Source: Gammaproteobacteria bacterium (GTDB taxonomy: Bacteria > Pseudomonadota > Gammaproteobacteria > SZUA-152). Taken from it: DNA of 49,969 nucleotides. The translations under genes were made by a program, and so were the position numbers. This document shows positions 1 to 49,969 of this stretch, in pieces (position 1 is the first letter of the stretch; each line of letters begins with the position of its first letter). Under the pieces are notes generated by a model, which was not told the DNA's origin, did not search any database, and saw only the letters and a list, made by a program, of their open reading frames with translations. The DNA is taken from the NCBI GenBank assembly GCA_021647505.1, contig JAKIUN010000023.1, positions 1 to 49,969 on the forward strand, read 5' to 3'.

Positions 1-138
1 CCGATGCATACGGTCTTCGTATTCACGCCAGTCAAGGGCGCGCAGGCGTTCCTGCTGATCGGTGATGACCAGCATGCTACCGATGGGTGTTTCCCGTTGA
101 TGAAGGAACAGGGTTTCAGGGGGTGAGTGTTGCGGCAT
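1..138 (-). CDS. ogt: Methylated-DNA--protein-cysteine methyltransferase (Ogt type), N-terminal part only
   Basis: Only the first 46 codons are inside the window, and the gene continues past the left edge. The start codon is the ATG read from position 138. The translation contains TPIGSMLVITDQQERLRAL followed by DWREYEDRM. This resembles the N-terminus of E. coli Ogt, which has TPLGPLWVICDE...LRAVEWEEY at the same place. Ogt proteins transfer the alkyl group of O6-alkylguanine or O4-alkylthymine to their own cysteine. The catalytic PCHR region lies outside the window, so activity cannot be judged. The start overlaps the last 23 bases of the upstream Ada-like/AlkA gene, so the two genes are probably translationally coupled in one alkylation-repair operon. 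Confidence 0.82.
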   Translation of the reverse strand, partial: MPQHSPPETLFLHQRETPIGSMLVITDQQERLRALDWREYEDRMHR

Positions 139-1648
139 GGGTGATTTTCTCTTTCGTCGTGCAGATATCCGTAGCAGACGTATTGCCTTCAGAAGTCCAA
201 AGATGCAGTGCAGCATAGGCTCGCCAGGGGCGCCAGGCTTCGGCATGTTGGAGGAGCGTTGCGGGTGTCGGACGCTGTCCCTCTTTGCTGGCCATTGCAC
301 GCATCAAACCGATGTCAGCGGCTGGAAATGCATCCGGTTCGCAAAGGGCTCGCATGAGAATGTATTGGCCGGTCCAGTCGCCGACACCAGGTAATGCCCT
401 TAGACGCTGGAGTGTGGCATCTGGTATCTGGCTGGCGCTGAACATATTCGGGGTTTCCAGAACTGCTTCGCTCAGTGCCGATAAGGCCCGGGCGCGGGCG
501 CCGGGCATGCCGAGTGAACGTAAGTCAGCCTCGGCAAGGCGCTTCGGTGATGGAAAGATATGGCTCAGTCCTTCTGACGTTAACGACGATTCAAGTGGTT
601 CTCCGTACAGAGATACCAGTTTGCCGGCGAGTGCTGTGGCGGCACTGACGCTAATTTGTTGGCCGAGAATCGCCCGGATGCCAAGCTCGAACCCGTTCCA
701 TGCGCCGGGTACACGCAAGCCGGGCCGGGCTGTGATCAGTGGTGCGAGCCGGGGGTCATGGGCAAGGTGGGTGTCGATGGCGATGGGGTCGGCCGTGAGG
801 TCAAACATCCGGCGCAGTCGGCTGACGATGACGGCGAGGCTTGATACGCGCGGGAAACGGATTGTCGCACGCAAACATTTTTTACTTTCATCAAACGCAA
901 CACAGACGCTGCCTTGGCAGCCATCCAGGGCAATCGAACGATGGTACCGGTCTTGTTTGTCGACCCATTCGATTCCCGGAATGGCGCGTGTTTTCAGAAA
1001 TGAAATCAGGCTGGACCAGTCGTAAGGCGCGACATAGGACATCGTCAGCGTAATGTCCGAAACCGTGGACGCGCTACTATGGGCGCTTGGACGTGTGCGG
1101 CGCAGCGCTCCGGGTGGTCGTTTGTACAACGTCTGAAAGACTGCATTGAAGCGACGAATGCTGCCAAAGCCGGCGGCATGGGCAATTTCAGTCATCGGCA
1201 TTCGCGTTTCCATGATCAGTTGTTTGGCAAAAAGGATGCGGCGGGTTTGGGCAACCGCAATCGGTGATGCGCCGAGATGTTGCTGGAAGAGTCGCCTGAG
1301 GTGGCGTTCACCGACACCCAGCTGTTCGGCGAGGTGGTCGACGGTTTCATCATCCAGCGCCCCTTCGCCAATCAGTGCGAGTGCGCGCTTGACGGTGTTT
1401 GAAGTCCCGTTCCATGCCGCCAGATCCGGTGAGTTTTCCGGCCGGCAACGCAGACAGGGCCGAAATCCGGCCTCTTGAGCTGCGGCGGCCGTCGGGTAGA
1501 ACGAGACGTTTTCGCGTTTGGGCGTGCGCGCGGGACAGATCGGCCGGCAGTAAATCCCGGTGGTGCGAACGCCGATATACAAACGGCCGTCAAAACGGGC
1601 ATCTCGCGTTACAATTGCACGGTAGCAGGCATCGTGATCAAGATTCAT
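116..1648 (-). CDS. alkA: Ada-like N-terminal domain + AraC helix-turn-helix + AlkA DNA-3-methyladenine glycosylase fusion
   Basis: This 510-residue protein has three parts. Residues 1-75 resemble the Ada methylphosphotriester domain, with the four zinc cysteines C34, C38, C65 and C68 in ICPARTPKREN and PCLRCRPE contexts. Residues about 85-185 are an AraC-type DNA-binding domain (VGERHLRRLF, then AHAAGFGSIRRFNAVF). Residues about 200-490 are an AlkA-type glycosylase with the helix-hairpin-helix LRALPGVGDWTGQYIL and the downstream Asp expected to be catalytic, in AADIGLM. In the Ada family, methylation of the zinc site switches on transcription. AlkA removes 3-methyladenine and other alkylated bases. 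The methyltransferase half of Ada is absent here and is supplied by the overlapping downstream ogt. The architecture recurs in proteobacteria and actinobacteria. That it activates its own operon is inference. Confidence 0.93.
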   Translation of the reverse strand: MNLDHDACYRAIVTRDARFDGRLYIGVRTTGIYCRPICPARTPKRENVSFYPTAAAAQEAGFRPCLRCRPENSPDLAAWNGTSNTVKRALALIGEGALDDETVDHLAEQLGVGERHLRRLFQQHLGASPIAVAQTRRILFAKQLIMETRMPMTEIAHAAGFGSIRRFNAVFQTLYKRPPGALRRTRPSAHSSASTVSDITLTMSYVAPYDWSSLISFLKTRAIPGIEWVDKQDRYHRSIALDGCQGSVCVAFDESKKCLRATIRFPRVSSLAVIVSRLRRMFDLTADPIAIDTHLAHDPRLAPLITARPGLRVPGAWNGFELGIRAILGQQISVSAATALAGKLVSLYGEPLESSLTSEGLSHIFPSPKRLAEADLRSLGMPGARARALSALSEAVLETPNMFSASQIPDATLQRLRALPGVGDWTGQYILMRALCEPDAFPAADIGLMRAMASKEGQRPTPATLLQHAEAWRPWRAYAALHLWTSEGNTSATDICTTKEKITHAATLTP

Positions 1649-1769
1649 ACGGCAAGCCTAGCAAATGTCCCCCCGCTGTTCTCGCCGTTTTCGGACGCAA
1701 CCATTTGGGTTGTCGCCTGATGCCGCAAGGCAGATATGGCTTACGCGGCACTGATTGTCACATCACGAA

Positions 1770-1797
1770 TTGATCGGGCTTTCCTTGATGGTATAGT
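1770..1797 (+). promoter_or_regulatory. Candidate sigma70 promoter for the glycosyltransferase gene
   Basis: TTGATC at 1770-1775 and TATAGT at 1792-1797 are 16 nt apart. A transcript would start near 1804. This favours the ATG at 1847 as the translation start of the following gene over the longer open frame that begins at 1736. Confidence 0.4.
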
Positions 1798-1846
1798 CGC
1801 CGGGATTGCGCCGATGTGCGGCGCTCCGGTTTACCTGTGGAACGAT

Positions 1847-2902
1847 ATGCTTGTGACAAATGAAATGACTGAAAAGGGTGTGGTCAATGCGCCAGTTGCG
1901 GAGGCTTGCCCCCTGTCGGTGGTTGTTCCCCTGTATAACGAGGAAGAGAGTGTCTGGCCTCTGATCACGACCATTAATGAGGCCCTGAAGGACTATACCG
2001 CATCCTGGGAGCTGGTATTGGTGGACGACGGCAGCAGCGATAATACGGTGGCGGTGGTGCGTAAGTCTCTGCAAGAGGGCAATGCGCATGTCCATCTTAT
2101 CCAGTTGCAGCGCAATTTCGGTCAGACGGCCGCAATGCAGGCCGGCATCGATCATGCCCGTGGTGATGTCATTGTCACCATGGATGGTGATTTGCAGAAC
2201 GACCCCACTGACATTCCGCGCATGGTGGCGCGCCTGCTGCGCGAAGATCTCGATCTGTTGTCCGGCTGGCGCAAGAATCGCCACGACAATCTGGTGATGC
2301 GCAAAATCCCCTCGCGCATCGCCAACCGCCTCATCGGCCGCATTACCGGCGTGCGCCTGCATGACTATGGCTGTAGTCTCAAGGTCTATCGCGCCACGGT
2401 GATCAAGAACATCCGCCTGTATGGCGAGATGCACCGGTTTATTCCCGCCTGGGTGGCCACCAACACCTCGCCTTCGCGCATCAAGGAAGAGGTGGTGAAA
2501 CACCATGCGCGCCAGTACGGTGAGTCCAAATACGGGATTTCGCGCGCTTATCGGGTCTTGCTGGATCTGATGTTCGTGTATTTTTTCATGCGTTTTCACG
2601 CCCGGCCAGGTCACTTTTTTGGCCGTATCGGTCTGGTGATGGGTGGCCTGGGTGGCCTGATTCTGACCTATCTGGTCGTTATCAAACTGGTGTTCGGCGA
2701 GCAGATCGGTAATCGCCCATTGTTGCTGCTGGGGGTGCTGCTGGTGGTGGTTTCGATCCAGTTTTTCACCACCGGTATCATGAGCGAGATGATGACCCGC
2801 ACCTATTATGAATCCTCTGATACCCGTCCCTATATCCTTACCCCGCGTTCGCAGGAGGAGGGGGAGGACGACCTGCCGTGGAAGTTGCCGGCTCAGGTGT
2901 GA
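1847..2902 (+). CDS. Family 2 glycosyltransferase, polyprenyl-phosphate sugar transferase type (GtrB/ArnC/DPM1-like)
   Basis: The catalytic domain has the GT-A signatures VVVPLYNEEESV, LVDDGSSDNT and VTMDGDLQNDP, followed by GWRKNR and a conserved YGCSLKVYR stretch. Two hydrophobic segments follow near the C-terminus (around RIGLVMGGLGGLILTYL and LLLLGVLLVVVSIQFF), as in GtrB and ArnC relatives. Those enzymes move a sugar from a nucleotide donor to undecaprenyl phosphate on the cytoplasmic face of the inner membrane. The frame is open back to an ATG at 1736, but the first conserved motif lies about 60 residues in. ATGs at 1847 and 1865 fit the family length better, and a promoter-like pair sits just before 1847. 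The sugar and the pathway are unknown because no other envelope-sugar gene is adjacent. Confidence 0.88.
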   Translation: MLVTNEMTEKGVVNAPVAEACPLSVVVPLYNEEESVWPLITTINEALKDYTASWELVLVDDGSSDNTVAVVRKSLQEGNAHVHLIQLQRNFGQTAAMQAGIDHARGDVIVTMDGDLQNDPTDIPRMVARLLREDLDLLSGWRKNRHDNLVMRKIPSRIANRLIGRITGVRLHDYGCSLKVYRATVIKNIRLYGEMHRFIPAWVATNTSPSRIKEEVVKHHARQYGESKYGISRAYRVLLDLMFVYFFMRFHARPGHFFGRIGLVMGGLGGLILTYLVVIKLVFGEQIGNRPLLLLGVLLVVVSIQFFTTGIMSEMMTRTYYESSDTRPYILTPRSQEEGEDDLPWKLPAQV

Positions 2903-2924
2903 CTTCGGCTGTTGTGTCTGTTTG

Positions 2925-2990
2925 CCACAGGGGGCACGGAGAACACGGAGAGTCTCTCGTGGTTCTCTCGGTGTCCGTCCTCCGTGACGA
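2925..2990. repeat. Imperfect hairpin / dispersed repeat between convergent genes
   Basis: The stretch begins CCACAGGGGGCACGGAG and continues to an imperfect reverse-complement arm ending CTCCGTG at 2980-2986. It lies between the convergent glycosyltransferase and wall-hydrolase genes and could end transcription in both directions. Its left arm resembles 49809-49832 at the other end of the window (CCACAG..GG..C.GAGAACAC), so it is probably a dispersed repeat rather than a unique site. Confidence 0.45.
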
Positions 2991-3007
2991 AAGTAAAAAA
3001 CGCTAGC

Positions 3008-3490
3008 TCAGAAACGCTCGACCAAGAAGACATGGCCTCCGATGGCGAAGGTGACTTCCTTGGCCTTGGCCCAGTACGGATCGGCCAGCTTGGGGGCGTA
3101 GAAGTGTAGGGCGCCATTGGTGCGATCCATGATACGCCGCACCTTCTCCGGCAGGGCCAGGTATTTGGTGAAAATGAAGCGGGCAATCATCTGTGCCTGC
3201 TTCCAGGCACGTTGCTCTTGAGGTCGGTCACTCTTGCCGTCGTGGGTCCAGCTAAACTGGCGTTTTTGCCACACCACACCGCAGAGGGTCTTCGGGTAGC
3301 GTCGGTCCTCCATGCGGTTGATGGTCACAAAGGCGACGGCAAGCTGGCCATTGATGGGTTCGCTGCGGGCCTCGAAATAGAGATTCAATGCCAGGCAGCG
3401 TAGCTCCTTGGCCTCTTCGGAGCTGAGGGCGGTTTCAGCCAGTGCCCGTTCAGTGCCAAAGGTTAGTAATAACAACAAGAAAATTCTCAT
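3008..3490 (-). CDS. Secreted cell-wall hydrolase, SleB/CwlJ-like (Hydrolase_2 family)
   Basis: This 160-residue protein has a signal peptide (MRIFLLLLLTFGTERALA, likely cut after ALA). The mature part matches the SleB/CwlJ wall-hydrolase domain: LALNLYFEARSEP with its conserved Glu, GQLAVAFVTINRM, YPKTLCGVVWQ and QFSWTHDG. The Glu in NLYFEARSE corresponds to the proposed catalytic acid of these lytic enzymes. In Gram-negatives such proteins are thought to act on peptidoglycan in the periplasm, and nothing here suggests spore germination. It is a single gene, convergent with the glycosyltransferase, with an intergenic region of about 350 bp behind it that must hold its promoter. Confidence 0.87.
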   Translation of the reverse strand: MRIFLLLLLTFGTERALAETALSSEEAKELRCLALNLYFEARSEPINGQLAVAFVTINRMEDRRYPKTLCGVVWQKRQFSWTHDGKSDRPQEQRAWKQAQMIARFIFTKYLALPEKVRRIMDRTNGALHFYAPKLADPYWAKAKEVTFAIGGHVFLVERF

Positions 3491-3836
3491 ACGACGATTC
3501 CTGATGGTGGTATTTTTGCGCAGGCCGGGTTGACCAGCGGTGAAATTTTAACCAATTTGGTTGATTTATGACCACTAAGCAATTTTTATGCCGTATTGTA
3601 TTTCTCGTTTGAGAACAGTCATGTTGTGTGCATGCAGGAATTTTTGGTGGCGCCCGACTACGGCTTTGTAAAGAAAATCGACATGTGTACGTGGGCTTTA
3701 TGGGGGCGTGGGAAGGCCTGCTCCTATTCCTTTCCGTATATTTTCCCCGGGCGTGGTAGTTTGCGATCTTTTACACACCGTTTGTCGCGGTAGTGCCGCA
3801 GATCGGCTTAAGTCAACCAGCAGGAGGTACAACATT
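3491..3836. other. Intergenic region between the wall hydrolase and copZ (346 bp)
   Basis: The flanking genes diverge, so both promoters must lie here. I see no coding sequence, no clear hairpin and no obvious CueR-type dyad ahead of copZ. Short open frames in the region have no recognisable content. The only clear signal is the ribosome binding site AGGAGG at 3822-3827, which belongs to copZ. Confidence 0.5.
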
Positions 3837-4052
3837 ATGTCAGCGTCTATCACTGAATTTTTCATCCAGGGCATGAAGTGCGGTGGTTGCATCAGCAATG
3901 CCGAGAAGGCTTTGGCCGGTGTGCCGGGTTTCGTCTCCGCCGAGTTCAACCTGGATGCCGGTACCGCCAAGGTGGTCGGTGGTGTCGATCCACAGGCCGT
4001 TTGCCAGGTGCTCACCGAGGCCGGTTACCCGGCGGTGGTAAAAAGCGGCTGA
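3837..4052 (+). CDS. copZ: CopZ-like copper chaperone (heavy-metal-associated domain)
   Basis: This is a single 71-residue HMA domain with the metal-binding motif GMKCGGC near residues 11-17 and the typical closing LTEAGYPA. The ATG at 3837 is preceded by a strong AGGAGG at 3822-3827 with 9 nt spacing, so the in-frame upstream extension is not used. CopZ proteins bind Cu(I) in the cytoplasm and hand it to the N-terminal domain of the exporter CopA. The gene is 66 bp upstream of copA on the same strand, consistent with a copper-detoxification operon. Specificity for copper rather than another soft metal is inferred from the neighbour. Confidence 0.88.
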   Translation: MSASITEFFIQGMKCGGCISNAEKALAGVPGFVSAEFNLDAGTAKVVGGVDPQAVCQVLTEAGYPAVVKSG

Positions 4053-4118
4053 CTTCATATGTTGAAGGAATCACTATCGAACAATATTTAATAAACTCAC
4101 ACTGGAGGGTTTGACAGC

Positions 4119-6353
4119 ATGCCGACACTGCGTTTTTCCATCGGAGGTATGGCTTGCGCGGGCTGCGTGGGCGCGGTGGAGGATGCCTTGAAATCGGTGC
4201 CGGGGGTGGCGGTGGTGACGGTCAACTTTGCCGAGCACACCGCCGAGGTGGTCGGCAATATGACGACCGAGGCGCTGATCACCGCCGTCACCGCTGCCGG
4301 TTATGAAGCCACGGAACTGAAGAGCGCCGCCGACGAGCAGGAAAAGGAGGCCTCCGAGCAGGTCCACCTGCGTGCCTTATGGCGACAGGCGGCGGTTGCC
4401 GGCGCCATCGGTTTTCCGCTGATGTTGGCCGGCTGGCTGGGTTTCATGCCGCCGCAGGAGGGTGCCGGCCGGATCTTCTGGTTCGTGGTTGCCGGGCTGT
4501 CGCTGTTTGTGCTCTGGTACGCTGGCGGGCGTTTTTTCTCCGGGGCGTGGAGGTCATTTCAGAATCACAATGCCACCATGGACACCCTGGTGGCCCTGGG
4601 TACCGGTACCGCCTGGGCCTATTCCACCCTGGTGTTGCTGTGGCCGTCGCTGGTGCCCGAGTCTGCCCGGCACCTCTATTTCGAGGCCGCGGCTATTATC
4701 ATTGCCCTCATCAACCTCGGTGGGGCGCTGGAGATGCGCGCGCGCGGCAAGACCTCCGAGGCCATCAAGCGTCTCATCGGCCTGGCGCCGAAGACCGCGC
4801 GGGTGGTGCGCGAAGGTCGCGAGCAGGACGTGCCCATCGAGCAGGTGGGCATCAACGAGACCCTGCGCGTGCGCCCTGGTGAGAAGATCCCGGTGGATGG
4901 CGTGATGATTGACGGTAGCACCACGGTGGACGAATCCATGCTGACCGGTGAACCCATGCCGGTGCAGAAGAGCGGCGGCGACGAGGTGGTGGGCGGCACC
5001 CTGAACAAGGTTGGCAGCTTTCTCATGCAGGCGAAACATGTGGGCGCCGACACGGCGCTGGCGCGCATCGTCGAGATGGTGCGTCAGGCGCAGAACTCCA
5101 AGCCGGCCATCGGCCGCCTGGCCGACCGTATCGCCAGTGTGTTTGTGCCCAGTGTGCTGATTATCGCCGTGCTCACCTGTCTTGCCTGGTACAACTTCGG
5201 CCCCGATCCGCGTGTCAGCTACATGCTGGTGACCACCATGACCGTGCTCATTATTGCCTGCCCCTGTGCCCTCGGCCTGGCCACGCCTATCGCCATCATG
5301 GTGGGGGTGGGCAAGGCGGCGGAGCACGGCATCCTAATCCGCAACGGCGAGGCCCTGCAGCGGGCCGGCTCCCTGGATACGGTGGTACTGGACAAGACCG
5401 GCACTGTGACTGAGGGCCGCCCGGCGTTGACCGCCGTGGAGCCGGGTGCTGGCTTTGATGAGGCCGGGTTGCTGTACTTGGCTGCGGCCATCGAGCAGGG
5501 TTCCGAGCACCCGTTGGCCGAGGCGGTGTTGCAGGCGGCGCGGGAGCGGGGCATTGCATGGCCGGCGGTAAAGGATTTTGCTGCTGTCGAAGGCCAGGGC
5601 GTGCATGGGTGCGTGGAGGGGAGCAAGGTGTTGTTCGGCAATGCCAAGCTGATGGCGGATAATGGCATTGAGCCTGGCAAGCTGGTGGCGCGGGCCGAGG
5701 CCCTGGCCTGTGATGCGCAGACCCCCATGTTTCTTGCCGTGGATGGCCGTATCGCCGGCCTGCTGGCGGTCAGCGATCCCATCAAGGCCGATTCTCGCGA
5801 GGCCATTGCCCGTCTGCAGACCGAGGGCATCCGCGTGGTGCTGTTGACCGGTGACAACCGTGCCACGGCTGAGGCGGTGGCGCGCACGGTGGGTGTCGAT
5901 GAGGTGATTGCCGAGGTGTTACCGGGTGAGAAGGCCGACAAGGTGGCCATGTTGCAGGGCGAGGGGTGTGTGGTGGGCATGGTCGGTGACGGTATCAACG
6001 ATGCCCCGGCACTGGCCGGCGCCGATGTGGGCTTCGCCATCGGCACCGGTACCGATGTGGCCATTGAGAGCGCCGATATCACCCTGATGCGCGGTTCGTT
6101 GCACGGTGTGGCCGATGCCATCGCCGTTTCCCGCGCCACGGTGCGTAACATCAAGCAGAACCTGTTCGGCGCCTTTATCTACAACGTGGTGGGCATCCCG
6201 GTGGCGGCAGGTGTGCTGTACCCCTTCGGTGGGCCGCTGCTCAATCCGGTGATTGCCGGCGCCGCCATGGCCCTGTCCTCGGTGACCGTGGTCAGCAATG
6301 CCAATCGGCTGCGGTTTTTTCAACCGAGAGTGCGTAGCGGAGGGCGTCCATGA
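4119..6353 (+). CDS. copA: Copper-exporting P1B-type ATPase
   Basis: The protein has 744 residues. It carries one N-terminal HMA domain with C13 and C16 in GMACAGC. Paired membrane helices and the actuator motif TGEP follow. The membrane metal site C381-P-C383 sits in ACPCALG, the phosphorylated D425 in DKTGT, the conserved SEHPLAEAV in the nucleotide domain, and the hinge motif [10 protein letters not shown] near the C-terminus. CPC with a nearby CopZ is the signature of Cu(I)-transporting P1B-1 ATPases, which pump copper from cytoplasm to periplasm. A ribosome binding site (TGGAGGG) sits about 10 nt before the ATG. The last codon overlaps the ATG of a 28-codon frame in an ATGA arrangement. 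Confidence 0.96.
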
Positions 6354-6436
6354 GCGACTGGTTGGTGAATCTGGGTGGGTTGGCGTTGCTGGGTTTTATT
6401 GTCTGGTGGTTCTGGCTGGCGCCGCAGGGTCGCTGA
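6350..6436 (+). CDS. 28-residue single-span membrane peptide coupled to copA
   Basis: The ATG at 6350 overlaps the copA stop (ATGA), so translation would be coupled. The product starts [15 protein letters not shown], runs through a Trp-rich helix (IVWWFWLA) and stops after PQGR. This is one membrane span and nothing else. From memory, membrane-anchored cupredoxin-domain proteins found next to CopA genes begin with a very similar segment. This may therefore be the surviving anchor of such a gene, or a genuine small CopA partner. The sequence after the stop shows no cupredoxin motif in any frame that I could recognise. Confidence 0.5.
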
Positions 6437-6498
6437 TGGTTGAGCCAATCACGGTGCACCCCATGCCCGCGATGTTTTTCTGCTCAAAAACTTACCCT

Positions 6499-6560
6499 TG
6501 TGGAAGTGGCCTCAGCCGCGAATGAAGCCTATTTTCTTCGCGGCTGAAGCCGCTCCCACA
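6499..6560. repeat. REP-like palindrome, copy 1
   Basis: The left arm TGTGGAAGTGGCCTCAGCC at 6499-6517 pairs imperfectly with the right arm ending GGCTGAAGCCGCTCCCACA at 6560. The element shares its core with 47998-48060, and the GCGGCTGAAGCCGC centre recurs at 28612. It lies between the convergent copper genes and yheS. Similar extragenic palindromes are common in gammaproteobacterial genomes. Confidence 0.75.
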
Positions 6561-6602
6561 GAGTCGACAGTTTCACAAAGCCATCGTGGGCATGGCCCAC
6601 TC

Positions 6603-8534
<1,932 letters not shown>

Positions 8535-8604
8535 GGGACGGGAGTTTACCTGCAAAGTGGCTAAAATGGTGTATTGGCCACGACCGTTGGACAGATGCCT
8601 CTAC

Positions 8605-8633
8605 TCTACTGACGCTTAAAAATGCCCTATAAT
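8605..8633 (+). promoter_or_regulatory. Possible promoter for the solute-binding protein/kinase pair
   Basis: A perfect -10 element TATAAT occurs at 8628-8633, but the sequence 17 nt upstream (TCTACT) is a poor -35. Transcription from here would give a leader of about 110 nt before the ATG at 8752, containing a small GCCCT..AGGGC hairpin near 8641-8657. An activator may be needed. Confidence 0.35.
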
Positions 8634-8751
8634 TACGCCCAGCCCTTGCCCGCAGGGCGATTCTTTAGCATATTTATCAAATATTATCCCTTCAAGTTCC
8701 CACCGCAATAATACTGGAATCGGAAGCCACGCCCCCTCTTTTGGAGCCGCC

Positions 8752-9510
8752 ATGCGCGCCCTCAGACTGTTGTATCGCATCACCCTACTGGGCATCCTCG
8801 CCCTGAGCACCATGCCACTGCAGGCCGCGCATCCACTGCAGATCGCCTCTGGCGTGCGCGAACCCCACTCGACCCCGGCACAGACCGGTTTCATCGATCG
8901 CTTAGTCATCGAGGCCTTTCGGCGCACAGGCCATGAAGTGGAGATTGTCCAACTCCCGGCGCAGCGTGCGCTGGTGGAAAGCAACTCGGGCATCATGGAT
9001 GGTGACTTGATGCGAGTGCAGGAAATTCCCGATACCTTTACCCATTTACAACGCGTGCCGGAGAAGCTCATCGACTTCGAATTTATGGTCTTCACCGGTC
9101 ATACCTCGTTGACACCCCGGGGCTGGGACAGCCTCAAGCCCTATGAGATCGGTATCGTCGCCGGTTGGAAGATTCTCGAACGACGCCTGCAAGACAGCCG
9201 CGCCCTGACCCGGGTTGGCGACACTCAGCAGCTCATGCGTCTGCTCACTAATGAACGCGTCGACCTGGTGGTCAGCGAACGCTGGCAGGGTCTGCAGGCT
9301 ATTCGCGATCTCAAACTGAAGGATGTGCGCATGCTCGAGCCACCCGTCAAGACCAGAGAGATGTTTCTAATGTTGCACAAACGCCATGCCGCCCTGCTGC
9401 CCGAACTGGCCAAGGCTCTGCGCAGCATGAAACAGGATGGCAGCTACCAGCGGCTGTATGACGAAACGCTGGGGCATCTTCAGCCATCGTTTCAACAGCA
9501 AATGCCATAG
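8752..9510 (+). CDS. Periplasmic solute-binding protein, family 3-like
   Basis: This 252-residue protein has a signal peptide (LLGILALSTMPLQA, cut after LQAA or LQA). The mature part has the layout of family 3 amino-acid-type binding proteins: ASGVREPHSTP, then FIDRLVIEAFRRTG, PAQRALVESNSGIMDGDLMR, YEIGIVAGWKILERRL, and a closing MKQDGSYQRLYDE. No permease or ATPase gene is adjacent. The next gene, 2 nt downstream, is a membrane histidine kinase. That makes a sensory role, in which the loaded binding protein signals to the kinase, as likely as transport. A TGGAG ribosome binding site precedes the ATG. The ligand is unknown. Confidence 0.82.
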   Translation: MRALRLLYRITLLGILALSTMPLQAAHPLQIASGVREPHSTPAQTGFIDRLVIEAFRRTGHEVEIVQLPAQRALVESNSGIMDGDLMRVQEIPDTFTHLQRVPEKLIDFEFMVFTGHTSLTPRGWDSLKPYEIGIVAGWKILERRLQDSRALTRVGDTQQLMRLLTNERVDLVVSERWQGLQAIRDLKLKDVRMLEPPVKTREMFLMLHKRHAALLPELAKALRSMKQDGSYQRLYDETLGHLQPSFQQQMP

Positions 9511-9512
9511 CT

Positions 9513-11078
9513 GTGCAAAGCACCACACACCAAAACAAGCTGTTGACACGGCTGGGCTTGCAAAGCCCACTTGCTCGCCGGCTGGTGGTCAGTCTGGTAC
9601 TGGTCAGCTCGGTGCTGGCCCTGCTGATCACCCTAGCCCAGCTTTACACCGATTTCCGCCGTGATACGGCCAGTATTCACGATGAGCTACTGCAGATCGA
9701 AAAGAGCTTTAGCGAAAGCCTGAGACGCAGTGTATGGACCCTCAATGACACCCAGGTCAACGCTCAGCTGGACGGCATTCTCGCCCTGCCGTATATCGAA
9801 TCGGCCAGCATCCGTGTCGATGGCGAGGTACGTTGGCAACGGGTACGCAACGCCGGCGGTAACGAACCGAATCCCGACAGTCGTCAGTTGGTGCACCGCT
9901 TCGAACTCACCACTCGCTACAAAGACCACCAGCGTCATATCGGTACCGTGGCGATCATCGCCAGTCTGGAATCCGTGTACCGCCACCTACAGGACAAGGC
10001 TATTTTCATTCTTCTCAGCAATAGTGCCAAAACCCTGGTGGTTGTCACCCTGGTCTTTCTGCTGTTTCAGCTCACCGTCACTCGCCGCCTCAATGCCCTG
10101 GCACAGCACGCCCATGCCCTGGATCTACAGCAGACTCCACCGGCGCTGCCCCCGGCACGCAAACCCGACGACCCGCAGGCCGATGAGATCGACCAACTCA
10201 CCCACGCCCTGCACGACATGCAGGAGCGCCTCGCCGAGGCCTACCGACAGCAGGCTAGCCTCAACAACGAACTGCGCGAGGAATCCCAGCGCCACCAAAC
10301 CGCCTGCCACAAATTGGCCACCCTCAGCGAGCGCTTGGAAGATGATGTTCGACAACGCACCCAGGCTTTGCAGGCCAGCAACCGCGAGCTGGAAAGCTTT
10401 GCCTATGCCATATCCCACGATCTGCGCGCGCCCCTGCGCAGCATTATTGGCTTTAGTCAGGCCCTGCAGGAAGACTGTGCCGATCAGCTCGACGACGAAG
10501 GCCGCCAGTACCTCGAACGAGTCAATAACTCCGCCCTGCGCATGGGACAACTGATCGAGGATCTGCTCAAGCTCTCACGTATCAGCCAGAGCAAACTGCA
10601 CTGCCGCAAGGTGAACCTCAGCAACATCGCCATGGAGGTCGTCGAGCAACTGAGACTAGCCGATCCCGAACGTCGGGTATGGCTCGACATCCAGCCGGAC
10701 ATTAGCGCTTGGGGCGACTCCGGCCTGTTGCGCATTGCCCTCGCCAACCTGCTCGGCAATGCCTGGAAGTACAGTGCGGGCAAGGACGAGGCCCACATCG
10801 AGTTCGGCTGCCGAGAGGAAGAGGGAAACCAGACCTGTTTCGTGCGCGACAACGGCGCCGGCTTTGACATGCGCTATGCCAACCGCCTCTTCACCCCCTT
10901 CCAGCGCCTGCACCAGACTCGCGAATTCAAGGGCGAAGGAATCGGCCTGGCCACTGTGGCACGCGTCATCACCCGCCATGCTGGACGCATCTGGGCCGAG
11001 GCCAAACCCGGGCACGGCGCCACCTTTTATTTCTCCCTGCCCGCCACCCCACAGCGCAGCGAACGGACAGAGGAGTGA
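9513..11078 (+). CDS. Membrane sensor histidine kinase
   Basis: The protein has 521 residues and a GTG start 2 nt after the preceding stop. TM1 lies at about 23-45 and a periplasmic sensor at about 46-160 (SVWTLNDTQVNAQLDGILAL). TM2 is at about 163-188, then a HAMP-like linker and coiled coil to about 290. The dimerisation box SHDLRAPLRS has the phospho-acceptor H302. The ATPase domain has an N-box (LANLLGNAWKYS), G1 DNGAGFDM, an F-box (LFTPFQRL) and G2 GEGIGLA. The SHDLRAPLR box is of the type shared with phytochrome-like kinases. No receiver domain is attached and no response regulator lies nearby, so its partner is encoded elsewhere. Co-transcription with the binding protein suggests that protein is its input. 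Confidence 0.92.
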   Translation: MQSTTHQNKLLTRLGLQSPLARRLVVSLVLVSSVLALLITLAQLYTDFRRDTASIHDELLQIEKSFSESLRRSVWTLNDTQVNAQLDGILALPYIESASIRVDGEVRWQRVRNAGGNEPNPDSRQLVHRFELTTRYKDHQRHIGTVAIIASLESVYRHLQDKAIFILLSNSAKTLVVVTLVFLLFQLTVTRRLNALAQHAHALDLQQTPPALPPARKPDDPQADEIDQLTHALHDMQERLAEAYRQQASLNNELREESQRHQTACHKLATLSERLEDDVRQRTQALQASNRELESFAYAISHDLRAPLRSIIGFSQALQEDCADQLDDEGRQYLERVNNSALRMGQLIEDLLKLSRISQSKLHCRKVNLSNIAMEVVEQLRLADPERRVWLDIQPDISAWGDSGLLRIALANLLGNAWKYSAGKDEAHIEFGCREEEGNQTCFVRDNGAGFDMRYANRLFTPFQRLHQTREFKGEGIGLATVARVITRHAGRIWAEAKPGHGATFYFSLPATPQRSERTEE

Positions 11079-11169
11079 ACCCTAAAACCTCAGTCCTGCC
11101 CTCTCAATCCTGTCCCTTCTCCCCCAAGCTGCTAAAATCGCCTCCCCAACCCTTGCCAGGCCAAACCCC

Positions 11170-12225
11170 GTGACCACCACCCTCACCCTGACCGACTTCC
11201 TCGACCAGATCGGTACCCTGCCGCGCTTTTTCGGCCTTGGCCGCCGTATCAGCGAAATTCCGCGCGAGCGCTTCACGGCCTTCGAGAACGCCGAGGAACC
11301 CTGGCCGCAACCCTTTCAACAGGCCGCCTGGCTGGGCATCCTGTTCAATGACACCCAGACCGGCGAACCACACCTGTGGTTTCTGCGCTTCCCTCTCGAT
11401 GAACAGGGCCTGCTGATGCAGGCTGCGCGCGATGAATTCCTGCACCGCATCATCGATAGCGCCGGCCAGCCCGGCAGCGCCGCCGACCCTTCAACAGACC
11501 AGCTCGGCGATAACCCCTTCGGCTTCAAGCCCAACGAGGCGCAGATGGCCAACCTGCACGCACGCATTGCTTTCACGCAGGGGCAACCGGCCTCACCGCA
11601 ATACGCCCACACGCTGGAATACTTTAGCGGCGAACAGGGCTTCGAACAGTGGCAGTTTGTCGGTCTGCAGGGCATCGCCGATCTGGCCATACGCCACGAC
11701 GTGCACGCCGAGCTGCTCACCCGGGCCATCCCACAGCTACCCACCGAACCCTTCAACGTGCTCTGTGGCTGCCTGGAAAACGAGACTATTGGCGACGGGC
11801 TGGTCGACGCCCTCGCCGCCCGCCTGTACAGCGAACTGGCCGCCGACAACCCCGATCCAGTACTGATCGCGGCGACCCTGCGTGGCCTGTCCAATGGTGC
11901 TCAGCGTGAAAAGGTCATCGCCACCACACAGGCCACGCTGAACAGCGAACTGGGCAAGCACCCGGAAATCCTTGCCGCCATTGCCGGTCGCGCCTGGGAG
12001 ACCCTGTACGACAACGACCTGCGCACGCGCTTTTTACTGCGTCTGGCAGAAAGCGGCCAGCGCGCCTTCGACAGCATCCTCGCCGACCTGCTGTTCCTGC
12101 CCGTGCTGCGCAATCTGCTGCTGGCCGATATTCGCGGCAGCCAGCTGCCGCAGGAAGTACAACAGACCATCACCGGCTTCATTCAGCGTTTCGCGCAAGA
12201 TGCCACCAACAGGAGCAAGCCATGA
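11170..12225 (+). CDS. DUF3549 family protein of unknown function
   Basis: This protein of 351 residues has a GTG start and no signal peptide or membrane segment. It begins MTTTLTLTDFLDQIG, with FFGLGRRISEIPRERFTAFE and QAAWLGILF following. From memory this pattern matches the DUF3549 family of gammaproteobacteria. The C-terminal two thirds are helical with repeat-like stretches (LIAATLRGLSNGAQREKV, then EILAAIAGRAWETLYDN), suggesting an alpha-solenoid. The function is not known. It starts an operon: its stop overlaps the surviving start of a purT remnant, followed by VWA and J-domain genes. Confidence 0.75.
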   Translation: MTTTLTLTDFLDQIGTLPRFFGLGRRISEIPRERFTAFENAEEPWPQPFQQAAWLGILFNDTQTGEPHLWFLRFPLDEQGLLMQAARDEFLHRIIDSAGQPGSAADPSTDQLGDNPFGFKPNEAQMANLHARIAFTQGQPASPQYAHTLEYFSGEQGFEQWQFVGLQGIADLAIRHDVHAELLTRAIPQLPTEPFNVLCGCLENETIGDGLVDALAARLYSELAADNPDPVLIAATLRGLSNGAQREKVIATTQATLNSELGKHPEILAAIAGRAWETLYDNDLRTRFLLRLAESGQRAFDSILADLLFLPVLRNLLLADIRGSQLPQEVQQTITGFIQRFAQDATNRSKP

Positions 12226-12303
12226 GCATCGGCACACTGCTGTCCGATTCTGCCACCCATGTGATGCTGTTGGGCAGTGGCGCGAGTCAGCCCTGGCGAA
12301 TGA
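12222..12303 (+). pseudogene. purT: Remnant of purT (formate-dependent GAR transformylase) with nearly the whole gene deleted
   Basis: The ATG at 12222 overlaps the previous stop (ATGA) and has AGGAG at 12211-12215. The first 20 codons read MSIGTLLSDSATHVMLLGSG. This is the PurT N-terminus: E. coli PurT has GTALRPAATRVMLLGSG followed by ELGKEV. Homology ends exactly there. In the next frame the sequence reads RVSPGE and stops with TGA at 12301-12303. That looks like a PurT C-terminal tail and sits just before the CGGAG site of the next gene. I infer one internal deletion of about 1.1 kb joining both ends of purT out of frame. Read without the frame change, it could still make a 33-residue peptide ending at 12323. 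Confidence 0.72.
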
Positions 12304-12315
12304 CGGAGCACGCCC

Positions 12316-13020
12316 ATGCCTGACAAAAAGCTGCCTGAAAAATCCTCCGCCAAGACCGTTGCCGCCTTTTTGCAGAAGGCCGCCGGCACGCTGCCCGCAC
12401 GCACCGGTACAGCGGGCAAAAACCGCGGCCGCCTGATCTTCGCCCTCGACGCCACCGCCAGCCGCGAGGTCAGCTGGGATCGCGCCAGCCATTTGCAGGC
12501 AGAAATGTTTCAGTCCACCACCCAATTGGGCAGCCTCGATATCCAGCTATGCTATTACCGTGGCTTTGGTGAATTTCACCCCACTCCCTGGCTTGCAGAC
12601 AGCCGCCAGTTGCTGCGTGAAATGACCGCTGTGCACTGCCTCGCCGGGCATACGCAGATCGGCAAACTGTTGCAACATGCCCTGCGCGAAACCCGCAAAC
12701 AAAAAGTTAATGCCGTGGTCTTTATCGGCGACTGCGTGGAAGAGAACATCGACAACCTGGGTCAGTTAGCCGGACAGCTGGGCCTGCTGGGGGTGCCACT
12801 GTTCCTGTTTCATGAAGGACATGACCCCAGCGCCGCACAGGCCTTCCGCCACCTCGCCGAACTCAGCGGCGGCGCTTATTGCCCCTTCGATGCCAATAGT
12901 GCGCAACAACTGCGCGACCTGCTCGCCGCCGTGGCGGTATTCGCCGTCGGCGGCCACAGCGCATTGACGGACTTTCACCGCCGCCACGGCAGCACCCTGC
13001 TAAAGCTCACCCGGCGCTGA
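12316..13020 (+). CDS. von Willebrand factor A-like domain protein
   Basis: This protein has 234 residues and no export signal. The first 40 residues are Ala/Lys-rich, then a VWA fold begins with IFALDATAS. This is a DxTxS version of the metal-ion-dependent adhesion motif. The rest of the domain follows ([13 protein letters not shown], a Thr in [11 protein letters not shown], and [14 protein letters not shown] as the second acidic site). VWA domains bind Mg2+ and mediate protein contacts, and intracellular bacterial ones often serve AAA+ or chaperone assemblies. The ribosome binding site CGGAG at 12304-12308 is 7 nt from the ATG. The next gene, a J-domain protein, starts 1 nt after the stop. 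Confidence 0.8.
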
Positions 13021-13021
13021 G

Positions 13022-13759
13022 ATGTCTCGCCTGCTGTTCATCCTCATCCTGTTGTTCTGCGTCTGGCTGGCGATACGCTGGTTCGTGCGCACTCCACCGC
13101 ACAACGTGATCCGCATCCTCAAGCGCATCGGCCTGGCCGTGCTGGTGCTGGGTGTCGTCTTCCTTGCCGTCACCGGACGCCTCCACTGGATCGCCGTCCT
13201 CGTCTTCGCCATTTTGCCCCTGCTACGACGTGGCTGGGTGCTGCTGCGCTACCTGCCCTTTCTGCGCGGCCTGTATGCCCGCCATCAGGCCGGACAGGGC
13301 CAGCGTCCGCCGGCCAGCGGCCAGCAGTCCACGGTGGAGACGCGCTTTCTGCGCATGAGCCTGAATCACGACAGCGGCGACATGGACGGTGAAGTGCTGG
13401 AAGGACACTATGAGGGACATTTTCTCAGCCAGATGTCACGCGAGGCGCTGCTGGATCTGCTGAATCAATGCCAGACGGCCGACGATGATTCCGCCGCCCT
13501 GCTGGCGGCCTATCTCGACCGCCACCATGACGACTGGCGCGAGCAGTCCGAGGCACACCAGCAACGTGCCAGCACCGCCAGCGGCCCCATGAGCGAAGAG
13601 GAAGCCCGTGCCATTCTCGGCGTGGAGCCGGATGCAATGGAAGAGGAGATCATCCAGGCCCATCGCCGCCTGATGCACAAACTGCACCCGGATCGCGGTG
13701 GCTCGGACTACCTGGCGGCAAAGATTAATCTGGCCAAGGACTGTCTGATCAAAGGCTGA
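13022..13759 (+). CDS. Membrane-anchored J-domain (DnaJ-like) protein
   Basis: The protein has 245 residues. Two hydrophobic segments open it ([19 protein letters not shown] and [15 protein letters not shown]), with a third weaker one near residues 58-75. A cytoplasmic middle region follows ([10 protein letters not shown]-like, then a helical [14 protein letters not shown] segment). A short C-terminal J-domain carries the essential HPD tripeptide in [21 protein letters not shown]. This layout resembles Pam18/TIM14- and DjlA-like proteins, which bring DnaK to a membrane site. The gene abuts the VWA gene. The client is unknown, and a joint role with VWA and DUF3549 is inference from the operon. 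Confidence 0.85.
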
Positions 13760-13904
13760 GTGATCGTGCCGGCAGACCAAGGGCCGCTGATTCAGCACTT
13801 TTCGTCACTCCGACGAATGCCGCAGTCCAGTGAAAATAGATGGCTACTGGGTTCCGGTATTCGCCAAAATAACTCCATTCAAGGCCATTATCCGACAAAA
13901 ATAG

Positions 13905-13932
13905 TTGGCTTTTACCCAAGCGGCGCTATATT
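13905..13932 (+). promoter_or_regulatory. tusE: Candidate sigma70 promoter of tusE
   Basis: TTGGCT at 13905-13910 and TATATT at 13927-13932 are separated by 16 nt. The predicted start near 13939 gives a leader of about 45 nt containing the GGAGCAGG ribosome binding region. Confidence 0.5.
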
Positions 13933-13983
13933 AGAAAAACAAGATATATTAACCATCATTTTGAGAAGGACAGGAGCAGGAAA

Positions 13984-14316
13984 ATGCAAGTAGAAGCAAA
14001 CGGCAAGATCATCGAACTGAGCGAGGCAGGCTGGCTGGAGAATCTCGACGAATGGACCCCGGAGGTGGCCGTAGAGATTGCCAACAACGAGAAGGTCGAG
14101 CTGACCGACGAGCACTGGGATATCATTAATCTGGCCCGTGAGCTTTTTGAAGAAAACGGCAGGGTCTGCGAGCCACGCGCCTTTTCCAAGCACATGAAAA
14201 AGCTGTACGGCAAGGATCGTTGCGACAGCAAGTATCTTTACGCCTTGTTTCCCTACGGTCTGATCAAATCTGCCAACAAGATCGCCGGTCTGCCGCGTCC
14301 AAAGGGCTGCAGCTAG
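13984..14316 (+). CDS. tusE: TusE/DsrC family sulfurtransferase subunit
   Basis: This 110-residue protein has the DsrC fold signatures WTPEVAVEIAN, LTDEHWDIINLARELFEENG and KYLYALFPYG. The C-terminus is IAGLPRPKGCS. The penultimate C109 is the conserved sulfur-carrying cysteine. The second cysteine of true DsrC, found about ten residues earlier, is replaced here (KSANKIAG). That fits TusE, which passes persulfide from TusBCD to MnmA for 2-thiouridine in tRNA, rather than dissimilatory sulfite reductase function. tusBCD are not in the window. The gene stands alone, convergent with a rhodanese gene. Confidence 0.87.
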   Translation: MQVEANGKIIELSEAGWLENLDEWTPEVAVEIANNEKVELTDEHWDIINLARELFEENGRVCEPRAFSKHMKKLYGKDRCDSKYLYALFPYGLIKSANKIAGLPRPKGCS

Positions 14317-14340
14317 CCCTTAGATGCTGGTAACGGTAGT

Positions 14341-14410
14341 GAACCGCATCGTTCGCGTGAGATCGAGCGTTGCTCATTGAGGAGGCCATCGTTTCCAACC
14401 GATGCGGTTC
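14341..14410. repeat. Inverted repeat between convergent tusE and rhodanese genes
   Basis: GAACCGCATCG at 14341-14351 is the exact reverse complement of CGATGCGGTTC at 14400-14410, with a 48-nt loop. No T-run follows either arm, so it is not a classical terminator. The position between converging genes suggests it limits read-through or is a small extragenic palindrome. Confidence 0.5.
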
Positions 14411-14417
14411 GCAGAAT

Positions 14418-15140
14418 TCATTGATCCGCCGGAACAATCACCGTGAGACCAAGAATCTTCCAATCCTGCATACCCCCGCGATAGTAATAAATCTTCTCCG
14501 CCGGATAGCCAAAATCAAGCAAAGCATGAATGGCGTGGGGAGACTGGCCACACCACATACCGTTACACCACAATGTTATCTCCTTGGCTTTGCTGAAATT
14601 CCATTCACTGCTGCCGACACCGTTGCCCATTATGCTTTGCAGGCTGGCCATGGCATTCTCCAGAAAGGAGGGGGAGGTCTTTCGGGTAACACCGAGTCTG
14701 GCCAAAACGGCGGCTCTGGCTGCCTCATCTTGGTCGTTACCAAAGCGGGTAAAAGGAATATTGATTGAGCCCGGGATGGTACCCTTTTTATACCAGGAAG
14801 GTGTACGTGCATCAATGAGAAGACCCTTGCCTTTGTTCAATTTATTTTCGATAAACGTCAATACTTCCAACTCTCCCACAGTGACCACGCCCGGGGCCAC
14901 TTGAGTCGGCTGGATACAGAAGGGAGGACACTTCCGCGAGGTCTTTGTAAATCCACCCGTCAGCATATGCTGTTGATCCTGGATACGCCGGATCTCGACC
15001 GCCTTTCCATCGTGTGTGGTGCTGACATAGGGCAGGCCCTCCCGGATATTGACCTCCAATGCCTGCACAGAAACGGCACAGAGAAAAAACCCTGCCGCCA
15101 CGGCCAAAAAGTAGATACCCTGTTTTTTATGAACCTTCAT
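14418..15140 (-). CDS. Exported rhodanese-like protein
   Basis: This 240-residue protein has a signal peptide (YFLAVAAGFFLCAVSVQA, cut after residue 27). The rhodanese domain covers about residues 85-235: LLIDARTPSWYKKGTIPGS, then the catalytic loop WCNGMWCGQS with C192 and C197, and YYYRGGMQDW at the end. The loop is longer than the usual CxxGxR and holds two cysteines. A second pair, C71 and C75 in RKCPPFCIQP, precedes the domain. Rhodaneses carry sulfane sulfur on a cysteine. A periplasmic location with four cysteines suggests sulfur oxidation, redox or metal chemistry outside the cytoplasm. A small exported protein is encoded just upstream on the same strand. Confidence 0.83.
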   Translation of the reverse strand: MKVHKKQGIYFLAVAAGFFLCAVSVQALEVNIREGLPYVSTTHDGKAVEIRRIQDQQHMLTGGFTKTSRKCPPFCIQPTQVAPGVVTVGELEVLTFIENKLNKGKGLLIDARTPSWYKKGTIPGSINIPFTRFGNDQDEAARAAVLARLGVTRKTSPSFLENAMASLQSIMGNGVGSSEWNFSKAKEITLWCNGMWCGQSPHAIHALLDFGYPAEKIYYYRGGMQDWKILGLTVIVPADQ

Positions 15141-15197
15141 GAAAATTATCCTTGTTTTCCCACCTAGATCCCAGTGAGAATACTGGTTTCCAGCGGG

Positions 15198-15611
15198 TCA
15201 TTTTTTCTGGAAATAGAGGTCAAGAATCAGATTGACGGTCTTTAATATTTTTCCCGAAGATGTCATGTGATAATCGACAATCTGTGCTTTATGCGGCTCT
15301 GACAGACGGCTGTAGAAGGTGTAAACATTCGGCCTCTCGACTTTCAGTGCATACTCAAATCCCTTGCGTCCGCCCTCAACCGGCCTTGGACTACCAATGG
15401 CGCCACCACGTGCGGGGACAGAACCGGCCGTATCCTCATCGAGAACGTCGGCACTGGATTCCGCCTCGGCTTCAAGCTCGGACAAATAATCGGCGGCGAC
15501 TGGCGCCGATGACACCATCGCTATCACCAGGCCGGTGAAGACGATGTGACGTTTGCAGCCTGAAAGGGCCTCCCCATATTGTTGAAATACTGCAGCGATC
15601 CCACTATGCAT
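15198..15611 (-). CDS. Small exported protein of unknown function, upstream of the rhodanese gene
   Basis: The frame encodes 137 residues. Residues 22-40 form a hydrophobic segment (HIVFTGLVIAMVSSAPVAAD) that reads as a signal peptide with cleavage after VAA. The start could therefore be downstream of the first ATG. An acidic linker (LEAEAESSADVLDED) follows. The C-terminal part (YALKVERPNVYTFYSRLSE, then SGKILKTVNLILDLYFQKK) looks like a small folded domain. I do not recognise the family. It is on the same strand as the rhodanese gene, with 57 bp between them, so the two are probably co-transcribed and co-exported. Confidence 0.62.
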   Translation of the reverse strand: MHSGIAAVFQQYGEALSGCKRHIVFTGLVIAMVSSAPVAADYLSELEAEAESSADVLDEDTAGSVPARGGAIGSPRPVEGGRKGFEYALKVERPNVYTFYSRLSEPHKAQIVDYHMTSSGKILKTVNLILDLYFQKK

Positions 15612-15863
15612 ACATCAGTCCCTATCATTAAAATCCCGTAAGGCCAGCCGCCCTAAAAACAGCCTGGTAATACCCACCATCCACAAACTTAGTCACGCTC
15701 TTGTAAGCGATATCTCCATCTATAATTGTTCATTCGCGTGCGTGATTCGGCTATGGGGGAGACAATCTTTAGAGTCGCTCGCCCAACGGGAAGATAAACA
15801 GTTAATTGAACAAGAAATTGACTAAAACGGCGGCACCATAACCTATTTCTGGGCGAATAATAG

Positions 15864-16030
15864 GGTAATATCACCAATGCCATTAAGTTAAGCCTGAGAT
15901 CCTGCTTGTTGTAGGTTGGTGGTGAGCCTGCGAACCCCAACGAAGCCAATAATGTTGGGGTTCCTTCGTCACCGCCAACCTACAAAACAGTCGTGATTTT
16001 GTTAACTTAATGACATTGGTAATATCACCA
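15864..16030. mobile_element. MITE-like nested palindromic element
   Basis: The 450-bp gap between the small exported gene and dtd holds no gene but contains this 167-bp structure. Direct repeats GGTAATATCACCA stand at 15864-15876 and 16018-16030. Inside them is an outer inverted repeat, ACCAATGCCATTAAGTTAA at 15873-15891 against TTAACTTAATGACATTGGT at 16002-16020. Inside that is an inner imperfect palindrome from GTAGGTTGG at 15911 to CCAACCTAC at 15983. The layout of direct repeats outside nested inverted repeats, with no coding capacity, suggests a non-autonomous mobile element. The core resembles short palindromes dispersed in other proteobacteria. The rest of the gap (15612-15863) shows nothing clear. 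Confidence 0.6.
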
Positions 16031-16061
16031 TAATATCGATCCACTGTGCATACTCAATGGA

Positions 16062-16511
16062 TCAATCTGTGGCAGAAACCTGTAACCAGAAGGTCACGGG
16101 GCCATCATTCAACAGGGATATTTGCATATCGGCGCCAAACATACCCGCTGCCACCGGCTCATAACACTGCTTGGCCTGCGCCAGGATTTCCGTAAACAGC
16201 TCCCGCCCCAGTTCCGGAGAGGCTGCATGACTGAAGCTGGGACGCGCCCCCTTTCGCGTATCCGCGACGAGGGTGAACTGGGGCACCAGCAGCAGGCCAC
16301 CCGCCACATCACGCACACTGAGATTCATTCGCCCCGAATCATCGGCAAAGACACGATAAGCCAATATCCGCTCCAGCAAGCGCGCGGCGATGGCCTTCGT
16401 ATCCTCGCGCTCAATCCCGACAAACACCAGCAGGCCCTGATCAATGCACCCAACTAGTTCACCATCGGCATACACGCTGGCCTCGCTGACACGCTGCAGC
16501 AGACCAATCAT
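16062..16511 (-). CDS. dtd: D-aminoacyl-tRNA deacylase
   Basis: This 149-residue protein, the usual length for DTD1, begins MIGLLQRVSEASV. It carries the two family motifs that form the active site across the dimer: PQFTLVADT (usually SQFTL) and NDGPVTF (the Gly-cisPro motif). KGARPSF between them is also conserved. The enzyme removes D-amino acids and glycine mischarged onto tRNA. The start ATG overlaps the stop of pip by 4 bp, so dtd is translated from a pip-dtd message. Confidence 0.96.
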   Translation of the reverse strand: MIGLLQRVSEASVYADGELVGCIDQGLLVFVGIEREDTKAIAARLLERILAYRVFADDSGRMNLSVRDVAGGLLLVPQFTLVADTRKGARPSFSHAASPELGRELFTEILAQAKQCYEPVAAGMFGADMQISLLNDGPVTFWLQVSATD

Positions 16512-17458
16512 GCCAACCGCCGGGCTATGTTGTCGGTGGCACGCACCAGGGCGTCGATAATACCGGTCTCCAGCGCCGAATGCCCGGCATCCGGGATGAT
16601 CTGCAACTCGGCATCGGGCCAGGCATGGTGCAGATCCCAGGCACTCTGCATGGGGCAGACCATGTCATAGCGTCCCTGCACGATTACGCCGGGGATACCC
16701 GTCAGGCGGCCGACATCGCGTAGGATCTGATCCGGCTCTAGGAAACTGTCGCGACTGAAATAGTGACATTCGATACGCGCCAAACTCAGGGCATTGTGTG
16801 GCTCGCTGAAATGGTCGATGACCGTCTTGCTGGGATGCAGGGTCGAGGTACGCCCTTCCCATTTCGCCCAGGCCTTGGCCGCCGCCATGCGCGCTACTTC
16901 GTTTTTACTGGTAAGACGTTGATGGTAGGCCTTGAGCAGGTTACCGCGCTCTGCCTTGGCAATCGGCTTGAGATAGTCTTCCCAATAATCGGGAAAAATA
17001 TGGCTGGCACCCTCTTGATAGAACCAGCGGATTTCATGCGGACGACAAAGAAATATACCGCGTAGCACCAGTCCCAGCATCCGGCCGGGGTGAGTCTGTG
17101 CATACACTAAGCTTAATGTGGATCCCCAGGAGCCACCAAACAGTAGCCATTTTCTGATACCCAGATGATCGCGAATGAATTCCATGTCCGCCACCAGATC
17201 CTGCGTCGTATTATTTTCCAGTGAGGCGTGCGGCGTCGACTTTCCGCAACCACGCTGATCGAAGAGAATGATGCGGTATTTTTCCGGGTCAAAAAAGCAG
17301 CGATGCACCGGAGAGCAGCCAGAGCCGGGGCCACCGTGCACGAACAACACGGGAATACCCTCCGGACTGCCGCATTCCTCAACATACAACCGGTGCGGGT
17401 TCTGCACACGGAGGGTGTGGGTGACATAAGGTTTGATCTTCGGATAGATATCCCGCAT
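16508..17458 (-). CDS. pip: Proline iminopeptidase (peptidase family S33)
   Basis: This 316-residue alpha/beta-hydrolase has the oxyanion motif HGGPGSGC and DQRGCGKSTPH. The nucleophile serine is in GGSWGSTLSL. The acid lies in VQGRYDMVCP and the final histidine in PDAGHSALE. These are the standard marks of proline iminopeptidase, a cytoplasmic enzyme that releases N-terminal proline from peptides. The length matches the bacterial family. It forms a two-gene operon with dtd through a 4-bp overlap. The 167 bp between its start and the H-NOX gene show no other feature. Confidence 0.95.
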   Translation of the reverse strand: MRDIYPKIKPYVTHTLRVQNPHRLYVEECGSPEGIPVLFVHGGPGSGCSPVHRCFFDPEKYRIILFDQRGCGKSTPHASLENNTTQDLVADMEFIRDHLGIRKWLLFGGSWGSTLSLVYAQTHPGRMLGLVLRGIFLCRPHEIRWFYQEGASHIFPDYWEDYLKPIAKAERGNLLKAYHQRLTSKNEVARMAAAKAWAKWEGRTSTLHPSKTVIDHFSEPHNALSLARIECHYFSRDSFLEPDQILRDVGRLTGIPGVIVQGRYDMVCPMQSAWDLHHAWPDAELQIIPDAGHSALETGIIDALVRATDNIARRLA

Positions 17459-17625
17459 GGCGCAGACCTCGGCAATGAGACTTAATCTGTTTTTGAATTA
17501 CAGCCCGCCAGCTTATACCAAGTAATTCTAGCCAGAGAATGTTGGCGAGTTCAGCGGACGAGTGCCACCGATAGAGTTATATGTCGTTGCGAGGAAAGAT
17601 CAGAATTTGAAACCCTACGAACCGC

Positions 17626-18180
17626 TCAGCTATCGGTGCCCCGGCTCACTTCGATAATGCATTTTTCTGCGCCATCATGCATGCATTGCGTCTCCCGCAG
17701 GCTCAATGGTTCGCCGAAACGCTCACCCAGTCCGCGCACGATGCCTTTGGCGACGTCACAGAGTTGGCGCTGCGATTGATAATGGATGACCAACAGCGAA
17801 TCGCTATCACGCCGGGCAAGGATACATGGGGGCTTGCGGTTTGGGTTGTGCTTGTGAATGGCGTCGTGGATGCTGCCACTGGCATTTTCGATGACCTCGA
17901 AACTCTTCCAGGCGGGATCAGAATACATGTGATAAAAATCCAGCAGCCGGTTTGCGGTAAAGGCGCCGAAGTCCTCCAGCACAACAGGGAGCGGCAATTG
18001 CAGGGCCTCCGCGGCACTCTGGGCCAGACCAACAATTTCTTCATCCGGATATTCCGCTACGGGAAAGAACTGTTTGTACGCAGAATGCCCGTTGTCTTTA
18101 AGCAGTACTTGCCAAGTTTCCTTGCCGCCATGCCGCTCAATCACATAGTCACGAAGAAATTCGAATATAACACCATACAT
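17626..18180 (-). CDS. Stand-alone H-NOX (haem nitric-oxide/oxygen binding) protein
   Basis: From the ATG at 18180 the protein has 184 residues and begins MYGVIFEFLRDYV, as H-NOX proteins do. AGAGGTGG just upstream is a good ribosome binding site, so the in-frame ATG at 18231 is not needed. The proximal haem ligand corresponds to H105 in SGSIHDAIHKH. The porphyrin-binding YxSxR motif is present as YQSQR (Y134, S136, R138). Facultative anaerobes use H-NOX to sense NO and control a partner histidine kinase or diguanylate cyclase, usually from the same operon. No such partner is adjacent here. The C-terminal CMHDGAEKCIIEV resembles the zinc-site/closing strand segment of the fold. Confidence 0.9.
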   Translation of the reverse strand: MYGVIFEFLRDYVIERHGGKETWQVLLKDNGHSAYKQFFPVAEYPDEEIVGLAQSAAEALQLPLPVVLEDFGAFTANRLLDFYHMYSDPAWKSFEVIENASGSIHDAIHKHNPNRKPPCILARRDSDSLLVIHYQSQRQLCDVAKGIVRGLGERFGEPLSLRETQCMHDGAEKCIIEVSRGTDS

Positions 18181-18425
18181 GACAGCCACCTCTTTCTGTC
18201 GCCCGGGTAACACTCCATCGGACGATGACAAGAATGACTTAACGGATTACTGAGAAAAGAGCCCACCATCTAAACAAAAAATGCGCCTTTTGATCTTTCT
18301 GATACATGGCCTGGGTTCGCTCCTCACCGTTTCCGGTCTCACCTCCTCCCTGTGTTGGTACAGTTTGCCAGAAAACAGCGCCATTCAACAGCCTGTTGGG
18401 CAACTTCTTCTGTAACAGACTGCGA

Positions 18426-20258
18426 TCAGCTGGCCATACGGCTGGCACGCTTGCGATCATTTTCCTTGAGGTATTTTTTACGCAGACGGATGTTGAGTGG
18501 CGTTACTTCCACCAGCTCATCGTCATCGATGAATTCCAATGCCTGTTCCAGGCTCAGGTCGATAAACGGCGTGAGCTGAATGTTTTCATCGGTACCCGAG
18601 GCACGCACATTGGTCAGCTGTTTGCCCTTGAGACAATTGACAACCAGATCGTTGTCACGCGCGTGAATGCCGATAACACTGCCCTCGTAGACCTCCGTAT
18701 TGGCGCCAATGAACAACTTGCCACGCTCCTGCAGGTTCCACAGAGAATAACCCAGCGCCTTGCCCTGGCCATTGGAGATCAGCACGCCGTTAAGGCGCTG
18801 GCCGTAATTACCCGCCTTCATGGGGCCGTAGTGATCGAACACGCTGTAGATCAGGCCGGTGCCCTGGGTGGCGGTGAGAAATTCGGTGCGGAAACCGATC
18901 AGGCCGCGCGCCGGCATGATGTAATCGAGGCGCACACGGCCCTGGCCGTCGGGCACCATGTCCTTCAGTTCACCGCCGCGCTCGCCGAGTTTTTCCATCA
19001 CGCCGCCCTGGTGATCGGTCTCCACATCCACGGTAACATGCTCGTAGGGCTCTTCCCGGCTACCGTCTTCCAGCTCATGAATGATGACTTCAGGACGCGA
19101 TACACCCAGCTCGTAACCTTCACGGCGCATGTTCTCGATGAGAATCGACAGATGCAGCTCACCACGACCGGAGACCTTGAATTTGTCCGGGTCTTCGGTC
19201 TCTTCCATGCGCAGGGCGACGTTATGGATTAGCTCTCGCTGCAGACGTTCACGGATCTGACGCGAGGTGAGGAACTTGCCGTCCTGACCGGCGAAAGGTG
19301 AATTGTTGACGCCAAAGGTCATACTCACGGTGGGCTCATCCACGGACAGCGGGGTCATGGCCTCGACGTGATCCGGGTGGCACAGGGTATCGGAAATATT
19401 CAACGGATCGAGGCCGGTGAAGGCGATAATGTCACCCGCCTGAACCTCGGACTTCTCTATACGCTCCAGGCCCAGGAAACCGAAGATCTGTAGAATACGG
19501 CCACGACGTTGCTTGCCGTCGACGTCCACCACGATCACCGGCGAGTTGGCCTTGAACGTGCCACGGCTGATACGACCGATGCCGATGACACCCGTGTAGC
19601 TGTTGTAATCCAGCGCCGAGACCTGCATCTGGAAGGGGCCGTCCAGATCCACATTGGGCGCCTTGACGTGCTCGATGATGGTCTCGAACAGCGGCGTCAT
19701 GTCGCCGTCGCTGACGTCGGAATCCAGCCCGGCATAGCCGTTGATGGCAGAACAATAAACAATGGGGAAGTCCATCTGCTCATCGGTGGCGCCGAGACGG
19801 TCGAACAGGTCGAAGGTCTGATCCACGGCCCAGTCGGGACGCGCACCGTTGCGGTCAATCTTGTTCACCACGACGATGGGTCTGAGTCCCTGCGCCAGCG
19901 CCTTTTCGGTAACAAAGCGGGTCTGCGGCATGGGGCCATCGGCGGCATCCACCAACAGCAGCACCGAATCCACCATCGACATCACGCGCTCCACCTCACC
20001 GCCGAAGTCGGCGTGTCCGGGGGTGTCGACAATGTTAATGTGGTAATCATTCCACTCGATGGCCGTGTTTTTGGCCAAAATGGTGATGCCGCGCTCCTTC
20101 TCGATATCGTTGGAATCCATCACCCGCTCTTCGGCATCGCCACGGCCGGCCAGGGTGCCCGACTGCTGCAGGAGTTTATCGACGAGGGTGGTCTTGCCAT
20201 GGTCGACGTGGGCGATGATGGCTATGTTGCGAAGAGAGTTGCGGAGTTTCTGTCTCAC
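18426..20258 (-). CDS. typA: Ribosome-associated translational GTPase TypA/BipA
   Basis: This 610-residue protein has all the GTPase motifs: G1 AHVDHGKTT, the switch I region [11 protein letters not shown]3 DTPGHADF and G4 NKID. Domains II, III and V follow, with the BipA-specific C-terminus ([11 protein letters not shown], then [20 protein letters not shown]). It binds the ribosome and helps 50S assembly, especially in cold or stress. The first codon is GTG, because no ATG lies ahead of the conserved [15 protein letters not shown]. No strong ribosome binding site is visible. It is followed on the same strand, 245 bp later, by the H-NOX gene. Confidence 0.97.
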
Positions 20259-20363
20259 GGGATGCTGCTCTGGAATGATTGGGGCCGCGCATTATACAGC
20301 AAAACCGCAGGGCTTCACACAAACCGCGAAGGATCGGCCTACTCGATAATAAGGGAAGAAAAA

Positions 20364-20903
20364 TTGCACATCCAATTGCCTCACTCGGAAAGAAATCTGG
20401 CGATTAATGAGTTAATCAATCTTGATGATGGCCGAAAGTTGGGCTTTGTCGACGCTGGAGAATCCACAGGATTACCTATTTTTCTATTTCATGGGACGCC
20501 AGGGTCAAGAATATTCGGCTTTGAGGATGAGTCTCTGGTTAAAAACCTCTGGTTAAAAAAAGAAGGGTTGAGAATCATCACACCAGAAAGGCCGGGGTAC
20601 GGCTTGTCTGATTCGAGCAAAAAGAGGAAAATTAGAGCTTTTCATATCCCATTATCAGGGAGGCATTCCGAAGCGGGTATTTAGGCGCATATTCCGACAT
20701 ATTGCTGGTGACAAAGCCGTGGGGTATCGACTTTCCATCTTTGTCCCTCCCTATTATTATGTGGCATGGAGAATCTGATACCCTTAATGCCAATTACTCC
20801 AGCTAAAGGGTTTTCTAAAATACTCCCAGACTGCGAATGTCACTTCCTGGAAAGTGAAGAGCACACTAGAGAAATTATTCGAAGAATTAAAACCCAAATA
20901 TAA
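20364..20903 (+). pseudogene. Decayed alpha/beta-hydrolase gene with internal deletion and frameshifts
   Basis: A TTG at 20364, preceded by AAGGGA, opens a frame encoding KLGFVDAGESTGLPIFLF, HGTPGSRIFGFEDES and TPERPGYGLSD. This is the N-terminal third of an alpha/beta-hydrolase. The frame stops at 20684. A second frame then gives EAFRSGYLGAYSD, TKPWGIDFPSLSLPI and MWHGESDTL, the C-terminal region with the acid. A third frame, starting near 20789, gives MPITPAKGFSKILPDC and FLESEEH with the final histidine and stops at 20901-20903. The middle with the nucleophile elbow is missing. I infer one deletion of roughly 100 codons and a later frameshift. No function is expected. Confidence 0.78.
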
Positions 20904-21124
20904 AATAAGGCTAATGAGTGGCGTTTTAGGTAAACATAAAGGGCATTTCAGGAATAACTCACTGTTTTTAAAAAGGAAATAGCTTTCTTCCCACTGAGAT
21001 TATTGTCCGGCGATATATTCTTCAAGGCCGAGACGCGTTAAAAATATCCGACCCCAGAAAAAACCATGAAACTTTTAGCGCCCAATTATTCTGCCTGCTT
21101 GCAATCACCCAGCCCGGAAAATCC

Positions 21125-21364
21125 ATGAGCCATCACGAACTCGACGCCCGCCGCATGCTGTGCCCGATGCCGGTCATCAAAACCCAGAACCTTGTCGCCA
21201 CGCTGAAGCCCGGTGATACCGTGGAGGTATTCTGCACCGACCACGGCGCCCTCAACGACATCCCCGCCTGGAGCCGTATTAACGGCCACGAGGTCATCGC
21301 CAGCCACGAGTCGGATAGTGAAGTCAGCATCACCGTGCGTGTCGGTGACAGCGACGACGAATGA
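21125..21364 (+). CDS. TusA/SirA-like sulfur-carrier protein
   Basis: This 79-residue protein has the family motif RRMLCPMPVIKTQ, in which the Cys is the persulfide carrier. GDTVEVFCTDHGALNDIPAW and a beta-strand SITVRVG follow. TusA-type proteins relay sulfur in tRNA thiolation, molybdenum cofactor synthesis or sulfur oxidation. Several paralogues often exist, and I cannot say which role this one has. Its stop overlaps the ATG of the CDF transporter (ATGA), so the two are co-translated. Confidence 0.86.
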   Translation: MSHHELDARRMLCPMPVIKTQNLVATLKPGDTVEVFCTDHGALNDIPAWSRINGHEVIASHESDSEVSITVRVGDSDDE

Positions 21365-22524
21365 GCGCCCCCTCCGAACATGCCCCGCTAACCCACGACG
21401 AACGCTACCGCGAGGCTCGCCACGTCACCCTGGTCGGCTCGGCGGTGGATCTGGTGCTGGGTGTGACAAAGATCTTTGTTGGCTTCGTCGGCAATTCGCA
21501 GGCACTGATCGCCGATGGCGTACATTCCCTGTCGGATCTGGCCACCGACATCATCGTACTGTTTGCCATGAAGCACGGCTCGCGCGCCGCCGACGAGGAG
21601 CACCCCTATGGCCACGGCCGCATCGAAACCCTGGCCACGGTGGTACTGGGCGTCGCCCTGCTGGCAGTGGCCATCGGCATCGCTTATGACGCCAGCCTAC
21701 GCCTGCTCAACCCCGAACTGCTGCCCAAGCCCGGCTGGCTGGCGCTGAGCGTGGCGACCATCTCCATCGCCGCCAAAGAGGCCATCTATCACTACACCCT
21801 GCGCGTCGCCAACCGCCTCAACAGCCAGCTGCTGCGCGCCAACGCCTGGCACAGCCGCAGCGACGCCATTTCCTCGCTGGTGGTGGTCATCGGCGTCATC
21901 GGCGCCATGAATGGCGTGGTCTGGCTCGATGCCGTGGCCGCCATCACCGTCGGCGCCATGGTTGGCAAGATCGGTATCGGTCTGGCCTGGCACAGCTCAC
22001 AGGAACTCATCGATCGCGCCATGGAGCCCGAACAGGTGACAAATATCCGCACCGCCATCCTCTCCGTGAACGGTGTCAAGGCCCTGCACATGCTGCGTAC
22101 CCGGCGCATGGCCAATGATGGTTTGGTGGACGTACACATCCTCGTCGAGCCGAAAAGCAGTGTCTCTGAGGGCCACCTGATCAGCGAGCGGGTACGCCAG
22201 GCAGTGATGGAGAAAGTGGACGGCATCACCGAGGTCATGGTACACATCGACCCCGAGGACGATGAAGTCAGCGCCCCCAGCCATGGTCTGCCCATGCGTG
22301 ACGAGGTATTGACGCTGCTACGGCAGCGTTGGCAAGACATCGAAGAGGCGTCCAACATCGAGCACGTCCGCCTGCATTACCTGGACGGTAAAATCCATGT
22401 CGAGGTATCATTGCCACTGGAAAAAATGCGGGATATTGCTCAGGCTCGGGCTCTTGCACAGCAGCTGGTTCGCCTTGCTGAAGAGGAAGACAACATCGCG
22501 GATATCCAGGTCAGCTTTTATTAA
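21361..22524 (+). CDS. Cation diffusion facilitator family metal exporter
   Basis: The protein has 387 residues. About six membrane helices fill residues 20-210 and a cytoplasmic metal-binding domain ends it. Metal-site residues are H55 and D59 in the TM2 motif VHSLSD, and H164 and D168 in the TM5 motif WHSRSD. HPYGHGRIE in the loop between is family-typical. An HxxxD pair in both helices favours Zn2+ (or Co2+/Cd2+) over the Fe2+/Mn2+ subtypes, though this is inference. The C-terminal part is long and contains two soluble segments (TEVMVHIDPEDDEVSA and KIHVEVSLPLEKM), suggesting a duplicated or extended regulatory domain. It overlaps the TusA-like gene by 4 bp. Confidence 0.93.
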   Translation: MSAPSEHAPLTHDERYREARHVTLVGSAVDLVLGVTKIFVGFVGNSQALIADGVHSLSDLATDIIVLFAMKHGSRAADEEHPYGHGRIETLATVVLGVALLAVAIGIAYDASLRLLNPELLPKPGWLALSVATISIAAKEAIYHYTLRVANRLNSQLLRANAWHSRSDAISSLVVVIGVIGAMNGVVWLDAVAAITVGAMVGKIGIGLAWHSSQELIDRAMEPEQVTNIRTAILSVNGVKALHMLRTRRMANDGLVDVHILVEPKSSVSEGHLISERVRQAVMEKVDGITEVMVHIDPEDDEVSAPSHGLPMRDEVLTLLRQRWQDIEEASNIEHVRLHYLDGKIHVEVSLPLEKMRDIAQARALAQQLVRLAEEEDNIADIQVSFY

Positions 22525-22687
22525 GCACCACCGCAAAGGATCATTGCCAGCCACAAAGCGCACAGAAATAGTGCAGAGTGGCTGCCTTATTTGCACCAAG
22601 CCGACGCAACCTGGTCACTAATAAAACCGTGTATTACTGGAACTCGTTGATTAATCAATAAATTCAGCGAATGGCATATTTTCTGCT

Positions 22688-22797
22688 GAGGCTCTTGCAA
22701 AACTATTTCACAATAACGAAGAATCAATAGCCGACGACAACAGGCGGCACCACAAGCCATTGATTTATCGTGCTTTTTCAAGCTTCACAAGAGCCTC
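22688..22797. mobile_element. Short element bounded by 10-bp inverted repeats
   Basis: GAGGCTCTTG at 22688-22697 and CAAGAGCCTC at 22788-22797 are exact reverse complements bounding 110 bp with no convincing gene. The ends resemble insertion-sequence termini in style, but I cannot match a family. It lies in the 317-bp gap between the CDF gene and the AT-rich patch. Nothing else was recognised in 22525-22687. Confidence 0.45.
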
Positions 22798-22841
22798 TGT
22801 TGTTAGATTTTTTCGATATCTTATAAAAGGTGAAGTTTTTT

Positions 22842-23465
22842 ATGAAAAAAATATTGGTGATACTTTTATCTGTGTTATCAATATCTTGTTCGGCTCTCGC
22901 GGAGATGGATAGAGACGATTTCTATGAAAAAAATTCAAAACAATTAGATATAGTGTTGGAGGAAGTTAGCAAAAATCTATCAAGCCCAAGTGACGGTACA
23001 GAAGTGTGGTTTCCGTTATTCATGAAAACAAAGGTATCGCTGGGCATTAGTTCGCTAATACATACCCCTGATGGGTTGTTGATTAAAACGGGTGAATCAA
23101 AGATATCGTTTATTCGTGAAAAGTCAGAGGAAATGTTTTTTGTTGGTAAAGGACTGAGCTTACTGGAAGTATATTCAGACATATTTACGATGAACATGAA
23201 TGAAATTCTAAAAAAATACGCCGCAGAAAAAATATCAAAATATGGAATATTCGATTTCAAAATCGCACTCTCTATTCCAGGCTATGAGGAAAAAGGATAC
23301 TTCCAGAGTGATGAATTTTGGGTGTATTTCCTTATTGGCAAAGAAACATCAGAGGCATTCATTCTAAATAAAAATTTTCCAGGAGACGCGATACGTATTG
23401 GCGCTCAGGGCTTGGATCCTAAAAAATTTAAACATCTGTTAACTAATATTTCAAATATCAATTAA
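22842..23465 (+). CDS. Exported protein of unknown function, AT-rich
   Basis: From the ATG at 22842 (AAAGGTGA 8 nt upstream) the protein has 207 residues. A signal peptide (ILVILLSVLSISCSALA) is followed by EMDRDD. Cleavage after ALA is likelier than a lipoprotein site, because the residues before the Cys fit a lipobox poorly. The mature part is charged and mixed alpha/beta (LIKTGESKISFIREKSEE, then YGIFDFKIALSIPGYEE and FWVYFLIGKETSEAF). I do not recognise the family. Codon use is strikingly AT-rich compared with both neighbours, which suggests acquisition by transfer. The next gene follows after 23 nt. Confidence 0.65.
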   Translation: MKKILVILLSVLSISCSALAEMDRDDFYEKNSKQLDIVLEEVSKNLSSPSDGTEVWFPLFMKTKVSLGISSLIHTPDGLLIKTGESKISFIREKSEEMFFVGKGLSLLEVYSDIFTMNMNEILKKYAAEKISKYGIFDFKIALSIPGYEEKGYFQSDEFWVYFLIGKETSEAFILNKNFPGDAIRIGAQGLDPKKFKHLLTNISNIN

Positions 23466-23488
23466 GAGTAAATATCGAGAATAAATAT

Positions 23489-23812
23489 ATGGAACCTATA
23501 TCTGAGGAAGAAAAGCAAGAATTGAGAGCGATCTTGTCTTCTTTTTATGGTAACGGAGCGCTTAGCTGGAGGATGACGAAGCGTTCATTCGAATTGTTTG
23601 GTGAGCTTATTTCGAAAACCAAGCAGTGTGATTCCGCTATGAATTGGGTGCCGCGTTCGTTCTTTGTTGGTAACGTTCTCAATTGGGCAAAAAAACAGGT
23701 TCGACAAACCATTGTCAGGCACTTCAGAAAAGATGAAAATAAGCATTATTTGTTATGCATGCGGGGGGCTGCCCTAGCAATGAAAACACGGTTCTTCATA
23801 GCACAAAATTAA
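23489..23812 (+). CDS. Hypothetical protein of 107 residues, AT-rich
   Basis: It starts MEPISEEEKQELRAILSSF and is predicted soluble and helical. Two aromatic/basic segments stand out (ALSWRMTKRSFELFG and NWAKKQVRQTIVRHFRKDE). No signal peptide and no family that I recognise. It lies 23 nt after the exported protein in the same AT-rich patch, so the pair is probably one operon. Its 3' end overlaps the left arm of an inverted repeat (23767-23840). Confidence 0.55.
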   Translation: MEPISEEEKQELRAILSSFYGNGALSWRMTKRSFELFGELISKTKQCDSAMNWVPRSFFVGNVLNWAKKQVRQTIVRHFRKDENKHYLLCMRGAALAMKTRFFIAQN

Positions 23813-23840
23813 ATCTAACGAAATAAGCTCTAGGGCAGCC
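23767..23840. repeat. Inverted repeat at the right edge of the AT-rich patch
   Basis: GGCTGCCCTAG at 23767-23777 is the exact reverse complement of CTAGGGCAGCC at 23830-23840, with a 52-nt loop spanning the end of the preceding gene. No T-run follows. It could be a transcript-stabilising hairpin or a boundary of inserted DNA. Confidence 0.45.
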
Positions 23841-23931
23841 AGAAAATGAAAGAATCAGAATTACTACTGATAACACAACAATTTACCTTTAAACACACTG
23901 AAAACCTACTGAAAACACTGGAGGGCACGTA

Positions 23932-25341
23932 ATGTCTGCTCAAGATGTTCTGAATACCATTAAAGAAAATGATGTGAAGTTTGTCGATTTCCGCTTTACC
24001 GACACAATCGGCAAGGAACAGCACGTCTCGGTTCCCGCCCATACCGTCGACGAAGACGTCTTCACCGACGGCAAGATGTTTGATGGCTCCTCCATCGCCG
24101 GCTGGAAGGGGATCAACGAATCCGACATGATCCTGATGCCCGACACCTCGACGGCCGTACTGGATCTGTTCGCTGATGAAACCCAGCTAATCCTGCGTTG
24201 CGACATCGTCGAGCCTTCCACGGGCCAGGGTTACGAACGCGACCCCCGCTCTGTCGCCAGCCGCGCCGAGGCCTATCTGAAGAGCACCGGCATTGCCGAC
24301 ACCGCTTACTTTGGCCCCGAGCCCGAATTCTTCATCCTCGACGACGTACGTTGGGGCTCCAACATGGCCGGCTCCTTCTACAAGATCGATTCCGAAGAGT
24401 CCGAGTGGAACTCCGAGAAGGTCTACGAAGACGGCAATATGGGCCATCGTCCCGGCGTCAAGGGCGGCTACTTCCCCGTACCGCCGGTCGACTCCCTGCA
24501 CGACATCCGTGCCGCCATGTGTCTGGCCATGGAAGACATGGGTGTTGAAGTCGAAGTCCATCACCACGAAGTCGCCACCGCCGGCCAGTGTGAAATCGGT
24601 ACCGTATTCGATACCCTGGTGAAGCGCGCCGACATGAACCAGATCCTCAAGTACTGCGTACACAATGTGGCCCACGCCTACGGCAAGACCGCCACCTTCA
24701 TGCCCAAGCCGTTGGTAGGCGACAACGGTTCCGGCATGCATGTGCACATGTCACTGGCCAAGGACGGTGAAAACATCTTCGCCGGCAATGAGTACGGCGG
24801 CCTCAGCGAAATCGCGCTGTATTACATCGGCGGCATCATCAAGCATGCCCGTTCATTAAATGCCTTCACCAACGCCTCCACCAACAGCTACAAGCGCCTG
24901 GTGCCCGGCTTTGAAGCCCCGGTGATGCTGGCCTACTCTGCACGCAACCGCTCGGCCTCCATCCGCATCCCGTTTGACAGCAACCCCAAGGGCCGTCGCA
25001 TCGAACTGCGTTTCCCGGATCCCACCGCCAACCCCTACCTGGCCTTTGCCGCCATGATGATGGCCGGCCTGGACGGTATCCAGAACAAGACCCACCCGGG
25101 CGAGGCCATGGACAAGGACCTGTATGACCTGCCCGCCGAAGAAGCCGCACAGATTCCTACCGTCTGTCACTCCTTCGATCAGGCCCTGGAATGTTTGAGC
25201 GCTGATCGCGACTACCTGACCGCTGGTGACGTCTTCACCAACGACATGATCGATGCCTACATCGACCTGAAGATGGAAGAAATCACCCGCCTGCGCATGA
25301 CCACGTCTCCGGTTGAGTTCGATATGTACTACAGCTGCTAA
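23932..25341 (+). CDS. glnA: Glutamine synthetase type I (adenylylatable)
   Basis: This 469-residue enzyme has the GSI signatures: [16 protein letters not shown] near the N-terminus, the metal/ATP residues in [25 protein letters not shown], and [11 protein letters not shown]. The adenylylation site Y398 lies in [10 protein letters not shown], so activity is expected to be controlled by GlnE. It makes glutamine from glutamate, ammonia and ATP. GGAGG lies 8 nt before the ATG. Just upstream is a short direct repeat (ACTGAAAACCT then ACTGAAAACAC). I could not find a convincing sigma54 -24/-12 promoter, and glnL/glnG do not follow. A strong terminator ends the gene. Confidence 0.98.
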
Positions 25342-25365
25342 GCACGTAAGTACAAACAAATCAAG

Positions 25366-25403
25366 CCCTGTTTCCGGCAAGCGCGCCGGAAACAGGGTTT
25401 TTT
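25366..25403 (+). terminator. Rho-independent terminator of glnA
   Basis: CCCTGTTTCCGGC at 25366-25378 pairs perfectly with GCCGGAAACAGGG at 25385-25397 across a 6-nt loop, and six T residues follow. It lies 25 bp after the glnA stop. Confidence 0.95.
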
Positions 25404-25474
25404 CCGGGTATTAATCCCATGCCTTATATGTGCATTAATCCCGCGCCCTGGCAGATGTTATCAATATTTTCGGG

Positions 25475-27094
25475 CTAGCCCGTTTGGAACTGATCTACGA
25501 TGATCTCCAGATCATGCACCATTTTGACTAGCCGGGTATTAGATCCGTTGATATTCTGGGCTTCTTCTGCGGTATCCTGCGCTGCTTGATTAATAGTATT
25601 AATGCTATGGCCCATCTCTTCAGTCACCATGCTCTGCTGTTTGGCGGCCGTGACAATCTGGATATTCATGTCGTTGATGGTATCGATCATAGCGGTGATG
25701 GATTGCAGTGACTCACCTGCCGCGATCGAGTGTTTAACACTGTTTTGTGCCTGCTTGTCTCCTTGCTCCATCACCTTTACTGCATTATCTGCCCCTTCCT
25801 GTAGTGTTTCGATTATTTGTTGAATCTCCCGAGTTGACTGTTGAGTACGCTGTGCCAGCGTTCTTACCTCATCGGCAACGACGGCAAAGCCGCGCCCCTG
25901 TTCACCGGCGCGGGCGGCCTCAATGGCGGCATTAAGTGCCAGCAGATTAGTCTGTTCGGCGATTTCCTTGATAACAATCAGAACCGTGCCAATATTTTCG
26001 CTGTCACTTTCCAGCTTCAGAATGACTTTGCGGGCACTAATCACATTATCAGCAAGCTGGCCAATGGCAGTCACAGACTCGGAAACAATCCTATTTCCCT
26101 TCGCCACCTCTTGCTCTGCGCCCCTTGCCGCTTCAGCTGCTGAAGCCGCATTTCCAGCAACCTCCTTTACTGCGGATGACATTTGATTCATGGCGCTGGC
26201 CATCTGCTCTGCCTCCCCCTGTTGCCGTTTTATGGCATCCAAAGTTGAACCGTTTGCTTCAGACATCTCACTTGCGGCAGAGGAAAGAGTGGTAGTGGCG
26301 CCGCTAACCTTTACAATAGTGTTATGGATTTTCTCAATTATTTTATTAAACGTTGTTGCCAACAGCGCGACTTCATCACTGCCCGAAATGTTCAAGCGGG
26401 CGGTCAAGTCTCCATTACCCTGTGCGATATTTTTCATAAGCGTGTCAACCTCTGTGAGTCGGTTAACAATTGAGCGAGAGAATAATGATATGAGTCCGGC
26501 CAATACCAGCAGTGCGATGATAAGACCGCTTAACATACTAAAATTTGCTTCCGAAAGAGTATTTCCTATCAGAGAAGTACGGTTGCTTGTTAATTTCTCA
26601 TACTCGGTTTTCAGTTCCTCAAAAGCGGCAAGTGCAGGGCCGTCACTTATCTTGACCATGGCATCAATTTCTACGGCACTTTTTCCGAGAGATACGGCTT
26701 TCTTTACGGCATCAGTCGCTTCTCTGTACTTGGATGCCACTCCCGCGATTGCAGACAAGGCGTTGTCTTCTGTTACAGAAAGATCTTCCAATTCTCGATA
26801 GTTGTCTAGTATGGACACTATTTCAGTGTGATTGGCAACAATTCGGTCATAATGTTTAGGCGTACCTCGCAGGACATAATTCTTGAAATTATGGATACCG
26901 CCACCATAGCCAAATTGAGACTTTATTCCCATTAAAAGATTTTGACGTTTCACCACCTGTGACTGGTAGTGATGCCACTCATAATTTATACGCGAAATTG
27001 AATTTTCTACATAAAAATATACAGCAGAAAAAATTACCACGACAGACCCCAGGAGCATATAGCCCCTCGCTTTAATGGAAAGATTGGTTAGCAT
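25475..27094 (-). CDS. Methyl-accepting chemotaxis protein
   Basis: The protein has 539 residues. TM1 is at about 12-28, a periplasmic helical sensor at about 30-185, TM2 at about 187-207, then HAMP and a cytoplasmic signalling domain with the conserved tip [20 protein letters not shown]. The sensor contains the distinctive run [16 protein letters not shown], an otherwise rare motif that I have seen in other signalling proteins but cannot tie to a ligand. No CheR-tethering pentapeptide ends the protein. It works with CheA/CheW, which are not in the window. Its coding style is somewhat more AT-rich than the second receptor at 28653-30575. The 251 bp behind its start contain no clear gene. Confidence 0.95.
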
Positions 27095-27345
27095 CTAGTT
27101 ACCTCGGTAGATAATTTGCTTACAATTACGCCAAGGATAACGACACAAATATTAAGGACTTTAGCCGGCATTGAAAAAGATACTTATTGCTTTCTTTTTC
27201 GCACAAAAAACCAAGGGATTGAGTCAGATATCCCGCATCAGACACTTTTAGTGATTTCAGGGCAGCGTTGCAGCCGTAGAATTTAGCTTTAGCGTGCATG
27301 ATGGAACACCAGTCGTGGGACAGTTCAAGGCTACTCCATGCCTGA

Positions 27346-28128
27346 CTAGTCGCCCCCACCCACAGAACAAGGTTTACCTCTATCTGCTGCGTGGAGCTGC
27401 CGTAACGATCCATCATCCTGAACTTTCAAAATGATGAATGTTTTGTCAGGTTTGCGAGTGACTGAAATTTCCCGGGAAGTGGGCTTGTAACGGTAGTCGA
27501 GGTAGCAATGGTCGCGGGGGTTGGAGAGGATCTGAGGGGTGAAGATAACACCGATACCTCCCCCGCAATGGGCGGAGCGGGTGATGAGACCGGGGTGGCC
27601 TTCGCGGTGTAGGCGCTGGCCGATCTGTTGACTGAGATCGTATTTGCCAGGAGTGGCCAACTGGGGGTAGTCGGCCAGTTTGGGGCGGAAATCAAACAGC
27701 AGGCCGTCGCACTGAACCTGGAAGATGCGGCGTTCGCCAATGATGATTTTTGGTTGTTGGCGGAAGTCGGCGTCGTGGAGGAATTGCAGCCAGTGGTGGG
27801 TGGTTTCGAAGATACTGGTCTCGAGGCTGTCGGCGCCGTACCAGACGCCGAAGTTGCCATCGGAGTAGCGGCTGCGGGTCCAGTTTTCGAACGGGTAGCG
27901 GATGGCGGCGCAGTAGCGGGCCTGTTCGAAAGGGCGGTTGATGATGGGGGAGTCACCGAAGTCGGCGGGTTTGGCGGCGAGTTCGGCGGCGATGGCAGTG
28001 TGCCAGTCGTCGGGCTGGTCGCTGAGGTCGTCGAACAGGTTTTGGGATTCGCGCAGGCTGACGATGTTGCGCAGCCAGTCGCCGTGGTAATCGATGCTAC
28101 AGAGTCCGCTGAGGAGGCGGTCGATCAC
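27346..28128 (-). CDS. RES-domain toxin of a type II toxin-antitoxin system
   Basis: The protein has 260 residues and a GTG start overlapping the antitoxin stop by 4 bp. The RES fold is marked by an Arg in [12 protein letters not shown], a Tyr/Glu block in [14 protein letters not shown], and a Ser in [14 protein letters not shown]. These are the residue types that give the RES family its name. RES toxins of this kind (for example MbcT and ParT) attack NAD+ or ADP-ribosylate targets. The exact chemistry here is not visible. Toxin after antitoxin in one message is the usual order for RES-Xre loci. Confidence 0.85.
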
Positions 28129-28541
28129 TGGCCGCGAACCTGATCCAGGTAGCTGCGCAGCATGAGCAGGCCGGCGAAGCCGTGCTGGCTGACGACCTGC
28201 ACGGGGGTGATGTTGTCGAAGGCCCGGTTGGGTGCGCGCATCCAGGCGTAAGCCAGTTCGCGGTTGTGAGGGAACAGCAGGCGTAGGGATTTGTGCACGC
28301 TGAACAGGTGACCGACACGATCCAGCAGGTCACGGTTACTGCCCAGGGGCTGGCCCTTGCGGTAGCGGGCGAGGGTGGTGCGGCTGCCGGCGTCGAGGCC
28401 GAGCAGATCGAGTTGTTCTTCGTTGCTGAGTCGCCAGTGCTGGAACAGTTGCATGACCATGCGGGCGAGGCCCTGGCGGCTTTCTTTGTTGTGGATATCC
28501 GGGCTGGGGGCGTGGGTGTCGTGGGGGGTGAGCAAGGCCAT
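28125..28541 (-). CDS. Xre/MbcA/ParS-type antitoxin
   Basis: From the ATG at 28541 the protein has 138 residues. A first helix-turn-helix-like part ([26 protein letters not shown]) precedes the C-terminal antitoxin domain of the DUF2384/MbcA type: [12 protein letters not shown]-like helices, [20 protein letters not shown] and [19 protein letters not shown]. This domain blocks the RES active site in known complexes. The frame extends to an ATG at 28562, but that codon lies inside the palindrome at 28555-28570 and has no ribosome binding site. The ATG at 28541 has GGAG 6 nt upstream and is preferred. It probably represses its own promoter. Confidence 0.85.
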
Positions 28542-28554
28542 TTCGAGCTCCGAT

Positions 28555-28570
28555 TGTAACATCTGTTACA
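28555..28570. promoter_or_regulatory. Palindromic operator of the RES-Xre operon
   Basis: TGTAACATCTGTTACA is a palindrome with 6-bp arms (TGTAAC/GTTACA) and a 4-bp centre. It lies immediately downstream of the -10 element and upstream of the antitoxin start, where antitoxin binding would block transcription. Binding by this Xre protein is inference. Confidence 0.7.
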
Positions 28571-28571
28571 C

Positions 28572-28600
28572 TATATAGCCCATATGTTGCGTGATTGCAA
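28572..28600 (-). promoter_or_regulatory. Promoter of the RES-Xre operon
   Basis: Read on the minus strand, TTGCAA (28600-28595) and TATATA (28577-28572) are separated by exactly 17 nt. The predicted start falls in the adjacent palindrome. Confidence 0.7.
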
Positions 28601-28611
28601 TGTGGGAATTT

Positions 28612-28628
28612 GCGGCTGAAGCCGCTTC
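28612..28628. repeat. REP-like palindrome, degenerate copy 2
   Basis: GCGGCTGAAGCCGCTTC shares the palindromic core of the elements at 6499-6560 and 47998-48060, but the second arm is missing. It lies between the RES-Xre promoter and the end of the HBM chemoreceptor gene. Confidence 0.55.
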
Positions 28629-28652
28629 AGGCCTGCTCGCTGTGATACTCCC

Positions 28653-30575
28653 CTAAAACAGGTCGACGTTGTCCGGTAGCTCGGCGGCTGTATCGTCTTT
28701 GGCGGAAGGCTTGCCGGTAAAGCCGGCAACCAGCAACTCCAGCTGCACGGAAAACTGAGACAGGTCGCCGTTGTCGGAGATGTTGTTGCGCGCCAGCTCG
28801 GACAGGTCGCGTACGCTTTCGTCGATCTTTTGGATGTTGTCGCGCACGGTGCCGGCCAATTCGGACTGTTGTCCGGCCTGAGCGGCGACCTGGACATTGC
28901 TGTCGCTGATGCCTTCGACGGCGGTGGCGATGAGGGCAAAAGTCTCGCCGGCGGCCTGGGTGCGCTCCAGGTTGAGGGTGGAGACCTTGGCGCTGCGTGT
29001 CATGAGTCCGACTGCTTCCTGATTACCGGTACGAATGGTGTCCATGAGTTTACGCACTTCGCCAGTGGCGTCGGTGGTGCGTTTCGAGAGGGCGCGTACT
29101 TCGTCGGCGACCACGGCAAAGCCTCGGCCCTGCTCACCGGCCCGCGCGGCTTCGATAGCGGCATTGAGGGCCAGCAAATTGGTCTGTTCGGCGATGGTGA
29201 CGATCATGTCCAGTACTTGGCCGACATCTTCGTGGTGTCCGGTGAGGGCGCTGATGCTTTGTTCCAGTTGCTCAATTTCGCCTTGCATTTCCTGCATGCC
29301 GTCCACGGCGCTGCTGACCACGGCACGGCCCTTCACGGCTTTGTGGTGCACATCCTGTGCGGTTTCGCTGGCACTGTAGACGGCCTCGTTCACTTGCTGG
29401 CTGCTGTCGGCCATTTGCCCGACCGTGTCGCTGAGTTGGGTGATGGCCTCAACCTGTTCTTCGATGGCGCCGCTGGTGGCCTGGGTGATTTCCTGGGCGC
29501 GCAGGCTGCTCTGGGAAAGGTTGGTGGCCACCATGAGTACCTGTTCCACGGTCTGATCTAGTTTACGTGTAAAACGGTTGAAGGCTCGGGCGATCTGTGC
29601 CGTCTCGTCGCGTCCGTCTTCGGGCAGGCTGGCGCTGAGGGCGGCAGTGCCGTCGGCAACATGTTCCATGGCCTCGGTAATGCGTGCCAGGCTGCGATGG
29701 ATGCTGCGTGCCATCAGCAGGGTCATGCTGAGCAGGGTGATGATCAGTATCAGGGTACCGGTAAAGAGGACTCTGTTCTGGTCAATGCGGGCCTGTTTAA
29801 TCGCGTTCAGGGTGGTTTGTACCAGCAGATTCTGATTTTTCAGTGCCTGGCTGATACTGTTGCCCAGCGCGGCACGCAGGCCGTCATTTTCGCTGAGCCC
29901 CAGCTGGCGTTTGCTGTCGACCAGATGATGGAAGCTCTCGGCATAGGTGTTGAGATTGTGTGTTGTCTCATTGCGGTGTGATGGACTGAGCTCGGCCTGT
30001 TCTATGGCTCTGAGGAGTACGCCATGGGCATGGTCGTATCGGTCGGCGTATTTATTGTCCAGGCGGAGGAGAAAATCCTTTTCGTGACGGCGCATCATGA
30101 GCAGATGGGTGAGCAGGTGATAATTGCCGGTGGCACTGAAGACGATTTCCACTTGATGGGCGGCCGTGCGCAGGGAGCCGCGCAAGCCCTTGTCTTCATC
30201 CAGGCCAATGGTCTGCACCAGTTTTTCAAGTTCGCTGAATCGGGAGGAGATGGTGCCCAGATCCCGATGGATACGGTCGAGGGGGCGAGTGTCCAGATCC
30301 AGCTTGGTCATGATGTCATTCAGTTCATGCAGTTCCTCGGTGATGGAACGCTGTTCGTGGAAAAAATAGTCACGGGATTCCCGGCTGTGGGTGAGCAGGT
30401 AGTTTTGCTCGGCGGCAAGGAGGGCCTGCATATCGGCCTCCACATCAACCAGTGTGATGATGCCGAGCCGCAGGAGGTCGGAGCGCTGTGTGGTGTACTG
30501 CTGCAAGGCGAGTATGAGCAGGGCGCTGGTGGTGATAACGGCCGAGAGCAGAAATAGGCGGTGTTTGATGGTCAT
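28653..30575 (-). CDS. Methyl-accepting chemotaxis protein with HBM-type sensor
   Basis: The protein has 640 residues. TM1 is at about 8-25, and a long, all-helical periplasmic sensor covers about 30-275. It contains [16 protein letters not shown] and the repeat-like [17 protein letters not shown], which are typical of the helical bimodular (HBM) domain of receptors such as P. putida McpS. TM2 ([19 protein letters not shown]), HAMP and a full signalling domain follow ([20 protein letters not shown]). Known HBM receptors sense organic acids. The ligand here cannot be read from sequence. No CheR pentapeptide is present. It is separated from the other receptor by the RES-Xre operon. Confidence 0.94.
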
Positions 30576-30746
30576 GGTTGATCGATCGGATTGTCTGATA
30601 TGTCGATATTAGCGGTTCTGCGAGGGCAGGCTTGAGGGGTGCCTTGGCAGGCATGGCGGCTGTGTGTTGGGCGGGGGTAATCCACGGGATTGGCTACTTT
30701 TTCACCAGCCGGTACAATGGCTGCCCCGTTTTGGCAGTGTGGCATG

Positions 30747-32630
30747 ATGTTTTTTCAGGATTCATTCGATGTGATCGTGGTCGGTGGTGGTCACGCCGGT
30801 ACCGAGGCCGCGCTGGCTGCGGCGCGTTCCGGTGCGCGTACCCTGCTGCTGACCCACAATATCGACACCCTGGGGCAGATGTCCTGCAATCCCGCGATTG
30901 GCGGCATTGGCAAGGGCCACTTGGTAAAAGAAGTGGATGCGCTGGGCGGATTGATGGGCCGTGCCGCCGACCGTGCCGGCATCCAGTTCCGCCGTCTCAA
31001 TGCGCGCAAGGGGCCGGCGGTGCGCGCCACCCGCGCGCAGGCCGACCGTCGCTTATATGGGCAGGCGGTGCGTTCGGCGCTGGAGGCTCAGCCAAATTTG
31101 CAGCTGTTTCAGCAGGCGGTGGACGATCTGCTGGTCGAAAGTGGACGCATCATCGGCGTTGTGACGCAGATGGGACTGAAGTTCCGGGCTGTGGCGGTGG
31201 TGCTCAGCGTCGGCACCTTCCTCGGTGGGCGTATCCACATCGGGCTGGAAAGCCACGAGGGCGGGCGCGCCGGTGATCCGCCGGCCAATGCCCTGGCGCG
31301 CCGCCTGCGCGAGATGCCTTTCCGCATTGAGCGGCTGAAGACCGGCACTCCGCCTCGTATTGACGCAAAAAGTATCGACTACAGTCAGCTCGCCGAACAG
31401 CCGGGCGACGACCCCATTCCCAGTTTTTCCTTTATGGCCCGGCCCGGCGATCATCCGCGCCAGATCAGTTGCCACATTACCCACACCAATGCACAGACTC
31501 ACGATATCATCCGCGCCGGGCTGGATCGTTCACCTATGTACAATGGCGTCATCGAGGGCGTGGGGCCGCGTTACTGCCCGTCTATCGAGGACAAGATCGT
31601 GCGCTTTGCCGACAGAGATTCGCACCAGATCTTCATCGAACCGGAAGGACTGGCATCGAGCGAGATCTATCCCAACGGTATTTCCACCAGCCTGCCCTTC
31701 GACGTGCAGCTAGCCCTGGTGCGCTCTATGAAGGGCTTTGAACAGGCCCACATCACGCGTCCCGGCTATGCTATTGAATATGATTTTTTCGATCCTCGCG
31801 ACCTGCGTCCCTCGCTGGAGACCCAGCACCTCGGTGGGTTGTTCTTCGCTGGGCAGATCAACGGCACCACCGGCTATGAGGAGGCCGCCGCCCAGGGTCT
31901 GCTGGCGGGCATCAATGCCGCCCGTTTGGCGCGTGACGAGGCGCCGTGGTCGCCACGCCGCGATGAGGCCTATCTCGGCGTGCTGGTGGACGACCTGATT
32001 ACCTGCGGCACTCAAGAGCCCTATCGCATGTTCACCTCGCGCGCCGAATACCGCCTGCTGTTGCGCGAGGACAACGCCGACCTACGCCTGACACCCATCG
32101 GTCGTGAACTGGGTCTGGTGGACGATGCTCGCTGGGCCGCCTTCGAGACCAAACGTGAAGCCGTCGAACGTGAGAGCCAGCGGCTGCGTGAGACCTTCTT
32201 CCATCCCGGCAGCCTGGCCGACAGCGAGGCCGAACGGGTGCTGGGTCAGGCGTTGAGCAAGGAGGCACGCTTGTCCGAGCTGTTGAGTCGGCCCAATGTG
32301 GATTACACCGCACTGATGAGCCTGCCCGGGGCAGGAGAGGCCGTAAACGACCCGGTGGTGGCCGAGCAGGTGGAGATTCAGTGCAAGTATGCCGGTTATA
32401 TCGCACGTCAGCACGAAGAGATCGAGCGTCACCGGCGTCAGGAAGGGCTGTCTCTGCCAGAGGATCTGGACTATGGCCGGGTGCGCGGCCTGTCCACCGA
32501 GGTGGGCCAGAAACTGGCCGCCCAGCGTCCGGCGACGATCGGCCAGGCGTCACGCATTGCCGGAGTGACGCCGGCGGCGGTATCACTGCTGCTGGTGTAT
32601 TTGAAAAAGCGTGTAGCCAGTGGCAACTAA
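30747..32630 (+). CDS. mnmG: tRNA uridine-5-carboxymethylaminomethyl modification enzyme MnmG
   Basis: The start at the second of two adjacent ATGs (30747) gives [18 protein letters not shown], matching the E. coli start and a length of about 627 residues. Motifs are the FAD-binding [28 protein letters not shown], and the C-terminal helical domain ending [16 protein letters not shown]. With MnmE it builds the cmnm5 group on wobble U34 of several tRNAs. It leads the cluster mnmG-rsmG-parA-parB, a conserved origin-proximal arrangement. Confidence 0.98.
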
Positions 32631-32931
32631 GCAGGTTTTGAAGGTGCGACCGAATGCTAGCGCGGAAAAGTCCGGTCTGTCCTTACGGCCCACGGAACTG
32701 CTACTCTTCGGCAAGCCGGAAGCGGGTACGCATTTTATCACCCGCCGGCAGGCGGTCGGCATCGATTTGCCCATGAAGATGCTGGCCTGGAAAGACGAGG
32801 TGGGCCAGGTTTGGCTAAGTTATAACGACCCGGTTTATATCGCACGGCGTCATGGTATCGCTGATCGTGACAAGAATATCACCAAAATGAGCAAGGCGCT
32901 GGGCAGCTTCAGCCGCCTGGCTACCGAGTAA
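32620..32931 (+). CDS. N-terminally truncated DUF302-domain protein
   Basis: The frame encodes 103 residues from a GTG that overlaps the end of mnmG by 11 bp. The segment [19 protein letters not shown], then [14 protein letters not shown] and [17 protein letters not shown], is the C-terminal two thirds of a DUF302 domain. Family members normally begin 30-40 residues earlier with a strand-helix unit. Here [14 protein letters not shown] is all that precedes the core. It may be a decayed gene whose 5' end was lost at the mnmG junction, or a short form kept by coupling to mnmG. The function of DUF302 is not established. Confidence 0.7.
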
Positions 32932-32934
32932 CCG

Positions 32935-33585
32935 ATGTCGCTGGAGACGACTCTCGCGCAGGGTCTGCAGGCCCTAGGCATCGAATGCCCGCTTGAAGTC
33001 CGCAGGCGTCTGCTGGATTATGTGCGCCTGTTGGCGAAGTGGAACCGTGTCTATAACCTGACCGCCGTGCGCGAGCCGCTGGAAATGGTGCAGCGGCATC
33101 TGCTCGATAGCCTCACGGTGTTACCGTGTCTGCGCGAGTTGCGCTCGAAGCGGGTGCTGGACGTGGGCACCGGCGGTGGCCTGCCGGGCATCCCGCTGGC
33201 GCTGCTGTCGCCGCAGACCGACTTCGTTCTGCTCGACAGCAACAGCAAGAAGACCCGCTTTGTGCAGCAGGCGGTGGTTGAGCTGGGGTTGCAGAATGTC
33301 GAGGTGGTGCATGCCCGGGTGGAGGAATTTCACCCCGAGCAGCCCTTCGATGCGGTTATCTCGCGGGCCTTTTCGTCACTGCGGGAGATGGTGGAAAAGG
33401 CCGGCGCCTACGGCGGCAGTGAAGGTATTCTGCTGGCCATGAAGGGCGTCTATCCGCAACAGGAGCTGGCTGAACTGCCGGCGGGGTTTGTGCTTCACAA
33501 GTCGCAGCGGCTGCGGGTGCCGGGGCTGGATGAGGAGCGACATCTGATCTTTCTTGCGCCAATGGGTGGGGCAAGGGCAAATTGA
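32935..33585 (+). CDS. rsmG: 16S rRNA (guanine527-N7)-methyltransferase
   Basis: This 216-residue protein has KWNRVYNLTAVREP near the N-terminus, the AdoMet-binding VLDVGTGGGLPGIPLAL, and LLDSNSKKTRFVQ. The later AVISRAFSSL motif is also family-typical. RsmG methylates G527 in the 530 loop of 16S rRNA. It starts 3 nt after the DUF302 frame and precedes parA by 37 bp. Confidence 0.97.
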   Translation: MSLETTLAQGLQALGIECPLEVRRRLLDYVRLLAKWNRVYNLTAVREPLEMVQRHLLDSLTVLPCLRELRSKRVLDVGTGGGLPGIPLALLSPQTDFVLLDSNSKKTRFVQQAVVELGLQNVEVVHARVEEFHPEQPFDAVISRAFSSLREMVEKAGAYGGSEGILLAMKGVYPQQELAELPAGFVLHKSQRLRVPGLDEERHLIFLAPMGGARAN

Positions 33586-33622
33586 GTAGCATCACATAAC
33601 AGGCTGATACGGGCTGGTAAAC

Positions 33623-34399
33623 ATGGGCAAAATCATCGCGATAACCAACCAGAAGGGCGGTGTCGGTAAGACCACCACCAGCGTCAATCTGGCGGCCTCG
33701 CTGGTGGCGACACACCGCAGTGTGTTGCTGATCGACATGGATCCACAGGGCAACGCCACCATGGGCAGCGGCGTCGACAAGCACGCGCTGGAGTGCTCCA
33801 GTTATGACGTGCTGGTCAGCTCGGTGGGTATTCGTGACGCCATCAATGAGACGGAACAGGCGGGCTATGATCTGTTGCCGGCCAACGCCGATCTCACCGC
33901 CGCCGAGGTGGAGCTGCTACAGGTGCCACAACGCGAACGCCGTCTGCGCGAGGCGCTCAATAGTATTAATGGTCGCTACGACTATATTCTGATCGACTGT
34001 CCGCCATCGCTGAATATGTTGACCCTCAATGCCCTGGTGGCGGCGCAGTCAGTGATTATCCCCATGCAGTGCGAATATTACGCCCTGGAAGGGTTGACCG
34101 CACTGGTGAATACCATCGAGGACGTGCGCGACAACCTCAATCCCTTCCTCAAGATCGAAGGTCTACTGCGTACCATGTATGATCCCCGTAGCCGCCTTAC
34201 CGGCGATGTGACCGCGCAGCTCAGCAAACACTTCGGTGACAAACTGTACCGTACGGTCATCCCGCGCAACATCCGCCTCGCCGAGGCGCCCAGTCACGGC
34301 CAGCCGGCGTTGGTGTACGACAAGACTTCGCGTGGTGCCAAGGCTTATCTGGCACTGGCTGGCGAGATGTTGCGGCGTGAAGAAGTGGCGAGCGTCTAA
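33623..34399 (+). CDS. parA: Chromosome-partitioning ATPase ParA (Soj)
   Basis: This 258-residue protein starts MGKIIAITNQKGGVGKTTT with the deviant Walker A box. The Walker A' LLIDMDPQGNAT and B motif YILIDCPPSL follow, and PSHGQPALVYD lies near the end. It forms an ATP-dependent nucleoid-bound gradient that moves the ParB-parS complex. It is 28 bp upstream of parB. Confidence 0.97.
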   Translation: MGKIIAITNQKGGVGKTTTSVNLAASLVATHRSVLLIDMDPQGNATMGSGVDKHALECSSYDVLVSSVGIRDAINETEQAGYDLLPANADLTAAEVELLQVPQRERRLREALNSINGRYDYILIDCPPSLNMLTLNALVAAQSVIIPMQCEYYALEGLTALVNTIEDVRDNLNPFLKIEGLLRTMYDPRSRLTGDVTAQLSKHFGDKLYRTVIPRNIRLAEAPSHGQPALVYDKTSRGAKAYLALAGEMLRREEVASV

Positions 34400-34427
34400 C
34401 CCCTTTCATTACTTTCGGAACAGACAC

Positions 34428-35300
34428 ATGGCAGCAAAGAAAAAACGAGGACTGGGGCGTGGCCTAGACGCCCTGCTCGGTGGATCATCGACAACGATGG
34501 CCGAGGCCTCCAGCACGGACACAGAATTACGCGATCTGGCCGTTGATCTGCTACAACCGGGCAAGTATCAGCCGCGTACCGATATGCACCCGGAAAGCCT
34601 CGAGGATCTGGCCAGCTCCATTCGTGTCCAGGGTGTGGTGCAGCCCATCGTGGTGCGGGAGCTGGCCGAGGGTGGTCGCTATGAGATCATCGCCGGTGAG
34701 CGCCGCTGGCGTGCGGCGCAGATCGCCGGCCTGCATGAGATCCCGTCGCTGATTCGTGTGGTGCCCGATGAGGCCGCCATCGCTATGGCCTTGATCGAGA
34801 ACATCCAGCGTGAAAATCTCAACCCGGTGGAGGAGGCCAATGCCCTGGCGCGGCTCATCGAGGAGTTCGAGATGACCCACCAGCAGGCCGCCGAGGCCGT
34901 TGGCCGATCACGCGTTGCGGTGAGCAATTTGTTACGTCTGCTGACCCTCAACGACGACGTTCGGCTGATGCTGGAACGCGGTGACCTGGAGATGGGCCAT
35001 GCGCGGGCATTGCTGGCGCTGGAAGGCGAGCAGCAAAGCCGGGGCGCACGCGAGGTTTCCGCCAAGGGTTATTCGGTGCGGGAAACGGAGCAGCTGGTAC
35101 GCCGCCTCAGTGTGGGTACGGCAGGGAAATCGGCGTCAGACAAGGCGCTGGATCCCGATATCAAACGTCTGCAGGATGAGCTGGGCGAGAAACTTGCCGC
35201 CAAGGTGATTTTTCAACATGCCGCCAAGGGCAATGGCAAACTGGTGATCCATTACAACAGCCTCGATGAACTGGATGGAATCCTGCAGCATATTCAGTAA
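34428..35300 (+). CDS. parB: Chromosome-partitioning CTPase/DNA-binding protein ParB
   Basis: From the ATG at 34428 the protein has 290 residues and starts MAAKKKRGLGRGLDALLG, the usual N-terminus that contacts ParA. The ParB/Srx motif GERRWRAAQIAGL, ENIQRENLNPVEEA, and a helix-turn-helix (TMHQQ-type helix, then AVGRSRVAVSNLLRLL) follow. It loads on parS and slides as a CTP-dependent clamp. The frame is open upstream inside parA, but only the ATG at 34428 aligns with the family. I saw no parS-like TGTTTCACGTGAAACA site in the window. Confidence 0.97.
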   Translation: MAAKKKRGLGRGLDALLGGSSTTMAEASSTDTELRDLAVDLLQPGKYQPRTDMHPESLEDLASSIRVQGVVQPIVVRELAEGGRYEIIAGERRWRAAQIAGLHEIPSLIRVVPDEAAIAMALIENIQRENLNPVEEANALARLIEEFEMTHQQAAEAVGRSRVAVSNLLRLLTLNDDVRLMLERGDLEMGHARALLALEGEQQSRGAREVSAKGYSVRETEQLVRRLSVGTAGKSASDKALDPDIKRLQDELGEKLAAKVIFQHAAKGNGKLVIHYNSLDELDGILQHIQ

Positions 35301-35377
35301 TTGTTATTATGGGGTCTCAGGTCGTCAATGGTTGCATCCAGCCCGGTCATGTTTTGTACAATTTATCCAAAACCCGC

Positions 35378-35406
35378 TTGCTGTGGGTGCGCGGGCTGGC
35401 TATAAT
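35378..35406 (+). promoter_or_regulatory. Promoter of the atp operon
   Basis: TTGCTG at 35378-35383 and a perfect TATAAT at 35401-35406 are 17 nt apart, 30 bp before the first gene of the operon. This is the best sigma70 promoter in the window. Confidence 0.85.
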
Positions 35407-35435
35407 GCCCGGCCTAAATTTAGGATACGCTTGAA

Positions 35436-35642
35436 ATGAGCGAGTCCAAGAAGCCCGGGTTATTACTCATCGGTGCCGGTCAGGTTTTGACCTCGATGAT
35501 TGTGTCCGGGTTTTTGTTGGGTTACTTGCTGGATCTCTATCTCGGAACCCAGCCGATTTTCATCCTGATCCTCGGTGGCCTCGGCTTCATCGGCGGATTT
35601 CTGAAAGTCTACCGATTACTGACCGACCCGGAGCTGCAATGA
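35436..35642 (+). CDS. AtpZ-like small membrane protein of the ATP synthase operon
   Basis: This 68-residue protein has two membrane spans (GLLLIGAGQVLTSMIVSG and PIFILILGGLGFIGGFL) joined by YLLDLYLGT. This is the layout of AtpZ/ATPase gene 1 proteins, encoded before atpI in many bacteria. In alkaliphilic Bacillus, AtpZ and AtpI are linked to magnesium uptake. Here the role is unknown. It overlaps atpI by 4 bp. Confidence 0.82.
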   Translation: MSESKKPGLLLIGAGQVLTSMIVSGFLLGYLLDLYLGTQPIFILILGGLGFIGGFLKVYRLLTDPELQ

Positions 35643-36046
35643 GTAAGTTGGGCGCCGATCTGGCTGCCAAGGCCCGCCGGGTTGTCATCGTGCAGTTGGC
35701 AATAACGACAATTGTTGCCCTACTGTTCCTGTTTCAAGGTGCGTGGGACGCACTTTCCGCCGTTTATGGTGGACTGGCGAGTGTCTTTCTCGCCCTGCTC
35801 TCGATCCGGGGGTTCAAGCGCGCCAACGAGCATGCGCTGAACGACCCGAAGAGGAGCATGCTGATTCTGTACATCGGCGCCGTGCAGCGATTCGTGGCGG
35901 TGGTGGTGTTGCTGGCGATAGGTCTGGGAGGGTTGAAGCTTGCTCCCCTGGCGGTCTTTATCGGTTTCGCGCTGGCGCAGGCAAGTTATTTGATGGGTGT
36001 TCGTGATGGTGGTGCGAAAGCAAAAGCCATGCAACGCCCGGATTGA
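35639..36046 (+). CDS. atpI: ATP synthase subunit I
   Basis: This 135-residue membrane protein has about four hydrophobic segments and the family-typical YGGLASVFLALLSIRGFKRA in the middle. AtpI is not part of the finished enzyme but helps assemble or stabilise the c-ring. The C-terminal tail is basic. It lies between the AtpZ-like gene and atpB. Confidence 0.88.
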   Translation: MSKLGADLAAKARRVVIVQLAITTIVALLFLFQGAWDALSAVYGGLASVFLALLSIRGFKRANEHALNDPKRSMLILYIGAVQRFVAVVVLLAIGLGGLKLAPLAVFIGFALAQASYLMGVRDGGAKAKAMQRPD

Positions 36047-36055
36047 AAACCTTAA

Positions 36056-36892
<837 letters not shown>

Positions 36893-36965
36893 GATCGGGT
36901 TTTTAATGTTTTATCGTTAAGTTTTTATCTTTAAATTCTTTAAATAAAAGTGAAGGAGAGTAACA

Positions 36966-37253
36966 ATGACAGCTGATATGCTTGCGACCATTTACGCCTA
37001 TACGGCAGTAGGTGTGGGCGTTATTCTTGCGGCCGCCGGTATGGGTTCCGCCATTGGTTGGGGCCTGATCTGTGCCAAGACTCTGGAAGGTATCGCACGT
37101 CAGCCTGAGATGCGTCCGGCCCTGATGACCAACATGTTCATCTTCGCCGGCCTGATGGAGTCTTTCCCCTTCATCATCTTGGCATTCGCCATGTGGTTCC
37201 TGTTCGCTAATCCGTTCGTCGGTGCCCTGCAAGCCGCCATTGGCGCGCTTTAA
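36966..37253 (+). CDS. atpE: ATP synthase F0 subunit c
   Basis: This 95-residue hairpin protein has the polar loop RQPEM and the ion-carrying carboxylate E65 in GLMESFPFI. E. coli has Asp at this place. E65-S66 and the ending FANPFVG resemble Na+-type c subunits, but residue 32, the Gln ligand of Na+ rings, is Trp here (AIGWGLICAK). Proton coupling is therefore more likely. GAAGGAGAG precedes the ATG. Confidence 0.96.
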   Translation: MTADMLATIYAYTAVGVGVILAAAGMGSAIGWGLICAKTLEGIARQPEMRPALMTNMFIFAGLMESFPFIILAFAMWFLFANPFVGALQAAIGAL

Positions 37254-37327
37254 TTCAAGCCGCTAACTTGGCTGATCTGCGGTTCTCCGCATGAGAATCG
37301 GCGGGATAAGTCGGGAGGAACGATAAA

Positions 37328-37798
37328 GTGAACATTACAGTAACGCTATTCGCACAGATGATCGCCTTCGGCCTGTTGATCTGGTTTGTCAACAAGTACA
37401 TGTGGGATCCTCTGTCCGGGATCATGGAGGCGCGTCAGAAGCGTATCGCCGATGGTCTCGCAGCCGCAGAAAAAGGTAAGCACGAGCAAGAGCTTGCTGA
37501 AAAACGCGCGACAGATCTTCTCAAAGAGGCGAAAGATCAGGCACAGGAAATCGTTGCCCAGGGTCAAAAACGTGCTTCCGAAATTGTGGAAGAGGCGAAA
37601 GACACGGCGCGCGCCGAAGGTGATCGCATCGTTGCTGCGGCCAATGTCGAGCTCGAGCGCGAAGTGAATCAGGCCAAAGAAGCTTTGCGTACGCAGGTTG
37701 CGGCGATTGCCGTTGCCGGCGCCAAAAAGGTTCTGAAGCGTGAAATCGACGCCAAGGCACACAAAGATCTGTTGAACGATCTGGCTACCCAGATCTGA
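37328..37798 (+). CDS. atpF: ATP synthase F0 subunit b
   Basis: The protein has 156 residues and a GTG start with GGGAGG upstream. One N-terminal membrane helix (AQMIAFGLLIWFVNKYMW) is followed by a long charged coiled coil (ADGLAAAEKGKHEQELAE onward). A dimer of this subunit is the peripheral stalk tying F1 to subunit a. Confidence 0.96.
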   Translation: MNITVTLFAQMIAFGLLIWFVNKYMWDPLSGIMEARQKRIADGLAAAEKGKHEQELAEKRATDLLKEAKDQAQEIVAQGQKRASEIVEEAKDTARAEGDRIVAAANVELEREVNQAKEALRTQVAAIAVAGAKKVLKREIDAKAHKDLLNDLATQI

Positions 37799-37808
37799 GG
37801 CACACACC

Positions 37809-38345
37809 ATGGCTGAAATATCTACAATCGCACGTCCATATGCTGAAGCGGTCTTTGAACTCGCCCAGGCCGGCGGCACATTGAAAGCATGGTCTGAGAT
37901 GTTGCAGACCCTCGCGCTGATTACCGCAGACCCTGACATGCAGGCCCTGATCGGGAACACCAGTGTCGACAAGGCCAAGTTGGCCGGGTTGATTCTGGAC
38001 ATTACCGGCAAGGCGGCAAATGAACAGGGTCAAAACCTGGTCAAGCTGTTGGCGGAAAATCGCCGCTTGGGTGCGCTGGGAGAAATCGCAGTGCAGTTCG
38101 AGACGCTGAAAGCTGAGGCTGAACAGACCATCGAGGCGGAAATCGTCTCGGCGAGTGAGGTCAGCAAGGAGCAGCAGCAGAAGATCGCCGACAAGCTCAA
38201 GGCCCGTCTGGGTCGTGATGTCAGCCTGAAGTGCACCATTGACGAAAGTCTCATGGGTGGCGCCGTTATCAAGGCCGGCGACATGGTGATCGATGGCTCG
38301 GTCAGCACCCAGTTAGAGAAGCTTTCCGTAGAGTTGGCTGGCTAA
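37809..38345 (+). CDS. atpH: ATP synthase F1 subunit delta
   Basis: This 178-residue protein begins with the helical domain TIARPYAEAVFELAQ and ends with the conserved MGGAVIKAGDMVIDGSV. It connects the peripheral stalk to the top of F1. It starts 10 bp after atpF. Confidence 0.96.
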   Translation: MAEISTIARPYAEAVFELAQAGGTLKAWSEMLQTLALITADPDMQALIGNTSVDKAKLAGLILDITGKAANEQGQNLVKLLAENRRLGALGEIAVQFETLKAEAEQTIEAEIVSASEVSKEQQQKIADKLKARLGRDVSLKCTIDESLMGGAVIKAGDMVIDGSVSTQLEKLSVELAG

Positions 38346-38372
38346 GCGCTGCCACGAAGAGGAATACGAAAA

Positions 38373-39914
38373 ATGCAATTAAATCCGTCTGAAATCAGTG
38401 AGCTGATTAAAAAGCGCATCGAGAATTTCGACGTCTCCACTGAGGCGCGCAATGAAGGTACCGTGGTGAGTGTCACCGATGGTATCGTGCGCATCCATGG
38501 CCTGTCCGACGTCATGTTGGGCGAGATGATCGAGTTCCCGGGTAACACCTTCGGCATGGCGCTGAACCTGGAGCGGGACTCCGTGGGCGCCGTGGTGCTG
38601 GGTACTTACGAGCACATCACCGAAGGCGACAAGGTGAAATGCACCAGCCGCATCCTGGAAGTCCCTGTCGGCGAGGCCCTGCTGGGTCGTGTGGTGAACT
38701 CGCTGGGTGTTGCTATCGATGGCAAGGGCCCTATCGAGTCTTCCGAGCAGTCGCCCATCGAAAAGGTGGCGCCGGGCGTCATCGAACGTAAATCGGTGGA
38801 TCAGCCGGTGCAAACCGGTCTCAAGGCCATCGACGCCATGGTGCCTGTCGGCCGCGGCCAGCGTGAGCTAATCATCGGCGATCGTCAGACCGGCAAGACC
38901 GCCGTCGCCATCGATGCCATCATCAACCAGAAGGGCACGGGCGTTAAGTGCATCTATGTCGCCATTGGCCAGAAGGCTTCCAGTGTCGCCTCCGTGGTGC
39001 GCAAGCTGGAAGAGCACGGCGCCATGGCGCACACCATTGTGGTGGCCGCCAACGCCGCTGATCCGGCCGCCATGCAGTACATCGCTCCTTATGCCGGTTG
39101 CACTATGGGCGAATTCTTCCGTGATCGCGGTGAAGACGCCATGATCATCTATGATGATCTGACCAAGCAGGCCTGGGCCTATCGCCAGGTGTCTTTGCTG
39201 CTGCGGCGTCCGCCGGGCCGTGAAGCCTATCCGGGTGATGTCTTCTATCTGCATTCGCGCCTGCTGGAACGTGCGTCCCGCATCAACGCCAAGGAAGTGG
39301 AGCGCCTGACCAAGGGTAAAGTGAAGGGTAAGACCGGTTCCCTGACCGCCTTTCCGATTATCGAAACCCAGGCGGGTGACGTGTCGGCCTTTGTTGCCAC
39401 CAATGTTATCTCTATTACTGACGGCCAGATATTCCTCGAGGCCGATCTGTTCAATGCCGGTATCCGCCCGGCCATCAACGCTGGTCTTTCCGTGTCCCGC
39501 GTCGGTGGTGCTGCGCAGACAAAGATCATCAAGAAGCTGGGTGGTGGCGTACGTCTCGATCTGGCTCAGTATCGTGAGTTGGCGGCCTTTGCCCAGTTCG
39601 CCTCTGATCTGGACGAGTCCACCCGTAAGCAGATCGAGCGCGGTCAGCGTGTCACCGAACTGATGAAGCAGAAGCAGTATGCACCGCTGTCGATTGCCGA
39701 AATGGCCTTCTCCCTGTTCGCGGCCAACGAAGGCTTCATCGATGACGTTGACGTGAAAAAAGTGGTTGATTTTGAAGCTGCCCTGCATGCATACCTGCGC
39801 GGTAGCCATGCCGACATTCTCAAGCGTATCGACGAGAGCGGTGATTTCAACGATGAAATTGTCGGCGAGATGAAAGCGGCTATCGAGAAGTTCAAGGCTT
39901 CCAGCACGTACTAA
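38373..39914 (+). CDS. atpA: ATP synthase F1 subunit alpha
   Basis: This 513-residue protein has the Walker [14 protein letters not shown] and the arginine-finger region around [14 protein letters not shown]. The N-terminal beta barrel and C-terminal helical domain are full length. It holds the non-catalytic nucleotide sites and contributes the arginine finger to the beta sites. Confidence 0.98.
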
Positions 39915-39961
39915 GCCCTAAGCCTTGCACTAATCGTCGGTTAAATCGTAGGAGGCCAGCA

Positions 39962-40822
39962 ATGGCGGTCGGTAAAGAAATACGCACCAAGGTCAAAAGC
40001 GTACAAAATACGCAGAAGATCACGCGTGCCATGGAAATGGTGGCGGCGAGTAAGATGCGCAAGGCACAGGATCGGATGGCGGCATCACGGCCTTACGCCG
40101 AGAAGATCCGCAACGTGATCAAGCATCTTGCCCACGCCCACCCGGAGTATCAGCACTCGTATTTGCAGGGACGCGACATCAAGCGCGTCGGGTTCATTGT
40201 TGTTTCCAGTGATCGTGGCCTGTGCGGCGGTCTGAATGCCAACCTGTTTCGTACCTGTATCAGATCCTTGAAAGAATGGGATACGCAGAGCGTTGAAATC
40301 GATATCTGCACCATCGGTGGCAAGGCAGCGGGCTTTTTCAAGCGCGTTGGCGGCAACGTGGTTGCTGAAGCCAGTCACCTGGGTGATGCGCCGGCCATCA
40401 ATGACCTGATCGGTACGGTCAAAGTGATGCTGGATGCCTTTGACAATGGCAAGATTGATCGCTTGTACGTGGTCTACAACAAGTTCGTCAGCACCATGCT
40501 GCAGGATCCGCAAGTCGAGCAGCTGTTGCCGATTCAGGCGGGCAACGAAGAGAATTATGCCCATCAGTGGGATTATCTCTACGAACCGGAAGCCAAGGAA
40601 GTGCTGACCGATCTTCTGACGCGCTACGTGGAATCCCTGGTTTACCAGGCGGTGGTGGAAAATATTGCCAGCGAGCAGTCGGCGCGGATGGTGGCCATGA
40701 AGGCCGCATCGGACAATGCCGGCGACCTCATCGACGAATTGAATCTGGCCTACAACAAGGCCCGCCAGGCCGCGATTACACAGGAAATTTCCGAGATCGT
40801 CAGTGGCGCAGCGGCCGTATAG
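39962..40822 (+). CDS. atpG: ATP synthase F1 subunit gamma
   Basis: This 286-residue protein has the N-terminal coil KIRNVIK and [17 protein letters not shown], the central [11 protein letters not shown], and the C-terminal [19 protein letters not shown] that runs up the F1 axis. TAGGAGG precedes the start. It is the rotating shaft. Confidence 0.97.
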
Positions 40823-40882
40823 GGACGCTTGCTGCCAGTATCCGTAGGGCGAACAGCTTTTTTGATATTTGAAGGGGACTGA

Positions 40883-42265
<1,383 letters not shown>

Positions 42266-42287
42266 GCCTGGCTGAAGGGGAAATATT

Positions 42288-42713
42288 ATGGCTATGACCA
42301 TGCATGTTGATGTTGTCAGTGCAGAGGAAGCAATTTTCTCTGGCCCTGCGAAGATGCTGTTTGCACCTGGCGTGATGGGTGATCTGGGTATCATGCCCCG
42401 TCACGCGCCACTGCTGACCCGTATCAAGCCGGGTGAGGTGCGCGTACTGACGCCGGATGACGAAGAGCAGTTTTACTACGTGTCGGGCGGGATGCTCGAA
42501 ATCCAGCCCGAGGCGGTAACGATTCTGGCCGATACCGCGATACGTGCCAAGGATATTGATGAGGCAGCCGCGCTGGAAGCCAAGGATCGTGCCGAAAAGG
42601 CGCTGGCCGATCGCAGTGGCGAAATCGATTACGCGACGACAGAGGCGGAGTTGGCAGAGGCGCTTGCCCAGTTACAGGCCATTCAGCGTCTGAAGAAGAA
42701 GCTGGGTCGCTGA
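42288..42713 (+). CDS. atpC: ATP synthase F1 subunit epsilon
   Basis: This 141-residue protein begins with a beta-sandwich domain ([18 protein letters not shown], then [14 protein letters not shown]). It ends with a two-helix domain ([15 protein letters not shown] onward) that can inhibit ATP hydrolysis. It is the last gene of the operon, followed by a hairpin terminator. Confidence 0.97.
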
Positions 42714-42753
42714 GCTATTGTGTTTTAGATAAAACGTGTTTTGCATAAATGAG

Positions 42754-42786
42754 AAAAAGGGTGGTTTTTTTAACTGCCCTTTTTTT
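42754..42786 (+). terminator. Terminator of the atp operon
   Basis: AAAAAGGG at 42754-42761 pairs with CCCTTTTT at 42777-42784. An inner GTT/AAC pair extends the stem after a short mismatch. The T-run continues to 42786. It lies 40 bp after atpC. Confidence 0.78.
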
Positions 42787-42926
42787 GTGTTGTGATTAAC
42801 TGATATCTCCTTTTCCATATTGCCGTGGTGGGCTGAGCAGTTACGTCAGAATTTCTTAAGCTATCGGCAATATACTGCGCAGTTCACTTATTCCCGAATT
42901 TTTAATGTTTAGTCTGTAGGTTGCAC

Positions 42927-44300
42927 ATGAGCACACAGTTGACCGTTGTTGTCCTGGCCGCAGGCCAGGGGACACGCATGAAGTCCAATCTTCCCAAGGT
43001 GCTGCACACCATTGGTGCCCGGCCCATGTTGGCGCGTGTCATTGACAGTGCCCAATCCCTGAATCCGCAGGCGATCCATGTGGTATATGGGCATGGAGGC
43101 GAACAAGTCAAAGAGCGGCTCCAGGATCTTCCCGTCAGTTGGGTATTACAGTCACAACAGCTCGGAACCGGGCATGCAGTTAACCAGGCAATGGCAGCGA
43201 TCGCGGATTCACAAATCGTCCTGGTGCTTTATGGTGATGTGCCACTGATTACTCCATCAACGCTCGCGCGGCTGGTTGACGCGGCGAAGGATAATCGTTT
43301 GGGTTTACTGACGGCAGAATTAGACGAGCCAACGGGCTACGGAAGAATCGTGCGGGACTCTACGGGCAATGTCAGGTCTATCGTTGAACAAAAGGACGCC
43401 AGCCCCGAGCAGTTGGCGATTGCCGAGATCAATACTGGCATGCTTGCGGTGAATGCAGGTCAGTTGCGTGGCTGGCTGGACAATATCGACAACGGAAACT
43501 TGCAGGGCGAGTATTATCTGACGGATGTCATCGCATTGGCCGTCGAGAGTGGTGTCGAAATCAATGCCATTTCCACGCCGGATCTGGCGGAGATCGAAGG
43601 GGTGAACAACCGGCTTCAGCTGGCCAATTTGGAGCGCGTGTTTCAACAGCGACAGGCAAATCGTCTGATGCTGGAGGGTGTGACTCTGCGTGATCCGGGG
43701 CGGTTTGATTTGCGTGGCAAGCTGAAAGTCGGACGTGATGTCGAGATCGATATTGGCGTGCTCATTGAAGGTGAAGTAGAACTTGGTGACCGCTGCTACA
43801 TCGGCCCGAACTGTATTCTCAAGGATGTGGTATTGGGCAACGATGTGCGTGTTGAGGCCAACAGTATCCTGGAATCATCGACCATCGGCACACAGTGCCT
43901 GATCGGTCCATTTGCGCGTCTGCGTCCGGAATGCGAGCTGGCGGACGATGTGAAGGTCGGCAATTTTGTCGAAGTAAAAAAATCGACAGTCGGCAAGGGC
44001 AGCAAGATCAATCACCTGACCTATGTGGGCGACACTCGAATGGGTGCCAACGTCAATGTGGGTGCGGGTAGCATTACCTGCAATTATGACAGCGCCAACA
44101 AACATCTGACGGTGATTGGTAATGATGTGTTCATTGGTTCGGACAGTCAACTGATTGCGCCCGTAACCATCGGTGATGGTGCAACCATTGGCGCCGGCTC
44201 GACCATTACGCGCGATGCTCCTGCGGGCGAACTGACACTGAGCCGCAGTGAACAAAAAACCCTCAAGGGATGGAAACGTCCTGTAAAGATTAAGCGTTAA
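42927..44300 (+). CDS. glmU: Bifunctional GlcN-1-P acetyltransferase / GlcNAc-1-P uridylyltransferase
   Basis: This protein of about 457 residues has an N-terminal uridylyltransferase domain ([19 protein letters not shown], then [10 protein letters not shown] and YGDVPLI) and a C-terminal left-handed beta-helix with many hexapeptide repeats. [18 protein letters not shown] and [10 protein letters not shown] are the acetyltransferase active site. It makes UDP-GlcNAc for peptidoglycan and LPS. The frame also opens at a TTG 6 nt earlier, but the ATG at 42927 is preferred. It precedes glmS by 26 bp. Confidence 0.97.
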
Positions 44301-44326
44301 CGACTCAAAATAATGGAATTATAGTT

Positions 44327-46159
44327 ATGTGTGGAATTGTAGGCGCCGTTGCCGACCGTGATGTTGTCCCTATTTTGCTCGAAGGCCTGAGAAGGCTTGA
44401 ATATCGAGGTTATGATTCAGCCGGTATTGCTATCCTGGATAAGGATCGATGCCTGCGGCGGGTGCGAGCAAAAGGAAAGGTCGTAAACCTTGAAAAGGAA
44501 ATGGCAGGTGGTCTGCACGGCCATACGGGTATTGCCCACACACGATGGGCAACACATGGTGTGCCGAGTCAAAAAAATGCCCATCCGCACATCTGTGAAA
44601 ATATTGTCGCTGTGGTGCACAACGGCATTATTGAGAACTATAAGGTGTTGCGTGAGCAGCAGGGTACCACGGGGTATCGATTTACTTCGCAAACCGACAC
44701 CGAAGTCATTGCGCATCAGATCCATCATTATTTGACCAGAGAGGGCCAGGATTTGGTGATGGCGGTAAAGAATGCCGTCATCGACCTTGATGGTGCTTAT
44801 GCCTTGGGTGTGGTCAGCAGCGAAGAGCCTGGTCGTCTGGTGGCTGCGCGGCGGGGAAGTCCACTGGTGATCGGTGTTGGTATTGGTGAATATTTCATCG
44901 CCTCGGATGTGGCTGCGTTACTTCCCGTTACACAGCGTTTTATCTTTCTTGACGATGGCGATATTGCGGATATATGCCGTGACTCACTGAGCATTATTGA
45001 TGCTTCGGGAAAACAAGTTGAAAGGCCGATCCGCGAAAGCGAGCTACGCGCCGATTCCGTCGAGCGTGGCGCATATCGTCACTACATGCTGAAAGAGATT
45101 TTTGAACAGCCACGCGCTATTGCCGAGACTCTGGAAGGGCGTATTACCAATGGCCGGGTTCTCGAACAGGCCTTTGGCGCTGACGCGGAAAAAATCTTTG
45201 ATGATGTGCAGGGCGTGCACATCATCGCCTGCGGTACCAGTTATCACGCCGGCCTGATTGGTAGGCACTGGCTGGAATCCCTGGTGGGCATCCCTTGCAG
45301 TGTGGAGGTCGCGAGCGAATTCCGTTATCGCAAGCCTGTGGTGCGTAATAACTCATTGATCGTGACACTGTCACAATCGGGTGAAACCGCCGATACGCTG
45401 GCAGCCTTGAAAGAGGCAAAGCGCCTGGGTTTCGGTCATTCTCTGTCTATTTGCAATGTTCCGGAAAGCTCGCTGGTGCGTGAGTCAGACTTGGTTTTTC
45501 TGACCCGTGCGGGGCCGGAAATTGGTGTGGCCTCCACCAAGGCCTTTACCACTCAATTGGTTGCACTCATGTTGCTGGTCATCGTTCTCGGGCGGCGTAA
45601 TGGCTTGACTGCGGAAGATGAGCGCGGTCTGGTCAATGAGCTGGAAAGATTGCCGGGTAAGGTTGAGCATGTCCTCAATATGGATAATGCCATTGAGAAA
45701 ATATCCGAGCAGTTTGCCGATATCCGCAATGCGTTGTTTTTGGGGCGTGGCGCGCAGTACCCGGTTGCCATGGAAGGTGCACTAAAACTTAAAGAAATTT
45801 CCTATATCCATGCCGAGGCCTATCCGGCTGGTGAGCTGAAGCACGGGCCACTGGCACTGGTGGATGCCGACATGCCGGTGATTGCCGTTGCGCCCAACAA
45901 TGAGTTGCTGGAAAAGCTCAAGTCAAATCTGCAGGAAGTGCGTGCCCGTGGTGGTAAGCTGATCGTGTTTGCCGGCGAGGATTCCGACATGCAGGGATCA
46001 GAAGATGTGCAAGTGCTTGAAATTGCACCCGTGGAAGATGCCATCTCGCCGATTATCTATACCATCCCCCTGCAATTGCTTTCTTATCACGTTGCAGTGC
46101 TCAAGGGTACGGATGTCGATCAGCCGAGGAATCTAGCAAAATCGGTAACCGTTGAATAG
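44327..46159 (+). CDS. glmS: Glutamine--fructose-6-phosphate aminotransferase
   Basis: This 610-residue protein starts MCGIVGAV, with Cys2 as the glutaminase nucleophile. TRWATHG and two SIS sugar-binding domains follow ([22 protein letters not shown]). The C-terminal [13 protein letters not shown] is the family ending. It makes glucosamine-6-phosphate, the first step toward UDP-GlcNAc. No glmS ribozyme-like leader fits in the 26-bp gap after glmU. Confidence 0.98.
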
Positions 46160-46293
46160 AGTGAGCCATGTAGAAACTATGAAGGATCGCAATCCGTGCT
46201 GGATAATATGCCAGGGGATTCCAGGTATCGAGATTTGCGCTCTGCGTGGCACTGACTTCCTCCCACTCTAAATATGCTGGATTAGCGTAGCAA

Positions 46294-46626
46294 TCATTTT
46301 AATCTGACCAACCTCTCAAGCAAAATATCCTCGACATTTCGCCGGGAATCAATAACCGATAGCACATACACCCGCAATTCTGAAATGCGAAAAATCACCC
46401 GCCAAGGAGGAACAATTAATTCTCGATATTGAAGGATACCGTGATTTTTAAGCTCAGGGATAACTCGGCCTCTTTGGGGAAATGAACAAAGATCTGAAGC
46501 CTTGGTTTTTATTTTTTTGAGGTTTTCCCTTGCTGCCGATGGATTACCAGCATATATGTATTCGATAATAGACTTCAGATCTTCCTCTGCGGTTTCCGCC
46601 CAAAAAACCTTATACGTTTTTGCCAT
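46294..46626 (-). CDS. RelE/ParE family toxin
   Basis: This 110-residue protein has the plasmid-stabilisation fold: YKVFWAETAEEDLKSIIEYI, ARENLKKIKTKASDLCSFPQRGRVIPEL, and ELIVPPWRVIFRISELRVYVLSVIDSRR in consecutive pieces. The family includes ribosome-dependent mRNases (RelE) and gyrase poisons (ParE). I cannot tell which this is. It starts 3 bp after the antitoxin gene on the same strand and is convergent with glmS, with 134 bp of unremarkable sequence between. Confidence 0.88.
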   Translation of the reverse strand: MAKTYKVFWAETAEEDLKSIIEYIYAGNPSAARENLKKIKTKASDLCSFPQRGRVIPELKNHGILQYRELIVPPWRVIFRISELRVYVLSVIDSRRNVEDILLERLVRLK

Positions 46627-46629
46627 CGA

Positions 46630-46902
46630 TTATGAACCGACCAGCTTCTCCAGGTCGGAAAATACCTCATCTTGTATCTTTGATTTTCCTTTAAGAATAT
46701 CTTCCTCGCCCAAAGATATAAGCTTCATTAACCCTATGGCATTACGCATATTTTCATAACTTTCAGGATCTTGAAGCACAGCTCTCGGTTCACCATTTTG
46801 GGTAATGATGATCGGCCGATGGGTTTCATTCACCTGCTTTAACATATCGGCAGCTTTGGATTTCAGGAATGATATGGGCTTGATATCAGTAGAAATTTTC
46901 AT
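46630..46902 (-). CDS. Phd/YefM family antitoxin
   Basis: From the ATG at 46902 (GGAGGT 7 nt upstream) the protein has 90 residues. PISFLKSKAADMLKQVNE, then RPIIITQNGEPRAVLQD, is the Phd/YefM DNA-binding domain. The acidic C-terminal helix (FSDLEKLVGS) would bind the toxin. Such antitoxins repress their own promoter, and a perfect dyad lies just upstream. A GTG three codons earlier is also in frame but lies inside the ribosome binding site. Confidence 0.9.
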   Translation of the reverse strand: MKISTDIKPISFLKSKAADMLKQVNETHRPIIITQNGEPRAVLQDPESYENMRNAIGLMKLISLGEEDILKGKSKIQDEVFSDLEKLVGS

Positions 46903-46924
46903 AACAATCACCTCCAGTCTTTTT

Positions 46925-46953
46925 ATGGTACCATATTATGACTGATTGTCAAT
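46925..46953 (-). promoter_or_regulatory. Promoter and palindromic operator of the Phd-RelE operon
   Basis: On the minus strand TTGACA (46953-46948) and TACCAT (46931-46926) are 16 nt apart. The perfect 12-bp palindrome TATGGTACCATA at 46925-46936 covers the -10 element, as expected for autorepression by the antitoxin. Confidence 0.65.
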
Positions 46954-47206
46954 ATCAGCAAAAGGTGATGTCTTTCATAATGCTAAGACTGTTTTGAGAG
47001 AAAGTGACGTCGTTCACTTTGATGAAAGCGGAATTAAGCCAGGAGTAAAGAGAGTAAAGAGGGTCAGTTCTCGCATTGTTACATCCTCCCTTGCCCCCGT
47101 CTCCTGAAAGCCCCTGGGCTGGAACGAACCCATACGCCTCACCGGCCTGGCGCAACGGGACTACTGCTTCAATAACCCCCCACTACAACCAGCAACCAGC
47201 CTTGTT

Positions 47207-47962
47207 TCAACCGATGATCAACTTAGCCCCCACCAGCAGGGTGATGACTTCGAAGGTGCGCTTGATCCAGCGATTGCCTTGGGTAATGGCCAAATGGGCG
47301 CCGGCGTAGCCACCCAGCAGGGAGCCGAGCAGCAGGGCCGGTAGCCAGGACCACTGCGGCTCGCCGAAGATGCTCAGGATCACGGCACCGCTACCGTTCC
47401 AGAACAGGCCCACGAGCACCAGGGTATGAGCTACCGCGCGCTTGTAGTCAAGGCCGAACCAACCCACTAGCCAGAGGGTGACGAACAGGCCCGTACCGGA
47501 GGTCAGCGAACCGTTAAGAATGCCGATGAGGAACAACACGCCGCCGCCCACGGCATAGCGCCAACCCACTTCCGGCATGGCTTGGGACTCCTGACCCAGA
47601 CTAGGTTTGAACACCGAGTACAGACCCAGACCCACGGTAAGCAGGCCGAGGGTGATCTCTGCGTTACGATCTGGCACGAAGAGGATAAAACTGGCGCCGA
47701 TGATTACACCCGGCAGGCCGAATAACAGGATAAACAGCGTTAGACGACCATCCAGACTCCCCTCGCGAAGATTGCGCACCGTCGCGCCCACCCCCAACGC
47801 CACACTGGCGATCTTGTGCGTCGCCAATGCCACGCCGAAGGGCAGGCCGAGAAAGATCAGGATGGGGAATTGCAGCAGACCGGCGCCGCCGCCGGCGAAG
47901 GCGGAAAAGACATTCGCCACCAGGGAGACGGCAAATAACAAGAGTTGGGTGGGCCAGTCCAT
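47207..47962 (-). CDS. TauE/SafE family membrane transporter
   Basis: This 251-residue protein has about eight hydrophobic helices arranged as two halves. The N-terminal half contains ANVFSAFAGGGAGLLQFPIL, and the second contains LIGILNGSLTSGTGLFVTL. These glycine-rich re-entrant motifs mark the TauE/SafE (sulfite exporter) family, whose members export sulfite, sulfoacetate or other organosulfur anions. The substrate is unknown. It is downstream of slmA on the same strand, separated by a REP-like palindrome. The 304 bp between it and the antitoxin promoter/start (46903-47206) contain no gene I can support. Confidence 0.88.
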   Translation of the reverse strand: MDWPTQLLLFAVSLVANVFSAFAGGGAGLLQFPILIFLGLPFGVALATHKIASVALGVGATVRNLREGSLDGRLTLFILLFGLPGVIIGASFILFVPDRNAEITLGLLTVGLGLYSVFKPSLGQESQAMPEVGWRYAVGGGVLFLIGILNGSLTSGTGLFVTLWLVGWFGLDYKRAVAHTLVLVGLFWNGSGAVILSIFGEPQWSWLPALLLGSLLGGYAGAHLAITQGNRWIKRTFEVITLLVGAKLIIG

Positions 47963-47997
47963 GCTCAGTGGTTTACCGGATTACCGTAAAAAAAGAT

Positions 47998-48060
47998 TTG
48001 TGGGAGCGGCTTCAGCCGCGAAGGTTTAACCTAACTTCGCGGCTGAAGCCGCTCCCACAA
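47998..48060. repeat. REP-like palindrome, copy 3 (perfect)
   Basis: A 26-bp left arm starting TTGTGGGAGCGGCTTCAGCC at 47998 is the exact reverse complement of the right arm ending at 48060, with an 11-nt loop. It is the best preserved copy of the element at 6499-6560. It lies between slmA and the TauE/SafE gene and would form a strong hairpin in a shared transcript. Confidence 0.85.
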
Positions 48061-48072
48061 GCTGTTCGATAA

Positions 48073-48666
48073 TCAGTGATCAGGAAACAAGCTCGCAGAC
48101 AGCAGGCCCCATTGTTGCTCCCAGCGCTGCAGGGGTGACTGCGAAAAACCACTGCGCACGAACTGATTCATACGCCCTTCGACCGCTGCCAGCATCAGGT
48201 TGGCTGAGGCCGCCGAGGGGTTACCGACGGGTAGCTCACCCTTCGATTCAGCTTCGCGAAGAACCTGTTTCAGTTGTGTCTCTAAGCGACTATAGAACTG
48301 CATGATACGTGTGCGTAGACGTTCATTTTCGCCAGTCAGGGCATCGCCAACCAGTATCCTGGACAGCCCCGGATTTTGTGCCGAAAAACCCAGCAGTACG
48401 CCGAGAATAGCCTCGCAGCGGGCCTGTGCCGTGGACTGATCATCGAGAATGCGGTTGATCAGTCCAAATACCGTTTCCTCGATAAATTCAATCAGCGCCT
48501 CGAACATACGCGCCTTGCTGGGAAAGTGGCGATACAATGCCGCCTCGGAAACGCCGAGTTCACGCGCTAGGGCGGCGGTGGTAATACGCTGGCCCGGACT
48601 GGCCTCCAACTGCTGAGCGAGGGTTTCGAGGATTTGTTGTGCACGGGAAGATTTATTATTGGCCAT
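48073..48666 (-). CDS. slmA: Nucleoid occlusion factor SlmA (TetR family)
   Basis: This 197-residue protein has a TetR helix-turn-helix RITTAALARELGVSEAALYR followed by HFPSKARMFEALIEFIE, nearly identical in pattern to E. coli SlmA. GFSAQNPGLSRILVG in the effector domain is also conserved. SlmA binds sites spread over the chromosome and blocks FtsZ assembly over unsegregated DNA. Its neighbour argB is the usual one in gammaproteobacteria. Confidence 0.95.
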   Translation of the reverse strand: MANNKSSRAQQILETLAQQLEASPGQRITTAALARELGVSEAALYRHFPSKARMFEALIEFIEETVFGLINRILDDQSTAQARCEAILGVLLGFSAQNPGLSRILVGDALTGENERLRTRIMQFYSRLETQLKQVLREAESKGELPVGNPSAASANLMLAAVEGRMNQFVRSGFSQSPLQRWEQQWGLLSASLFPDH

Positions 48667-48840
48667 GGGTTATGTCTTGGTTGTTTTTATTGGGTTACCC
48701 TCGCGATGTTCTTCCCGGCTATCACGGCGGTGTTTTTTAGTATTGTGGGGGGCATCGTGTCCTTTTAGCCGCGAAGAAGCCTGAAACTGTTTTTCGCGCC
48801 TACCTTAAAGGTGTTCCCACTATTTTACGTACTTTCTTTA

Positions 48841-49926
<1,086 letters not shown>

Positions 49927-49969
49927 TCAGTTTGAAATACTCAGTATCCTTAATTCCTCTAGCGCGCTT

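Follow-up and report, generated by a model that had tools for sequence, protein, structure and literature searches.

An acquired gene pair upstream of glnA: a likely T6SS effector-immunity pair that may have entered as an integron cassette

Knowledge of how T6SS effector-immunity pairs pass from one genome to another is incomplete. In Serratia marcescens, Ssp1/Rap1a and Ssp2/Rap2a are described as small proteins secreted by the T6SS, each with a periplasmic immunity protein (PMC3533786). In Vibrio cholerae, T6SS effector-immunity modules have been gained horizontally, and a 2017 study likened their insertion to integron recombination while stating that evidence of an integrase at work there was lacking (PMC5361080). 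Different from that Vibrio case as it is presented there (PMC5361080), R′ and R′′ boxes at both ends of the segment and relatives linked to attC sites point to an integron integrase at the locus described here. A 2020 study reported that Aux3, a T6SS effector module of V. cholerae, was acquired via integrase-catalysed site-specific recombination (PMC7721734), and for this reason integrase-driven acquisition of T6SS modules is already known as such. Aux3 is described as prophage-like, with a P4-type integrase and att sites of its own (PMC7721734), whereas the present locus is a two-gene segment with integron core sites. With its empty sites, core-site boxes, integrase and attC-linked relatives, it makes a testable case for the integron route, and it points to a small effector family in which two cysteines are invariant among 19 aligned copies.

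The window, which is the whole stretch of 49,969 nucleotides analysed here (GenBank assembly GCA_021647505.1, contig JAKIUN010000023.1), comes from a gammaproteobacterial genome referred to as G000. Two ORFs of the ORF list, p1 and p2, are both present in the patch between a CDF gene and glnA (Table 1). An earlier note, made from the sequence alone, had described this patch as two genes with codons more AT-rich than those of CDF and glnA, and this was borne out, with a GC3 of 0.34 for p1 and 0.45 for p2 vs 0.77 for each of the two flanking genes. Of the 34 ORFs in the window that reach 150 aa and do not overlap, p1 has the lowest GC content. The calculated pI is 9.9 for p2 and 5.3 for mature p1. 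Elsewhere in the window, a RES-domain toxin and an Xre/MbcA/ParS antitoxin form a pair on the minus strand (27346–28562), and an alpha/beta hydrolase-like frame recognised by eye (~20400–20960) is interrupted by stops and is probably a decayed gene.

Table 1. Features of the acquired segment and its surroundings, in window positions.
Feature	Position	Strand	Remarks
NtrC-like dyad GCAC-N7-GTGC	22560..22575	+	Upstream of glnA; half-matching second copy from 22593
sigma-54-type -24/-12 element TGGCATATTTTCTGCT (GG-N10-GC)	22672..22687	+	Ends directly before the insert
110-bp MITE-like element	22688..22797		Exact 10-bp inverted ends; flanks TGCT/TGTT (TGCT/TGCT in G001)
R′ box GTTAGAT, integron core-site-like	22802..22808	+	Start of the acquired segment; matches GTTRRRY
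p1	22842..23465	+	Exported, 207 aa; predicted Mog1/PsbP-like fold; proposed periplasmic immunity protein
p2	23489..23812	+	Basic, soluble, 107 aa; C47, P55 and C90 invariant (19 aligned copies); proposed T6SS effector
R′′ box ATCTAAC, inverse-core-site-like	23813..23819	+	Exact complement of the R′ box; matches RYYYAAC
Possible attC left-half remnant	23820..23843	+	Reaches the chromosomal junction; without the attC right half
glnA, glutamine synthetase	23932..25341	+	Name from the earlier note and by eye; found in 12/12 genomes searched

The patch was compared with six members of the genus besides the window genome (G001–G006). The contig of G002 begins at glnA, and its site was therefore left out of the count. 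Among the six testable members, G000 included, the interval between CDF and glnA is filled in two (G000 and G001) and empty in four (G003, G004, G005 and G006), where CDF and glnA are spaced by 254–289 bp; the comparison of the tusA-CDF-glnA interval in close relatives thus did yield the empty sites that the earlier note had suggested looking for. The same two genes throughout the genus at this site, with matching composition, would have spoken against an insertion, as that note had pointed out, and only these two of the six carry them. In the alignment, the breakpoints fall after TTCTGCT(G) on the left and at AGCC on the right. The AT-rich patch is an acquired insertion, and we regard this as firm; horizontal insertion upstream of glnA, as first proposed in the note, is supported. 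In G001, p1 and p2 also lie between CDF and glnA and share 99% and 96% amino-acid identity, respectively, with those of the window. The dS between G000 and G001 (window 22842–23812 vs L052 for the pair) is 0.05 for p1 and 0.03 for p2, compared with 0.21 for CDF and 0.23 for the first 663 nt of glnA, and the MITE and the leader adjoining p1 and p2 show background divergence (92% and 89% identity). A recent exchange of the p1-p2 gene body is possible.

The description of the patch as bounded by inverted repeats was half right: both repeats exist where they had been located, but neither is an end of the insertion. The 110-bp repeat is a MITE-like element separate from the two-gene insertion. It folds above chance (z -4.1), and the target duplication that it has of its own, TGCT/TGCT in G001, marks it as a complete element. 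Its ends, GAGGCTCTTGCAAAACT, resemble the ends GAGCCTCTTGCAAAACTC of other elements in the genome (five matches), and the three of these five that were examined all measure 161 bp and are flanked by exact target duplications of 4 bp. An end sequence was seen at C13:6966, where reading by eye recognised neither a nearby partner end nor a transposase of an autonomous parent IS. When the 110-bp element is removed, ...TGCT comes directly before GTTAGATTT, and the empty site of G004 reads ...TGCTGTTAGCC. The exact 11-bp inverted repeat (23767–23777 and 23830–23840) has its left arm within the coding sequence of p2 and matches at only 10 of 11 positions in the closest relative, G001, and for these reasons it does not bound the insertion. 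The same 1.4 kb holds six listed inverted pairs of at least 12 nt, and the 11-bp repeat is treated as a chance occurrence.

A different repeat, absent from the earlier note, lies at the ends of the segment: GTTAGATTT at 22802 has its exact 9-bp complement, AAATCTAAC, at 23811. A 9-bp complement of this kind turned up once in 20,000 dinucleotide shuffles and, with the 9-mer kept fixed, five times in 20,000; a 7-bp complement turned up 42 times in 20,000. The consensus of integron sites is given as GTTRRRY for the core and RYYYAAC for the inverse core (PMC12901181). Complementary R′ and R′′ boxes at both ends are what a circular cassette predicts. The empty site of G004, GTTAGCC, matches 6 of the 7 positions of GTTRRRY, its first six letters are those of local R′ boxes such as GTTAGCA, and it has GTTAG (5 bp) in common with the left junction of the filled site. 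Among the empty loci this core site is found in G004 alone; G003 reads ATTAGCC, and G005 and G006 are more divergent. About 24 bp remain between the R′′ box and the chromosome, this tail folds poorly, and strict and relaxed attC scans found no complete attC with a right-hand R′ box in the window, so that the segment can be no more than a decayed cassette and is not an intact one. As a separate observation, the tail holds, at 23819–23830, an exact 12-bp complement of 23603–23614 inside p2, which adjoins an 11-bp complement to another stretch of p2, and an origin of the tail by template switching is conceivable.

The genome of the window encodes a full-length integron integrase, IntI (G000:C39; 445 bits against a cut-off of 265), with a Pfam phage integrase domain, and the relaxed scan places an attC 1.4 kb from it. 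Partial integron-integrase matches on contigs C105, C28, C36 and C84 of the same genome suggest several past integrons. The strict attC scan (GTTRRRY/RYYYAAC with one mismatch) gave a single site across 15 loci and none in 186 kb of shuffled DNA, a low yield explained by the use of GTTAGCA or GTTATGC in the local attC sites; the relaxed scan gave 5 sites in the 15 loci vs 1 in 1.13 Mb of shuffled DNA, one of the five (L133, 61 nt) being short and weak. A relative of the pair stands beside a scanned attC in G004:C69. Folding and reading by eye found attC-like hairpins before the p1 relatives of G003:C69 (z -6.9) and G000:C102 (z -4.1), neither of which was called by the attC scan (0 in L046 and L044). 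Two further stretches were noted in these surroundings. At L045:11363–13791, attC sites surround a Tae4 gene and a lipoprotein gene, with a DNA/RNA non-specific endonuclease further on. Next to the p1 relative of G003 (L046:6238–7136), a small protein that by eye looks peptidase-like, with motifs of the HxxGxAxD and HxH kinds and no Pfam match, is followed by a lipoprotein, and the two are possibly another effector-immunity cassette. Overall, the insert resembles a gene cassette whose attC has decayed, and an integron route for it is plausible.

The glnA genes of gammaproteobacteria are commonly driven by NtrC and sigma-54, and the consensus sequences of the NtrC dyad and of the sigma-54 -24/-12 element were used for motif scoring upstream of the insert. 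The GG-N10-GC element, with 8–9 of 11 consensus letters, is present in all 11 glnA upstream regions examined, and the NtrC-like dyad in 10 of the 11, being missing in G008. Taken alone, neither motif is significant in the window (3 dyads found vs 0.96 expected, and 1 sigma-54-type element vs 0.47). A conserved motif of the sigma-54/NtrC type precedes the insert and is probably the glnA promoter. The sigma-70 and terminator scan remained at chance level and recognised no terminator on the gene strand; since p1, p2 and glnA also run in the same direction, they are probably on one transcript.

No Pfam family matched p2 at E ≤ 10 and no NCBIfam family at E ≤ 1, a p2 profile had no match below E 0.2 among PDB sequences, and p1 has no significant match in Pfam or NCBIfam; a search of 20000–26000 against Rfam found nothing at E values up to 1. 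Within the family, 8 of 12 genomes gave p2 homologues at E ≤ 1, some of them weak. Of the genomes sampled from the class, 13 of 369 have p2 homologues, as do 3 of 398 in a phylum-wide sample at E ≤ 1e-4, the window genome being included in both figures; nine loci were found in the genome collection. The owners of the pair include Marinimicrobium and Microbulbifer. A p2 relative searched against plasmids and phages gave one weak, unannotated Pseudoalteromonas match in the former and none in the latter. The count of 32 p2 loci leaves out G005:C231 (E 0.08) and G011 (E 0.62), a second piece each of G004:C182 and G056:C48, and three duplicates (L087, L090, L093); G510, G564 and the Pseudoalteromonas match were found after the count and stand outside it.

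In 28 of the 32 loci p2 adjoins an ORF that is predicted to carry an export signal, vs 71 of 259 control genes under the same scoring; this exported partner lies upstream of p2 in 18 of the 28 and downstream in 10. These 28 pairs include one that is cut by a contig end (L101) and one with a short partner (L110). The four loci without an exported partner are at contig ends (L045 and L049), broken (L105) or, as read by eye, beside IS genes (L091). The invariance of C47, P55 and C90 holds for an alignment of 19 of the 32 copies, from which L095, any copies that were interrupted or doubtful, and those of G001 and G004:C69, as near-identical, had been excluded; an earlier alignment that included two interrupted copies kept C47, V54, P55 and W66. 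Aligned with seven partners, p1 is 99% identical to the G001 copy and 15–21% identical to the other six. On inspection, p2 is interrupted while p1 is open in G003:C69, G004:C182, G005:C12, G005:C184 and G056:C48, and the opposite applies to at most one locus, G112:C11; assembly errors in draft genomes could account for some of the interrupted p2 copies. By these comparisons, p2 belongs to a family unnamed in Pfam and NCBIfam, with a neighbouring partner that is predicted to be exported in most loci. In addition, G000 (L043, G000:C51 ~6580–7550) and G004 (L048, G004:C182) carry another lipoprotein gene with a p2 paralogue between two genes which we take, by eye, to be rodA and mltB; the corresponding interval in G003 is short and empty.

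The clearest link of the family to the T6SS is found in G313, where TagF-TssA-TssB-TssC-p2-p1-Hcp follow one another on one strand, the machinery genes being confirmed by Pfam. Hcp lies within 2 kb of p2 at three further loci, cut by the contig end in G008:C99 and broken in G002:C18 and G278:C35, and a Tae4 gene (E 1.1e-21; Ssp2 is a Tae4 amidase) adjoins p2 in G004:C69. Searched with three profiles (Hcp, VipB and Tae4), the fetched DNA showed at least one of them beside 5 of the 32 p2 copies and none beside the other 27; these profiles were built from sequences of the same loci, and their matches are therefore not independent of the earlier neighbour finds. None of the three was found in the window around its own copy of the pair. 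The window genome has T6SS genes on contig C104, namely TssC, TssA, Hcp, TssF, TssG and a ClpB-like ATPase, with TssB recognised by eye. A gene on C104 with a Tae4-like start has no Tae4 Pfam match and was not used as evidence. VipB is present in G000, G001, G008 and G313 and was not found in G002–G006 (G002–G005 carry p2-like genes; genomes 74–94% complete). Membership of p2 in the Ssp4 pore family was considered and set aside, as 95% of the Ssp4-family matches are reported to cover more than 200 residues (PMC12669606).

The AlphaFold2 model of p1, made with 8 sequences and of moderate quality (pLDDT 73), has an alpha/beta fold of the PsbP/Mog1-like type. Its fold matches are PsbP (2xb3, Z 9.7), TplEi/Tli4 (5h7y, Z 9.4), Tli4 (4r1d, Z 9.0), the counterpart of the lipase Tle4, and Tsi3 (4luq, Z 6.9), with 7–12% identity to Tli4 and Tsi3 over aligned residues; Foldseek gave no match for the p1 model at E ≤ 0.001. 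The rows 2xb3, 5h7y and 4r1d are tied in VIA-align, and because immunity proteins are tied with PsbP, the fold is no proof of immunity. The p2 model is all-helical and weak (pLDDT 69), and fold searches with it gave no match worth naming. Of the remote homology search and structure prediction proposed in the earlier note, the latter gave a PsbP/Mog1-like model for p1, and neither gave a convincing match for p2. The guess of an effector with its immunity protein has gained support from the conserved pairing, the T6SS-linked relatives and the predicted p1 fold; of the two proteins, the soluble one is the likelier effector. All in all, p1-p2 is likely a T6SS effector-immunity pair.

We are inclined, if only somewhat, to the view that p1-p2 is a mobile T6SS effector-immunity pair which came to rest as an integron cassette at a secondary site behind the sigma-54/NtrC-type promoter of glnA. 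In this course of events, p2 would be a small, basic, soluble effector, probably cargo of the Hcp tube, and its site of action, at a guess, could be the periplasm or the inner membrane of rival cells; p1, with its Mog1/PsbP fold, would be the Sec-exported immunity protein that binds it. The pair would have arrived as a gene cassette, which IntI would have recombined into the chromosome at a secondary site, G|TTAGCC, lying 2 bp past the -12 element of the predicted promoter. The right half of the cassette's attC would have been lost later, and the 110-bp MITE would have entered afterwards, separating the cassette from the promoter. Both genes of the pair would probably now share one nitrogen-regulated transcript with glnA. 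A somewhat unlikely but by no means negligible course is that the same T6SS pair entered by illegitimate or homologous recombination, the R′ and R′′ boxes being coincidental. This would agree with the failure to find a complete attC in the window, with a junction that has just 5 bp in common with an empty site, and only in G004, and with the second lipoprotein-p2 pair, lodged between chromosomal genes in G000 and G004 where the scan called no attC; against it stand the rarity of the 9-bp complement in shuffles, the relatives beside attC sites or attC-like hairpins and the presence of IntI in the genome.

We think it doubtful that the genes form a module unrelated to the T6SS, such as a pair serving in cell-envelope stress or as chaperones, or a toxin-immunity system of another kind, with incidental T6SS neighbours. 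The 27 of 32 loci without the three neighbours looked for, the lack of detectable VipB in G002–G005 and the many roles served by PsbP-like folds would fit such a module, whereas the G313 pair sits between tssC and hcp within a T6SS core operon, four more loci have Hcp or Tae4 neighbours, and genes for Ssp4-type T6SS effectors are reported to be often distant from T6SS genes (PMC12669606). Reversed roles, in which exported p1 would be toxic and p2 its cytoplasmic partner, are improbable. That p1 comes first in 18 of 28 pairs and second in 10 leaves room for them, but p2 is interrupted with p1 open at about five loci and the opposite is seen at one at most, and the predicted p1 fold resembles known immunity proteins. 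T6SS cargo normally has no Sec signal, which also counts against p1 as the toxin. In the description of the Serratia Ssp/Rap pairs, it is the immunity proteins that carry signal peptides, the effectors having none (PMC3533786). A small transposon with the 110-bp element at one end and the 11-bp repeat at the other, in the sense of the earlier note, is hardly credible: both repeats do exist, but the former is complete with a target duplication of its own, the latter has an arm in p2 and is imperfect in G001, and neither p1 nor p2 has a transposase match.

Returning to the effector-immunity cassette as the favoured reading, it is possible, and we put this forward tentatively, that T6SS pairs of this unnamed family circulate in the genus as integron cassettes that IntI drops behind host promoters, here that of glnA. 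If so, interbacterial weaponry and glutamine synthetase would share one transcript behind the nitrogen-stress promoter of glnA, which suggests that the landing site alone could wire an effector-immunity pair to nitrogen stress.

With the Ssp/Rap pairs, as described for S. marcescens (PMC3533786), the present pair shares a small, basic, soluble protein without a localisation signal beside an acidic partner with a signal peptide, the occurrence in a T6SS cluster, and exported genes on either side of the effector. Different from Ssp2, p2 has no Tae4 or other Pfam match, and different from the Rap proteins, which are reported to have a new fold of their own (PMC3533786), p1 is predicted to be PsbP-like. 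In Tse3-Tsi3 and Tle4-Tli4 of the Pseudomonas aeruginosa T6SS, a Mog1/PsbP-like domain occurs in the immunity protein, Tsi3 being periplasmic; the reported structural neighbours of Tsi3 include MOG1P and PsbP (PMC3792639). Unlike the muramidase Tse3, p2 has only 107 aa and no recognised catalytic motif. As for the route of entry, the segment differs from the cassettes at chromosomal attG sites described by Loot et al. (2024, Nat Microbiol) in having no attC right half, and for this reason it is probably no longer mobile. In other respects it is like those attG-inserted cassettes (Loot et al. 2024, Nat Microbiol): single, external to any array, beginning at G|TT, and located in a genome with IntI.
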